Positions 1-64,000 of a DNA stretch of 64,000 nucleotides are shown piece by piece (position 1 is the first letter of the stretch; each line of letters begins with the position of its first letter). The notes below the pieces were generated by a model. That model searched no databases, was not told the origin of the DNA, and worked only from the letters and a program-made list of their open reading frames with translations. Made by a program: the position numbers and the translations under genes. This DNA comes from an uncultured Ruminococcus sp. (lineage in GTDB: Bacteria; Bacillota; Clostridia; Lachnospirales; Lachnospiraceae), in contig CAMMBV010000013.1 in assembly GCA_946494335.1 (NCBI GenBank), forward strand, positions 1 through 64,000, written 5' to 3'.

Positions 1-7
1 ACTGAAA

Positions 8-400
8 TCAGCGCTTGCTGAACTGCGGAGCACGACGGGCGGCTTTGAGGCCGTATTTTTTACGTTCTTTCATTCTCGGGTCACGTGTCAGATAACCTGC
101 TTTTTTCAGAACCGGTCTGAAATCAGCATCTGCATGAAGCAGAGCTCTTGCAATACCATGACGAATAGCGCCAGCCTGTCCTGTGTATCCGCCTCCGCGA
201 ACATTTACCAGAACATCGAATTTATCCAGTGTCTCTGTTGCTGTCAGCGGCTGACGAACGATAACTTTCAGTGTTTCCAGTCCCAGATAGTCATCGATAT
301 CTCTTTTATTGATTGTAATTTTTCCCGTTCCCGGTACTAAATAAACTCTTGCGATTGATTTTTTTCTTCTGCCTGTTCCGTAATATCTTGCATTAGCCAA
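8..400 (-). CDS. rpsI: 30S ribosomal protein S9
   Basis: ORF with [21 protein letters not shown]...[24 protein letters not shown], classic uS9 C-terminus; adjacent to rplM. Confidence 0.98.
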
Positions 401-416
401 TGTCTCTTACCTCCTA

Positions 417-845
417 TTAAAATGTTAACTTTTCTGGTTTCTGAGCTTCATGCTTATGCTCCGGTCCTGCATACACGTGAAGTTTGCCCATCATCTGTCT
501 TCCAAGGGGGCCCTTCGGAAGCATACCTTTTACTGCCAGTTCAATTACTCTTTCCGGTTTCTTAGCTAACATTTCACGCAGTGTGGTTTCTTTCATACCA
601 CCTACATACTCGGAATGACGGTAGTAGATCTTCTGATCCAGTTTTTTGCCGGAAACATTGATTTTTTCAGCATTTACTACGATTACATAATCACCTGTAT
701 CGATATGAGGTGTGAATACCGGTTTGTTTTTACCTCTTAAAACCTTTGCCACTTCTGATGCCAGACGGCCAAGTGTACAGCCTTCTGCATCCACAACATA
801 CCATTTTCTTTCAATCTTAGCCGGATTAGCCATATAAGTGTTCAT
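417..845 (-). CDS. rplM: 50S ribosomal protein L13 (start chosen at [15 protein letters not shown])
   Basis: uL13 motifs ([33 protein letters not shown]); SD-like aggaggt upstream of the internal ATG. Confidence 0.97.
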
Positions 846-1013
846 GGATTTACCTCCTGTTAACCAATTTTCATACAATACTGTCTGTGAATTTCTATTT
901 GTAAAACACCTCTACCGGGGCATTGGATCGGGTGTTTACGTACTTTGTCACATTGAATAATTATATTATACGCATCCACGTGTGTCAACAGATTTTTTCC
1001 TTTTTTTCCTTTT

Positions 1014-2468
1014 TTACAGCGCACTCAACTCTTTTTCAAAAGCCCGGAGCATTTCAAAGCTCATGCTGTAGTACATCCTTTTTCTGGGATCCTGTAAATC
1101 CAGTTCCAACTTCGCTTCCGTTTTCTTCAGGCGATATACCAGTGTGTTCCTGTGAAGATATAACTGCTTTGCGGTTTCTGCGATGGACTGATTGTTCAGC
1201 AGGTAAACGTGCATCGCCTCCAGTCCCTCTCTGTCTTCCCCTTTTTGCCAGCACCGGCGAATGGCCGGATGTATGGCATAGATTTTTCGTTCCAGATCCG
1301 CCTCTCTTAAAATATAAGGTACGGCGCATTCCTCAAACTCAAAAAAACACTGCCGGGATTTGCCATTCTCCAACAGTACATCCATCTGATCCAGCTGATG
1401 ATACAGCTTTTCCAGAGAAAAGATCCCCAAAGCTTCCAGGCCTGCATAGCAGCAGGCGTCATTGTGAATTACAATATCCTTTATTTTTGAAATCAAATGT
1501 CCTGTATCCTGTCGGGATTCATTCATGATAACGATAATCCGGTTGTCAAATATTTCTGCCGCACAGGATGGTGCCGCCTGCAGCAAAGCGCTGCGAAGCA
1601 GACGCAGCAGCATACCATCGGCTTTTCTGTCGCGATAGAAAAGCATCAGCAGTTTATATTCATCATCTGCTTCCCAGCCATAATAACAAAGTTCCATCTC
1701 CAGCGTCTTATGGTCTGTCTCCCGTCCCGTCAAAAGACGGTAAAATACGCTGCTTCCTCCGGTATATCTGCTGTTAAAATTCAGTTTATTGATATAGGGC
1801 GCCAGCCATTCCGCCAGCATTTTAATCAGAAAAACATCGCCGCAGTTGACCGCCCTGGACCGCTCCATGACGACAAAACGGCCGCAGAGAATATTTTCAC
1901 AGTAAATGTTCTGAGAGACATTTACGTATCCAAACGCATCCAGTTTCAAGCGCAGTACTGCATCGGGGTGGCGTATCCGCTGGAGATTACTGTCTGCACT
2001 TCTTGCGCGCAGCTCTTTTACCACCTTGATGGAGCTAAAGCCGTTTTCTTTCAGATACTTCCATTCTCCATCCACATCATCCGGACCGTACTGTCTGCTC
2101 AAAGCCATCACTTTATAATTGGCATCCAGCAGGACCAGGGGATTGCGCAGAAAGGCATGGCAGGAATCCACAATCTTCTGATATTCCATATGCTGCATCC
2201 AGCGCTTTACCTTGTTTTCCCAGGCGTCAAACACATCAAACACATCCTGGATCAGGCCGAAAGCCACCTCAAGAGAAAGACCTGACAAAAGGAAGTACTC
2301 TTCCCCAAATGAACACATGACTTTGCTGTCCTTCTGGCATACATACGCATATCCATCCGCAGAATATAAGCGTACGCCCTTGATCACCGCCGGTTCATAG
2401 TCTTTCAAATAAAGCTCTGGTTCCAATACCTCCAGACAGTTTGCAATCATCCACATATTCAGTCTCAT
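1014..2468 (-). CDS. PucR/CdaR-type transcriptional regulator
   Basis: C-terminal PucR-type HTH (LLNNQSIAETAKQLYLHRNTLVYRLKKTEAKLELDLQDP). Confidence 0.85.
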   Translation of the reverse strand: MRLNMWMIANCLEVLEPELYLKDYEPAVIKGVRLYSADGYAYVCQKDSKVMCSFGEEYFLLSGLSLEVAFGLIQDVFDVFDAWENKVKRWMQHMEYQKIVDSCHAFLRNPLVLLDANYKVMALSRQYGPDDVDGEWKYLKENGFSSIKVVKELRARSADSNLQRIRHPDAVLRLKLDAFGYVNVSQNIYCENILCGRFVVMERSRAVNCGDVFLIKMLAEWLAPYINKLNFNSRYTGGSSVFYRLLTGRETDHKTLEMELCYYGWEADDEYKLLMLFYRDRKADGMLLRLLRSALLQAAPSCAAEIFDNRIIVIMNESRQDTGHLISKIKDIVIHNDACCYAGLEALGIFSLEKLYHQLDQMDVLLENGKSRQCFFEFEECAVPYILREADLERKIYAIHPAIRRCWQKGEDREGLEAMHVYLLNNQSIAETAKQLYLHRNTLVYRLKKTEAKLELDLQDPRKRMYYSMSFEMLRAFEKELSAL

Positions 2469-2564
2469 ACAGTCTCCCCTTACGCCAGTACAATGAACTA
2501 TATATTACCACATTACCGGTGTTTTGCACAGTTTTTCCGCAAAACACCGGCTCTGTTAAATGTT

Positions 2565-3638
2565 TTATCCTGTTCTTCTGGTGGATCCGGTTCTCTGGGA
2601 AAGATCGTAAAGATCTTTCCCGGTAGCCTGATGCCTCGTCCACTTCACCCCATATTTTTCCTTCATCGGACGATTATATTCATCCAGCACATCAAGCCAT
2701 ATCTGGTCCTTTGCCTTGTCCAGAAAGCTTACTCTGGCAATCCACTTTCCTCCGGGAGCCATGACATCCAGTGTATTTCTCAGCGAATCCTCAATCTCCT
2801 GTCTTGTGGCATCCGGCCGGTCCAGACAACCCTGATTGTCAAATCCTCCTGCCAGTGTAAGCTGATCTCCGTAAATATCTTTTAATTTTTTTGGATCATT
2901 TTGAAGCTGTACGGGATTCAAAGCATCGACGCCCAGTTCCGTCAATTCTCCCACAAGATCCCGGATTTTTCCGCAGGAATGGTGTTCATAATACATTCCG
3001 CATTCATGCGCAGCATCTACCACCCGTTTCAGATGCGGCTTTATCAGTCTGCGCCACCTCGGAATATCCATAAACAATGCATCGTTATTTGCATAATCAT
3101 CATGGAACTGAATTTTATCCGCATTGTAATACTTTTTCACGCGGCGGATCACCTCTATCTTATAGTCCGCCATGGCTCCCATAAAATCATAACAGGCGTC
3201 TTCGCTGGTGATGATATCACACAAAGCATTTTCAAAGCCGCAGAACATATGAAGACTTTCAAACATTCCGTTAATCAGTATTACATTGGAAACTTTGTTT
3301 TGCCGGTCCCATTTGGCGGTGTCTCTGGCAGCACATCCTTCCCAGTCGTACTCGTCAAGGTTGGGAAAGGTCACCACCTCTCTCCAGTTTTCTATATCTG
3401 CAATTCTGGGTTCATTCTCCACCGGCATCGGTCCCGGCTGATCAGGACGAAGCAGATATTTGACGCCGAACCAGTCCGTAGTGATACCGTATCCCCGGGC
3501 CCCTTCTTCCAGTACCGTGGGAATACAGCTGTCCTGTCCCGTATCCGCCGCAGGCACCCAGGGCGTGTCTTTATGTTCCAGCGCCAGCAGCGTACAGTCG
3601 CGTTCCGTCAGTTTCATCGTGTCCTCTCCCCCTTTCAC
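2565..3638 (-). CDS. Uroporphyrinogen-decarboxylase-family protein (UroD-like, MtaA/corrinoid methyltransferase-like)
   Basis: URO-D-like fold motifs and HHSCG segment (MYYEHHSCGKIRDLVGELTELGVDALNPVQ); paralogous to 6339..7448. Confidence 0.8.
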   Translation of the reverse strand: MKGGEDTMKLTERDCTLLALEHKDTPWVPAADTGQDSCIPTVLEEGARGYGITTDWFGVKYLLRPDQPGPMPVENEPRIADIENWREVVTFPNLDEYDWEGCAARDTAKWDRQNKVSNVILINGMFESLHMFCGFENALCDIITSEDACYDFMGAMADYKIEVIRRVKKYYNADKIQFHDDYANNDALFMDIPRWRRLIKPHLKRVVDAAHECGMYYEHHSCGKIRDLVGELTELGVDALNPVQLQNDPKKLKDIYGDQLTLAGGFDNQGCLDRPDATRQEIEDSLRNTLDVMAPGGKWIARVSFLDKAKDQIWLDVLDEYNRPMKEKYGVKWTRHQATGKDLYDLSQRTGSTRRTG

Positions 3639-4987
3639 GCTCTCTCATTAATTTCTTTCGTCATTTCATCCACACGTTTCTCCGTCAGATTATAGAAAAA
3701 CAGATTAATCAGCCCCGAGATGACCACGCTGCCTCCGGCTACCAGACACATGATCACAGCAATTCCCTGTGCTACCTCTGCCGTTGCCTCCACACCGGCC
3801 TGATAACCAATGATGCTAAGTCCCACCGGAAGAATCACACTTTTTATCATAGAGCCAAATTTAATTGGTATATTGGTCATACTCATGATAAATCCCCTGG
3901 CATTGGTATTGCTCTTCCACATGGAATAAATAACCGTATCCGCCGTCATGGCCGTCACCGTAGCCCGTATGCAGTTGTTGAAAAAAGATCCGATGGACAT
4001 AACTACGATGAAAAGAACAGTCGCGCCTTCTCCTCCGAAGAAATACATAATAACTGCTGTTCCTCCATACATAAGGCAGGACAAAACATAGGTCGTCTTC
4101 TTTCCCAGGGCCCGAATCAAGAATTCTACCACCAGCGCCGCCACTACTCCCATACAGGTCTGTGCGGTAAGATAAATTGACATGGAGGCAGAGTCCTTTA
4201 AAACTGCCGCAAAATAATACGCGGCTGTGGAAGAAATCAAAAAGTACGCCGTATAACGAAGCAGATCGCCAAAAGATAAAATCAGCAGCGGCGGATTTTC
4301 CACAAAGATCTTAAACATACGGCCAATAGATAATTTTTCTTTCTTCTCTTCTGTTTTTGCCACCGGCACGTTTTTGGTGATGTAGTACAGTGCGATATGG
4401 CAGATTCCATTTACGACCGTAAAAATAATTGCTGCCGCAGTATATCCCAACGCGGTAACATGAAATACATTTCCAAAAAAGGTAATAGTCGCCACACCAA
4501 CAAAAGAAAACAACAACTGTCCTGCAACGCTTCCTATATTTCTGGTAACCGAAAGTGTGGTTCTCTCCTGCTGTGAATCAGAAATCTGGGAAAGCTGGGC
4601 GGTAACCGCCGCAGACTGTATATCCTGAAACAGCGTCTTGATGCAGAAAGCAACAACCACAATGGCCATAGCTGCCGCAGAATTTCCGAAATCTGTAAAC
4701 ATCAGTGCGAAGAACAGAATAATAATCGGAGACCCTATCACATACCAGGCCCGGTATTTTCCCATTTTCTTAAAATCGCATTTTTCCAGCACGATTCCCG
4801 TGACAAATACCCAAATCAGATCCACCGCCGCCGTACTGGTCAGTATAAAAGTAACCGTATTCAAAGGAAACTGGCAGATATCGGTCAAAAAATAAGACAT
4901 ATAATACAGTTCCAGATAGATAAACAGGTTCTGTCCCAGCGTCGGCAGAACAAACGACCATTTTACTAAAGCTGATAATTTTTTCAT
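3635..4987 (-). CDS. MFS / GPH-type sugar-cation symporter family transporter
   Basis: Multi-TM protein with DLIWVFVTGIVLEKCDFKKMGKYRAWYVIGSP (GPH-like) motif. Confidence 0.75.
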   Translation of the reverse strand: MKKLSALVKWSFVLPTLGQNLFIYLELYYMSYFLTDICQFPLNTVTFILTSTAAVDLIWVFVTGIVLEKCDFKKMGKYRAWYVIGSPIIILFFALMFTDFGNSAAAMAIVVVAFCIKTLFQDIQSAAVTAQLSQISDSQQERTTLSVTRNIGSVAGQLLFSFVGVATITFFGNVFHVTALGYTAAAIIFTVVNGICHIALYYITKNVPVAKTEEKKEKLSIGRMFKIFVENPPLLILSFGDLLRYTAYFLISSTAAYYFAAVLKDSASMSIYLTAQTCMGVVAALVVEFLIRALGKKTTYVLSCLMYGGTAVIMYFFGGEGATVLFIVVMSIGSFFNNCIRATVTAMTADTVIYSMWKSNTNARGFIMSMTNIPIKFGSMIKSVILPVGLSIIGYQAGVEATAEVAQGIAVIMCLVAGGSVVISGLINLFFYNLTEKRVDEMTKEINERA

Positions 4988-5008
4988 GTGTATATTCCTC
5001 CCATTATT

Positions 5009-6316
5009 TTATCCCCATAAACCGTAGCCGCCCAGCAGTCCGTAAACCACGCTCACCGCCAGCAAAACCACCGACCACAGTATCATCCGGTAAAAAAGAT
5101 AGTTTTTCGTCTCTGTGTCCGCGGAAGCCAGCATCAGCGCTCCATTCTGAGAAAAGGGACACATTCCCGTATAGCACGCCGTCAGTATCAGCGCCGTCAC
5201 ACAGGCAAGGGCGCTTACCTCGCTTCCGTTGGTTATCATGCCATAAATCATGGGCAGCATCAGAGGGTAAACCACTGACATAGCGCTGCAGAAAAAGCTT
5301 AAAAGTCCGCCGAACAAAGCGAATGCCGCCGGAATCATCCAGGTTGGGAAATTCAGATTAATCCAGCTGCCGATCACATCTGAAAGCCCGTGCTGGACTG
5401 CCACCTGAATCAGCATGGAAACTCCGCAGATAAGAATGACGGCATTCCACGGTATTTTTTTCTCTATTATTTCTTTTTCATCCCCCAGCTTCAGCAGCAT
5501 ACAGACAATAGCGCCCACGATGGACCAGAACTGTATGTTGCAGTGATCCTTTAAGAACGCTGTGGCATCACAGGGCGCCAGAAAATAGAGAATCAGCGGA
5601 AGCATATTGGCCAGCATAACGGCCAGGAGTACAACCAGCGTTTTTTTCTGAATGGCCGTGAACGGTTTCGGCTTTTCCATTTCTACTCGTTTCGCTTTAT
5701 ATCCTTTCAGCAGAAAATAGCAGATCAGATACGCGATGATGCATGGCAGAATAGAAGCATATCCGAATTGCACTGCCAGTTTTGAAGCCTCCTGTGCCTC
5801 CCAGCCGGCAGCCATCAGCAAACCTGCGTTTGTGGGGCCTCCTGCCACCCACTGCAGCCCTCCTGTGGCCAAAGCTCCCACATTCGTTGCGATCACCACC
5901 AAAAGCGGGTTGAACTCCCCTCTTTTTGCAATCACAAAGCCAATGGGGGCGACAAAAACGATTCCCCAGACACCGATCCCAAGACCGGAGATAACGAAGC
6001 TGGTCAGGAACACAGAAATCGGCGAGAACCACGGAACGCCTCTGGTGGCATACACAATCCGATCGGCAACGCCCGCCAACGTCCCGTTTAAAGACGCATA
6101 TCCGAAAAACCAGCTGGTGACGATCAAAATAAACATAATGCTGGTAGGCCAGTAGCTGATAATCTCATACGTTCCAGCCCCACCTATCCAGGAGCCGATC
6201 AAAAAGGCAAAAGCCATGCCGATCAGACCTATGTTGCAGTTTTTGACGGCAATTCCCCAGACTACGGTTGCCGCCAGGGCCGCCAGCACAAGCACCATAA
6301 TGATATTATCCGTCAA
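5009..6316 (-). CDS. Ion-transporter-superfamily (SLC13/CitM-like) membrane permease
   Basis: Polytopic membrane protein of about 435 aa; repeated permease-like motifs; exact family uncertain. Confidence 0.6.
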   Translation of the reverse strand: MTDNIIMVLVLAALAATVVWGIAVKNCNIGLIGMAFAFLIGSWIGGAGTYEIISYWPTSIMFILIVTSWFFGYASLNGTLAGVADRIVYATRGVPWFSPISVFLTSFVISGLGIGVWGIVFVAPIGFVIAKRGEFNPLLVVIATNVGALATGGLQWVAGGPTNAGLLMAAGWEAQEASKLAVQFGYASILPCIIAYLICYFLLKGYKAKRVEMEKPKPFTAIQKKTLVVLLAVMLANMLPLILYFLAPCDATAFLKDHCNIQFWSIVGAIVCMLLKLGDEKEIIEKKIPWNAVILICGVSMLIQVAVQHGLSDVIGSWINLNFPTWMIPAAFALFGGLLSFFCSAMSVVYPLMLPMIYGMITNGSEVSALACVTALILTACYTGMCPFSQNGALMLASADTETKNYLFYRMILWSVVLLAVSVVYGLLGGYGLWG

Positions 6317-6338
6317 AACAATCCCCCCATCTTACCGT

Positions 6339-7448
6339 TTATTTTTCATGACCGGCTGTATATACGCCCGTCCCGACCTGTACAGGCTTGGGCGGTGCAG
6401 TATATCCAACTTTTTCCCACAGCGGTCCGTTATATTCATAAAGTACATCCGCCAGGGCAAGTCCAATGGTCTGATCCAGCATTACGGGATGTGCAATCCA
6501 GCTTCCTCCCGGAGCCATCAGCTCAATTCTTTTTCGTATTTCTTCCACCCGTTCCTCATAAGTCACTCCGGGCCGGTCCAAAACTCCCTGATTGTCAAAT
6601 CCACCTACAAAGCACAGATCTTTCCGGTATTTCTTCTTCAATTCATATGGTTCATTGCTGATCTGCAGCGGATTCAGCGCATCAAATTTCAAATCTATAA
6701 AATCTTCAATTAAAGGCGCAATATATCCGCAGGAATGATGCTCATACAGCATTCCCTCGCCATGGACAGTATCCACAATCCGTTTCAGCCGCGGTTTGAA
6801 AATTTCTCTCCATGTTTCAATATTCATAAACATATTCCGGGCTTCACCGTAATCATCGTGGAAAGTGATCTTATCCGGCCGGTAGTATTTTTTTATCAGC
6901 TGAATCTGACGAATCCTCAAATCTGTCAATGCATCCAGAAAATCTTCCACCGCTTCTTCTTCCGTCAGCAGATAACAGAGAGCGTCCTCAAATCCCGTCA
7001 GCGTATGAAGCTGTTCAAATAATCCATTGATAACGATTACTGTACTGATCTTGTTTTCTCTGTCCCAGCCCGCCGTATCTCTGGCAGCTCCGCCTTCCCA
7101 GTCCCATGTTTCAGGTTCCGGCATTTTCAGAACGTCACGCCATTTCGTCAGATCTTCCAACCGTTTGGTTCCCTGCGTAACCATCTGACCTTCCATCCCA
7201 GGCAAAAAATCCCAGGATACACCAAAACAGTCTGTCTGTCCGCAGCCATATCCGTGAGCACCTTCCTGTGATGCAGTGTACACACAGGTATTCTGATCCA
7301 GATACTGCGACGGCACCCAATACGGTTCTTCATGATGGTACGCCATCAGAATATTTTCTCTTGCTGTAATCATATCTTGCCTCCTCATCTTGCAGTAATG
7401 ATCTATGTTTATTATAAAAGGCAGGCCGTATATCCGATATATGTTCAC
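6339..7448 (-). CDS. Uroporphyrinogen-decarboxylase-family protein (second paralog)
   Basis: Extended similarity to 2565..3638 (GWDRENKISTVIVINGLFEQLH; YEHHSCGYIAPL; DALNPLQISNEPYELKKKY; GGFDNQGVLDRP). Start probably internal at MITARENILMAY. Confidence 0.8.
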   Translation of the reverse strand: MNIYRIYGLPFIINIDHYCKMRRQDMITARENILMAYHHEEPYWVPSQYLDQNTCVYTASQEGAHGYGCGQTDCFGVSWDFLPGMEGQMVTQGTKRLEDLTKWRDVLKMPEPETWDWEGGAARDTAGWDRENKISTVIVINGLFEQLHTLTGFEDALCYLLTEEEAVEDFLDALTDLRIRQIQLIKKYYRPDKITFHDDYGEARNMFMNIETWREIFKPRLKRIVDTVHGEGMLYEHHSCGYIAPLIEDFIDLKFDALNPLQISNEPYELKKKYRKDLCFVGGFDNQGVLDRPGVTYEERVEEIRKRIELMAPGGSWIAHPVMLDQTIGLALADVLYEYNGPLWEKVGYTAPPKPVQVGTGVYTAGHEK

Positions 7449-7506
7449 TGACCGAAAAATTTCTTCCTTTTTTCGTTTTTTTCGTCATGGATAACGAAAA
7501 ATTTTT

Positions 7507-7545
7507 CAAAAAAAGAGGACTATTTCCAAAAGCTGAAAATAGTCC
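7507..7545 (-). terminator. Rho-independent terminator downstream of truA
   Basis: Minus strand GGACTATTT...AAATAGTCC followed by TCTTTTTTT. Confidence 0.75.
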
Positions 7546-7554
7546 CCAAAATAG

Positions 7555-8292
7555 TTACAAAAACCGTATTTCTTTCAGTGTAAGCCCGCAGGCAGGCGCC
7601 GTGGGACCGGCAGCCTGCCTGTCACAGGCCTTTAAAATCTCCTCCATCTTTTCCGGCGGATATTGCTCATTTCCAATTTCAATCAACGTGCCCGCGATGA
7701 TTCGCACCATATTGTATAAAAAACCGTGCCCGCGCACCTGAATCGTCACCACATCATCTTTTTTGTCGATCTGAATTCCTGTGATTTCCCGCACAGTGGA
7801 TTTTACCTGAGCATTGGCGCCGCAGAAGCTGGCAAAATCATGTCTCCCTACAAGATACGCCGCTGCTTTTCTCATTTTCTCCACGTCCAGGCTGTAATGA
7901 TAAAAATAAGAGTAGAGTCTCCGGGTGGGCAGCGGAAAGCGTCTGTTTAAAATGCAGTATTCATAGGTTTTTTCGCTTTCGCAGTAGCGGGGATGAAAAT
8001 CCGCGGCAACTTCACCAGAATACTGGATTTTAATATCCTCCGGGAGCCGCTGATTCAGCGCATAGGATATCTTTTCCGCCGGCATTCTGGCACAGGTATC
8101 AAAAACCGCCACATTTCCCAGTGCATGAACGCCTGCATCCGTCCGACTGGCCCCCATGGTCTCGACAGGCTCGTTTAACAGATCGGACAGAGCCCGATTC
8201 AATTCAGCCTGGATCGTATTTCCGTTGGCCTGGATCTGCCATCCGCAGTAATTTGTCCCATCATAGGCCACCGCCAGCATTACCCTTTTCAC
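7555..8292 (-). CDS. truA: tRNA pseudouridine(38-40) synthase TruA (GTG start at VKRVMLAVAYDGTNYCGWQ)
   Basis: YDGTNYCGWQIQ, GASRTDAGVHALGNVA motifs; context ecfT-truA. Confidence 0.95.
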   Translation of the reverse strand: MKRVMLAVAYDGTNYCGWQIQANGNTIQAELNRALSDLLNEPVETMGASRTDAGVHALGNVAVFDTCARMPAEKISYALNQRLPEDIKIQYSGEVAADFHPRYCESEKTYEYCILNRRFPLPTRRLYSYFYHYSLDVEKMRKAAAYLVGRHDFASFCGANAQVKSTVREITGIQIDKKDDVVTIQVRGHGFLYNMVRIIAGTLIEIGNEQYPPEKMEEILKACDRQAAGPTAPACGLTLKEIRFL

Positions 8293-9101
8293 AGAAGATA
8301 CCTCCCAAAAATCCGCATCAGAATACATACGGCAAAATATATTGCAGCGATTATATAAGCGCCAAAATCCCGTCCGTGATACCGCAGGGGCTTCATCTGG
8401 GTCCGCCCTGAACCGCCGTGATAGCACCGCGCTTCCATGGCCATGGCCAGATCATTGGCCCTGCGAAATGCCGATATAAAAAGGGGAACCAAAAGCGGTA
8501 CCATACTTTTTATCTTTTTCATCAGACCGCCGCTTTCAAAATCCGCGCCTCTGGCAATCTGCGCCTTCATAATCTTATCGGTCTCTTCCAGCAGAATCGG
8601 AATAAAACGAAGGGCAATGGACATGATCATGGCAATATCGTGCACCGGGATCTTGATTTTCTCCAAAGGCTTCAAAAGACGTTCCAGACCGTCTGTCAGC
8701 TGATTCGGCGTCGTGGTCAGGGTCATCAGCGATGAGCCGATAATCAGAAAAATCAGCCGAATTCCCATACGCACAGCCGTCACTATCCCCTCTTTTGTAA
8801 TCGTAATTATCCAGAAATGAAAAACAGGGGTTCCCGGCGTAAATATCATATTAAAAAACAGGGTAATCATCAGCAGAATAACGACAGCCTTCAATCCCTT
8901 TACAATAAATCGAAAGGGAACTTTCGATATCTTTATCACCGCAGCCAGAAATACCGTCGATACCAGATAGGCGGTCCAGGTATTGTTGACAAAAAGGCTT
9001 ACGATGAAGACAATGGTCACTATAAACTTTACTCTCGGGTCCAGTCTGTGCAGAATGGAATCTGCCGGATAGTACTGGCCTATGGTAATATCTCTGAGCA
9101 T
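8289..9101 (-). CDS. ecfT: Energy-coupling factor transporter transmembrane protein EcfT
   Basis: LHRLDPRVKFI and ARGADFESGG-type EcfT motifs; adjacent to two ECF ATPases. Confidence 0.95.
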   Translation of the reverse strand: MLRDITIGQYYPADSILHRLDPRVKFIVTIVFIVSLFVNNTWTAYLVSTVFLAAVIKISKVPFRFIVKGLKAVVILLMITLFFNMIFTPGTPVFHFWIITITKEGIVTAVRMGIRLIFLIIGSSLMTLTTTPNQLTDGLERLLKPLEKIKIPVHDIAMIMSIALRFIPILLEETDKIMKAQIARGADFESGGLMKKIKSMVPLLVPLFISAFRRANDLAMAMEARCYHGGSGRTQMKPLRYHGRDFGAYIIAAIYFAVCILMRIFGRYLL

Positions 9102-9955
9102 GGTTTTTCCTTTCCTAAGGCTTTTAAAATCGAGTCCCGGGCTTCCTCCACCGTAATGGCCGAAAGGTCCACATCCAGACCCTTCGCAGCCAGAGCGTGC
9201 ATAATATACGTGATCTGAGGCGCCGCCAGACCGATTTTTTCCAGTTCTTTATAATGGGAAAATACCTCTTTGCAGCTTCCGTCAAAGGATTTTTCCCCTT
9301 CATTCATTACAATAATCCGTTCCACATACCTGGCGACGTCCTCCATGCTGTGAGAAACCAGAATGATGGTGATGCCTCTCGTTTCATGCAGCCAGGCGAT
9401 CTGATCCAGGATCTCTTTGCGCCCTTCCGGATCCAGTCCGGCCGTAGGCTCATCCAGTACCAGCACTTTCGGATTCATAGCCAGTACTCCCGCGATAGCG
9501 ACGCGGCGTTTCTGGCCTCCGGACAACTCAAAGGGGGATTTATCATAATATTCTTCGGAAATCCCCACATGGTTCAAAGCTTCTTTGGCCCGCTCCCGGC
9601 ATTCTTCCTGGGTCAGTCCCTCATTGGCAGGCCCAAAGCAGACATCCGACATCACATCTGATTCAAAAAGCTGATGCTCCGGATACTGAAATACCAGTCC
9701 CACCTGAAAACGCAGCTTGCGAAGCTCATAATTTTCCGCCCAGACATCCTGATTCTCAAACAGTACTTTTCCCTCTGTAGGCTTTATCAGACCGTTAAAA
9801 TGCTGGATCAGCGTGGATTTCCCGCTGCCCGTATGGCCGATGATCCCCACAAACTGTCCCTGGGGTATTTCCAGTGTGACATCCTTTAACGCGTGCATTT
9901 CATACACGGTACCCGGATTATAAGTATACGTTACGTGTTCCAGTTTTATTGACAT
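9080..9955 (-). CDS. ecfA2: Energy-coupling factor transporter ATPase EcfA2
   Basis: Walker [23 protein letters not shown], Walker [14 protein letters not shown]. Confidence 0.93.
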
Positions 9956-10797
9956 ATCGCATCCACCAGTTCTTCTATCGTTAAAATTCCATCCGGCAGG
10001 GGAACCCCGGCCTTTTTCAGTTCATGGGCCAGCAGCGTCACCTGAGGCACGTCCAGCCGGTACTCCTTCAGCCTTTCCACCTGAGAAAAGATTTCCCGGG
10101 GCGTTCCGTCCATTACCAGGCGTCCTTTATCCATTACATAGACATGATCTGCAAAAACCACCTCTTCCATATAATGAGTGATCAGAATAACCGTCACTTT
10201 TTCCTGCCGGTTCAGCTCCTTTACCGTTTTAAGCACTTCTTTTCTGCCGTTGGGATCCAACATGGCCGTGGGCTCGTCCAGCACAATGCAGCGGGGCCGC
10301 ATTGCCACCACGCCGGCGATGGCCACTCTTTGTTTCTGTCCTCCGGACAGTTTGTTAGGAGAATGTTTCCGGTAGGAGGTCATTCCCACCGCTTCCAGAC
10401 TTTCATCTACCCGTTTCCAGATATCCTCCGTTTTTACCCCCAGATTTTCCGGGCCGAATCCCACATCCTCTTCCACCACGGATCCTATGATTTGATTATC
10501 CGGGTTTTGAAAAACCATACCCGCTTTCTGACGGATTTTCCACAGTTCTCCCTCCCGGGACGTATCCATGGAATCCACCCACAAGGTCCCTTCTGTAGGC
10601 ACCAGCAGCGCGTTGATATGTTTCGCAAAGGTGGATTTTCCGGAGCCGTTATGCCCCAGCACGGCAATAAACTGACCAGGCTCAATCTCCAGACTGAGAT
10701 CATCTATAGCCCGGTTTTTCTCTTCCGTCTTCCCGGCCTCGTCATATTTCAAATAGTCATATACCAGTTTCGTTGCTTTTATAATACCCATACACAA
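9946..10797 (-). CDS. ecfA1: Energy-coupling factor transporter ATPase EcfA1
   Basis: Walker [35 protein letters not shown]; EcfA1-like [24 protein letters not shown]. Confidence 0.93.
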
Positions 10798-10816
10798 TCC
10801 GCCCTTCTAAACTCAT

Positions 10817-11767
10817 TCATTGTATCGGATTTTTCTTTTCCTGGCAAGATGTTCCTCTGTTTACAATAATAATTCCCAGGCTGACAAGTACTAATGCACC
10901 CAGGTTCTGCAAAGTAAAAGCCCTCTCTCCCAGGAAAAGCGCTGATAAAATCACGCCAAATACCGGATTGGTAAATCCATAAATGGAAACTGTTCCCACC
11001 GGATTGTATTTCAAAAGCAGGGTCCAGACTGAAAAAGCCACGCTGGAAATCACCGCCATATAAAACAGCAGTAAACTGCTCTTCACGGTAAATCCATGGA
11101 CTTCTCCTCCCATAATCACTCCCATTACAATCAGCAGCACGCCGCCGATCAGCAGCTGACAAGCCGTAATGGTGAAGGGATTGTCTCTGTGAGCAAAAGT
11201 TTTCACATAAACGGCAGCCAGCGCATAGGCAAAACAGGATATCAGCATAAAGCCCTCTCCTGTAAGAGAAAACCCTCCAGCAAAACCGGAGGCGCTGAAA
11301 TTAATGACAACCACTCCCGCAAATCCCAGCAGACAGCCCACTCCTTTTCGCATGGTCATCTTTTCTCCACGGATCAGAAAATGGGCCAGCAAAATAGAAA
11401 AAAAGGAGTTGGATGCCGTGATGATGGATCCTTTCACACCTGTAGTGTTGGAAAGCCCGATATAGAAAAACAGATACTGTATTGTTGTCTGTATCAGTCC
11501 CAGCAGCAGTACCTTACCGCGTATCTCCTTTACCGGCAGCGCGGGACGCCGGGACGTGCAAGTACTGATCAGCCATGTGAGGATGCCGGCCAGCGTAAAG
11601 CGGTATCCGGCAAAAAGAATCTGGCTTCCCGTATCTCCGTCTGCAATGGAAAACAGCTGATAGCCCACCTTTACACTGGGAAATGCACTGCCCCATAGAA
11701 AGGTGCAAAGCAGCGCCAGCGCACAGACCACAGCCGGATGCGTCAGCATATTTCTTTTTTTATCCAT
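10817..11767 (-). CDS. EamA/DMT superfamily transporter
   Basis: Ten-TM EamA repeats (LCTFLWGSAFPSVKVGY; GSIITASNSFFSILLAHFLIRGEKMT); start at MDKKRNMLTH. Confidence 0.88.
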   Translation of the reverse strand: MDKKRNMLTHPAVVCALALLCTFLWGSAFPSVKVGYQLFSIADGDTGSQILFAGYRFTLAGILTWLISTCTSRRPALPVKEIRGKVLLLGLIQTTIQYLFFYIGLSNTTGVKGSIITASNSFFSILLAHFLIRGEKMTMRKGVGCLLGFAGVVVINFSASGFAGGFSLTGEGFMLISCFAYALAAVYVKTFAHRDNPFTITACQLLIGGVLLIVMGVIMGGEVHGFTVKSSLLLFYMAVISSVAFSVWTLLLKYNPVGTVSIYGFTNPVFGVILSALFLGERAFTLQNLGALVLVSLGIIIVNRGTSCQEKKNPIQ

Positions 11768-11786
11768 ATAGCCCCCTATATACCAA

Positions 11787-11820
11787 ACAGGGTACCTGCG
11801 AGCAGGAACCCTGTTTTTGT
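11787..11820. terminator. Bidirectional-looking hairpin between engB and the EamA gene
   Basis: AACAGGGTACCTGCGAGCAGGAACCCTGTTTTT: nested stems ACAGGGT/ACCCTGT and CCTG/CAGG. Confidence 0.55.
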
Positions 11821-12416
11821 TATTCTTCTGTATGACTGATATACTGCTCAATCACATCCCAGATTTCATCTCTGCCCTGCCTGGTCTGAGCGGAAAAGGG
11901 AAGAATTGCGGTATCCGCTCCGGCGTTCAGCGTCTGCCGGATCATTTTAAGATGCTTTGGCAGCTGACTGCGTTTCAGCTTATCCGCCTTTGTGGCAATG
12001 ATGATAGGCTGAAAACCATTATGACAAATCCAGTCATACATGGCTCTGTCATTTCCCGAAGGCTCATGGCGGATATCGATCAGCAGAAACACCGCTTTGA
12101 GCACCTGCGATTTTTTCAGATAGCGCTCTATCATTTTCCCCCATTTTTCTTTTACAGCCACTGACACTTTCGCGTATCCGTAGCCTGGAAGATCCACGAA
12201 ATACAGCTCATTGTTTACATTATAAAAATTTATGGTCTGGGTTTTTCCCGGCTGGGAGCTGGTACGCGCCAGCGCTTTTCGGTTCAGCAGACCGTTGATC
12301 AGCGAAGATTTTCCCACGTTGGATTTTCCCGCAAAGGCAATTTCCGGCAGCTTATTCTCCGGCAGCCTGCTTGTAATTCCGCATACCGTCTCCAGCGATG
12401 CATTTTTTATAATCAT
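11820..12416 (-). CDS. engB: Ribosome biogenesis GTP-binding protein YsxC/EngB
   Basis: GKSNVGKSSLINGL, TSSQPGKTQTINFY, DLPGYGYAKVS; downstream of lon. Confidence 0.96.
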   Translation of the reverse strand: MIIKNASLETVCGITSRLPENKLPEIAFAGKSNVGKSSLINGLLNRKALARTSSQPGKTQTINFYNVNNELYFVDLPGYGYAKVSVAVKEKWGKMIERYLKKSQVLKAVFLLIDIRHEPSGNDRAMYDWICHNGFQPIIIATKADKLKRSQLPKHLKMIRQTLNAGADTAILPFSAQTRQGRDEIWDVIEQYISHTEE

Positions 12417-12425
12417 GTATTCCTC

Positions 12426-14741
12426 CTAAGCCAGGGCATTTTCAAGCACTTCTTTCATCTGAGACACGAACACAATATTCAGTCCTTCTTTAATCTCCTG
12501 TTCAATCTCTTCCACATCCGGCCGGTTTTTTTCCGGTACCAGCACTTTCCCGATACCCGCCATCTTAGCCGCCAGCAGCTTTTCTTTCAGCCCTCCGATG
12601 GGAAGCACACGGCCTCTTAGTGTAATTTCTCCCGTCATGGCCACGTCAGCGCGAACCGGTTTTTCCGTAATCGCCGAGAGCATGGCCGTCGCCATGGTAA
12701 TTCCCGCCGACGGGCCGTCCTTTGGCACGGCTCCCTCCGGAATGTGGATATGTATATCATGATCTTTAAAAAACTCGTCTGAAATTTCATACTGAGGGGC
12801 CACAGACCGGATATAGCTGATTCCTGCCTGCGCCGACTCTTTCATCACGTCTCCCAGCTGACCCGTCAGCATAAAATCCCCTTTGCCGGGCATGATATTC
12901 ACTTCAATCTGAAGCGTATCTCCTCCGACGCTGGTCCAGGCCAGTCCGCGCACGATTCCGATCTCATCCGTCTCATTTTTCTTCTGAATATTATACTTTT
13001 CTTTGCCAAGAAAATCTTCCAGATTAGAAAGCTCAACCAAAACTTCCTGCTGTTTTTCTTCCAGCACTTTGCGGGCCGTTTTTCTGCAGATTTCTCCAAT
13101 GCGCCGCTCCAGGCTACGCACGCCCGCTTCCTTTGTATAACCGCTGATGATTTCAGCCAGAGCCTCATCGTCAATATGCAGCTGCTCATCCTGCAGCCCA
13201 TGGGCTTTCATCTGCTTTGGTATCAGATGCTCCCGGGCAATATGATACTTTTCATTTTCCGTATAGCTGGTGATTTCAATGATCTCCATACGGTCCAGCA
13301 AGGGCCTTGGAATGGTCTGTACATCATTGGCAGTGGCAATGAACAGCACCTCCGATAAATCCAGCGGAATTTCGATATAATGATCGCTGAATTTATTATT
13401 CTGTTCAGAATCCAGCACCTCCAAAAGTGCGGAAGACGTATCTCCCTTATAATCACTGCTCACCTTGTCTATTTCATCCAGCAGCATCAGAGGATTTTTT
13501 ACCCCTGCCTGTTTTAAGCCGGCGGCGATCCGACCGGGCATGGCTCCCACATAGGTTCTGCGGTGCCCTCTGATTTCAGCCTCGTCTCTCACGCCCCCCA
13601 GACAGATCCTCACATACTTTTTATTAAGCGCCCTTGCCACCGATCTGGCAATGGATGTTTTTCCGGTTCCCGGCGGACCGATGAGACAGAGAATGGGACT
13701 CTCCCCTTTCTTTGTCAGCGTGCGGACCGCCAGAAATTCCAGGATTCTCTCCTTCACCTTCTCCAGGCCGTAATGATCTGCCTGAAGGATCTCCTTGGCC
13801 TTCTCAATATTCTGGTTGTCTCTGGACATTTTGTCCCAGGGCATGCTTAACAGTGTCTCAATGTATCCTCTCACCACTGCGCTTTCCGATGAATTATTGC
13901 CTACGCTGCGGAACCGCTTGATCTCTTCTAATATCTTGTCTTTCACCGCCTTGGAAGCCTTCAGCTTTCCCGCCTGCTCCTGGAACCGGTCGGCATCATT
14001 TAAAGTGCCGTCTTCTCCCAGCTCCTCCCGTATCAGCTTCATCTGCTCCCGCAGGATATATTCTCGCTGATTTTTATCAATTCTTTCTTTGATTTTCCCC
14101 TGGATTTCACTGCGGATCTGCATGATTTCAATTTCATTGGCCATCATAATCCCCAGCAGCTCGTATCGCTCCGCCAGCGTCACCGCCTCCAGCAGCTTCT
14201 GACGCTGCTCGTAGGGGAGAGGCAGATTGATGACAATCTGATCCACTACTTTTCCCAGATCATCCATCTCCAGAATCTGGGTGGCCAGCTCTCCGCTGAT
14301 CTTCTGATTCTCCTGACAGAAAGTCAGGAAAAGCTCCTTGATATTGCGAAGCATGGCTTCTCTGGCATTGACGGACACCGAAAGCTCTTCCGTTTTTTCG
14401 TATCTTGCCGTCTCTGCTTCCAGATAAGTATCCTCTTTAAGCAGGCTTAAAAGCTCCGCCCTCTCTATCCCTTCTACCAGAATCCGCAGAATATGCTTCG
14501 GCATTTTTACAACCTGTTTGATCCGGGCAATGGTACCGACTTTATACAGATCAGAAATCCCCGGTTCTTCCACCATGGGATCTCTCTGGGTTACCAGAAA
14601 AATTTCCTGGTCCCGCAGCATCGCCTCTTCCACCGCTTTTACCGATTTATCTCTGCTGATATCAAAGTGCACGATCATATCCGGCAGGATCGTCGTACCG
14701 CGAAGCGCAATCGCAGGCAGTACGCTTATCAATTCATTCAT
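12426..14741 (-). CDS. lon: ATP-dependent endopeptidase Lon
   Basis: LON N-domain, [13 protein letters not shown], catalytic [15 protein letters not shown]. Confidence 0.98.
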
Positions 14742-14756
14742 ACGCTCCTCTTTCCT

Positions 14757-16046
14757 TTACGCCGTCACAGAAGTCCCTCTGCGCTTTCTCGATGTTTTTT
14801 TCGGCACAGGAACGGGCTCTCCTCTGGTGATCACAGGCTCCCCTGTTCCCTCCACCGCATCTTTAGTGACAATACACTTTCGTATGGTATTGTCCGACGG
14901 TATTTCAAACATTAGATCCATTACCGTATCTTCCATAATGGAACGAAGCCCTCTGGCTCCCGTTTTTCTCTCCATAGCCTTCTGGGCTATTCTTTCCAGC
15001 GCCGGTTCATCAAACTCCAGCTCTACCCCATCCAGTTCAAACAGTTTGTGATACTGCCTGATCAGGGAGTTTTTCGGTTCTTTCAAAATACGCACCAGAG
15101 CCGCTTCATCCAGACCGTTTAAAGTCACCACAACGGGAACACGTCCGATAAATTCTGGAATCAGACCGAATTTTATAAAGTCCTGAGGCATCACCTGCTT
15201 TAAGATTTCACCCACACTCTGCTTCTTTTCGTCGGCCAAAACAGAATTAAAGCCGATAGACTTGGTGTCCTGACGCGCCTCAATAATTTTATCCAGACCT
15301 TCAAAAGCTCCGCCGCAGATAAACAGTATGTTCGTCGTATCTATCTGAATAAACTCCTGATGCGGATGCTTTCTTCCTCCCTGAGGCGGAACACTGGCTA
15401 CAGTTCCTTCCAGGATCTTTAAAAGAGCCTGCTGCACTCCTTCTCCGGAAACATCCCTTGTGATGGACGCATTTTCAGATTTTCTCGTAATTTTGTCAAT
15501 CTCGTCTATATAAATGATGCCGTGCTGCGCGCGCTCAATGTCATACTCTGCCGCCTGAATAATTTTCAGCAGAATATTTTCCACGTCTTCTCCCACGTAA
15601 CCGGCTTCCGTCAGCGTAGTGGCATCCGCAATGGCAAAAGGCACATTCAGAATCCTTGCCAGTGTCTGCGCCAGCAGGGTCTTTCCGGAACCTGTGGGAC
15701 CCAGCATCAAAATATTGCTCTTTTGAAGCTCAACATCAGACGAACGCTCGGAGAGCACTCTCTTGTAATGATTATATACCGCTACGGACAGCACTTTTTT
15801 GGCCTGTTCCTGACCAATCACGTATTCGTCCAGTATCTCTTTTATCTCCTTGGGTTTCAACAGATTGATTCCGTCAAAATCAGCGGCAGTCTCATGATCC
15901 AGTTCTTCATCCATGATTTCCGCACAGATTTCTATACATTCGTCACAGATATACGCGCCATCCGGTCCTGCGATCAGTTTGCGCACCTGTTCTTCTGTTT
16001 TGCCGCAAAAGGAACATCTGATTTTGTTTTCCCCTTTAACTGCCAT
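14757..16046 (-). CDS. clpX: ATP-dependent Clp protease ATP-binding subunit ClpX
   Basis: Zn finger [33 protein letters not shown]. Confidence 0.98.
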
Positions 16047-16141
16047 ACTTTTTTATTCTTTCCTTTCCCTAAACTTCCATGTTTGCATAAACGCCACATA
16101 AGACCCCCGCCCTCAGGGCAGGAGTCTTACAATAAACTTCT

Positions 16142-16729
16142 CTATCTGCTGGTAATAACGCCGTCAATCAAACCATATGCCTTAGCTTCTTCCGCCGACA
16201 TATAATGATCCCTCTCTGTGTCCGCCTCAATCACTTCCAGCGGCTGTCCGGTGTTCTGAGCAAGAATCGTATTCAGTTTGCTGCGTGTTTTCAGAATGTG
16301 CTCTGCCACAATATTAATCTCTGTCGCCTGTCCCTGCGCACCGCCTGACGGCTGATGAATCATAATCTCTGCATTGGGAAGGGCAAAACGTTTTCCCTTC
16401 GTGCCGCCGGAAAGGAGGAACGCCCCCATACTGGCCGCCATACCGATGCAAATTGTGGAAACATCGCTTTTTACATACTGCATGGTGTCATAAATCGCCA
16501 TACCTGCTGTCACAGAACCGCCGGGACTGTTAATGTACAGCTGAATATCCTTTCCCGGATCCTCTGATTCCAGGAACAGAAGCTGTGCCACAATCAGACT
16601 GGCTGATACATCGTTTACCTCTTCTCCCAGAAAAATAATTCTGTCTTTTAACAGACGGGAATAAATGTCATAGCTGCGCTCGCCGCGGCTTGTCTGCTCT
16701 ACTACATAAGGTACCAAACTCATATTCAA
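16142..16729 (-). CDS. clpP: ATP-dependent Clp protease proteolytic subunit ClpP
   Basis: [60 protein letters not shown]. Confidence 0.98.
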
Positions 16730-16752
16730 TCGCTCCTTACCTGTGAAGGATA

Positions 16753-18039
16753 TTAAACTTCTTTTGCAGCCTCCGCAATCAGCGTTACCGCTTCCTGAAC
16801 GGCCATATCCTTCTTCATCTGCTCTTTTTCATAGTCGCCCATCAGCTCTTTGAGTTTATCGGCCTCCATTTTGTACATCTCAGCCATCTTTGCAATTTCT
16901 TCATCCAGTTTTTCATCGGAAATCTGAATATTTTCCACTTCTGCGATTTTTTCCAGTACAAGTCTGCTCTGGATACGTTTTACTGCCTGAGGTTTCATCT
17001 GATCCTTCATCATCTGAGGCGTTGTGCCTGTAATCTGCACGTACTGATCCATGCTCAGTCCCTGTGCCTGCATCCTTCTGGCAAAATCGTTAACCATCTG
17101 CTCAACCTGTGTATCAATCATTGCATCCGGAATTTCCATCTGTGCGTTTTCAGCCGCTTTTTCAACTACAGCGTCTTCTTTTGCACGTTTTGCATCTTCT
17201 GCTTTTTTCTTTTCCAGATTAGCCCTGATATCAGCTTTATACTCTTCCAGCGTATCAAACTCTGAAACGTCTTTTGCAAAATCATCATCCAGAGCCGGAA
17301 GCTCTTTCATCTCAATTTTATTTACTTTGCATTTAAACACGGCCGGTTTGCCTGCCAGTTCTTCCGCCTGGTAATCTTCCGGGAAGGTTACGTTAACTTC
17401 CATGGGCTCGCCGATTTTCGCGCCGATCAGCTGATCTTCAAATCCCGGGATAAAGGAATTGGAACCGATAACCAGCGGATAATCCTCTCCTTTTCCTCCC
17501 GCGAAAGCCTCGCCGTCCACAAAGCCTTCAAAATCAAGGCGGACTGTATCGCCGCTTTCTACAGCTCTGTCATCCACGTCTACAACACGGGAATTTCTTT
17601 CCTGCTCTTTTTTCAGCTCGCCTTCAACATCCTCATCCGTTACTTCCAGATCGCCTGCCGGAACTTCCAGTCCTTTATATTCACCCAGCGTTACTTCCGG
17701 TTTCACAGCAACCTCTGCTGTAAAAATGAACGGTTTTCCGCTTTCCAGCTGAACCACATCGATGGACGGCTGAGAAACAATCTCCAGTCCGCTTTCGTCA
17801 GACGCCTTTGCATATGCTTCCGGAATCAGAGCATTTGCCGCATCCTCATAGAAAACACCTGCTCCATACATCTTCTCTATCATTTTGCGCGGTGCTTTAC
17901 CTTTACGGAATCCGGGCAGTGTAATCTGGTTTTTCTGTTTCAGATACGCTCCCTGAATTGCTTTCTCCAACTCTTCGGCAGCCACTTCAATTGTGAGCTT
18001 CGCCATGTTCTTTTCCAGATTTTCAACCTGTACGCTCAT
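16753..18039 (-). CDS. tig: Trigger factor
   Basis: N-terminal [17 protein letters not shown] signature and PPIase domain; adjacent to clpP. Confidence 0.97.
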
Positions 18040-18200
18040 TTTACTGATTTCCTCCTCGTTCTCTATATGAAAAATATTTGCATACTTTCACACTTTTCCA
18101 TACTTACAGTCATTTTTGTAGTATAGCATAACTCTGGGATAATTTCCAGTACTTTTTACATTTCTTCAGCCCACAGGCCAGATTTCTGCCCCGCAGACAC

Positions 18201-18752
18201 TCAATGTCCGTATACAATGCCCTCTTTCAGTTCATCCGCTGTCTTTTTATCTACCAGGATGGATATCAGCTCTAGGCCAAATGAAATCGCCGTTCCCACG
18301 CCCCTGCTTGTAGTGATGTTTCCGTCCGTCACCACACGGTCTGTGGAAGTTTCCGCTCCTGTCAGGCCTGATTCGCAGCCCGGATAACAGGTGGCTTTTC
18401 TTCCTTTTAAGATTCCCAGACCACCGAATACGGTTGGAGCCGCACAGATGGCCGCCATTTTCTTTCCTTTTTCATTCCAGTCAATCAGCAGGTCCGTCAG
18501 CGGTTTATACTGGCTTAAATTGGTTGTACCCGGCTGACCTCCCGGAAGAATCAGCATATCTGCATCAGAGGGATCAACTTCTTCAAAGGTTTTATCCGTC
18601 TCTATTGTGATTCCCTGCGCTCCTGTTACTGTATTTTTCCCCATAATTGAAGTCATCACAACCTCAACGCCTGCTCTTCTGAGCAGATCTACCGTTGTAA
18701 GGCCTTCCACTTCTTCAAAACCGTCCGCAAAAAACACATATACTTTAGCCAT
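18201..18752 (-). CDS. DJ-1/PfpI family protein
   Basis: MAKVYVFFADGFEEVEGLTTVDLLRRAG; AAICAAPTVFG nucleophile elbow. Confidence 0.93.
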   Translation of the reverse strand: MAKVYVFFADGFEEVEGLTTVDLLRRAGVEVVMTSIMGKNTVTGAQGITIETDKTFEEVDPSDADMLILPGGQPGTTNLSQYKPLTDLLIDWNEKGKKMAAICAAPTVFGGLGILKGRKATCYPGCESGLTGAETSTDRVVTDGNITTSRGVGTAISFGLELISILVDKKTADELKEGIVYGH

Positions 18753-18812
18753 AGCTACCTCCTCTGAATCTTTCTTTATTTTTTGTACTGTTCAACGCTA
18801 TGATTATAGCAC

Positions 18813-18844
18813 TAAAAAAGCCCTTATTGCAACTAAAGGGCTCC
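18813..18844 (-). terminator. Rho-independent terminator
   Basis: Minus strand GAGCCCTTTAGTTGCAATAAGGGCTTTTTT. Confidence 0.75.
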
Positions 18845-19042
18845 TATTTCTTCCATTATTTTGTTCCTGATTTTTTCCTTCGCTTCCAGCATTATCTTCT
18901 CATCGCCGCTGCACTTTTCCGTCTCTCTTTCAATTTTTCGTGCATACGGGATCATCAGCTCCATACCGACTTGTCCAGCCAGACGCAGAAGCGGCTTCTT
19001 ACTGCCCTGCCAATTCAGACATTGATTCATAATCTTCATCAT
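18833..19042 (-). CDS. Small hypothetical protein
   Basis: 69-aa ORF ending in the terminator stem; no family recognised. Confidence 0.5.
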   Translation of the reverse strand: MMKIMNQCLNWQGSKKPLLRLAGQVGMELMIPYARKIERETEKCSGDEKIMLEAKEKIRNKIMEEIGAL

Positions 19043-19213
19043 ATTTAATGAACCTCCCCTTTACTGTTCATAATCTTACCTGTTTCGTGCCATAATAGCA
19101 ACAAATCGTTGCTATTATATTTTAATTTCGCCATAAAATATTCGTTTCGTTGCCGGTTATCTGTTTTCCAGAGGCTCTTTGCTATAATTACATAAAACAT
19201 CAGGAGGTAGACT

Positions 19214-19567
19214 ATGGATTTGGAATTACTGGCTAAAAATCTGCGCTTTTTCCGTAAAGCCCACGGTTACACGCAGGAATATCTTGGCGAAATACTGAAT
19301 ATTCAGCGTCAGTCATACTGCAATTATGAAAACGGCCGCCGGATTCCAAATATAGAAATCCTTGTCGATATAGCACAGCTGTACGGTGTGACTCTGGACA
19401 TTCTTTTGAAACCTGTCAATAATAATTCGGATTTCGCCGCCTCAAATTACACTCTTTCGCAATTAATTACAGATTTTCAGGCTTTATCCGAATCGGATAA
19501 AAAGGAGGTTCAGGCTTTTATTTCTTTCAAAAAATCCCGGCATTCTGATACTTCCATAGAAGATTGA
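19214..19567 (+). CDS. XRE-family helix-turn-helix regulator
   Basis: LRFFRKAHGYTQEYLGEILNIQRQSYCNYENGRRIPNIEILVDIAQLYGVTLDILL; SD aggaggt. Confidence 0.92.
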   Translation: MDLELLAKNLRFFRKAHGYTQEYLGEILNIQRQSYCNYENGRRIPNIEILVDIAQLYGVTLDILLKPVNNNSDFAASNYTLSQLITDFQALSESDKKEVQAFISFKKSRHSDTSIED

Positions 19568-19652
19568 TCCAATTATACCATTTTTGCTTTATATTTGCAA
19601 TGTATAAAATTGCGTTTATTTTCATCAGAAAGATGTTATAATAAAATCAAAA

Positions 19653-20135
19653 ATGCAGGCAGGAGGTATTCACTTGGAAATTGAAAGAAAATTCCTGATC
19701 ACAAGTCTGCCCGAAAATCTGGAACAGTATCCTTTTCAGAAACTGGAGCAGGCATATCTGTGTACGGACCCGGTTGTCCGCATCCGCCGCCAGGGCAATG
19801 ATTATATTCTGACTTACAAATCAAAAGGCTTTCTCGCACGGGAAGAGTATAACCTCCCACTCCACGAAAAAGCCTATCTTCATCTGCGCGCCAAAGCAGA
19901 CGGCATTATTTTATCCAAAACCCGGTATCGGATCCCCTTGGGTGAAAAACTGACCATAGAACTGGACATCTTTGACGCCCCTTACGAGGGACTGTATCTG
20001 GCGGAAGTAGAATTTTCCTCTCAGGAAGATGCTCTGTCTTTTTCGCCTCCTGCCTGGTTTGGCGAGGAAGTCACTTATTCTTCCCGGTATCACAACAGTA
20101 CCCTCAGCGCCCCTGATACACGCACTGCTCTTTAG
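19653..20135 (+). CDS. CYTH-domain protein
   Basis: LEIERKFLI...CYTH ExExK motif; start probably at about 19674. Confidence 0.88.
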   Translation: MQAGGIHLEIERKFLITSLPENLEQYPFQKLEQAYLCTDPVVRIRRQGNDYILTYKSKGFLAREEYNLPLHEKAYLHLRAKADGIILSKTRYRIPLGEKLTIELDIFDAPYEGLYLAEVEFSSQEDALSFSPPAWFGEEVTYSSRYHNSTLSAPDTRTAL

Positions 20136-20215
20136 CGACAATCTGCCGCAATTATTTTGCAGTCTATTCATTTGCACATGCTGTTTTTCAATTTGTTTCT
20201 TTTGTTCTGCAAATG

Positions 20216-20230
20216 TCTAAACTATAAGTA
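20216..20230 (+). promoter_or_regulatory. Conserved promoter/operator motif TCTAAACTATAAGTA (copy 1)
   Basis: Exact 15-bp match to 21466..21480 upstream of the paralogous XRE gene. Confidence 0.6.
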
Positions 20231-20270
20231 GTTGCACAGATACTGTTATCTGCAGAAAAGAGGAATACAA

Positions 20271-20513
20271 ATGGACTACAAACGATTAAATGAACTGCGG
20301 CTGCTTGGCCTTACCATTGCCTATTACCGCAGAATCCGCGGCTTAACACAGATGGAACTGGCGGAGGCCGTAAATATCAGCCGCACTCACATCAGCAATA
20401 TAGAAGCTCCCAACAGCAGGACTTCTATTTCATTGAACAAACTTTTTGATATTGCAGAAGCACTGGACGTTCCTGTAAAAGATCTTTTTGATTTTCAGGA
20501 TACTCTTTTATAG
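20271..20513 (+). CDS. XRE-family HTH regulator (paralog A)
   Basis: MDYKRLNELRLLGLTIAYYRRIRGLTQMELAEAVNISRTHISNIEAPNSRTSISLNKLFDIAEALDVPVKDLF. Confidence 0.92.
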   Translation: MDYKRLNELRLLGLTIAYYRRIRGLTQMELAEAVNISRTHISNIEAPNSRTSISLNKLFDIAEALDVPVKDLFDFQDTLL

Positions 20514-21302
20514 TTCTCTGGATTTTTCCACGCAGGCTTTCATCGCCTCCATCACGGAACTGCGGAAACCGCATTTTTCCAGAACACGAACTGCTTCTAT
20601 GGTCGTCCCTCCCGGAGAGCAAACCATGTCTTTCAGTTCGCCGGGATGTCTGCCCGTCTCCAGCACCATTTTTGCACTTCCCAGAACAGCCTGCGCTGCA
20701 AATTTGTAAGCCTGGTTTCTGGGAATCCCCGCAGCTACCGCGCCGTCAGCCATCGCCTCAATGAACATAAATACATAAGCCGGGGAACAGGAGCTGACTG
20801 CCATCTCTGCATCTATAAGGTTTTCCGGTATGACGCTGGCCATTCCAAAGCTTTCCAGAATACGGCATACCTCTTCTGTCTCATCTTCCTGTATGTTTCC
20901 GTTTATACAGACAGCGGTCACACCCTCACCCACCAGTGCAGGCGTATTGGGCATCAGCCGGATTATTTTTTTGTCTGTCCCCAGGCGTTCCTCCAGCCAC
21001 CCCAGAGATTTTCCCGCGGCGATGGATATGACAATCTGCTCTTTTTTGATATCGTCCTTAATATTCGCCAGAACGCTCTCCAGATACTGAGGCTTTACAG
21101 CCAGAAAAAGTATATCGGCCCACGCCGCAGCTTCGTGATTATCCGTCGCAGTTCTTATTTTCAGGGTGTTTTTGGCATGTTCTAACGCTTTTTCTGATAC
21201 ATCTGACGCCACAATATCCAAAGGATCTGCAATTTCCTGTTTCAGTATGCCGCCTATAATGGCAGAGGCCATATTTCCGCAGCCTATAAATCCCAACTTC
21301 AT
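20508..21302 (-). CDS. proC: Pyrroline-5-carboxylate reductase
   Basis: MKLGFIGCGNMASAIIGG, C-terminal SPGGTTIEAVRVLEKCGFRSSVMEAMKA. Confidence 0.95.
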   Translation of the reverse strand: MKLGFIGCGNMASAIIGGILKQEIADPLDIVASDVSEKALEHAKNTLKIRTATDNHEAAAWADILFLAVKPQYLESVLANIKDDIKKEQIVISIAAGKSLGWLEERLGTDKKIIRLMPNTPALVGEGVTAVCINGNIQEDETEEVCRILESFGMASVIPENLIDAEMAVSSCSPAYVFMFIEAMADGAVAAGIPRNQAYKFAAQAVLGSAKMVLETGRHPGELKDMVCSPGGTTIEAVRVLEKCGFRSSVMEAMKACVEKSREL

Positions 21303-21465
21303 GTTCTTTCCTCCATTCTTTTTTCTCTATTTTACTCAAATTCTCCTTACAGCACAAGAATGAAAAAAGCTTCTTTACTTTTCATTTTTCGTATTTTTCT
21401 TTTCTTTTGTTTTTCTTTACTTTGCATATACTAACATAAAATTTGTTTTCTTTTTCTTTTAAACA

Positions 21466-21480
21466 TCTAAACTATAAGTA
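21466..21480 (+). promoter_or_regulatory. Conserved promoter/operator motif TCTAAACTATAAGTA (copy 2)
   Basis: Exact 15-bp match to 20216..20230. Confidence 0.6.
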
Positions 21481-21505
21481 TCACGTACAGAAAAGGGGAA
21501 CATAT

Positions 21506-21748
21506 ATGAATTATAAACGCATGAACGATCTTCGCCTTCTTGGCCTTACAATCGCCTATTACCGCAGAGCCCGCGGACTGACACAGATGGATCTGGCCGA
21601 GATGGTCCACATCAGCCGCACCCACATGAGCAACATTGAAGCTCCCAACAGCAAAACTTCCATTTCACTCAATAAGCTGTTTGACATCGCCGAGGCTCTG
21701 GAAGTTCCTATGAAAGATCTGTTTGATTTTCAAAACAAACCGCTCTGA
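21506..21748 (+). CDS. XRE-family HTH regulator (paralog B)
   Basis: MNYKRMNDLRLLGLTIAYYRRARGLTQMDLAEMVHISRTHMSNIEAPNSKTSISLNKLFDIAEALEVPMKDLF, near-identical to paralog A. Confidence 0.92.
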   Translation: MNYKRMNDLRLLGLTIAYYRRARGLTQMDLAEMVHISRTHMSNIEAPNSKTSISLNKLFDIAEALEVPMKDLFDFQNKPL

Positions 21749-21818
21749 CTTTAACCTTTATACACCAAATCTGAATTTCTTTAATATATTATATCACTAG
21801 AATATCTGGAGGTATAAT

Positions 21819-22246
21819 ATGAAAAAATGGCTGGCAGCCGGAGTTATGGTATTGGTTCTGGCAGGCACACTGTTTCTGCCAGGCTGCGCCAGGAAAGACT
21901 CCGCAGTCAAAATCACACTGAACGAGGTGGCGCATTCCATATTTTACGCGCCTCAGTACGTTGCCATAGAAGAAGGTTACTTCGCCGAGGAGGGTCTGGA
22001 TCTGGAGCTGGTCAACGGTTACGGCGCCGACAAAACCATGACGGCGGTTCTTTCCGGAGAAGCCGATATCGGATTCATGGGAGCAGAGGCATCTGTTTAC
22101 GCCTACCTGGAAGGAGCCGAGGATCCAGTGATCAATTTTGCCCAGCTGACACAGCGGGCGGGAAATTTTCTTGTATCTCGGGAACCGATGGAGGATTTTC
22201 AGTGGGAAGATCTGAAAGGCCAAGAAATCCTTGGAGGCCGAAAGGG
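21819..22246 (+). pseudogene. 5' portion of NMT1/THI5-like ABC transporter substrate-binding lipoprotein gene, interrupted by a serine-recombinase element
   Basis: Lipobox LPGC, NEVAHSIFYAPQYVAIEEGYFAEEGLDLELVNGYGADKTMTAVLSGEADIGFMG...GQEILGGRKG; continues in frame at 26170. Confidence 0.9.
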
Positions 22247-22270
22247 TGTTGTACATATATTAATGTAAAT
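22247..22270 (+). repeat. Left terminal inverted repeat of element (attL element-side arm)
   Basis: TGTTGTACATATATTAATGTAAAT; pairs with 26144..26167 at the same 24-nt register (15/24 identities, outer TGTT and inner TAATGTAAAT perfect). Confidence 0.8.
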
Positions 22271-22378
22271 TTAGAGAGCATTGTGATTTTGTGTAACTGG
22301 GTGGATGGAATGAATAGTGCGAAGAATACATAAAAAGAAATGGCGGAAATACCAGCAATGATATTTCCGCCGAAACGA

Positions 22379-22615
22379 TTAAGCCACATGTGGATAATCA
22401 ATAACTGCAATTTCCTGCATTAATTTTTTTGCCATATCAACAATCACTTCGAGGCGTTCAGCAACTTCATCTGTATAATATTTTTCTCCACACTGATCAC
22501 ATTCCAGACATGGAACATTTTTAATTACAATAATACAATTCTTGTAATTTACAACGTGGGTTGTTGTGCTATTGACAGTTGTGCTATTTTTACAATACAT
22601 ACACATATTCATCAC
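22379..22615 (-). CDS. YgiT-type zinc-finger protein (putative antitoxin)
   Basis: Two CxxC pairs (CMYC, CLECDQCGEKYYTDEVAERLE) typical of the YgiT/MqsA-type zinc finger; ATGA overlap with upstream DUF4258 ORF. Confidence 0.85.
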   Translation of the reverse strand: MMNMCMYCKNSTTVNSTTTHVVNYKNCIIVIKNVPCLECDQCGEKYYTDEVAERLEVIVDMAKKLMQEIAVIDYPHVA

Positions 22616-22923
22616 CTCTTTCTTCGAGTCTTTAAATCAGCTTCAAATTTCTTTGCATCCGGGTAATATGCCGTTATGATATATATATTTATGTTATCAC
22701 ACCCGACAACAATATGCAAAATTCGTCCGTTTACATCATAGCCAAAAATCAAGCAGCTTGGATTAGGATAATCTTCCGGGTAATCTTCTATCATTTCACC
22801 GGTTGCAATTCCGTTTTTTACATCGGCACGACTGATATCTCTTTCCTGCATTCGCTGCAGACAATGCTGTGTCCAAAGAATTTTTGATTCTGAACACAAT
22901 TTCTGATATATTTCTAAATTCAT
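22612..22923 (-). CDS. DUF4258-type protein (putative toxin of DUF4258/YgiT pair)
   Basis: WTQHCLQRMQERDISRADVKNGIATGEMIEDYPEDYPNPSCLIFGYDVNGRILHIVVG. Confidence 0.82.
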   Translation of the reverse strand: MNLEIYQKLCSESKILWTQHCLQRMQERDISRADVKNGIATGEMIEDYPEDYPNPSCLIFGYDVNGRILHIVVGCDNINIYIITAYYPDAKKFEADLKTRRKR

Positions 22924-23130
22924 CTGCTCCCTCCTTAACTTTGGTACACTCTGTAAATATTATACGCCAATTTTATTATCAATAACACATAAGAGTCGAG
23001 ACATCTGCCAAATAATCTCAATTCTTTGTCTCAAAGAGATGGGGAGCCCCGGAACAATCCGCAGCACACGGGAATGGGATTCCACCTATAAAATCCGAGT
23101 GAATGTAGAAAAAGCCATAAACCATTTCTT

Positions 23131-23405
23131 TGTAGCCTTCAGCCGTAACACCAAGGACAACATAGGCAGCATGGCTTAGTATTCTTCCATCCTCCCGGAC
23201 TTTATAATGGATACAATCCATAAAAACAAATGGATAAACAGGATTCAGCGGCCGGGACTGCCATTCCCTGACTTCAGGAAGGATCTTATCTGTGATCTTA
23301 CTGACCATCTCTGCAGACAGTTCAATCCCATAAAGATCCTGGAGCTGGTCATGGATATCCTTTGTGCTCATCCCACGGGCATAAAGAGAAATGACCTTTC
23401 CCTTT
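23131..23405 (-). pseudogene. IS256-family (mutator-type) transposase internal fragment
   Basis: Minus-strand KVISLYARGMSTKDIHDQLQDLYGIELSAEMVSKITDKILPEVREWQSRPLNPVYPFVFMDCIHYKVREDGRILSHAAYVVLGVTAEGYKE; both ends missing. Confidence 0.85.
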
Positions 23406-23540
23406 CAATGGGTGAATTGCCAGTTCTCTTAAACGATAAGAAACATAATCGGCTTCTGCGTCATCTAATAGTTTTTGCTCTTTGATTCCCAACTTATTGA
23501 TAAGTACAGGACAGTCATCATAAAGATATATATCACGCAT
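23400..23540 (-). pseudogene. Truncated Fic/DOC-family protein N-terminus
   Basis: MRDIYLYDDCPVLINKLGIKEQKLLDDAEADYVSYRLRELAIHPLKG resembles Fic N-termini; the reading then enters the IS256 fragment out of frame; no HPFxxGNG motif. Confidence 0.7.
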
Positions 23541-23709
23541 TGGAAGCATCCTTTACTTTATATTTTTTGTCCAGGAAAACTTTTAAATCATCCATAGTTG
23601 CCGTACCGTTTTTTTCTTTTTCAATATATTCTTTAAATTCCGGTGTTGGTTCCAGACCATCCACCTTAATTAAACCAATTGCATAATCCCAAGCTTCTGT
23701 CTTTGTCAT
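23533..23709 (-). CDS. Antitoxin VbhA-like small protein preceding the Fic remnant
   Basis: MTKTEAWDYAIGLIKVDGLEPTPEFKEYIEKEKNGTATMDDLKVFLDKKYKV; stop overlaps fic start region. Confidence 0.65.
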   Translation of the reverse strand: MTKTEAWDYAIGLIKVDGLEPTPEFKEYIEKEKNGTATMDDLKVFLDKKYKVKDASNA

Positions 23710-23944
23710 GATTACGTCTCCTTGCTTTGATAATATAATTATATCGTAATTAAATTGCCTTGCGAACAATTATTTAAAAATATGAATTTAGCGAATTCGG
23801 TTTCCCCCTTAACCATATTTTAGTCCCGACATATATCAGAGTCAATCTTAATAAATGCAGATATGCACCAGAACAATCTGTTTTTCATAGGATAACAAAA
23901 AGGGCTATAGTTGCTGTTCCTCAGCAAAATCTATTATAAGGGAT

Positions 23945-24136
23945 GTGATGACCACGAATAAGCCAACTTACTATCTTTGGCGGAATACTTTTTCCACACA
24001 GGAAGATTTTGAGGCCGCAAAAGAACGCTTTATAAAAATTGGATTCCGGGTTGTCACATTGCTTGATGGACAGCAAAATCGGGATATTCATACTGCAATG
24101 AAAGCACTGATAAAAAATCACTGGGAAGATGAATGA
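23945..24136 (+). CDS. Small hypothetical protein of the element
   Basis: 63-aa ORF MTTNKPTYYLWRNTFSTQEDFEAAKERFIKIGFRVVTLLDGQQNRDIHTAMKALIKNHWEDE directly upstream of the recombinase. Confidence 0.6.
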   Translation: MMTTNKPTYYLWRNTFSTQEDFEAAKERFIKIGFRVVTLLDGQQNRDIHTAMKALIKNHWEDE

Positions 24137-24243
24137 CTGTACAAGATACAACGACCATCTGATATAACTTTCTGTTTGCAGATGATTGTTTTTGATATGT
24201 CATATAATCATATTATTCCTATGTATTTAGAAAGGATTCGCAT

Positions 24244-26193
24244 ATGAATGCAGGATATGTACGCCTTTCCAGAGATGATGACAAAAAAAATTATATATCC
24301 ATTGAGCATCAGAAACTGATTATCAATCAATATGCTACGGAGCAGGGTGTTGTAATTGACCGATGGTATGAGGATGATGGTGTATCTGGCTATATTTTTG
24401 ACCGTCCAGGGTTTCAGCAGCTTATGGCGGATTTAGAGAAGGATATTGATACCGTATATGTCAAAGATTTTTCCAGACTTGGCAGGCATAATGCTAAGGT
24501 ACTCTTGCTTTTGGATGAATTTCAGGAACGCGGCAAGCACTTGATCGTCATTGATGATAATTATGATTCTATGGATTCCAGTGACGATACCATCGGGATT
24601 AAGACCTGGTTCAATGAGCGTTATGTAAAGGATACCAGCAAAAAGATTAAACGTGCCATCGAAGCCAGACAAAAAGAGGGTACTTTGATGACGCAGCCTC
24701 CCTTTGGCTATCGCAGAAACGAAAAGGATAAAACGATTTTAGAAATCGTTCCGAAGGAAGCAGAAAACATTAAACTGGTTTATGAACTTTATATCTCCGG
24801 TTCTGGTTATCGAAAAATTGCAAACTACCTTACTGATCAGAGAATTCCTACTCCATCTATGGTTCGCCACGAACGCGAGTTGAAAGAAGGACGTATGACC
24901 CAAAGGAGCATTGCAGCAAAATGGACGGACAGCATGGTGAAGGATCTTCTGGATAATGATTTTTATACAGGTACGTTTCGGCTGAAAAAACGCGCAAGGA
25001 ATACGGTGCATGGCAAGGACAAGCGTGTCCCGAAAGAAGAACAATACATTTTCAGGAACCATCATCCGGCAATCATTGACAAAGCAGCCTTTTCTCTGGT
25101 ACAGGAATTAAAGAAGAAACGCAGCCGGACAAATTATCGTGGAAGTCATAGACAGTGGTTAGGTTCAGAAATTCCAAATCCGTTTGGAAGCTGTCTCTTT
25201 TGCAAGGACTGCGGCAGCCGCCTGACACCGATTAGGCGAAAGACTTCAAGCGGGGAGCGAAAATATTATATTTGCACCATTTATAATACCAAAGGAAAAA
25301 GCTACTGTTCCAAGGCTCACCTAATTGAAGAAGAGGATCTGTTGGAGGATGTTTTAACCTATATCAAGATGTGTCGGAGTGCGCTATGTGAAGTAATTGT
25401 CACCTATGACTTAAAGGATTTTGAAGCAGAAAAGAAATCTATAGAAAAAAAGCGCCAGGAACTTCATACAGCAATCAGTGAACGCAAAAATCAATTGAAA
25501 GTGCTTCTAACGCAGAAAGTAAAAGATCTGGTAGTTACTGCCGGGAATGAGAAACTGATTAATGAAACTTACGACTCCCTGCAAAAGGATTTGCTGGGCC
25601 AGATTCATGGTCTGGAAATGCAGTTTAAGGAACTGGATGAAACAGCTATTAAAACACCGGATGTAAAGCATAAGCTAAAAAATGCTCTGGATGTGGTAGA
25701 TAAGATCATCGCAAGGGGAACTCTTGACCGAAGAGATATTGAACTTCTGATCGATCGAATTGACGTAGACGAAAACGGGATGCCGGAAATCACTTTAAAA
25801 CACGGGTTGTCCGACCTGATTGCATACAACCCGGCCGAAGAGATGAACCATCGGGAAAATACAATAATCGCTGTTGTGATGAAGCTAACCTCAGAGGATG
25901 AACGCGGTTATACCTCTGCAAAATACTTGTCCGAGCATATGACAGAACTGGGATTTAAAAAGACAAAGCAAAGTATCCTTCCTTACATCAGACTTATGAA
26001 GGAACTTGGGATTCTGGAGGATACCGATAATCCACTGAAGCCTTATCAGATTCTGAAATCCAAAGAAGGAATCACAGCTCTGATCAAAAAATATCTTCCG
26101 AATCTGCCGAAAGAATATACTGCAAAACAGATATCAGAACAATATTTACATTATAGCAGTGTTAACAGGCGGTATGCCTCAGATGGTTTTTGA
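24244..26193 (+). CDS. Large serine recombinase (resolvase N-domain, recombinase domain, zinc ribbon); last 7 codons and stop are host-derived
   Basis: YVRLSRDD...SIEHQKLIINQYA; VKDFSRLGRHNAKVLLLLDE; PFGYRRNEKDKTILEIVPKEAENIKLVYELYISGSGYRKIANYL; zinc ribbon CKDCGSRLTP...KYYICTIYNTKGKSYCSKAHLIEEE. Confidence 0.95.
   Translation: MNAGYVRLSRDDDKKNYISIEHQKLIINQYATEQGVVIDRWYEDDGVSGYIFDRPGFQQLMADLEKDIDTVYVKDFSRLGRHNAKVLLLLDEFQERGKHLIVIDDNYDSMDSSDDTIGIKTWFNERYVKDTSKKIKRAIEARQKEGTLMTQPPFGYRRNEKDKTILEIVPKEAENIKLVYELYISGSGYRKIANYLTDQRIPTPSMVRHERELKEGRMTQRSIAAKWTDSMVKDLLDNDFYTGTFRLKKRARNTVHGKDKRVPKEEQYIFRNHHPAIIDKAAFSLVQELKKKRSRTNYRGSHRQWLGSEIPNPFGSCLFCKDCGSRLTPIRRKTSSGERKYYICTIYNTKGKSYCSKAHLIEEEDLLEDVLTYIKMCRSALCEVIVTYDLKDFEAEKKSIEKKRQELHTAISERKNQLKVLLTQKVKDLVVTAGNEKLINETYDSLQKDLLGQIHGLEMQFKELDETAIKTPDVKHKLKNALDVVDKIIARGTLDRRDIELLIDRIDVDENGMPEITLKHGLSDLIAYNPAEEMNHRENTIIAVVMKLTSEDERGYTSAKYLSEHMTELGFKKTKQSILPYIRLMKELGILEDTDNPLKPYQILKSKEGITALIKKYLPNLPKEYTAKQISEQYLHYSSVNRRYASDGF
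26144..26167 (-). repeat. Right terminal inverted repeat of element
   Basis: Reverse complement TGTTAACACTGCTATAATGTAAAT, same register as left arm. Confidence 0.8.
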
Positions 26194-26743
26194 GTACATT
26201 TTAAAACAAAACGGTCTGGATCCTGCCGAGGATATGAGTATCGATCAGAGTATTGATTTCGGCTCCACGGCAGCTGCGTTTTCGGGAGGTCTTGGAGATT
26301 TCACCGTTGAGTTTGAGCCCAGCGCAACCATGCTGGAACAGCAGGGAGACGGTTATGTAGTGGCTTCTCTGGGTGTGGATTCCGGCTATGTCCCCTACAC
26401 AGCATACAGCGCAAAATCCAGCTACCTGAAAGAAAATCCGGAAGTGATACAAAAATTCACCAATGCGCTGCAAAAAGGCATGGATTATGTCAACTCACAT
26501 ACTCCGGAAGAGATTGCTGCGGTTATCGCACCTCAGTTTGAAGAGAACGATCTGGATACCATCACCGCCATCGTGACCCGTTATCATGAGCAGGACACCT
26601 GGAAAGAGGATCTGATTTTCCAGCAGGAGAGCTTCGACCTTCTGCAGGATATCCTGGACGAAGCCGGCGAGCTTTCATCCAGAGTCGCATATGAAGATCT
26701 GATCAACACAGAATTCGCCGAGGAAGCTATTCAGGATAAATAA
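26170..26743 (+). pseudogene. 3' portion of the interrupted NMT1/THI5-like substrate-binding protein gene
   Basis: (G)GMPQMVFEYILKQNGLDPAEDMSIDQSIDFGSTAAAFSGGLGDFTVEFEPSATMLE...; in frame with 21819..22246 when joined (1002 nt = 333 aa + stop). Confidence 0.9.
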
Positions 26744-26758
26744 ATCTTTATTTATTCA

Positions 26759-26807
26759 AAAAAATTGCCGTATAAGGAAATTTTCTTTCCCTATACGGCA
26801 TTTTTGT
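26759..26807 (+). terminator. Rho-independent terminator (possibly bidirectional)
   Basis: TGCCGTATA...TATACGGCATTTTT. Confidence 0.75.
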
Positions 26808-26814
26808 CATTCAA

Positions 26815-28173
26815 TTACAGGATTCCCTGTACGAAAATAATGATTACGGCGATGGGTACTATCACAGATACATAGATCCGAAGCCAGTCAGGCACCTTCA
26901 GACCGGCGCCGCAGTTGGCTTCCTTCTGGTAATTTTTAAAGCCCCAACCCCAACGCGAGGTACAGAATAAAAGATAGACCAGAGAACCCAGAGGCAGCAG
27001 AAAATTGCTGACGATAAAGTCTTCCAGATCCAACACTGCGCTTCCCTCTCCCAGAGGCTGAAAGTTCTGCCAGATACTGTATCCAAACACACAGGGCAGA
27101 GAAATCAGTATAATCACAATAAGATTGATTCCAGCCGCTTTCTTTCTCTCAACTTTCCACAGCTCCATGGAGCAGGCAATGATATTTTCAAACACGGCGA
27201 TAATAGTGGAAAAAGCCGCAAAGAACATAAACAGGAAAAACAAACTTCCCCAGAAACGTCCGCCCGGCATAGCCAAAAATACCTTGGGCAGCGTAATAAA
27301 TATCAGACTGGGACCGCTGTCCGGATTCACTCCGAAAGCAAAGCAGGCCGGAAAAATAATCAGACCGGCTGTGATGGCCACAAAAGTATCCAGAGCTGCC
27401 ACACGAACGCCTTCACCCAGGAGCGTTCTTTCTTTTCCCAGATAACTTCCGAAGATAGCCATGGCTCCGATTCCCAGGCTCAAAGTGAAGAAGGACTGGT
27501 TCATAGCCGCAACAATCACATTGCCAAGCCCCACTTCTTTTAATTTGCCAAAATCCGGAAGCAGATAAAATTTCAGTCCTTCCACAGCGCCATCCAGGAA
27601 AAAGCCGTTGACAGCCAGCACCACCATGATTGCCAGCAGGCCGATCATCATGACTTTTGTAATCCTCTCCACGCCTGCCTGAAGACCCATGGAGCAGATC
27701 AGAATTCCCAGGACGACCACAATGACCATCCACAGAACATTATTCCCCAGACTTCCCAGCATGTCACTGAAAATCCCATCGACCTGCTCCGTACTGATTC
27801 CACTGAATTTTCCGGTCACAAAACTGTAGAAATAGTACAGCATCCATCCGGTTACTGTCGTATAAAACATCATCAGACCGTAATTCCCCAGAAGCGCCAC
27901 ATAACCATGCAGATGCCACTTCTGCCCCGGTTTTTCGAGAGCCTGATAAGCTTTAACCGGGCTTTTTCCGCTGGCCCTTCCCACTGCATACTCCATACTG
28001 AGTATGGGCACGCCTACGATGGCCAGGAAAAGCAGATAAAACAGAACGAAAATTCCTCCTCCGTTTTGTCCCGCCACATACGGAAACCTCCAGACGTTTC
28101 CAATTCCAATGGCGCAGCCTGCTGAAATCAGCAGAAAGCCCAGACGTGATTTAAATTGTTCTCTCCCACTCAC
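26815..28173 (-). CDS. Sodium-dependent (NSS family) transporter; GTG start likely
   Basis: FLLISAGCAIGIGNVWRFPYVAGQNGGGIFVLFYLLFLAIVGVPILSMEYAVGRAS. Confidence 0.95.
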   Translation of the reverse strand: MSGREQFKSRLGFLLISAGCAIGIGNVWRFPYVAGQNGGGIFVLFYLLFLAIVGVPILSMEYAVGRASGKSPVKAYQALEKPGQKWHLHGYVALLGNYGLMMFYTTVTGWMLYYFYSFVTGKFSGISTEQVDGIFSDMLGSLGNNVLWMVIVVVLGILICSMGLQAGVERITKVMMIGLLAIMVVLAVNGFFLDGAVEGLKFYLLPDFGKLKEVGLGNVIVAAMNQSFFTLSLGIGAMAIFGSYLGKERTLLGEGVRVAALDTFVAITAGLIIFPACFAFGVNPDSGPSLIFITLPKVFLAMPGGRFWGSLFFLFMFFAAFSTIIAVFENIIACSMELWKVERKKAAGINLIVIILISLPCVFGYSIWQNFQPLGEGSAVLDLEDFIVSNFLLPLGSLVYLLFCTSRWGWGFKNYQKEANCGAGLKVPDWLRIYVSVIVPIAVIIIFVQGIL

Positions 28174-28261
28174 GGTTTTAGTCCTCCCTTGTGCTATAGT
28201 AGAGAGTATTTTATCAAAAAATGTATATCCCGGCAAACACGCAGATTAACGTTTTAAAACG

Positions 28262-29986
28262 TCAAATCGGTAAACTTTCCCTCACGCATACGGCCCCATA
28301 TCCCACTTCCGGATTGGGATATTCATAGAAGCCGGGCAGCTGACGCGCCCCCTTTATCAGATACGCTTTCACCTTCTCTCCATACAGGTATGGATCATTT
28401 CCCTGTACGATCCCCCATTCCATGAGAAGCGCCGCACATCCTGTCACAATGGGCGTGGCAAAGGACGTTCCGGTAACGCTGTGATATCCGCCTCCCGCCT
28501 TCGGCGCTGTGACATCAACCCCCGGCGCCGAAAGCACAGGTTTTACCTGATCCGTAACCCTTGTATACCCTCGCCCGGAAAATCCCGCATAAGAAAGAAG
28601 ACGGGCGTCGTAAGCTCCCACCGCGATCAGTTTCCGGGCGGTGGACGGAATGGTCAGCGTCCTTTTGGGATCTGGCTCGTAAAATCTGGTAGCCGCATTG
28701 AGCACCTTCCCGCCGGGAAGCCACATATCATATTCGCCTCCCACAATTCTTCCCGGAATCAGCCGGAAAGTCCAGACTCCGCTGTCAATATAATTTTTTC
28801 TGGGGAGAAAATCAAAGTAGATCTCCTGCGCCGTGCTGTAGGGCGCTGGTTCGCCGTAATAGAGAAGCACCTGCGTATTGGCAAAATTCAGTCTCTGCGG
28901 CTCCTGCACCGCCCGAATGGGACCGATCTGCGTTCCGTCCGGATGAATCAGAATGATGTCTACCTCATCCACATACTGTTTCCACAGCTGAACGTTAAGC
29001 ACCGTCTCATAAGGACTCACAGCCAGCTGTACATCCTGGGGAGCTCCCTCCTTAAGCATGCCGGAATGGTGACCTCCCAGGGCTGCATCATTTCCCGTCC
29101 CCACACAGATGACATTGCGCCCTACACCCGCAGCGCTGTCCAGATATGTCTCCAGCAGAGAATCCCCGCTGTGGGATCCGTACGCATTTCCAAAACTCAG
29201 ATTAATGGCGACAGGCATCCTGCGCCGGGCAGCCAGCCGCACCACAAAATCCACCGCCTGCATCAGCTCTGTGGTCCTTGGAAAGGAATCCTCCCCCGGC
29301 ATTCCCAGCTTTACCACAATCAAATCGCTTCTTGGGGCGACACCCCGGTAAACACCCCGGCTGGCCGCGCCGTTTCCTGCCGCCGCTCCCATGACGGAAG
29401 TCCCGTGTCCGCTGAAATCCCGGCTGGGCACAACCTCCATCGGGCTGTCCGATGCGAGAGCCCGGTCAATATCCTCCTTCGTGTACAGGCTGCCCAGATT
29501 ATACCCCGGAGGCGGATTTCCCGGTATGGTCTGATCCCAGAGATACAAAATCCTGCTGCTGCCGTCGGGATTTAAAAAGTCCGGGTGGCTGTAATCGATT
29601 CCCGAATCGATACAGGCTACCCAGACTCCCTCACCCCACAGATCAAAAAGTCCGCTCTGAACCTGATTGACACAGGACGCCGTTCTGCTTCGATCCAGCG
29701 CAAAAAACAGCCGCTTGGGCTTTTCCACATATTCCACTGCATTCTGGTTTACAAAAGGGTAGATCAGCGACTGGGGCACTTTCACAATGGCATACTGACT
29801 CAAAAGGGGCGTAATTGTCACCCCTTCCATCGCAATATCCTCCGGCTCCCCGGAAAACCGTACAATCAGCTCCCAGGTCTGATCCTCAAAATCATACCCC
29901 ACTTCCAGCTCCAAAGATTCCTCCCTTTCTCTGTCTGTGGCTCCCAATGCGAGATTCAGCAGATTTTCAAGTTTCTGATCACTCAT
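28262..29986 (-). CDS. S8 family (subtilisin/Csp-like) serine peptidase
   Basis: Asp (VACIDSGIDYSHPDF), His (SGHGTSVMGAAAG), Ser (GTSFATPIVTG) triad intact. Confidence 0.92.
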   Translation of the reverse strand: MSDQKLENLLNLALGATDREREESLELEVGYDFEDQTWELIVRFSGEPEDIAMEGVTITPLLSQYAIVKVPQSLIYPFVNQNAVEYVEKPKRLFFALDRSRTASCVNQVQSGLFDLWGEGVWVACIDSGIDYSHPDFLNPDGSSRILYLWDQTIPGNPPPGYNLGSLYTKEDIDRALASDSPMEVVPSRDFSGHGTSVMGAAAGNGAASRGVYRGVAPRSDLIVVKLGMPGEDSFPRTTELMQAVDFVVRLAARRRMPVAINLSFGNAYGSHSGDSLLETYLDSAAGVGRNVICVGTGNDAALGGHHSGMLKEGAPQDVQLAVSPYETVLNVQLWKQYVDEVDIILIHPDGTQIGPIRAVQEPQRLNFANTQVLLYYGEPAPYSTAQEIYFDFLPRKNYIDSGVWTFRLIPGRIVGGEYDMWLPGGKVLNAATRFYEPDPKRTLTIPSTARKLIAVGAYDARLLSYAGFSGRGYTRVTDQVKPVLSAPGVDVTAPKAGGGYHSVTGTSFATPIVTGCAALLMEWGIVQGNDPYLYGEKVKAYLIKGARQLPGFYEYPNPEVGYGAVCVRESLPI

Positions 29987-30039
29987 ATAAAACCCGTTTT
30001 TGACATCCTATGATTTCCGTCCAGACAATATGAACTCCT

Positions 30040-30657
30040 TCAGGCTTTCAAAAATGCAAATACTTTTTCATCATGGAGAAAATGCATCAGATGATAGGCA
30101 CACATAATGGCGGCATTTTCCTCTCTCAAAATACGGGCAGCCTCGCTTCTGTCCGCAAGAACCACTTCTATTTCCTCGCTGTCCTCCTGAAAACGGCTGC
30201 TGATCTCTCCCGTCACCCAGCCGTATACCGCAGCGCAGGATTCATCCGTCATTCCCACAGAAGTAAAAAAAGGTCTCTCATATCCCGGATCAACGCTCAG
30301 CGGATGAAGTGCAAGGCCGGTTTCTTCTTTCATCTCCCGCACTGCCGCCAGATGGTAGTCTTCCCCTTTCTCCACCAGACCGGCCGGCAATTCATATATG
30401 TAATTGTCAATAGTATAGCGGTACTGGCGCACCAGTACCACCTGATCTTCTGCATCAGTTTTCCCCTTTTTCACACTGAAAATCACCACGCCGTCAGGAC
30501 TGTTTTTCCTTGTGTTCAGCTTCAGTTCTTCTGTTTTCTTTCCTCTGGAAGCCAGATAATAGGGGAATTGTCTGCCCTTTTTATTTACCGCCTCCAGTTC
30601 ATATAAATTCAGATGGGGATTTTGGGTTTTTGCGTGCACTCCTTTTATTTTTTTCAT
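30040..30657 (-). CDS. NUDIX hydrolase (ADP-ribose pyrophosphatase-like)
   Basis: Nudix box ...AAVREMKEETGL. Confidence 0.9.
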   Translation of the reverse strand: MKKIKGVHAKTQNPHLNLYELEAVNKKGRQFPYYLASRGKKTEELKLNTRKNSPDGVVIFSVKKGKTDAEDQVVLVRQYRYTIDNYIYELPAGLVEKGEDYHLAAVREMKEETGLALHPLSVDPGYERPFFTSVGMTDESCAAVYGWVTGEISSRFQEDSEEIEVVLADRSEAARILREENAAIMCAYHLMHFLHDEKVFAFLKA

Positions 30658-30666
30658 TTTTTCCTC

Positions 30667-32808
30667 CTAAAGCTTCATGGTAAGACTGATTCTTTTCTTG
30701 GCCATATCCACGCCCAGTACTTTGACCTCCACCACATCACCCACGCTTACCACTTCCAGCGGATGTTTGATAAAACGCTGTGACATCTGCGAAATATGAA
30801 CCAGGCCGTCCTGATGAACCCCTATGTCAACAAAAGCACCAAAATCAATTACATTACGAACCGTTCCTTTCAGAATCATCCCCTCTTTCAGGTCCTTCAT
30901 TTCCAGCACATCAGAACGCAGAACCGGCTTGGGCATATCTTCCCGGGGATCCCTTCCGGGTTTACATAATTCATTCACTATATCGCGCAGCGTAGGCTCT
31001 CCTACTCCGATCTTTTCAGCCGTCGCTTTATAATCCTTGATTTTTATACTTTTTGCGCCTGGCTGTACAATCCACTCCGTTCCATATCCCAGGCTTTCCA
31101 GCAGACTTTTTGCCGCTTCATAACTCTCCGGATGAATGCTGGTACAGTCCAAAGGCTGATCTCCTCCCAGAATCCGCATGAAGCCGGCACACTGCTCGTA
31201 AGCCTTTGGGCCCAGTTTCTCCACTTTCAAAAGCTCTTTTCTGTTGGAAAATCTTCCGTTCTTTTCACGGTATGCCACTATGTTTTTCGCCACTGTTTTC
31301 GAAATGCCGGAAATATATTCCAGAAGGGAAGCCGAGGCCGTATTCAGATCAACTCCCACTTTATTGACACAGTCTTCTACCACTCCGGACAGCGTTTCTC
31401 CCAGCTTTTTCTGGTTCATATCGTGCTGGTACTGCCCTACGCCGATGGCTTTGGGATCGATCTTTACCAGTTCCGCCAGAGGATCCTGCAGGCGCCTCGC
31501 AATGGATGCGGCGCTTCTTTGCCCCACATCAAAGGCCGGAAATTCTTCCGTGGCCAGCTTGCTTGCGGAATAGACGGATGCTCCGGCCTCATTGGTGATG
31601 ACATACTGCACCGGCTGGGGTATATCCCGGAATAATTCTACGATAAACTGCTCGGATTCTCTGGAGGCCGTCCCGTTTCCCACTGAAAACAAAGTAATAT
31701 GATATTTTTCAATCATTTTTTTCAGTGTTTCTTTCGCAGCCTGCTGCTTTTCTTTGGTCGTAGGCGCCGTGGGATAAATCACCGCAGTATCCAGCACTTT
31801 CCCGGTGGCGTCCACAACTGCCAGCTTGCACCCTGTCCGAAAAGCCGGATCCCATCCCAGCACCGTCTGACCGGCGATGGGCGGCTGCATCAGAAGCTGC
31901 TCCAGGTTTTTCCCGAAGACCCGGATGGCTCCGTCTTCCGCCTTCTCCGTCAGTTCACTGCGGATCTCCCGTTCAACAGACGGCGCAATCAGTCTGCGGT
32001 AACTGTCTTCCACTGCCGTTTTCAGCGCGGGAGAGGTATAAGGATTTTCCCTGAGAATCACCTGTTTTTCCAGATAATTGAGAATCTCTTCCTCCGGGGC
32101 TGTCAGTCTGACATTCAAAATCTTCTCTTTCTCTCCCCGGTTCAGCGCAAGAATACGGTATCCGGCAATCTGACCGGCCGCTTCCTCAAACTCATAATAG
32201 GTCTCGTACACCGACTGCTGGCCGGCATCTTTGGCCGATGAAGAAATCATCCCCTTTTTCATGGTCAGCTTACGTATATGGCTGCGGTATTTTGCATCGT
32301 CCGCGATATTTTCCGCGATAATATCCAGCGCTCCCGCAATGGCTTCCTGTGCCGTATGCACTTCCTTTTCTTCTGAAATAAAGGTTTGCGCTTCTTTTTC
32401 CAGCGGGTTTTTCGTCATCTGAAGGGTGATGATGCCCGCCAGCGGTTCCAACCCCTTTTCCCTCGCTATAATAGCGCGGGTACGGCGTTTGGGACGGTAG
32501 GGCCTGTAAATATCATCCACCTCCACCAGTGTTTTTGCATTCAAAATACCCTGCTTCAGTTCTTCCGTCAGTTTCCCCTGTTCCTCAATGGCAGTCATCA
32601 CCTGTTTTTTCTTCTCTTCCAGGTTTCTTAAATAATTCAGACGCTCACCCAGATTTCTTAAAACTTCATCATTCAGAGAACCTGTCGCTTCTTTTCTGTA
32701 TCTGGAAATAAAAGGAATGGTGTTCCCCTGATCGATCAGGGATACGGCGGCCTCGGCCTGCCATTTCTTTATATGCAGTTCTTCGCTTAATACCTGATTT
32801 ATGTCCAT
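30667..32808 (-). CDS. tex: Tex family RNA-binding protein (S1 domain)
   Basis: FISRYRKEATGSLNDEVLRNL; ADAIG-type HhH region; C-terminal S1 LKGTVRNVIDFGAFVDIGVHQDGLVHISQ. Confidence 0.96.
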   Translation of the reverse strand: MDINQVLSEELHIKKWQAEAAVSLIDQGNTIPFISRYRKEATGSLNDEVLRNLGERLNYLRNLEEKKKQVMTAIEEQGKLTEELKQGILNAKTLVEVDDIYRPYRPKRRTRAIIAREKGLEPLAGIITLQMTKNPLEKEAQTFISEEKEVHTAQEAIAGALDIIAENIADDAKYRSHIRKLTMKKGMISSSAKDAGQQSVYETYYEFEEAAGQIAGYRILALNRGEKEKILNVRLTAPEEEILNYLEKQVILRENPYTSPALKTAVEDSYRRLIAPSVEREIRSELTEKAEDGAIRVFGKNLEQLLMQPPIAGQTVLGWDPAFRTGCKLAVVDATGKVLDTAVIYPTAPTTKEKQQAAKETLKKMIEKYHITLFSVGNGTASRESEQFIVELFRDIPQPVQYVITNEAGASVYSASKLATEEFPAFDVGQRSAASIARRLQDPLAELVKIDPKAIGVGQYQHDMNQKKLGETLSGVVEDCVNKVGVDLNTASASLLEYISGISKTVAKNIVAYREKNGRFSNRKELLKVEKLGPKAYEQCAGFMRILGGDQPLDCTSIHPESYEAAKSLLESLGYGTEWIVQPGAKSIKIKDYKATAEKIGVGEPTLRDIVNELCKPGRDPREDMPKPVLRSDVLEMKDLKEGMILKGTVRNVIDFGAFVDIGVHQDGLVHISQMSQRFIKHPLEVVSVGDVVEVKVLGVDMAKKRISLTMKL

Positions 32809-32950
32809 AATCTTTGCTCCTCCTGATGCATTCCATACTTTTGTTTACTGATGGTATCAATCCCTTTTTGTTTTGTCAATACTTGTTGTCATACCGCCCT
32901 CTTCATGATAAAATAGATTTACAAATTTTGCAGAAAGCAGGATATGACTT

Positions 32951-33412
32951 ATGGAACAAAACACAAACTATTATGAGTATACGGAACAGGATATGTATCA
33001 ATCCCAGCCATCTGCTCCGCCGCCTCAATCCGGGGCTCTTGCCACAGCTTCCCTTGTGATGGGCATCTGCGGTCTTGTGCTGATCTGCTGCGGAGGATCT
33101 TTCATCCTCGGCGCGCTGGGTATCATCTTTGCTCTTCTGTCCAGAGGCAGAGGCCGGATGAGCGGTTCCGCAAAAGCGGGACTTATTCTCTCTATCGTCG
33201 GAATCGTACTGTCCATAGCCATTTACACATTCTATATTATCAGTCTTTTCGCCTCGGGACAGTTTGATGAAATCATGGATACCTATGACTATTATTATAA
33301 TTATGGCGAAGATGATTATTATGATTATGATGACTACAGTGATTACTATGATTTCAACGAGGACCAGCTGAACGATCTGCTGCAGCAATACCAGCAGGGC
33401 GGAGATCTTTAA
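32951..33412 (+). CDS. DUF4190-like membrane protein with Asp/Tyr-rich C-terminal tail
   Basis: Two TM segments (ALATASLVMGICGLVLICCGGSFILGALGIIFALLSRG) and tail DTYDYYYNYGEDDYYDYDDYSDYYDFNED. Confidence 0.75.
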   Translation: MEQNTNYYEYTEQDMYQSQPSAPPPQSGALATASLVMGICGLVLICCGGSFILGALGIIFALLSRGRGRMSGSAKAGLILSIVGIVLSIAIYTFYIISLFASGQFDEIMDTYDYYYNYGEDDYYDYDDYSDYYDFNEDQLNDLLQQYQQGGDL

Positions 33413-33735
33413 AGTCTGATGTCGGCCAGAATCAGAAGGAGATTTTTTACGATCCAATTGGCGAGAATAATCGCCGCCCCCAGATACAGATACCGGTTTT
33501 TAAAAATCATACCGATTTTCCACCGGCCGTGCACCGCTTTTTCTATTACATGACTGAACACATACCACCCCAACAGCACCGCTGTGTAAGCTACGACCGG
33601 GTGGTACCACAGGGACAGCAAAACATGCCCTTTCAGCAGTTCCAGTACAGCGCGGGTTCCGCCGCATCCAGGGCAGTACAGTCCCGTTAACTGGTAAAAA
33701 AAGCAGGGATGCAGCAAAATATCTTTAATGATCAT
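33409..33735 (-). CDS. DUF2752 domain-containing membrane protein
   Basis: CFFYQLTGLYCPGCGGTRAVLELLKGHVLLSLWYHP. Confidence 0.88.
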   Translation of the reverse strand: MIIKDILLHPCFFYQLTGLYCPGCGGTRAVLELLKGHVLLSLWYHPVVAYTAVLLGWYVFSHVIEKAVHGRWKIGMIFKNRYLYLGAAIILANWIVKNLLLILADIRL

Positions 33736-33822
33736 TCTCTCCTCCGGTTTCTGATGTCAGTTTATATCACGGATATTGTATCACAGACCCCAAACAGAAT
33801 AAAGAAAATGGAGTAAATTATC

Positions 33823-34599
33823 ATGAAACGTTCATCCAAGGAATTAAAGGAAATCGCCAGAGAAGCTCTGATGGGTACGTATGGAACCTTTGCTCTGGCC
33901 TTTCTGATATATTTTTTAATCGCATTTATCATCGAACTGATCCCGATGCTGTTTATCCGGGACGACACCATCGGCAGTCTGATCATTTCTCAGCTGGTGG
34001 CTTTTATTTTAAGCCTGCTTATCAGCGTTCTGACTGCCGGCTTTCAGAAAATCTCTCTGAACATCAGCCGCGGCGAATATGCCGGAGCGGGAGATTTATT
34101 TTACTGTTTCCGCCATCATCCGGACCGGTTTATCATCGTATCACTCCTGACGGGACTGATTGCATTTGCTTTCCAGATTCCCACTGTCGGGCTGGGCGTC
34201 TGGCTGGTCGGTACCAATCAGGCCTATCACACCCCGCTGGCTTATGTGGGATGGATTATACTCGTGGCTTTTATTATGGCCATCCTGGCCTATCTGGTGA
34301 TCCTGCGGTTTGCTCTGTCCATCATTCTGCTGATCGACAATCCGGACATGGGCGCCATTGAGGCCATGAAAACCAGTTCCCACCTGATGCGCGGGAACCT
34401 GGGCCGTTATTTCTATCTGACCATCAGCTTTATCGGCCTGACACTGCTTGCCATCCTGTCCGCCGGTATCGGCCTGATCTGGGTTACTCCTTACATGAAC
34501 ATGACTTACATTGAATTTTACCGGGAAGTCACCGGTGAACTGGACGGCGGTCCCAGAGAAAATAATTATACCGAGGAATATTCTTATCAGCAGCTTTAA
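33823..34599 (+). CDS. DUF975 family membrane protein
   Basis: RSSKELKEIAREALMGTYGTF...FLISLNISRGE-like region, AIEAMKTSSHLMRGNLGRYFYL. Confidence 0.85.
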   Translation: MKRSSKELKEIAREALMGTYGTFALAFLIYFLIAFIIELIPMLFIRDDTIGSLIISQLVAFILSLLISVLTAGFQKISLNISRGEYAGAGDLFYCFRHHPDRFIIVSLLTGLIAFAFQIPTVGLGVWLVGTNQAYHTPLAYVGWIILVAFIMAILAYLVILRFALSIILLIDNPDMGAIEAMKTSSHLMRGNLGRYFYLTISFIGLTLLAILSAGIGLIWVTPYMNMTYIEFYREVTGELDGGPRENNYTEEYSYQQL

Positions 34600-34611
34600 T
34601 GCATGACAAAA

Positions 34612-34653
34612 ACAGATGAGGTTTCCCATCAGGGAAACCCCACCTGTTTTTTA
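34612..34653 (+). terminator. Rho-independent terminator downstream of the DUF975 gene
   Basis: ACAGATGAGGTTTCCCATCAGGGAAACCCCACCTGTTTTTT. Confidence 0.75.
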
Positions 34654-34659
34654 TTTCAT

Positions 34660-36072
34660 TCAGAACAGATTTTCCATATATTTTTTCAGATCTTTATCCA
34701 CCTGTGAATCCAGCGTGGACTCTCCGTATTCAGCCAGGATCTTTTTCCATTTTGCGTTTGCTCTCTGTGCTGCAGTCAGGCTTCCTTTCTCCTCCCACTG
34801 CCCCGGAGTCAGGCGGTCGCTGAGCGTGGGTCTGTAAAATTCATCTCTGAAATGCTCCAGGGTGTGCTCATGAATCAGGAAGTTGCCCTGTGGACCGACT
34901 TCTTCGATCACATCGTAGGCCAGCGATTCTTCATCCACTGTGACGCCGCGCATAATCCGTTTTACGTAGCCTACGATCTCATTGTCGATAATCAGCTGTT
35001 CATAGGACGCCGTATTATAAGAGTCCAGAATTCCAACCGCATGAAGCATGAAATTGCCGCCGGAAATCGGTCCTGCCATCAGTGTCAGAGCCGCCTCATA
35101 TCCTGCCTGTGCATCCGGAACCTTGGAATCTGACAAAGCGCCGCTGGTCCGGCACGGAATCTGATAATACTGGCAGAGCTGTCCGTTGATGATGGAAATC
35201 ACCGCATCTTCCGGTGAGCCGATGGAAAGCATGGCATTGCTCATCTCACAGTTGGAACCTGCCGCCGCATAGATAACCGGAGTCCCCGGACTGACGGTCT
35301 GGGCCACCACAATGCCCGCCAGCACCTCGGCATTTTGTACCGACACCAGGCCCACCAGAGTCGTCGGAGCGGATACTCCTGCGATGGAGAGAGAATTGAT
35401 CATCTGGGGCTGTCTTGTCTCGGCATAGGCCATCAATGCTCCCATCATGTTATCCGCATAGGCCAGAGGAGTCAGCGTACAGGGAATCGAAACAATAATC
35501 GGCTTCTCCCGAATCGCGTCCAGTCCTCCAAAGGCCAGCGAAGCCATTTCAATGCACTGTTTCGCATTATCATAGCCCAGCGAACTTCCCATAAACGGCT
35601 TTTCACTGTATTTCAGTGTATTATACACCATCTCGTAGGGCCTGCGCTCCACCGGAACATCGTTGGGCTCACAGGGGATCTGACTTTGAATATCCACATT
35701 TTCCAGACGGTCAATGATTTTAATAAAATTGATAAAATCCTCCATGGTACTGGGACGGCGTCCATGATCCAGATCGCTTACATTGGAAGAACAGTTTGGA
35801 CCGGCATACACCGTATTCCCGGTTGAGATTTCTGCATTGTATTTTGAATTCCGACCGTACATGGTAAAAGAAGAAGGACAAAGTTTAATGGCGTCTTCCA
35901 CCATTTTACCGGGAAAGCGGACAATATTTCCATCAATTTTGGCTCCTGCTTTCTCAAGCGCATCTTTTGCAGGCTGATAAGTGATTACCACACCGATATT
36001 TTCCAGTATTCTCAGAGAATTTTCATGGATCTTCTCAATGTCATTTTGTGTTAATAATTGAAATTTTTGCAT
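34660..36072 (-). CDS. MttB-family (trimethylamine methyltransferase superfamily, non-pyrrolysine) corrinoid methyltransferase
   Basis: Full-length 470-aa MttB-like ORF (NDIEKIHENSLRILENIGV; GPNCSSNVSDLDHGRRPSTMEDFINFIKI); no in-frame amber codon. Confidence 0.88.
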   Translation of the reverse strand: MQKFQLLTQNDIEKIHENSLRILENIGVVITYQPAKDALEKAGAKIDGNIVRFPGKMVEDAIKLCPSSFTMYGRNSKYNAEISTGNTVYAGPNCSSNVSDLDHGRRPSTMEDFINFIKIIDRLENVDIQSQIPCEPNDVPVERRPYEMVYNTLKYSEKPFMGSSLGYDNAKQCIEMASLAFGGLDAIREKPIIVSIPCTLTPLAYADNMMGALMAYAETRQPQMINSLSIAGVSAPTTLVGLVSVQNAEVLAGIVVAQTVSPGTPVIYAAAGSNCEMSNAMLSIGSPEDAVISIINGQLCQYYQIPCRTSGALSDSKVPDAQAGYEAALTLMAGPISGGNFMLHAVGILDSYNTASYEQLIIDNEIVGYVKRIMRGVTVDEESLAYDVIEEVGPQGNFLIHEHTLEHFRDEFYRPTLSDRLTPGQWEEKGSLTAAQRANAKWKKILAEYGESTLDSQVDKDLKKYMENLF

Positions 36073-36172
36073 AATTTTCCTCCCTTTGCTCTTTTATGCA
36101 TGATAAAGATTTACTTTTTTCGTTTTTTACGCTATGATACCAGTTAGAATAGCGGAGGTTATAACAGTCATT

Positions 36173-36814
36173 ATGATAAACAAGAAAAAACTGGATCTGA
36201 TTTTTGCTGTCCATGAAATGTTAAAAACCACCAGCCCCGAGCTGATAAAAATCCGGGACGTGGCCGCTGCCGCCAACTGCAACAGCGCCATTATCTACCG
36301 GCATTTCGACAATCTGGAGCACTTAATCCTGATTGCCTCCATAAAATTCCTGGAGGACTACCTCTTTGATCTCCAGGATGTTACCAGAAACAATACCGAC
36401 CCCCTGGAAGTAGAGATCACTACATGGCGCATTTTTGCCAAATACGCTTTTATGCACATCGAAATATTCGATCTGCTTTTCTGGGGCAAGTACAAAGAAA
36501 ATCTGGGCGACTCCATTTATGAATATTATAAAATGTTCCCCGAACAATGGCAGCACTTAAACGGCCTTTACACCATCGTATTTTTTAACAATGATTTACA
36601 GGAACGAAACAGAGTTATCCTGGATCAGGCAGCCAACGCGGGTTATTTCAAACCTTCCGACGTCCCGCTGCTGGCCAATCTGCAGTGCTGTTTTCTCCAC
36701 GGCATGATGATGGATTACAAAAACACTTACCGTCAGCCCGGCGTTCCGGAAAAAGCCGCCGCCCTTTTTATGGAGACACTCCTGTCCCTCCAGAAGCGCT
36801 ACCGTCTCAAATAA
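36173..36814 (+). CDS. TetR/AcrR-family transcriptional regulator
   Basis: IRDVAAAANCNSAIIYRHFDNLEHLILIASIKFLEDY HTH; start chosen at MINKKKLDL. Confidence 0.85.
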   Translation: MINKKKLDLIFAVHEMLKTTSPELIKIRDVAAAANCNSAIIYRHFDNLEHLILIASIKFLEDYLFDLQDVTRNNTDPLEVEITTWRIFAKYAFMHIEIFDLLFWGKYKENLGDSIYEYYKMFPEQWQHLNGLYTIVFFNNDLQERNRVILDQAANAGYFKPSDVPLLANLQCCFLHGMMMDYKNTYRQPGVPEKAAALFMETLLSLQKRYRLK

Positions 36815-37607
36815 CTTTGCCCGATATTTTCACCGGAAAAGAAAGATCCATTTTCTTAAGCAGCTTTACTTTTTCATAAGCATCTGCAAAAGACATGGCC
36901 GGCAGATGCTTCAGTTCATACTCTCTTCCCAGGCTCTCATAGGCAGACAGGCCCAGGCGATGATAGGGGAGAAATTCCAGCTCCCTGCAGGATTTCAGCT
37001 CTTCGCAGTAACGGGCGGTGGCCTGGATATTTTCCCGGCCGTCATTGATATCCCAGATCAGGGGAACACGGATGGAAATGGTATTTGGCGGACAGATAAG
37101 AGCCGCCTTTTTTATATTTTCCAGAATGCTTTCATTTCCCACGCCGGTCCACTTTTTGTGAAGAGTACTGTCCATCATTTTCACATCCGCATAAAATCCA
37201 TCCAGCCACGGAAGCAGTTTCCTCACATTTTCAAAATCTCCGTACATGTCCAGCTCCGCCATGGTATGAATCTCCGATTCTTTGCATTCCATCAGCAGTT
37301 CCCTTGCAAAATCCGCCTGGCACAGCACGTCCCCTCCGCTTAAAGTGACGCCCCCCTGGGAGTGATAAAAGAAAATTTCATCCTTTCGTATTTCCTTCAT
37401 CACCTGAGCTGTCGTCATCTCTTTGCCGAATATACCGGCGCGCCCGGCCCGCAGGCAGGATTCCGGCTTCATTTTCTGCGATTCCGGGGCGGCGCACCAT
37501 TTGCAGCGCAGGGGACATCCCTTAAAAAACACCACGGTCCGAAGGCCCTTTCCGTCATTGGGCGATATCCGCTCTATTCTCAGAATCCAGGCTGACTTCA
37601 TCAGCAC
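36807..37607 (-). CDS. Glycyl-radical enzyme activating enzyme (radical SAM)
   Basis: CPLRCKWC radical-SAM motif, GVTLSGGDVLCQADFARELL; adjacent to GRE. Confidence 0.93.
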   Translation of the reverse strand: MLMKSAWILRIERISPNDGKGLRTVVFFKGCPLRCKWCAAPESQKMKPESCLRAGRAGIFGKEMTTAQVMKEIRKDEIFFYHSQGGVTLSGGDVLCQADFARELLMECKESEIHTMAELDMYGDFENVRKLLPWLDGFYADVKMMDSTLHKKWTGVGNESILENIKKAALICPPNTISIRVPLIWDINDGRENIQATARYCEELKSCRELEFLPYHRLGLSAYESLGREYELKHLPAMSFADAYEKVKLLKKMDLSFPVKISGKVI

Positions 37608-39979
37608 ACCGTCCCATGGGCCGTACGCGCGATAATATCATCCTGCACTTCTTTGCCCAGCTCCACAAAGTACGCCGTATAACCTGCCACCCGAATTAAC
37701 AGCCCTTTATAATCCTCCGGATGTTTCTGCGCATCCAGCAGAACCTCTTTGTCGATCACATTAAACTGCACATGAAATACTCCCAGCGTGCACATACTCT
37801 TCAAAAATGACATCAAAAGCGGCGTCGAATTTTCATCTTTGTTAAATGCCGGATCCAGTTTCAGATTGAGCAGAGTTCCCTGACCAAAACGCCCATGGGG
37901 AATGCAGGAAACGGATTTGATAATCGCTCCCATTCCTTCCTTATCCGTTCCCGCGCCGGGGCTTACCCCGTCGGCCAGGGGTACGTATGCCTTCCGCCCG
38001 GATGGCAGAGCTCCCACCTCAAGGCCAAAGGGTGTATTTCCGGATACCGGAAGAATTCCAGCCGTCATATGGCCAAATCTGCTGTCATAAGATTCGATCA
38101 GATCAGCGATAAAGGTAAACATATGAGCCGTCAGGCTGTTGATCTCTTCCTCATCATTTCCGTATTTGGGACTTTCCAGGCACATTTCCCGTACTCTCTC
38201 ATATCCTTCAAAGTCATGCTCCAGCGCTTCCACAAGAGTTTTCATATCCAGAAGTTTCGTATCGTATACCAGATGCTTCACCGCAGCGATACTGTTGATC
38301 AGATCAGCCACACCGATGGCGTCCAGACCATTTCCCACATTATACTTGGGACCTCCCCATGCGTAATCCTTCGCCTTCTCGATACACTCTTTAAACGACA
38401 GTGACAAGGCAGGGCAGACCCGCTCCATACAGATATCGTCATTCACATGGTTTCCCGCCACCATGGCTTTGATCACATAACGAATCTGGTCCTTTACAGC
38501 CTCAAGAAACTGCTCAAAAGTTTCAAATTCAACAGGATTTCCCGTCTTTGCCGATGCATCCACTCCATATTTCCTGCTGCGTCCATTATTCAGCGCAAAC
38601 TCCACCACCGAACCCAGGTTGTAATCTGCATAGGAAGTGTAGCAGTGCATCCGGCCCGACAGATTTGTCTCCACACAGCCGCAGGGATTCCAGTCATACG
38701 CTTCTTTTAGCGGAACCCCCTTGTTCAGCATCATCTGAATTCCCACTTCATCGCTGTGGAAAGCGGGAAAACCGGTCCCCAGCTTCATCAGTTCCACCAC
38801 TTTTTTCAGGAACTTATTAGGATTTCTGGCCATATTATACCGAACGGATAGGGAGGGCTGATAAAGCTGCACATCCATGGTAGCCTGCAGGATCATGTAA
38901 GAGAGATCATTGACTGCATCCATTCCATTTTCATCCACACCGCCCACACAGATATTTTGAAACATAGGATACCCTGCTGAAAATTTTGCCGTGATCTCAT
39001 CCTGGAACAGACAGGGTTCGCTGAATTTGACCCAAAGACAGTCCAGCAGCTCCTGCGCCTGATCCTCTGTCAGCCTTCCCGCTTCCAGATCCGCCTTGTA
39101 ATAAGGGTACAGATACTGATCCATGCGTCCCGGATTATAGCTGGCAGCGTTTTGTTCCATAAAAATACATGTGTGATATATGTAAAATGACTGTATGGCT
39201 TCCCGGAAGGTCCTGGCCGGTTTCTCCGGAACACGGCTGCAGACTTTTGCGATTTCCAGCAGCTCTTTTCTTCTGGCAGAATCCTTTTCTTCCTCCGCCA
39301 TCTCCCCGGCCTTTTGCGCATACCGTTTAGCCAGTATTCCAATCCCCTCCGCACACAGGCTCAGTGCGCGCAGATAAACCATTTTCTGATAGTGGCCCGG
39401 TTTTGTAATATCAAGTGTTTCCCTTACTTTTTCTATTCTGCTGCGGATTCCTTCCAGCCCTTCCCTGATCACCATCTCATACCCGGCTGTCGTCTCTCCC
39501 CAGCCCCGCACCGCTTTGCGGTTGATATACAGTACGCCGCAGTCTCTTAATATTCTGGTCGTCTCCGGAATCTGACAAAGCCATTTTTCATATGTGGATC
39601 TGCCTTTCCAGTACGGGCGTATCTCCTCCACAAAGATCCGGCGGTCTTCCTCTCTCAGAAAAAACGGATCATACTCTCTTGTACTGATGGTATCAAGCTC
39701 CGCATCCAATACCGACCAGCAGGTATCCGGACAGAGGAGCCCCCCTCTTTGTTTACTTCCGGAATTCCCCACAATCAGCTCATCTTCCCAGATCTTAACC
39801 GTTTTTTCCATACATTGTTTCCGAAAAGCATAGGCTTTTTGTACCACCTGAGGTTCTCCTTCTGATTCCTGAAAACCTCTGGTCAAAATGCGGGCATTTT
39901 CCAGATCCATCTCCGGTCTGACAGCCAGCACCCGCTCCTTCAGCCGCCTGACTCGCTCCATATATTTTTTCTCTTCCAT
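37601..39979 (-). CDS. Glycyl radical enzyme (PFL-like; candidate hydroxyproline- or N-methylhydroxyproline-type dehydratase)
   Basis: Glycyl motif LLIRVAGYTAYFVELGKEVQDDIIART; thiyl-site region NPCGCVETN; adjacent ProC-like reductase. Confidence 0.9.
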   Translation of the reverse strand: MEEKKYMERVRRLKERVLAVRPEMDLENARILTRGFQESEGEPQVVQKAYAFRKQCMEKTVKIWEDELIVGNSGSKQRGGLLCPDTCWSVLDAELDTISTREYDPFFLREEDRRIFVEEIRPYWKGRSTYEKWLCQIPETTRILRDCGVLYINRKAVRGWGETTAGYEMVIREGLEGIRSRIEKVRETLDITKPGHYQKMVYLRALSLCAEGIGILAKRYAQKAGEMAEEEKDSARRKELLEIAKVCSRVPEKPARTFREAIQSFYIYHTCIFMEQNAASYNPGRMDQYLYPYYKADLEAGRLTEDQAQELLDCLWVKFSEPCLFQDEITAKFSAGYPMFQNICVGGVDENGMDAVNDLSYMILQATMDVQLYQPSLSVRYNMARNPNKFLKKVVELMKLGTGFPAFHSDEVGIQMMLNKGVPLKEAYDWNPCGCVETNLSGRMHCYTSYADYNLGSVVEFALNNGRSRKYGVDASAKTGNPVEFETFEQFLEAVKDQIRYVIKAMVAGNHVNDDICMERVCPALSLSFKECIEKAKDYAWGGPKYNVGNGLDAIGVADLINSIAAVKHLVYDTKLLDMKTLVEALEHDFEGYERVREMCLESPKYGNDEEEINSLTAHMFTFIADLIESYDSRFGHMTAGILPVSGNTPFGLEVGALPSGRKAYVPLADGVSPGAGTDKEGMGAIIKSVSCIPHGRFGQGTLLNLKLDPAFNKDENSTPLLMSFLKSMCTLGVFHVQFNVIDKEVLLDAQKHPEDYKGLLIRVAGYTAYFVELGKEVQDDIIARTAHGTVC

Positions 39980-39996
39980 AATATCCACTCCCAGCA

Positions 39997-40803
39997 TTAC
40001 AGTTTTCCCAGTTCAATACACCGGTCAACGCAGGCTTTCACGCCTTCCGACAGGCAGCTGTCAAATCCCAGTTCCTCCATCTTTTCCAGCGCCGCCACCG
40101 TTGTTCCGCCCGGCAGCCGTAATTTACCTTCCAGAGTTTCCACGCTCATCCCGGAATCCAGAATTGTCTGGGCGCTTCCCTTCATGGTCTGTGCAAAAAG
40201 GCGGATGGCCGTCTCCCTTTCAAATCCCAGACGCACCGCCTCTTCCACAATTACCCTGGTCATGTGATAAAAATATCCCGGTGCGGAACCGTTAAAGGCA
40301 ACCACTTCCGTCATCAGCTTTTCCGGAATCTCTTCCAGGATGCCGCAGCTTCCAAGAAATTTCTCTACTTTCTTATAACCCTCTTCCGACACACTGTCCG
40401 TGTGAGAAACAGCAAACGCTCCCATTCCCACCTGTGCCGTCAGAGTCGGCATACAGCGAACCACTTTACAGTCCATCCCCAGATGCTCCTGATACCACTG
40501 ATTGGTAATCCCCGCCACAACCGACAGAATCACAGTATCTTTGTGGAAAGCTCCTTTTACTTCCTCTATGACGGAGCCGATCACCTGGGGCGTTACCGCC
40601 ATGAGAACCACCGGGGCTCCTGATACCAGCTGCCCAATGGACTCATAAACCTCATACCCTTTGGCCGAAAACTCTGCTCTGACTGTCTCTGAGATATCAA
40701 AAACACCGATCTCACTGTTGGAAAAAGCTCCTCCTTTTTCCACACCCGCCAGGATGGCCCTTACGATATTACCTCCTCCGATACATCTTACTTTTGCACT
40801 CAT
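39997..40803 (-). CDS. Pyrroline-5-carboxylate reductase-like protein (second ProC paralog)
   Basis: VRCIGGGNIVRAILAGV; LRLPGGTTVAALEKMEELGFDSCLSEGVKACVDR. Confidence 0.85.
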   Translation of the reverse strand: MSAKVRCIGGGNIVRAILAGVEKGGAFSNSEIGVFDISETVRAEFSAKGYEVYESIGQLVSGAPVVLMAVTPQVIGSVIEEVKGAFHKDTVILSVVAGITNQWYQEHLGMDCKVVRCMPTLTAQVGMGAFAVSHTDSVSEEGYKKVEKFLGSCGILEEIPEKLMTEVVAFNGSAPGYFYHMTRVIVEEAVRLGFERETAIRLFAQTMKGSAQTILDSGMSVETLEGKLRLPGGTTVAALEKMEELGFDSCLSEGVKACVDRCIELGKL

Positions 40804-40821
40804 ACTTTTCTTCTCCTTTCT

Positions 40822-42108
40822 TCATCCATTTGCTTTGACTGACAGCCCGTTCTTTTCGGTATACCGTTTCAGTATCAGCGAACCTGTCATCCCCAGCACA
40901 GCCCAGACGGCCAGCCAGACCAACATAATATTAAAACCTGTTTCCACATTTCCCTGCTGCTCTCCGTACCGTATAAACCGACTCACTACCGGAGCGGAGA
41001 AAGCATCCGGCGTAAAGCCGATGACAGAAATGATTCCTGTGGCAAGCCCCGTCATCTCCCTGGAAATCCCCGCCTCTCCCAATATGGACCAGTAGGTGGA
41101 TTTGATGATATTGGCAAAAAAACCCAAAATCAACGTGACTGCCACACAGACAAAGATCAGATTGGAGGTCAGGAAAATACCGGCTACTGACAGAACCTCC
41201 AGCAGAAAAATAACAAAAAGCCCTTTCCCCTTGCAGCTGAATTTGTCAATAACCACGCCCCCTATCAGCCCGGCGAACAGAACCACCACGTAGCTTCGGA
41301 CGATGGACAGCGTACTGGACAACCCGTCCGGCAGGTTAAGTACCCGTGTTCCATAAGTTCCCATATATCCGTTGACCGTGGTCCATACCGTAAACCCGCT
41401 CATAATAACAAAAATGCAGATCCATACAGAAGGACTTTTCAGCAGTCTGCCTGCCGTTTCAAAGAGATTATCCTTTTTCTCGCTGACCTTTTGGCCTTCA
41501 GCGGAAATATCATCCTTCGGAATAAATATAATAATGGCAACGATCAGTGCAAAAAACACAACCGCATTGATTATCAGCATGATCCGAAATCCTACGGCAG
41601 CCTGTCCGAAGGCATTGACTGCTCCCAGTGAAATGAATGATACCACAGCCTGTCCGATGCCCCGGATCGCCTCGCTGCTTCCATACAACCGGGCCTGCTC
41701 ATCTTCTCTTCCCAGATTTCTGACCGCTTTCAGATAAGCCGACCAGAATGTAATCACACTGAAGGTTCCAAACATGGCATGGATCACGCACAACGCCCAA
41801 AACCCGGGATAGAAGCAGTACCACACCGTAGCCGCAAACATTCCCGCCGCCGATAGTATCAAAAGATGCTTGGCGCTGAATTTCTCAGCCAGAAAACCTC
41901 CCGGCAGATAACCGATCAGCGCAAAGACTCCGTAAATTCCTCCCAGCGTACCAATCTGCACATCCGTAATCTGAAGCGCTTCGATCATCTGATCATAAAA
42001 AGTAAAACGCAAAAAAGGTGTCAGATACACCATGCCGGCCATAATACTTAGAATAACCAGCGCAATCATTTTTCTTCCCTTTCCCATATGTACACCCCTT
42101 CCTTTCAA
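40822..42108 (-). CDS. MFS transporter
   Basis: 12-TM MFS pattern (GTLGGIYGVFALIGYLPGGFLAEKFSAKHLLILSAAGMF); real start probably at about 42087. Confidence 0.88.
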   Translation of the reverse strand: MKGRGVHMGKGRKMIALVILSIMAGMVYLTPFLRFTFYDQMIEALQITDVQIGTLGGIYGVFALIGYLPGGFLAEKFSAKHLLILSAAGMFAATVWYCFYPGFWALCVIHAMFGTFSVITFWSAYLKAVRNLGREDEQARLYGSSEAIRGIGQAVVSFISLGAVNAFGQAAVGFRIMLIINAVVFFALIVAIIIFIPKDDISAEGQKVSEKKDNLFETAGRLLKSPSVWICIFVIMSGFTVWTTVNGYMGTYGTRVLNLPDGLSSTLSIVRSYVVVLFAGLIGGVVIDKFSCKGKGLFVIFLLEVLSVAGIFLTSNLIFVCVAVTLILGFFANIIKSTYWSILGEAGISREMTGLATGIISVIGFTPDAFSAPVVSRFIRYGEQQGNVETGFNIMLVWLAVWAVLGMTGSLILKRYTEKNGLSVKANG

Positions 42109-42110
42109 TT

Positions 42111-42127
42111 TGTAATCATTGATTACA
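42111..42127. promoter_or_regulatory. 17-bp perfect palindrome TGTAATCATTGATTACA upstream of the MFS-GRE operon
   Basis: TGTAATCA-T-TGATTACA read directly. Confidence 0.65.
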
Positions 42128-42240
42128 TTTATAATATCTCACTTTCGCTTATTAATGTCAATAATAAGTTCAATCCATCGTAAAAAGCAGTTATTTTCTT
42201 GTATTTTCATCGTTTTATAAGGTTTTTTCGCTAACTTTAC

Positions 42241-42257
42241 TGTAATCAATAATTACA
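42241..42257. promoter_or_regulatory. Second palindrome-like copy TGTAATCAATAATTACA
   Basis: 15/17 identical to 42111..42127, 130 bp away. Confidence 0.6.
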
Positions 42258-42335
42258 TTTAATTTCAAATGAAGTGTATTCAATATTTTCATTTTGTCCA
42301 TCACAGCAAGCCGTTCGCTGTCCGGTCATATCGCA

Positions 42336-42366
42336 CAAAAAAAGCGGGAGATTTCTCTCCCGCTCC
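42336..42366 (-). terminator. Rho-independent terminator of the hsp20 gene
   Basis: Minus strand GCGGGAGAGAAATCTCCCGCTTTTTTT. Confidence 0.8.
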
Positions 42367-42376
42367 TTGGTCAGCT

Positions 42377-42814
42377 TTAACCTTCAATGGAAATATATTT
42401 CTTTTCTTTCACTGCTTTTTCATCCTTTTTGGGAACTGTCAGCTTCAGAATACCGTTTTCAAAACGTGCCTGAATCTCTTCCTGTGTCACTCCTTTTCCT
42501 ACATAAAAGCTTCTGCTCATATTTCCTGAATAACGTTCACGGCGAATATATCTGCCCTTTTCATCTTTCTGGTCATTGCTGGTGTCTTTTGTCACCGTAA
42601 TGGTCAGATATCCGTTCTCCAGCTGAGCATTGATATCTTTCTTTTCCACTCCCGGCATATCGATATCCAGTTCGTAAGCCCCATCTGTCTCTTTCACATC
42701 TGTTTTCATCAGACCAGCTGTACTGCCGCCGTGTCTTCCAAAAAATTCTCTTTCAAATGGAAAATCCATCCAGTCATCAAATAAGTTTTCTCCAAAAATA
42801 CTAGGCATCATCAT
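42377..42814 (-). CDS. Hsp20/alpha-crystallin family small heat-shock protein
   Basis: MKTDVKETDGAYELDIDMPGVEKKDINAQLENGYLTI; GVTQEEIQARFENGILKLTVPK. Confidence 0.95.
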   Translation of the reverse strand: MMMPSIFGENLFDDWMDFPFEREFFGRHGGSTAGLMKTDVKETDGAYELDIDMPGVEKKDINAQLENGYLTITVTKDTSNDQKDEKGRYIRRERYSGNMSRSFYVGKGVTQEEIQARFENGILKLTVPKKDEKAVKEKKYISIEG

Positions 42815-43002
42815 AAGTCATATCTCCCTTCACTTAATACTATCTTTTTTATATTACTCTTTTGCAGTTTCATACCAGAACTTCAGGTTTCATTTTCATC
42901 ACTTCCTTTGTTCTATATGTACTATAACACCTATATCTTATTTTGTAAAGAGTAAATCTCCTTTTTTTCTGTGAACTTTTTGTGAAATTCATTTTTCTAT
43001 AT

Positions 43003-43037
43003 AAAACAGGCAGCGCCGTATTGGCACTGCCCGCTTT
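43003..43037 (-). terminator. Rho-independent terminator of the bL25 gene
   Basis: Minus strand GGGCAGTGCCAATACGGCGCTGCCTGTTTT. Confidence 0.65.
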
Positions 43038-43047
43038 TGTATTTTCA

Positions 43048-43632
43048 TTACTCCTCTTCTGTTTCTTCGCTTTCCTGCGTCGGCACCGAATTATGAACAG
43101 CCGACACAACCACCACAACGGCCTCCATATCTTCTGCCAGTTCAATTTCCGGATTTTTCGCAATATCCAGATCCTTCACTTTGATAGAATCACCCACATG
43201 CATATGTCCCACATCCAGTCTCACACTGTCTACTAGCGCCGACGGATATGCCTTATAAGGAATTTCGCTGATCAGCAGCTGAACCACGCCTTCTGCTGCT
43301 TTTTCATGATTTTCCAGAATAACCTCAGCCACGGAATTTACTTTTTCATTGCTTACCAGCGCCTGGAAATCAATCTCATCTACTCTTCCTGCCATGGAAT
43401 TATACTGCACTTCCTTAATCAGCACATCATAATCCTTTCCATCCACATTCAGCATAATCTGACTGCCTCTGTGGTCAGTTTTCAGCAGGCGCTCCACATC
43501 GCTTTTCACCATTTTCACCGGCACGGACCCTTCCATATCCCTGCCAAATACGTTTCCTGTAACAAATCCTTCACGTCTTAATTTCTTTGCCTTAACATCC
43601 ATGCTTCTTTTTTCAGCTTTTAAAGTATTCAT
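43048..43632 (-). CDS. rplY: 50S ribosomal protein L25 (Ctc/TL5 family)
   Basis: KAEKRSMDVKAKKLRREGFVTGNVFG; C-terminal extended domain. Confidence 0.88.
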   Translation of the reverse strand: MNTLKAEKRSMDVKAKKLRREGFVTGNVFGRDMEGSVPVKMVKSDVERLLKTDHRGSQIMLNVDGKDYDVLIKEVQYNSMAGRVDEIDFQALVSNEKVNSVAEVILENHEKAAEGVVQLLISEIPYKAYPSALVDSVRLDVGHMHVGDSIKVKDLDIAKNPEIELAEDMEAVVVVVSAVHNSVPTQESEETEEE

Positions 43633-43800
43633 TTATCTTTTCCTCCAAAAATCTGATTGCTTAGCAGCCTTCAACTTTACATTTCTGTAAAGAGGGTTGT
43701 TAAGTAGGTCTTTTTTTGTTACATATATATTATAACAGGCATAGCAAAATCAGATTAACCAATAATATGATTTTTCTTTCTTATTTTTTATGCATATTAT

Positions 43801-45090
43801 CTAATTTCTTGTATGGCGATTTATATATTTTGCCTTATACTTGGAATAGACAATAGTCTGATCCTTATAAAGACTGTAATATCCCGATGCAGCAAAGCTG
43901 ATGGCCACTGCGATCAGATAAAAGGAAACTCCTTCAAATCCAAAAAGTTCAAATGCAATCAGTATGGAGGTAATGGGACAATTGGTCACACCGCAGAAAA
44001 GAGCAGCCATCCCCGCCGCCGCGCACAGAGAAGGGGAAAGCCCCAGTAACTGCCCCATGACGCATCCCAGCGTCGCCCCGATGCAAAAGGAGGGCACGAT
44101 CTCTCCGCCGCGAAAACCGGCCCGCATGGTTATGGCCGTCAAAATCAGCTTTATCAAAAAAGCCTCCGGCCTGGCCTTTCCCGACTCCACCGCCTGCTCA
44201 ATCAGGTTGTTGCCCGCTCCCATATAATCAGTCGTACCCAGCAAAAGAGTAATGCCAATGATGATAAGACCGGCAGCAAAGACCCGCAGATAAGGATTTT
44301 TAAGCCATTTGCTGTAAAGTTTCCCCGCCTCCCCCAGCGCAGCGCAGAAAAGAATGCTCACCGCCGCGCAGGCGAGGGCTATGACCCCCATTTTCAATCC
44401 GTTTTGCAGCGTAAGCTGGGGAATCCCCGACACATGGAAACTTTCCGGATGAATACCGAAACTTGCCGCAAATTCCGATGCAATCAGAGCCGATATCACA
44501 CAGGGCAGCAAAGCCGCATAGTACATGATACCCACGCTGACCACTTCCATGGAAAAAACAGCCGCCGCCATAGGCGTTCCGAACACAGCTGCAAACGCTC
44601 CGCTCATGCCGCACATGACAATCACATGGCGGTCCTCTTCATCCAGGCGTATCACACGGCCAATCTGATTGCCGATGCTTCCGCCCAACTGAATGGCAGC
44701 TCCCTCTCTTCCGGCAGAACCGCCGGCCAGATGGGTGAGAATCGTGGAAACAAAAATCAGAGGAGCCGCACGGAAAGGCACGTCATCCTTGGAACGGATA
44801 AAAGACAGCACCTGATTTGTCCCCCTGTCTTCTTTTCCTATTTTTTGATACAGAAATACTATAATAAGCCCTGCCGCCGGAAGCGCAAAAATAAGCTGAG
44901 GATATCTGCCCCTCACATTTGTCACACAGGCAAGGGCTGCAGCGAACAGACTGCTGCAGCCGCCCACAATGGTTCCGGTAACAGCAGCCAGAATCAGCCA
45001 TTTTATGAAATTGCCCATATCACGCCACACTCTGCCGGCATAATACTGCACAAGCTGTTTTTTAGGAATCTTTCCTTTTGTGTTTCCCAT
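43801..45090 (-). CDS. Voltage-gated chloride channel (ClC) family protein
   Basis: GGSAGREGAAIQLGGSIGNQIGR; CGMSGAFAAVFGTPMAAAVFSME. Confidence 0.94.
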   Translation of the reverse strand: MGNTKGKIPKKQLVQYYAGRVWRDMGNFIKWLILAAVTGTIVGGCSSLFAAALACVTNVRGRYPQLIFALPAAGLIIVFLYQKIGKEDRGTNQVLSFIRSKDDVPFRAAPLIFVSTILTHLAGGSAGREGAAIQLGGSIGNQIGRVIRLDEEDRHVIVMCGMSGAFAAVFGTPMAAAVFSMEVVSVGIMYYAALLPCVISALIASEFAASFGIHPESFHVSGIPQLTLQNGLKMGVIALACAAVSILFCAALGEAGKLYSKWLKNPYLRVFAAGLIIIGITLLLGTTDYMGAGNNLIEQAVESGKARPEAFLIKLILTAITMRAGFRGGEIVPSFCIGATLGCVMGQLLGLSPSLCAAAGMAALFCGVTNCPITSILIAFELFGFEGVSFYLIAVAISFAASGYYSLYKDQTIVYSKYKAKYINRHTRN

Positions 45091-45916
45091 TATCCCACTC
45101 CTCATTTTTCAATCCGCTCAGTTCGTAATAGAATATGTACTGCTGCATCACTCCCTGAAATCCCCGGTACCGCCTGTTGGGAAAGCCGCGTTTATAATGC
45201 TCTTTCAGCACCTGCAAAATATGCGTATCCTTCGGAAAGGCCTGCAGGTGATGCAGTGCAAACAGACAGATACAGTCAGCCACCTTCTCACCGACGCCAA
45301 AAAGCTTCATTAACTCCTCTTTCGCTCTTTTATAGGGCATTTTCTCTATTTCATCCAGCTTTACCTCGCCCTGCACAACGCTTCGGGCCGACCGTACCAC
45401 ATACTTGCTCCGGTATCCCAGATTACATTTTTTCAATTCATCCTCCTCAAGAAGCGAAAGCTCCCGGGCCTGCGGAAAGGCGTAATACACCTTTCCCTGG
45501 GATGATATCATTTTTTCGCCGTATCTCTCGCAGATATTCTGAATACACCTGCGTATTCTGGGGATATTATTCTGCTGGGATATCAGAAAAGATACGATCA
45601 TTTCCCAGAGATCCTGCCGGAGAATCCGTATCCCTTCTCCTGCGTGCGCCGCACGGCACAGATATTTGTCATTGGGGTTTATCTGGCGGATATAAGCGCC
45701 GTAATCCCTATCCAAATCAAAGTATTCCATCCAGAACGTTTCATACTCCTTTTCATCGCAGTCAAAAAAGCATTCCCGCCCCTGCTGCTTCACCTCAAGA
45801 TAGTGATTTCCGGCTATCACCTGGTACGTATCATCCCCTGCAGACTGCATGCGAAAACACTGCCCGGATTCACAGATCTGAGAAAGGGAAAAATTTTCTA
45901 TCGTTTTTGTAACCAT
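45062..45916 (-). CDS. 8-oxoguanine DNA glycosylase (OGG1-like HhH-GPD)
   Basis: QNNIPRIRRCIQNICERYG; KLFGVGEKVADCICLFALHHLQAFPKDTHI (HhH-GPD). Confidence 0.9.
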   Translation of the reverse strand: MVTKTIENFSLSQICESGQCFRMQSAGDDTYQVIAGNHYLEVKQQGRECFFDCDEKEYETFWMEYFDLDRDYGAYIRQINPNDKYLCRAAHAGEGIRILRQDLWEMIVSFLISQQNNIPRIRRCIQNICERYGEKMISSQGKVYYAFPQARELSLLEEDELKKCNLGYRSKYVVRSARSVVQGEVKLDEIEKMPYKRAKEELMKLFGVGEKVADCICLFALHHLQAFPKDTHILQVLKEHYKRGFPNRRYRGFQGVMQQYIFYYELSGLKNEEWDNGKHKRKDS

Positions 45917-45924
45917 ATTTCACC

Positions 45925-45956
45925 CAAAAAGGCCGGTCACCTCTGACCAGCCTTCT
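45925..45956 (-). terminator. Rho-independent terminator of apgM
   Basis: Minus strand AAGGCTGGTCAGAGGTGACCGGCCTTTTT. Confidence 0.7.
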
Positions 45957-45961
45957 TTTCT

Positions 45962-47161
45962 TTATTTTTCAAACAGATGCTCCATCAGCATCCAGCCTTC
46001 TTCCAGCTTTACTCCGGACAAAGCCGCTTCCTTTTCATTGTAAACCCAGGAATGATCCCCTTTTTCCGTGCTGTCGTAAAGCAGATAAGGAACGGGATCT
46101 GAGGTGTGCGTTCTGACACGGATAGGCGTGGGATGATCCGGAAGCACCAGCATCCGGTAATCTGTGCCCGCAGCGTCTAAACCTTCTTTTACAGGGCGAA
46201 TCACACGCTGATCCAGATACTCAATGGCCTGCACCTTTCTCTCTACGCTGCCCTGGTGCCCCATTTCATCAGGAGCTTCCACATGGATGTAGGCGAAATC
46301 GTACCCCTCCTGTGTCAGCGCCTTTACCGCAGCATCGGCCTTTCCTTCATAATTGGTATGCAGACCGCCGTTGGCTCCTTCCACCGTTATATTATCCATA
46401 CCGGCTCCCACGGCAATCCCTTTCAGCAGATCAACCGCAGAAATCATCACGCCCTTCTTATGGTATTTTTCATAAAAAGAGGATAGCGCCGGTTTCGTCC
46501 CGGCTCCCCAGAACCAGATACTGTTGGCAGGATTTTTTCCCTGTCTCTTTCTTTCCAGATTCAGGGGATGGTTAGAAAGAATCTCCCAGCTTTTCTTCTG
46601 CATTTCCCGCAGAACCGAATCAGCCGGAAGCCAGGAACCGATCACCTGACCCAGTATATCATGAGGCGGGGTCAGCTCCACCACATTTCCTTTTGCCCAG
46701 ATCAGGCAGTGACGGTAGCTGGTTCCCAGATAAAACCGGTAAGTTTCATTTTCCAGTTCTTTCCTCACGGCCTCCAGAAGAATCTGAGCGTCTTCGGTGC
46801 TGATCTCATCGGAGCTGTGATCTATGATTTTCTTTTCCTCATAGTCTCCTTCCTCCGACAGCGTCACCAGATTGCAGCGAATGGCCACATCATCCGCTTT
46901 CATATCAACTCCGATGCTTAAAGCTTCCAGAGGAGATCTTCCTGTATAATAGACCTTCGGATCATACCCCATCACGGAAAGGTTTGCCGTATCACTGCCC
47001 GGACTCATGCCCCCTGGAATGGTATGGACCATGCCGATTTCCGACATACGGGCCAGTTCATCCATGACGGGAGTACAGGCGTATTCCAGCGGTGTTTTTT
47101 CATCCAGCCGGGCAATGGTTTCATCCGCCATGCCATCGCCCAGAATTACTACGTATTTCAT
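45962..47161 (-). CDS. Cofactor-independent phosphoglycerate mutase (archaeal-type apgM)
   Basis: MKYVVILGDGMADETIARL; SPGSDTANLSVMGYDPKVYYTGRSPLEA; HVEAPDEMGHQG. Confidence 0.93.
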   Translation of the reverse strand: MKYVVILGDGMADETIARLDEKTPLEYACTPVMDELARMSEIGMVHTIPGGMSPGSDTANLSVMGYDPKVYYTGRSPLEALSIGVDMKADDVAIRCNLVTLSEEGDYEEKKIIDHSSDEISTEDAQILLEAVRKELENETYRFYLGTSYRHCLIWAKGNVVELTPPHDILGQVIGSWLPADSVLREMQKKSWEILSNHPLNLERKRQGKNPANSIWFWGAGTKPALSSFYEKYHKKGVMISAVDLLKGIAVGAGMDNITVEGANGGLHTNYEGKADAAVKALTQEGYDFAYIHVEAPDEMGHQGSVERKVQAIEYLDQRVIRPVKEGLDAAGTDYRMLVLPDHPTPIRVRTHTSDPVPYLLYDSTEKGDHSWVYNEKEAALSGVKLEEGWMLMEHLFEK

Positions 47162-47177
47162 AAATCTCCTCCGGATC

Positions 47178-48395
47178 TTAAATCCTTGCCCGGATCATGC
47201 TGATGATGCCGTCCAGCTGGCCGGCTTTTTCTTTATACTGCGCTTCTGTCATGACCGGTGTGACGAAAGCGAATTCTTCCGGCATATCTGCCAGCTGCCA
47301 AATCTGCGCTTCGCCGAAAAGTTCTTTTACTTTGCTTTCTTTTTCCGCCGGCGTGCCCTGCACTCTGACAAAGAACCGTCCCTTCACCCGACTGATATCC
47401 ATCAGCTCCAGCTTTTTGCTGCTCCAGTGCATCATAATATTCCGGTTCAGATGCTTTGCCTCATCCACCACATCGGCTACCACTGCGCTGGCTGTTGGCA
47501 GTTTTCCCGCGCCGCTTCCATAGAACATGGCGTCTCCCAGCACATTGCCGTGAACAAAGATCGCATTAAATACCCCGTTCACGCTGAAAAGAGGGCTGGA
47601 GCCGTCAATCATCACAGGACTCACCATGGCATAAAATTCTTCTCCCTCTTTCCGACTGGTTGCCAGCAGTTTAATGCTGGTTCCCATAGCGTTGGCATAC
47701 TTAATATCCGCAGCCGTTATCTTTGTGATGCCTTCTGTATAGACTTCTTCATAGTTTACAGATCTTCCAAATGCCAGAGAGGACAGAATGGCAATTTTAC
47801 GGCAGGCGTCATAGCCCTCCACATCCGCCTCCGGGTTGCGTTCCGCGTACCCCTTATCCTGGGCTTCCTTCAGAACCTCCTCAAAATCAGAGCCTTTGGC
47901 GCTCATTTCCGTCATGATATAATTGGTCGTTCCGTTCAAAATACCGGTAATCTCATCGATCTCATCCGCCGTCAGTGAAGAATTCAGCGCACGGATAATG
48001 GGAATGCCGCCTCCGCAACTGGCCTCAAACAGATAGTTGATGTTTTTCTGTCTGGCGATTTCCAGAAGCTCCACGCCATGCTTGGCCACCAGCTCTTTGT
48101 TGGAGGTGCACACACTTTTTCCGCTTTCCAGCGCGCGTCTGGTAAAGGTAAGAGCCGGCTCAACGCCGCCCATCACTTCTACCACGATTTTTACCTCTGG
48201 GTCGTTTGCAATCACGTCAAAATCATGGACGATCTTTTCCTGTATGGGATCTCCGGGAAAATCCCGCAGATCCAGCACATATTTGATATTAATTTCTTCC
48301 CCGGCTTTTTTGGCGATACTGTCATAGTTGGTATTGATAACTTCCACAACTCCGGAACCCACAGTGCCATAGCCCAACACAGCAATATTAATCAT
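47178..48395 (-). CDS. hom: Homoserine dehydrogenase
   Basis: VLGYGTVGSGVVEV; EASCGGGIPIIRAL; LNGTTNYIMTEM. Confidence 0.95.
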   Translation of the reverse strand: MINIAVLGYGTVGSGVVEVINTNYDSIAKKAGEEINIKYVLDLRDFPGDPIQEKIVHDFDVIANDPEVKIVVEVMGGVEPALTFTRRALESGKSVCTSNKELVAKHGVELLEIARQKNINYLFEASCGGGIPIIRALNSSLTADEIDEITGILNGTTNYIMTEMSAKGSDFEEVLKEAQDKGYAERNPEADVEGYDACRKIAILSSLAFGRSVNYEEVYTEGITKITAADIKYANAMGTSIKLLATSRKEGEEFYAMVSPVMIDGSSPLFSVNGVFNAIFVHGNVLGDAMFYGSGAGKLPTASAVVADVVDEAKHLNRNIMMHWSSKKLELMDISRVKGRFFVRVQGTPAEKESKVKELFGEAQIWQLADMPEEFAFVTPVMTEAQYKEKAGQLDGIISMIRARI

Positions 48396-48412
48396 ACTTT
48401 CCTCTCCTTATA

Positions 48413-49538
48413 TTATATCGTATCTTTGCGCACAGACAGCGCCTTCCATTTCAGATAGGCGTTGATGAAAGAGTCAATGTCCCCATCCAGCACCTGATCC
48501 ACAGTGCCCCGTTCCTCATTGGTCCGGTGATCCTTCACCATGGTATAAGGCTGCAGAACATAAGAACGAATCTGATTTCCCCAGCCAATCTCCGTCACTT
48601 CACCGCGGATACCGGAAAGCTTCGCTTCATTCTCCTGCTGCTTCAGCAGATACAGCTTGGCTTTCAGCATCTGCATGGCCTTGTCCTTGTTCATATGCTG
48701 GGAACGTTCATTCTGACACTGTACCACGATCCCCGTGGGGAAATGGGTAATACGGATGGCGGAAGACGTCTTGTTGATATGCTGTCCTCCTGCTCCGCTG
48801 GAACGGTACGTATCGATACGGATATCTTCATCCTTAATTTCTACATCCACCTCTTCTTCTATATCCGGCATTACATCGCAGGACACAAAGGAAGTCTGCC
48901 GTTTGCCCGCCGCATTGAAAGGCGAGATCCTCACCAGACGGTGAACCCCTTTTTCTGATTTCAGATAACCGTAGGCATTTTCACCATGAACCTCAAAGGT
49001 CACTGATTTGATTCCGGCCTCCTCGCCGTCCAGATAGTCCAGAACCTCCACGCTGTACCCTTTTCGCTCCGCCCAGCGGCTGTACATACGGTACAGCATG
49101 CCGGCCCAGTCGCAGGATTCCGTTCCGCCGGCTCCTGCATGAAGGGTTACGATCGCATCACTTCCGTCATACTCTCCGGAGAGGAGGGTTTTCACCCGGA
49201 TATTTTCAAAATCCTTCTTAAACTGATCAAGAAGCTCCTCTATCTCCGGTATTACCGAAGAATCGTTTTCCTCATACCCCATTTCAATCAGAGTTTCCAT
49301 ATCCTCTTTCTGAGATATAAGATTCTGATACGTCTCCATGTCATCCTTCAGGCTTTTCAGTTCCTTCATCATTGCCTGGGATTTTTCCGGATCGTCCCAG
49401 AAATTGGGAGCCTCCATTTCCATCTCTAATTCCTGAACCCGCTTTTCCTTGTTAGCCAGGTCAAAGTGAATCCCTCACTTCCACTAATGGTTCTGTATAG
49501 GAATTTAAAATTGTTTTAAACTGATCCAGTTCAACCAT
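48413..49538 (-). CDS. prfB: Peptide chain release factor 2 with programmed +1 frameshift
   Basis: Body ORF with GGQHINKTSSAIRITHFPTGIVV; short 5' ORF MVELDQFKTILNSYTEPLVEVRDSL-TGA with AGGGATTCACTTTGAC slip context at 49461-49466. Confidence 0.95.
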
Positions 49539-49570
49539 AGCTTCACCTTCTTTCTGAATATTTTATTTTT

Positions 49571-52138
49571 TTATGCTTTTCTTCCGCAGCACTGTTTATA
49601 CTTTTTACCGCTTCCGCAGGGGCAGGGATCATTGGGATAAATCTTCTCTGCCGTACGCTGCTGCGGTTTTTTAGGTCCGCTGTCGTCCTTATTGGTTCCC
49701 GTTACCTGAGCTACCTGCTCTCTCTCTACCTTCTGCTCTATCCTTACGTGGTACAGAAGACGCAGGGTATCCTGCTGAATAGAGGAAATCATATCGTTAA
49801 ACATGTCATAGGCAGCCATTTTGTATTCCACCTTGGGATCTTTCTGTCCGTAAGCCTGCAGACCGATGCCCTGCCGCAGCTGATCCATATCGTCGATGTG
49901 ATCCATCCATTTCCGGTCGATCACTTTCAGAAGAATCACTCGCTCCAGCTCACGCAGCTGCTCCGCCTCGGGAAATTCCGCTTCCTTCAGCTCATACAGT
50001 TTTACAGCCTCTTCCTTCAGCTTCTGCTTGCATTCATTTTTCTTCAGATCCTTTACCCGCTCCGGGGTCAGAGTTTCAACGGGAATAATGGGCAGCAGCA
50101 CGGAATTGATTTCACTCAGATCCCATTCGGAAGAATCATTATCCTCGTTGATGCACATATCTACGGCGCTGTCCACCGTATCTGTGATCATCTTGTAGAT
50201 GGCGTCCCGCATGTTTTCTCCATCCAGCACGCGGCGGCGCTCTTTATAAATAATCTCTCTCTGCTCGTTGTTTACCTGGTCATACTCCAGCAGATTTTTA
50301 CGGATTCCGTAGTTATTGCTCTCAATTTTCTTCTGGGCTTTCTCAATGGCGTCTGAGAGCATCTTGTGTTCAATCTGTTCGTTTTCAGCAACACCCAGAT
50401 GGGTAAACACGCCCATCAGCCTTTCCGAACCGAACAGGCGCATCAGATCGTCTTCCAGAGAGATGTAGAACCGGGATTCTCCGGGATCCCCCTGACGTCC
50501 GGAACGGCCGCGCAACTGATTATCGATTCGCCTTGACTCATGACGCTCCGTACCGATGATCTTTAAGCCTCCCGCCTCCCGGGACACATCATCCAGCTTG
50601 ATATCCGTTCCACGTCCGGCCATATTGGTGGCGATTGTTACTGTGCCTGCCACACCGGCCTGGGCTACAATTTCAGCCTCCAGCTCATGGAACTTGGCAT
50701 TGAGCACCTGGTGCTGAATACCCTCTCTTTTCAGCATGCCGCTTAAAAGTTCCGATGTTTCGATGGTAATGGTACCCACCAGAACAGGCTGCTGTTTCTC
50801 ATGGGCTTCTTTGATAGCTTCCACCACCGCACGGAATTTTTCTTTTTTCGTCATATACACCGCGTCGTCCATATCCACACGGATCACCGGCTTGTTGGTG
50901 GGAATCTCAATAACGTCCATACCGTAAATATCCCGGAACTCCTGCTCTTCCGTCAGCGCCGTACCGGTCATACCGGCTTTCTTATCATATTTGTTAAAGA
51001 AATTCTGGAACGTGATGGTGGCCAGCGTCTTGCTCTCACGGCGCACCTTCACATGCTCTTTCGCCTCGATGGCCTGATGAAGTCCGTCAGAATAACGGCG
51101 TCCCGGCATGATACGTCCGGTAAATTCATCTACGATAAGCACCTGATCGTCTTTTATTACGTAGTCCTGATCCTTAAACATCAGGTTATGAGCCCGCAGA
51201 GCCAGGATAATATTGTGCTGAATCTCCAGATTTTCCGGATCGGCCAGGTTTTCGATGCTGAAGAATTTCTCCACTTTCTTGACTCCGGCCTCCGTCAGAT
51301 TGACAATCTTATCCTTCTCATTGACCACAAAGTCGCCTGTCTCCGTGATCTCCTCGCCCATGATGGCCGCCATCTTGGTCATCTCGCCGCTGGCTTCTCC
51401 ACGCTCCAGCTGACGCGCCAGGATATCACACACCTCATAAAGCTTGGTGGATTTTCCGCTCTGTCCGGAAATAATAAGCGGTGTTCTGGCCTCATCGATC
51501 AATACGGAGTCCACCTCGTCGATGATGGCATAATGAAGATCCCTTTGTACCAGCTGCTCTTTATAAATTACCATGTTGTCACGAAGATAGTCGAATCCCA
51601 GTTCGTTGTTGGTCACATAGGTAATGTCGCAGTTGTAAGCCTCCCGCCGCTCGTCGCTTTTCATGGAATTCAGCACAACGCCCACTGTCAGCCCCAGGAA
51701 TTCGTGAACCTTTCCCATCCACTCGGCATCACGATGCGCCAGATAATCATTGACGGTGACGATATGAACCCCTTTTCCTTCCAGGGCATTCAGATACGCC
51801 GGCAAAGTAGACACCAGCGTCTTTCCTTCACCTGTTTTCATTTCCGCAATACGGCCCTGATGCAGTATAATACCGCCGATCAGCTGTACCCGGTAATGTT
51901 CCATATTCAGTACTCGCCTGGCGGCTTCCCTCACCGCTGCATAAGCTTCCACCAGGATATCATCCAGAGAAGCACCGCCGGCCAGACGCTCTTTAAACTC
52001 TTTTGTCTTGTCTCTCAGTTCACTGTCACTGAGCGCCTGCATGGTCGGTCGAAGTTCCTCAATCTGATCCACCAGGGGCAGGATTCGTTTTACCTCACGG
52101 GAACTATGGGTTCCAAAGATTTTTTCCACTAATTTCAT
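49571..52138 (-). CDS. secA: Preprotein translocase subunit SecA
   Basis: [21 protein letters not shown]-terminal zinc motif [14 protein letters not shown]. Confidence 0.98.
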
Positions 52139-52200
52139 TTTTCGTTTATTCGCTCCTGCAATATTTAATTCCTATCGTTTTTATAAAATCACGTTCTATT

Positions 52201-52710
52201 TTAACACTTTTTATCCACATGGTCAATTGCCATATATCCGACCATGGCCGTGGCGATCATCCTGCCGTCCGATTCCGCAAAAGCCTCTTCTGTCACATTG
52301 ATCATCCGTTTCCCAAGATGTGTGACCCTGGCTTTAATCACCAGATTTTCTCCCGGCATCAGCGGTGTGGTATAGCTCACGTTCAGATACACCGTAGGCG
52401 TCTTTTTGCACAGAGAGGATATCTGCACCAGGAGACCTCCCTGATTGTCAAACATAGTGGCCGTCACCCCGCCGTGAAGTGTCCCCAGCGGATTCAGTTC
52501 CCAGTCCTTCAGCTCATAGCGCATCACCAGTTCTTTTTTCGCATAGCTGCAGGAAATAAGCTGCGGTTCCAGCATATAAACAATACTGCCCTGACGGCTC
52601 ACCCTCCATTTCAGATTTTTTTGGGCCATTTCCCGAAAGGCATTTTCTTTGTCCTGTTCATCATCTCCTTCCAGCCGGCTTCTGAATTCTTCATAATCAA
52701 TCACATTCAT
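52201..52710 (-). CDS. PaaI-family hotdog thioesterase
   Basis: NPLGTLHGGVTATMFDNQGGLLVQ. Confidence 0.88.
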   Translation of the reverse strand: MNVIDYEEFRSRLEGDDEQDKENAFREMAQKNLKWRVSRQGSIVYMLEPQLISCSYAKKELVMRYELKDWELNPLGTLHGGVTATMFDNQGGLLVQISSLCKKTPTVYLNVSYTTPLMPGENLVIKARVTHLGKRMINVTEEAFAESDGRMIATAMVGYMAIDHVDKKC

Positions 52711-52720
52711 TTCCTCCGTA

Positions 52721-52766
52721 AAAACGGGGTCTTTTGTAAAATAGATGCGTTTTACAAAGACCCCTT
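52721..52766 (-). terminator. Rho-independent terminator-like hairpin of nrdD
   Basis: GGGGTCTTTGTAAAA...TTTTACAAAAGACCCCGTTTTT on minus strand. Confidence 0.7.
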
Positions 52767-52770
52767 TGTC

Positions 52771-54906
52771 TTACATGGATTTTCTTTCTGCAATCTCCGC
52801 CATCTTGGCGTCATTGAGACGGGTGTCTCCGTGTACCCTGCTGTATGAAAGATATCCGTTCATTCTGTCTATCTTTGTCAGATTTCTGGATCCGCAGACG
52901 GGACATACATCCATCTCCAGTTCCTGGTGGCCGCAGTCATCACAGTAGGCCAGCGACAGATTTACCCCTTCATAGTAGCCCAGATCCATGGCCCTGTAAA
53001 TCAGGGACTTAATCGCTTCCACATTATAGTCGATGGGATATCTGACATACTGTATTTTCCCACCGTTGCACAGTTCCCAGAAACGCCCTTCCAGATCCTG
53101 CTTCTCAATGGGGGTAATATCCTCCGTCACATGGCAGTGGAAGCTGTTGCTGACGTAGGGACGATCTGACACTCCCCTGACAATGCCGTATTTTTTCCGG
53201 AACTGCTCCACCTGAAGCCCGCACAGGCTCTCCGCCGGCGTGCCGTAGATGGCATATAAAATTCCGTCCTGTTCCTTAAACTTCGTCACTTTATCATTGA
53301 TGTACTGAAGCACTTCCAGCGCAAATTCTCCGTCCTCTGCAATGGACTTTCCGTTGTAAAGCTCCTGCAGCTCGTTTAACGCTGTGATTCCAAAGGAGGC
53401 GGTCATGGGTTTTAATATCGGTCTTATTTTATCGGAAGGCTTCAGATGGCCGCCGTAAAATCCGCCCTCGCAGTACCCCAGCGGATTGGTGGAGGCTCTC
53501 ATCTCACCCAGATAATCAAAGGTTCTTATATGAAGCTGACGGATCATCTCCAGATAAAAGTCCAGCACCTCATAAAAGTCCCTGTTCTCCATCCGGGATT
53601 TGGCAAGAATCATGGGAAGATGGAGACTGACGGCTCCGATATTGAACCTTCCCACAAATACCGGCTTATCATCCGGGTCCGCCGGATTCATCCCTCCCCT
53701 TTCATACCAGGGGCTTAAAAACGCCCGGCAGCCCATGGGGCTGATCACTCTTTTGTACTGCTTATACATACTGGAAATATATCCCTTGCCCGTCATGGAC
53801 AGCCAGTCCGGATACATGGTTTTGGCGGAGCACTGTACTCCGGCCTCAAACACATCCTCGCAGCTTTTTCCCGGTCCATGAAGGTCTTTGTCGAAAAGGA
53901 ACACGATCTTTGGAAAAAGCACCGGTTTTTTATGTCCCTTTTTCCCCTGACCTTCTTTGTGAACCTCCAGCAAAGAAAGGGAAATCATCTTTTCAAAGCG
54001 GCCGCAGCCCAGTCCCATGGTAACGGTAACGAAGGGATAATCACCCCTGGAAGATCCCACCGTGTTCAGCTTGTATTCGATTCCCTGCCAGCCCTGATCA
54101 CAGTCCCGGCGCACCTTGTCCATGGCGTAGCGGCGGGCCGTCTCCTCCCGGCCGCTCCAGCTGTCATCGGCATACTTTAAGAATTCATTGTAATATTTGT
54201 CATAGCTTTTCTGCGCATAGGGGCCCAGGATTTTATCCACTTCAGGCACCGTAAAGCCGCCGTACTGCTGAGCCGCCGTACTTAAGATAATATCTCCCAT
54301 TACGTCAAAGGCAGTATCCAGTGTCTTGGGCTCATTGTACCATACATTTCCCATTTCGAATCCGTCCCTGAGCACCGCCGCCACATCGAAAAGACAGCAG
54401 TTCATGGTATCCAGACGGGCGGACTGGTCATGAATATAAATATATCCGTCCTTGCATGCCTGAAGCTCATTGCGGTTCATAAAAAACTTCCGGTACAGCT
54501 CTTTATTCAGCTCGTTAAAAATCAGACTGCGCTTGGTCGCCACCAAGGCGCTGTCGGTGTTGGCGTTGCTCTTATCTCCGATATACCGGATAGACTGGCT
54601 TTTCGTATAGACATCATCCATCATGTGTATGAAGTCGACTTTATAGTTCCTGTAGTCTCTGTAGCTTTTGGCCACCGCCGGGTTTACTTCTTCCAGCGCT
54701 CCTTCCACGATATTATGCATATCCTGGATGGGAATTTCCGTTTTATTCAGGCTGGCCGCCCGATCTGTGGCATACCTGCAGATAAAATCAATCTCCTCCT
54801 CTGAAAACTCGTAGAGGATGCGGCCTGCCGATTTATTCACAGCTCTGACGATTTTATCCGCATTAAACTCTTCTCTGGTTCCATCTTTCTTAATGATATA
54901 AATCAT
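52771..54906 (-). CDS. nrdD: Anaerobic ribonucleoside-triphosphate reductase
   Basis: ATP-cone N-terminus; C-terminal zinc CDDCGHQELEMDVCPVCGSRNL and RVHGDTRLN region; glycyl site RMNGYLSYS. Confidence 0.95.
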   Translation of the reverse strand: MIYIIKKDGTREEFNADKIVRAVNKSAGRILYEFSEEEIDFICRYATDRAASLNKTEIPIQDMHNIVEGALEEVNPAVAKSYRDYRNYKVDFIHMMDDVYTKSQSIRYIGDKSNANTDSALVATKRSLIFNELNKELYRKFFMNRNELQACKDGYIYIHDQSARLDTMNCCLFDVAAVLRDGFEMGNVWYNEPKTLDTAFDVMGDIILSTAAQQYGGFTVPEVDKILGPYAQKSYDKYYNEFLKYADDSWSGREETARRYAMDKVRRDCDQGWQGIEYKLNTVGSSRGDYPFVTVTMGLGCGRFEKMISLSLLEVHKEGQGKKGHKKPVLFPKIVFLFDKDLHGPGKSCEDVFEAGVQCSAKTMYPDWLSMTGKGYISSMYKQYKRVISPMGCRAFLSPWYERGGMNPADPDDKPVFVGRFNIGAVSLHLPMILAKSRMENRDFYEVLDFYLEMIRQLHIRTFDYLGEMRASTNPLGYCEGGFYGGHLKPSDKIRPILKPMTASFGITALNELQELYNGKSIAEDGEFALEVLQYINDKVTKFKEQDGILYAIYGTPAESLCGLQVEQFRKKYGIVRGVSDRPYVSNSFHCHVTEDITPIEKQDLEGRFWELCNGGKIQYVRYPIDYNVEAIKSLIYRAMDLGYYEGVNLSLAYCDDCGHQELEMDVCPVCGSRNLTKIDRMNGYLSYSRVHGDTRLNDAKMAEIAERKSM

Positions 54907-54925
54907 CTTCTGCCTCCAAACATCA

Positions 54926-54941
54926 ATACCATATCTTGTAT
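54926..54941 (-). promoter_or_regulatory. NrdR-box-like site 2 (ATACAAGATATGGTAT)
   Basis: 12/16 to NrdR consensus acaCwAtATaTwgtgt (recalled), 32 bp from the other box. Confidence 0.6.
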
Positions 54942-54957
54942 TTCTTTCACATCTTGT

Positions 54958-54973
54958 TCACTATATTTTGTAT
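54958..54973 (-). promoter_or_regulatory. NrdR-box-like site 1 (ATACAAAATATAGTGA)
   Basis: 13/16 to the recalled NrdR consensus; tandem spacing upstream of nrdD. Confidence 0.65.
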
Positions 54974-55019
54974 GAATCAGTATAGCATGCCTTTTTCAAA
55001 AAGAAAAGGGCAAATTCTG

Positions 55020-56363
55020 TCAGCGGGTAATATTTTTCAGCCACCGGCCGGAACGATACCGTATGACAGAAAAGGGCAGCTTTATGATTTCATCAAAGGA
55101 AATCACCACGTACACCGCCGGCACCGGCCATTTCAGCACAAAAGCCGCTATGCAGCCCAGAAAAACGGCGCAGCCCCACAGCCCTGCAAAATCCAGTATC
55201 AGCCCGATCCTGGTATCTCCGCCGGCACGGAATATGCCTACAATAAAAATTGTACCCATACTCTGGAACACACAGAAATAGGAAAGGATAAGCATCATGT
55301 ATCCCAGATACCGGGACGCCTCCGGCGTCATAACCATAAAAGTCAAAACTGCCGGACGCACAACAAGCAGGATAAAGACTGCTCCAATCACCCCCACTAT
55401 TGCGGCCAGCCTGATAAATCGCCCGGCCTGAACCTTTGCCCTCTGAGGGTGCCCCTCGCCCAATGTCTTCCCCAGCACAATAGCCGCCGCATTGCCAAGC
55501 CCCAGCGACACCACCATAGCCAGCTGTCGGCTGGTTTGGGTGACCGAGTGCGCCGCAACAGCCGCACTGCCCAGATGTCCCATCATTGCGCTGAGCATAG
55601 CCATCCCGCTTCCCCACACCAGTTCATTAATAATGACAGGCATGGCGTAATGAACAAAATCTCTGGTCAGCTGTCTGTCACGTACCATAAGAAGCTTCAG
55701 CCGGATATTCAGGATATCATTGCAGCGTTTGTTGTAAAACAGGATAATAATAAATTCTGTCACCCTTGCCAGCAATGTACCCAGCGCCGCGCCGGCTGTC
55801 CCCATGGCCGGAAAGCCAAAAAGGCCAAAAATAAAAATCGCGTTAAAAATCACATTGACACACAGCGAAACAGCATATGTGACCATGCCGACCAGAACGC
55901 GTTCCACGCTCCGAATCAGGTTCAGATACGTCATATTGACAGCCATCAAAAGATAAGAAAAGGCCACAATTTTCAGATAGGGAATCCCCGCCGCAATAAT
56001 CGCTTCCTCACGTGTAAAGATCAGCATCAGCTGTCTCGGGATCAAAAGCGCCGCCGCCATAAAAACCACACCGGCAGCGACAGCGATTCTCATAGAGATT
56101 CCGAAAATTTTTTCTATTGTTTCCGTGTCCTTTTTTCCCCAGTACTGAGCCGTCAAAACCGCTGCGCCGGACGACATTCCAAGCATCAGAATATTTAAAA
56201 TAAAACTCACCTGATTGGCAAGAGAGCCGGCCGAAAGGGCCGTCTCTCCTACCATTCCCAACATAATAACGTCCGCCGCCGTCACTCCCACATTGATCAG
56301 ATTCTGCAGCGCCATGGGCAGCACAAGCGCAAACACCATTTTATAAAACTGTTTCTTTTCCAT
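55020..56363 (-). CDS. MATE family efflux transporter
   Basis: ALPMALQNLINVGVTAADVIMLGMVGETALSAGSLANQVSF. Confidence 0.94.
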   Translation of the reverse strand: MEKKQFYKMVFALVLPMALQNLINVGVTAADVIMLGMVGETALSAGSLANQVSFILNILMLGMSSGAAVLTAQYWGKKDTETIEKIFGISMRIAVAAGVVFMAAALLIPRQLMLIFTREEAIIAAGIPYLKIVAFSYLLMAVNMTYLNLIRSVERVLVGMVTYAVSLCVNVIFNAIFIFGLFGFPAMGTAGAALGTLLARVTEFIIILFYNKRCNDILNIRLKLLMVRDRQLTRDFVHYAMPVIINELVWGSGMAMLSAMMGHLGSAAVAAHSVTQTSRQLAMVVSLGLGNAAAIVLGKTLGEGHPQRAKVQAGRFIRLAAIVGVIGAVFILLVVRPAVLTFMVMTPEASRYLGYMMLILSYFCVFQSMGTIFIVGIFRAGGDTRIGLILDFAGLWGCAVFLGCIAAFVLKWPVPAVYVVISFDEIIKLPFSVIRYRSGRWLKNITR

Positions 56364-56396
56364 TATAAGTATTCTCTTTTCCGCCGTATATTTTTC

Positions 56397-57488
56397 TTAA
56401 GCCTGATTTCCCGGTTCAAAAACCGTTTCCGTCGGACTGAGCCTGACCCTGAAGTCCTCAGAACCGTATTCCGCCGCCGTGATCATCTGTCCCTCTTTCA
56501 GATACAGATTCTTAAACTCCGCACCATATCCGGTTCCAGAACCGGCATCCGAAAGCATCACGGGTGAATAATATTCATACATGTCACTCTCCGTAATCTC
56601 CAGCGTTCCCACGCCCGACAGCAGCTGTGCATCGTAAAATCCTGCCGGAATATCCTTTCCCGCCTCCCAGGAATCTCCAAATTTTATTTCATAAGTTTCC
56701 GTAAGAGGATTGTCCTGCCCTTTCTGCATGGTATCCATCTGGGCATTCTCCGTTTCCAAAAGAACTTTCACTTCTCCTGCCACTTCCAGGACGCCCCCTT
56801 CAAACAGCTGGTATCCTTCCACAGCCTGGACACCATACTCCGCATCCGCCGCCAGAAAAACACTTTCATATATGTCATTCTGCTCATCATCCAGTATAAC
56901 GCTTCCGTATAGATAAGGATCATCATCAGCCAGGGAAATATCATAGGTCCCTGCCGGGAGCTGCTGGCCTCCCACATAACGCCCCTGGGTCAGCTCCACA
57001 GCATAAGCTTCTCCTTCAGCAGGCATTACCGCCTCCGGCTGCTCCTCCATACTGTAATCATAATCGTAGCTGAAGTCATAATCATCCCAATCATATTCAT
57101 AATCGTCCAGAAAATCCAGATCATAACTTTCGGCAGCTTCTTTTTCTTCCCACTGCTTCGTCAGATTTAAAAATGCTCCCATCACGATAAAAACCAGCGC
57201 CATAACACTCACCGCGATACCGGTTTTTCCGGCTTTTCCGGTTTTCGCCTGTTTTGGGTATGTAACTTTTTTCTTCCCTGACAGGTACTGCTTATTCTGA
57301 CTCTGTTTTTGTCTCTGAACCGCCTGACGGCTGGTCTGGTTCACCTTTCTTACCGCCGCAGCGTCATCCGACTGCCTGGTCACGTTCAGCTCATATTTTT
57401 TCCGTCTCCGGGAATAGTCCATTCCGCAGTCCTGGCAGCGGTTGTTTACGATACGTCCGTCACACAGTTCACATCTGAAATTTGCCAC
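56397..57488 (-). CDS. Zinc-ribbon membrane protein with Asp/Tyr-rich linker, function unknown
   Basis: N-term CELCDGRIVNNRCQDCGMDYSRRRKKYEL, single TM, DYEYDWDDYDFSYDYDYS tract. Confidence 0.65.
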   Translation of the reverse strand: MANFRCELCDGRIVNNRCQDCGMDYSRRRKKYELNVTRQSDDAAAVRKVNQTSRQAVQRQKQSQNKQYLSGKKKVTYPKQAKTGKAGKTGIAVSVMALVFIVMGAFLNLTKQWEEKEAAESYDLDFLDDYEYDWDDYDFSYDYDYSMEEQPEAVMPAEGEAYAVELTQGRYVGGQQLPAGTYDISLADDDPYLYGSVILDDEQNDIYESVFLAADAEYGVQAVEGYQLFEGGVLEVAGEVKVLLETENAQMDTMQKGQDNPLTETYEIKFGDSWEAGKDIPAGFYDAQLLSGVGTLEITESDMYEYYSPVMLSDAGSGTGYGAEFKNLYLKEGQMITAAEYGSEDFRVRLSPTETVFEPGNQA

Positions 57489-57658
57489 AGACTTCCCCTC
57501 CCTCCTGTATTCCTCTCATTTATATTTTCATTGTACTTGCTTTCACCCGCTCTTTCAAGACTCTCCTTACGAAAGTTTTTTTGACGTCAGCACTTGTAAA
57601 GCAGGCACAATCTATGTATAATGAATCCATTAAACAGAAACAGGGAGGAGTATGTATT

Positions 57659-58669
57659 ATGGAACATTTAATAATTCCCGAACATTACCACTCAGCGCTG
57701 AATCTTCATGATACACAGGTGGCAATTAAAACCGTCAAGGATTTTTTTCAGAAAGCTTTATCGGATCAGCTGAATCTTCTGCGCGTCACAGCGCCTCTTT
57801 TTGTTCAGCCCCAATCCGGTCTCAACGATAATCTCAACGGCGTGGAGCGCCCCGTGACTTTCGGCATCAAGGAACAGAACGATGACGAAGCTGAAATCGT
57901 CCATTCTCTTGCCAAATGGAAACGGTATGCTCTGCAGAAATACGGTTTTGTACATGGAGAAGGACTGTATACCGATATGAACGCCATCCGGCGTGATGAA
58001 GTCACCGACAATATTCATTCTATTTTTGTCGATCAGTGGGACTGGGAACTCATCATTGACCGCAGCGAACGGAACATGGATAAGCTGCAGGAAATTGTAA
58101 GAAAAGTTTACAAAGCCCTGAAAAAGACGGAAAAATACATGGCGATTCAGTATGATTATATAGAAGAAATTCTTCCAAAAGACATTTATTTTATTACATC
58201 TCAGGAACTGGAAGATATGTATCCGGACTGTACGCCCAAGGAACGGGAATACAAAATCGTCAAAGAAAAGGGCGCAGCATTTATCATGCAGATCGGAGAT
58301 TACCTGGCTTCCGGCGAAAAACACGACGGCCGCGCTCCGGATTATGACGACTGGACTTTAAACGGAGATATCATCGTCTATTATCCCGTACTTGATATTG
58401 CACTGGAACTTTCTTCCATGGGAATCCGCGTGGATGAAGAAGCTCTCATGCGTCAGCTTGACCTGGCCGGCTGCCCGGAACGGGCGCAGCTGCCCTTCCA
58501 GAAAGCGCTGCTGCAAAAGGAACTTCCCTACACGGCGGGCGGCGGAATCGGCCAGTCCCGTATCTGTATGTTCTTCCTGCGCAAAGCCCACATCGGAGAG
58601 GTGCAGTGCTCTTTGTGGCCTTCACAGATTATGGAAGAAGCCAGAAAGAACGGAATTCCCCTTCTCTAG
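57659..58669 (+). CDS. asnA: Aspartate-ammonia ligase
   Basis: NGVERPVTFGIKEQNDDEAEIVHSLAKWKR; GGGIGQSRICMFFL; start at MEHLIIPEHYHSALN. Confidence 0.97.
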   Translation: MEHLIIPEHYHSALNLHDTQVAIKTVKDFFQKALSDQLNLLRVTAPLFVQPQSGLNDNLNGVERPVTFGIKEQNDDEAEIVHSLAKWKRYALQKYGFVHGEGLYTDMNAIRRDEVTDNIHSIFVDQWDWELIIDRSERNMDKLQEIVRKVYKALKKTEKYMAIQYDYIEEILPKDIYFITSQELEDMYPDCTPKEREYKIVKEKGAAFIMQIGDYLASGEKHDGRAPDYDDWTLNGDIIVYYPVLDIALELSSMGIRVDEEALMRQLDLAGCPERAQLPFQKALLQKELPYTAGGGIGQSRICMFFLRKAHIGEVQCSLWPSQIMEEARKNGIPLL

Positions 58670-58673
58670 TCAT

Positions 58674-58719
58674 AAAAGAACACCGTCTCATAAAGAGACC
58701 GTGTTCTTTTCTTTTTTCT
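58674..58719 (+). terminator. Bidirectional rho-independent terminator
   Basis: AAAAGAACACCGTCTCATAAAGAGACCGTGTTCTTTTCTTTTTT. Confidence 0.8.
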
Positions 58720-59578
58720 CACCTGCCTTACATGCCATACTGATAGCTGAGACAGGGCAAACATTTTTACAGCGGCCGCACCGGATACATTCCGAACTGT
58801 TAGGCGTTTCATAAACCGCAATATCAAAATCACAGGATGTTTGGCATTGACCGCATTTCGTACATTTCTCACCGTCAACCTGATACCGGAAAACCGATAT
58901 CCTGTTAAACAGACCATAGACCGCCCCCAACGGACACAGATACCGGCAGAAGGGCCGGTACGTCCACAAGGTCAGCAGCAGTATCAAAAGGAGCAGCACC
59001 ATCTTCCAGGTAAACAGCCACCCAAGAGCAGCCCGCAGCGAAGTGTTGACCGCCAGCAAAGGAAGCGCTCCCATCACCATCCCGGACGGACAGATATACT
59101 TGCAAAACCATGGCTGTCCCTGCCCCGCCACATCCAGAACAGTCAGCGGCAGAACAATCACAAAAAGAACCAGCACCACATATTTCAGATATTTCAGCCA
59201 GAAATCTCCCGGCAGCCTTTTTCTCTTCTTAATAAAAGGAATTTTATACAGAAGATCCTGCAGCAGTCCGAAAGGACATAACCATCCGCACACAAACCTT
59301 CCAAAAACCGCCCCCACAAATATCAGAAAGCCGGTCACATAAAAAGTAACTTTAAAATTTCTGGCGCCCAGAACAGCCTGGAAAGCCCCCACAGGGCAGG
59401 AACCAAGGGCCCCCGGACATGAATAGCAGTTCAGGCCCGGCAGACATATCATCTTGCCCTTTCCCCGGTAAATCCTTCCTTCAAGAAAGCCTCTGACATA
59501 TCCGTTACTCACTGCCGCAAACAAAATCTGCACCCAAAGTCTGATATGTTTTTTTATCCAACGTATTTTATCAACCAA
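58688..59578 (-). CDS. 4Fe-4S binding membrane protein (NapH/YccM-like)
   Basis: CGWLCPFGLLQDLLYKIP; CRYLCPLGAVYGLFN; two 4Fe-4S motifs CTKCGQCQTSC, CIRCGRCKNVCP. Confidence 0.9.
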   Translation of the reverse strand: MVDKIRWIKKHIRLWVQILFAAVSNGYVRGFLEGRIYRGKGKMICLPGLNCYSCPGALGSCPVGAFQAVLGARNFKVTFYVTGFLIFVGAVFGRFVCGWLCPFGLLQDLLYKIPFIKKRKRLPGDFWLKYLKYVVLVLFVIVLPLTVLDVAGQGQPWFCKYICPSGMVMGALPLLAVNTSLRAALGWLFTWKMVLLLLILLLTLWTYRPFCRYLCPLGAVYGLFNRISVFRYQVDGEKCTKCGQCQTSCDFDIAVYETPNSSECIRCGRCKNVCPVSAISMACKAGEKKEKNTVSL

Positions 59579-59717
59579 GTCCGATACACTCCATACATAT
59601 ATTTATGGCTTTGCGCAGGATTATCTCCGTCTCTCCTCTGCCGGTACCCAGCACCATCAAAACCACGCCTGCCGCTGCCAAAAGCAGCGCCGCTCGGTTT
59701 TCTTTTAAAAATCTCAA
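59571..59717 (-). CDS. Small CXXC-motif membrane protein (CD1871A-like), 48 aa, TTG start; absent from ORF track
   Basis: Minus-strand translation (M/L)RFLKENRAALLLAAAGVVLMVLGTGRGETEIILRKAINICMECIGLG*; SD ggaggt, TTGA overlap with upstream stop. Confidence 0.8.
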   Translation of the reverse strand: MRFLKENRAALLLAAAGVVLMVLGTGRGETEIILRKAINICMECIGLG

Positions 59718-60346
59718 CTTTGCACCTCCGCCAGATACCTTTCAATCAGTTCTGTCAGTTCTTCCTTCGTCATGGCCTGCATATAGGTATCTCCCACCTG
59801 ATGCCCTTCACTGTCCACAAAAAAAGTAGTCGGCACCACATATATCTGGCCAAGAAGACTGTAAAAATCCTGTGTCGGCAAAAGATGGACATACCCGGCT
59901 TTTGTTTCCTCCGCCAACTCTCTGGCCAGTTTTGCCTGCTCCTCGTCAATGGTTCCATCCGAAGCAAGCGCGTCTGATACTATTCCGATCACATTTACAC
60001 CTTTGGATTCATATTCCCCGGCCAGTTCTCCCAGCGCCGGCATCTCCTGCAGACAGGGACCGCAGTATGTGGCCCACACATTGACCAGCGTCAGATCATA
60101 ATCCGCCAGCAGCTCCTGGGTCACCTCATTTCCCTCCAGATCCACTGCGGAAAAATGTTCCAGAACTCCCCACTCCTTTGAATTCTCAGCCGTCTCACTT
60201 TCTTCTGTCCCGCTTGGAGCCGTCTTCTCCTCTTCTGTTTTCTCCGGAGCTGCACACCCGGACAAAAATACCGCCGCCGCTGCTGCTGCCGCAATTTTTT
60301 TCCATTTCATCTCAAACACTCCCGCTGTCAAAAAGAGCCGCTGCAA
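59714..60346 (-). CDS. TlpA/ResA-like thioredoxin-fold lipoprotein
   Basis: Lipobox LSGCA; LVNVWATYCGPCLQEMPALGELAGEY; VPTTFFVDSEG. Confidence 0.92.
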   Translation of the reverse strand: MQRLFLTAGVFEMKWKKIAAAAAAAVFLSGCAAPEKTEEEKTAPSGTEESETAENSKEWGVLEHFSAVDLEGNEVTQELLADYDLTLVNVWATYCGPCLQEMPALGELAGEYESKGVNVIGIVSDALASDGTIDEEQAKLARELAEETKAGYVHLLPTQDFYSLLGQIYVVPTTFFVDSEGHQVGDTYMQAMTKEELTELIERYLAEVQS

Positions 60347-60382
60347 ATTTTAAATTTTCTTTGCAGCAGCCCGCTTTTCTGC

Positions 60383-61597
60383 TTATAATTTCTTTATTCT
60401 CTCAATTGCCTCTACTGTATTTTCGTAGCTTCCAAATGCTGTAAGTCTGAAATATCCTTCTCCGCTGGGACCGAATCCGGATCCGGGTGTTCCCACCACA
60501 TTCCCTTTCTCCAGCAGGAAATCAAAGAAATCCCAGGAGTTCATGTGATCCGGTGTTTTCAGCCAGATATACGGCGCGTTTACACCGCCCGACACGGTAT
60601 ATCCGGCGTCTTTCAGACCCTGATAGATCACTTTGGCATTATTCATATAATAAGCCACCTGATCCTTCAGCTGTTTCTTGCCTTCTTCCGAATAAACCGC
60701 CTCGCCGGCCCGCTGCACAATATAGGGCGCGCCGTTATATTTGGTGCCGTGACGTCTGGCCCAGAGACTGTGAAGCTGTACTTCTCCCGCTTTCAGCTCT
60801 TTGGGTACAACCGTAAAACCAAGACGCACTCCGGTGAAACCGGCATTTTTTGAAAAGCTTCTCAGCTCAATGGCACAGGTTCTTGCGCCTTCGCACTCAT
60901 AGATGGAGTGAGGCACATCATCCTCTGAAATGTAAGCTTCATAAGCCGCATCATATATGATAACAGCGCCCACTTTATTTGCATAGTCCACCCACTCCTG
61001 CAGCTGAGCCTTGGTAATGGTGGCTCCTGTAGGATTGTTGGGAAAACACAGATAAATCAGATCCGGTGTTTCTTTGGGAAGCTGGGGTGCAAATCCGTTA
61101 TCCGCCGTACACGGCATGTAAATCACATCGCTCCAGGTTTCCGCCGCAGGATCGTACGTTCCGGTCCGTCCCGCCATTACATTGGTATCCACGTATACGG
61201 GATATACGGGGTCACAGACTGCAATTTTATTGTCCACGCTGAAAATCTCCTGAATATTGCCGGAATCGCACTTTGCTCCGTCTGAAACAAAGATTTCATC
61301 CGGTGAGATATCACATCCACGGCTCTGATAATCATTGACTGAAATTGCGTTTCTCAGAAATTCATAACCCAGATCAGGCGCATATCCATGGAAAGTTTCC
61401 GCATTTCCCATCTCATCCACCGCCCGATGGAGCGCTTCGATGATGGACGGCGCCAGCGGCTGGGTCACATCGCCGATACCCAGACGGATAACTTTTTTAT
61501 CCGGGTGTTCAGCCTGATATGCACTCACCTTTTTGGCAATGTTGGAAAACAGATAGCTTCCCGGCAGTTTCAGATAATTCTCATTGATCTTAAACAT
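60383..61597 (-). CDS. dapL: LL-diaminopimelate aminotransferase
   Basis: [55 protein letters not shown]; adjacent to dapF. Confidence 0.95.
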
Positions 61598-61608
61598 AAT
61601 ATTTCCTC

Positions 61609-62442
61609 CTATATTTCAATTTCTCCGTCAAATACCACAGCGGCCGGACCTGTCATATATACATGCCCGTCCTGTTCATCCCAGCAGATCTTGAGATCGC
61701 CTCCCAACAGACCTACCGTCACTTCCCGCTTTGTATATCCGTTCAGCACGCACGCAACGGCCACGGCGCAGGCGCCTGTCCCGCAGGCCAGTGTTTCGCC
61801 GGAACCCCGTTCCCAGACGCGCATTCTGACTTTGTCCTGGCTTTCCACATGGACAAACTCCGTATTGATCCGATCCGGAAAACGGACATGATTTTCAAAG
61901 CCGGGACCGATTTTTTCCAGGTCCAGATTCTCTATATCATCCATGAAAACAACAGCATGAGGATTTCCCATAGACACCCCTGTGATCCTGTAGGTTTTCC
62001 CTTCCACTTCAAGAGGACTGTCGATCACCTCTTCTTCCTCTGCTTCTATGGGAATGTGGGAAGCTGTAAGATCCGGTTTCCCCATATCCACCTTTACCAG
62101 AGAAACTTTTCCGTTTTCCACCGTGAGATCCAGATATTTTATACCGCTCCCGGTTTCTACCGAAATACTCGTTTTGTCTGTCAGGCCGTAATCATAAACG
62201 TATTTTGCCACACAGCGTATCCCGTTGCCGCACATAGCTCCCCGGGATCCGTCAGCATTATACATATCCATCTGAAAATCCGCCTTTTCAGACGGTTTGA
62301 TCAGTATCAGCCCGTCCGATCCTATTCCGAAATGACGGTCACTTACCATCCTGGCCGTCCCGGCCGGGTCATCCACCTTCTCTTTCAGACAATTTACATA
62401 TACATAATCATTTCCTATGCCGTGCATCTTAGTAAATTTCAT
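61609..62442 (-). CDS. dapF: Diaminopimelate epimerase
   Basis: [44 protein letters not shown]. Confidence 0.97.
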
Positions 62443-62535
62443 TCAGATCTCCCTTCCATAGAAATGCATTTTTTCTAAAGCCTATTTAATCACAGATTCC
62501 TTCCGGTTGCAAGAACAACCGGCCCTTTTCCGTGA

Positions 62536-62781
62536 CTATTCCGCAAAAATCAAAGTCATCAGGTCAATCTCAAGAATTTTTGAAAGCCGGATCAGAATCT
62601 TCAGAGAGGGTTTTCTTCTTCCATTTTCAATCGCACAGATATAAGTCCGGTCCACCTCCAGAACATTTGCCAGTTCCTCCTGTGTCATACCTCTGTTTTT
62701 CCTTGAACTGCGGATTGAATTGCTCAATTTTCCATGGGCGCTCGCTGTTTTTCTCATAAAATTTACCTCCCTATTATTCAA
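62536..62781 (-). CDS. Small XRE-family HTH regulator
   Basis: SRKNRGMTQEELANVLEVDRTYICAIENGRRKPSLKILIRLSKILEIDLMTL. Confidence 0.9.
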   Translation of the reverse strand: MNNREVNFMRKTASAHGKLSNSIRSSRKNRGMTQEELANVLEVDRTYICAIENGRRKPSLKILIRLSKILEIDLMTLIFAE

Positions 62782-63010
62782 AAATTGTCATATATTAATA
62801 AATCGAATAATTTATTCGAGAAATTACATTTTTATGCAAAATAAACCAACTTATTATTTTGGCAATTTTTTTACTTCTCTCCTACATTCCGTAGAAAAAG
62901 CCGGCAAATTATTTTACTTTATGTAGTATACCTTTCCCCTCTCAAACTCGTTAAAATAACGGTAACAGTTTTTTACCCTGTATTGAGGTAACAAAAGAAG
63001 GAGGAAATGT

Positions 63011-64000
63011 ATGAAACGCACCCAGATAATCGGTACAATATTGGCAATCGCAGTATTGATTGCCATGTTTTTTGTCCCGGAAAGTATTGGACTGAGCCAG
63101 GCGGGCATCCGCACCCTGGGAGTACTGATCGCTCTTATTATCGCACTGGTAACGGAACCTCTGCCCATCGGAATTACCTGTATGCTCGGTATCGCTTTGA
63201 TGGTAATCTTCGGCGTGACTCCCACTGTCTCGGAAGCCCTGTCCGGATACACCAACCATATTTTGTTCTTCGTGCTGGTTTCATTCGGTCTTTCAGAAGC
63301 CATCGCAAAAGTACCGCTTTCCAAACGGCTGCTTGTCCTTCTGATCCGCCTGTTTGGAGCCAAAACAAAAAGGATTCTTCTCGCATTGATGATCTGCGCA
63401 GCGCTGATGTCATCCATCATGTCAAATGTTGCCACCACCGCTGTACTGATTTCAGTGGTCATCAGTTTCCTGCGAGTATATGACAACAAAGAAGAGCATC
63501 AGCGCAGCGGCAAAGCTTTTATGATCGGTCTTCCCATCGCCAGCATGATCGGAGGAATGATCACACCGGCCGGAAGCCCCTTAAACCTGCTGGGCATCGA
63601 TTTTCTGGCGGATGCAGGCATACGGCTGTCTTTTGTGGAATGGATATTGATCGGCGCCCCCGTGGCGGCTGTCGCTTTGATATTCTCCTGGTTTATCATC
63701 GCCAGGGTTTTCCATCCGGCTGAAATCGCTCCGGGGAAGATCAACGACTATATCACCAGCCTGAACATTCCGTCCAGATTTGATTTCAGAGAAAAATATG
63801 TAACCTGTGTGGTAGCCGCCCTGTTGATTTTATGGATTTTATCTTCCTGGATACCCGCACTGAATGTGACGGTGGTGGGCACGGTAGGCTTCGCATTTTT
63901 CTTCATACCAAAAGCAGATATTCTGAACTGGAAAGAGTATACCCGCAGCGTAAGCTGGGCCTCCTTCTTTCTGATCGGCACCATGATGTCCATGGGAAAT
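63011..64000 (+). CDS. SLC13/DASS-family anion permease, truncated by the window edge; absent from ORF track
   Basis: Open frame MKRTQIIGTILAIAVLIAMFFVPESIGLSQAGIRTLGVLIALIIALVTEPLPIGITCMLGIALMVIFG...MMSSIMSNVATTAVLI...GGMITPAGSPLNLLGI to window end; SD ggaggaa. Confidence 0.88.
   Translation, partial: MKRTQIIGTILAIAVLIAMFFVPESIGLSQAGIRTLGVLIALIIALVTEPLPIGITCMLGIALMVIFGVTPTVSEALSGYTNHILFFVLVSFGLSEAIAKVPLSKRLLVLLIRLFGAKTKRILLALMICAALMSSIMSNVATTAVLISVVISFLRVYDNKEEHQRSGKAFMIGLPIASMIGGMITPAGSPLNLLGIDFLADAGIRLSFVEWILIGAPVAAVALIFSWFIIARVFHPAEIAPGKINDYITSLNIPSRFDFREKYVTCVVAALLILWILSSWIPALNVTVVGTVGFAFFFIPKADILNWKEYTRSVSWASFFLIGTMMSMGN

Follow-up and report, generated by a model that had tools for sequence, protein, structure and literature searches.

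Placement of attP within the 3′ end of a large serine recombinase gene predicts different C-termini for the integrated and circular states of a Lachnospiraceae element

A 3.9-kb insertion carries attP within the 3′ end of its large serine recombinase (LSR) gene, a position that is predicted to give two state-specific isoforms of the enzyme, one of them with a tail under selection. The insertion occupies positions 22245–26169 of the window (the whole stretch of 64,000 nucleotides that was analysed). In its integrated form the recombinase is a protein of 649 aa encoded at 24244–26193 of the plus strand, with its final 7 aa and stop codon derived from the host. The frame runs open over attR (...gtt aac agg / cgg tat gcc tca gat ggt ttt TGA), and the predicted ending, ...VNR/RYASDGF with a 7-aa tail and a stop at 26191–26193, is exact to the base. 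When 26169 is joined to 22247, as in the circle, the same frame continues as ...VNR/CCTYINVNLESIVILCNWVDGMNSAKNT, 28 residues that end at the claimed stop at 22331–22333. The original prediction that the C-terminus depends on integration state holds as regards encoding, which differs between the two states and does so widely among relatives, and it is strengthened by the strong purifying selection that acts on the tail.

The insertion interrupts the gene of an NMT1/THI5-like substrate-binding protein at a 2-bp GG core. The N-terminal half of this host gene (ABC transporter substrate-binding protein; left attachment half B) lies at 21819–22246 and matches Pfam NMT1 (8e-14); the C-terminal half, at 26168–26743, matches NMT1_2 (5e-7), and both are on the plus strand. 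Rejoining of the halves at GG restores ...GGRK-GG-MPQMVFEY.... An uninterrupted copy of 339–342 codons, which reads AAA GGC GGA ATG CC at the junction, is present in three genomes of this genus. Two closely alike XRE-type HTH genes lie about 1.2 kb apart at 20232–20513 and 21443–21748, the second directly upstream of the interrupted gene.

Because attL (cgaaag-GG-tgttgtacat) and attR (gttaaca-GG-cggtatgcc) have only GG in common at the junction, the shared core is GG, located on the plus strand at 22245–22246 in attL, a position identical in all related left ends, and at 26168–26169 in attR. A 2-bp core is what an LSR should use. The reconstituted attP forms an imperfect inverted repeat, ATTTACAT-N-ACA-GG-TGT-N-ATGTAAAT, whose left half is inside the recombinase gene. 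The P arm (TTTACAT...AACA), at 26145–26167, is within the recombinase coding sequence, and its inverted repeat, the P′ arm TGTTGTACATATATTAATGTAAA, occupies 22247–22270, both on the plus strand. The GG core with its ATTTACAT/ATGTAAAT arms recurs as an LSR-type attP in about 40 elements.

The recombinase has the features of the LSR class, a Resolvase domain (PF00239), a Recombinase domain (PF07508), a zinc ribbon (Zn_ribbon_recom, PF13408) and a coiled coil, the last formed in the AlphaFold model by helices at 363–466. It matches the PHROG 95 integrase at 1e-97, and its fold matches the integrases of SPbeta, Bxb1 and phiC31 (9dxd, 9iu2, 9rah). The model also places a winged-helix domain near the C-terminus, at residues about 530–603 (25831–26053, plus strand), which aligns to the PadR-like regulator 4esf with a TMt of 0.64 and an rmsd of 2.4. 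Upstream of the recombinase, at 23945–24136 on the plus strand, is a 63-aa ORF with a GTG start. It is found in nearly every related element for which upstream sequence is available and is kept down to recombinases of 42% identity. Its predicted fold is beta-alpha-beta-alpha, with no family match in Pfam, NCBIfam or PHROG and no significant match among solved structures. Recombination directionality factors are usually of this size, and the ORF is a candidate for such a factor. The cargo is on the minus strand and consists of a toxin–antitoxin-like pair of YgiT-type zinc-finger and DUF4258 proteins (22379–22923), which the L014 element also carries at its left end, and a broken transposase remnant of the IS256/Mutator family (23018–23549; Pfam Transposase_mut, 1.5e-23).

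The case for the tailed isoform is carried by codon-level conservation of DNA that can be read in the recombinase frame only after circularization. The tail and its TAA stop occupy 22247–22333 of the plus strand and come into frame once 26169 joins 22247. When the ends are joined at the core, the recombinase frame runs on for 24–34 residues in 23 distinct left ends, which share the motif NVN[L/Y]E[S/T]IVI[L/I]CNW[V/I]DG[M/L]; the encoded peptides include NVNLESIVILCNWVDEMNSAK in Frisingicoccus and ...VDGMNSAK in Faecalimonas, genera with the cultured carriers Frisingicoccus caecimuris DSM 28559 and Faecalimonas umbilicata DSM 103426. Over codons 9–22 after the core, that is, past the attP arm, a codon model fitted to the 23 sequences gives an omega of 0.133 (kappa 3.2, lnL −333.77), 24 log-likelihood units better than omega fixed at 1 with the best kappa tried (lnL −357.75). 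Nine diverged representatives give an omega of 0.09 (lnL −231.0 versus −250.1). Constraint dips in the linker that precedes the core (omega 0.30) and returns in the tail (0.13), compared with 0.08 in the winged helix. The other two frames of the tail DNA contain stops in 23/23 and 21/23 of the sequences.

Several other accounts of this conservation were considered. Since the tail lacks its own start codon and the host reading frame that enters through attL is closed by the TAA of ATGTAA, selection sees the tail sequence only when it is joined to the recombinase in the circle; the absence of a conserved in-frame start likewise rules out a separate small ORF. Conservation as attP DNA is ruled out as well, since relatives that lack the tail retain both att arms, and changes in the tail are mostly synonymous. 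The length of the open frame was dropped as evidence, because several unrelated left ends are also open for 33–46 codons; the codon-level conservation is what exceeds chance. A terminator-like hairpin at 22342–22371 gives no support either, as it is on the minus strand, facing the left end, where it would serve the minus-strand pair, and such a hairpin is not above chance for the whole region. Selection on the protein sequence of the tail, in a frame that is readable only in the circle, leads to the conclusion that the tailed, circular isoform is very probably produced and matters to the element.

The tail of the integrated form has a different character. In the window the residues RYASDGF and the stop are host DNA (26170–26193, plus strand), the TGA arising where the recombinase frame, shifted by one base, crosses the host's TTT GAG (Phe-Glu). 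At related attR junctions, too, the recombinase frame is offset by one base from that of the host gene. The resulting tail has 3 residues where the host Pro-Glu is CCT-GAR, 7 where the Phe is TTT, and 14–48 where the Phe is TTC. Since two synonymous host codons, those for Pro and Phe, set its length, the element has no control over this tail, which is simply short and arbitrary; its shortness alone, and not its sequence, can matter. Two relatives, L088 and L089, cross attR in frame with the host gene, which fuses the recombinase to the entire C-terminal half of the target protein, in ORFs of 822 aa (L088, 1–4821) and 829 aa (L089, 1–4812). LSRs that are annotated from integrated copies, in databases or in screens for new tools, may thus be recorded with a wrong, host-derived C-terminus and without the true tail.

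A scan of 85,462 genomes yielded 41 related loci, nearly all in Lachnospiraceae. Nearly all relatives for which the right end is available are inserted in the identical codon pair of the same host gene. Left halves were located in the same genomes as the recombinases, mostly as the sole copy; in several metagenome-assembled genomes the two ends come from separate contigs, and their pairing relies on their presence in one genome. The original prediction called for a survey of whether homologues keep the frame open across attP, and the frame is indeed open over attR in nearly all relatives of at least 65% identity. It had named a stop before the core as evidence against the switch. Such a stop occurs in several relatives, mostly distant ones (L046, L048, L086, L090, L092, L093 and the C-terminally truncated L074).

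On the recombinase tree the tail is distributed over a main clade of 65–100% identity and one deep branch (L047, 54%). Three relatives (L034, L043, L091) are open at attR and have unrelated sequence at the left end, and two (L040 and L042) are decayed. In L038/L096 (L096, 1169–1493) an insertion of about 230 bp interrupts the tail and separates VILCN from CNWVDGMNSAKS. The main clade also includes losses: L012 and L028 stop at the core, L026 retains the remnant NVNFETMY, and L027 has unrelated sequence, while in all four the recombinase frame is still open. Because these four manage without a proper tail, the tail is not indispensable, and together with the stops before the core in distant relatives they make it a clade-level trait that is not obligatory. 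The pattern is that of a tail that is old and usually retained, yet can be lost.

Recombinases up to 98% identical are found in hosts whose target genes share only 60–77% identity, with no correlation between the two values (r about 0), from which these small elements of gut bacteria appear to move between genera. Element length ranges from about 3.4 kb upward, and the cargo varies, with DUF4258/YgiT, Abi_2, Mob_Pre (in L011), and RepA_N and IstB/DnaC-like genes (RepA_N/IstB in L020); no mobilisation gene is seen in the element of the window. An integrative and mobilisable element would combine its own integrase with a relaxase or oriT and have no conjugation genes. Exact attP and tail patterns found no natural joined circle in viral contigs. 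Likewise, there was no joined C-terminus in INPHARED phages or PLSDB plasmids, and no joined circular sequence in 397 genomes of the family or in the seven unpaired genomes. The joined ORF is therefore a reconstruction from its two ends.

A mechanism that would make use of the two endings can be outlined. The circle would encode the full recombinase, comprising catalytic domain, recombinase domain, zinc ribbon, coiled coil, winged helix and a tail of about 28 residues. Integration between two GG cores would remove the tail and add a short, arbitrary host ending, and excision would restore the tail. LSRs integrate unaided and require a directionality factor for excision, and their direction is controlled from the C-terminal half, through the zinc ribbon and coiled coil. 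Fusion of a recombination directionality factor (RDF) to the C-terminus of an LSR has been engineered to switch direction and is sufficient to reverse it (PMC5737554); the C-terminus is thus a workable control point. A tail that exists only on the circle-encoded enzyme would be well placed to favour integration.

The tail may well be a segment that docks and tunes the circular-state LSR, as opposed to a C-terminal degron. The effect would most likely be to favour attP x attB integration over attL x attR recombination. Alternatively, the tail might restrain the enzyme until attB is met, and then be removed by the success of the reaction. Loss of the tail would leave the integrated enzyme quiet, or make it rely on a directionality factor such as the 63-aa ORF may encode. 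It is tentatively suggested that integration state might in this way be encoded in the recombinase itself, the circle-only tail perhaps acting as an intrinsic directionality module, so that integration would switch the enzyme off or hand it over to the 63-aa partner.

In the main rival reading, the tail would govern the amount of recombinase and not its direction, with a degron-like terminus limiting the enzyme in the circle and integration stabilising it, or the reverse. Phages of the BPs type achieve integration-dependent stabilisation with ssrA-like tags (PMC9262239), and the tail does carry a hydrophobic stretch, IVILCNW. This stretch is internal and fixed, however, whereas the extreme C-terminus, which tags of the ClpXP type need, varies: the termini include KNT, TTF, KNI, AAV, KLK, AYQ and NVI among others, and -AAV is confined to one lineage. 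The variable last residues disfavour an ssrA-like tag, and control of amount is an unlikely function for the tail. A role at the circular stage that has nothing to do with recombination direction is likewise less likely, whether the tail were to touch a relaxase or the replication machinery, help the winged helix to autoregulate the recombinase promoter, or assist folding. The Mob_Pre, RepA_N and IstB/DnaC-like genes of relatives and the PadR-like winged helix of the recombinase would suit such a role, but the tail stays constant across elements whose cargo differs widely, and it is also present in elements that, like the one in the window, have no visible mobilisation gene. That attP lies in the 3′ end of the gene for compactness, and neither tail matters, would agree with an integrated tail tolerated at 3–48 aa, with the loss of the tail, or an earlier stop, in some relatives, and with the chance open frames of 30-odd codons in unrelated left ends, but it is strongly disfavoured by the codon test (omega 0.09–0.13 in the circle tail, next to a less constrained linker) and is very improbable.

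One-way integration by serine recombinases is a central question for the field and for genome engineering, to which a separate directionality factor has been the answer so far. In this family the recombination event itself is predicted to rewrite the C-terminus of the enzyme, a C-terminus under strong selection. The family offers a ready test of the C-terminus as a direction switch and indicates that att sites can serve to make state-specific protein isoforms.

The domain order, fold and 2-bp core of the SPbeta (SprA/YokA), Bxb1 and phiC31 systems are those of the recombinase in the window. Alignment with these integrases excludes the C-terminal part of the protein, however, where the window enzyme adds a winged helix and the state-dependent tail. 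The integrase–RDF fusions likewise have a C-terminal LSR segment that sets directionality, but they are artificial and promote excision, whereas the segment described here is natural and belongs to the circular state. Use of a single target gene by the members of a family fits the site-specific LSRs described by Durrant et al. (PMC10083194), whose relevant passages do not discuss an att site within the recombinase gene.

An att site inside a gene has precedents elsewhere. In the integration-dependent immunity of the mycobacteriophages BPs and Brujita, attP lies in the repressor gene, integration swaps the C-terminus of the repressor, and the host supplies the stop codon (PMC9262239). The integrase of these phages is of the tyrosine type, and it is the repressor that is altered, losing an ssrA-like tag; in the window element attP is in the recombinase gene, the recombinase itself is changed, and its termini carry no such tag. 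The “suicidal” archaeal integrases of the SSV1 and pNOB8 types have att inside the integrase gene, which integration partitions (PMC8371274). There a tyrosine integrase is split and may be inactive, whereas here only the residues after 642, the last 28 of the circular form, are exchanged, and all catalytic and DNA-binding domains remain undivided.

A C-terminus swapped through an att site in the gene of a serine recombinase was absent from the literature searched, which covered few subscription journals. The integrase of the Myxococcus phage Mx8 is a tyrosine recombinase, and the original work on its switch is reportedly that of Tojo (1996) and Magrini (1999). In Mx8, and in Mx9, attP lies inside int, whose 3′ end is replaced on integration; the integrase so changed stays active with a different specificity, and a switch has been proposed (PMC6070905). 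The window element shares with Mx8 an attP inside the integrase ORF and a 3′ end that changes upon integration. Mx8 is a phage, however, whereas the window element uses an LSR and targets a protein-coding gene. Since its enzyme is a serine recombinase, the element would work like the Mx8 switch without being a member of that kind. As read from genome sequences, the family represents a serine-recombinase counterpart of a known kind of arrangement, that of Mx8, and the arrangement is real and conserved.
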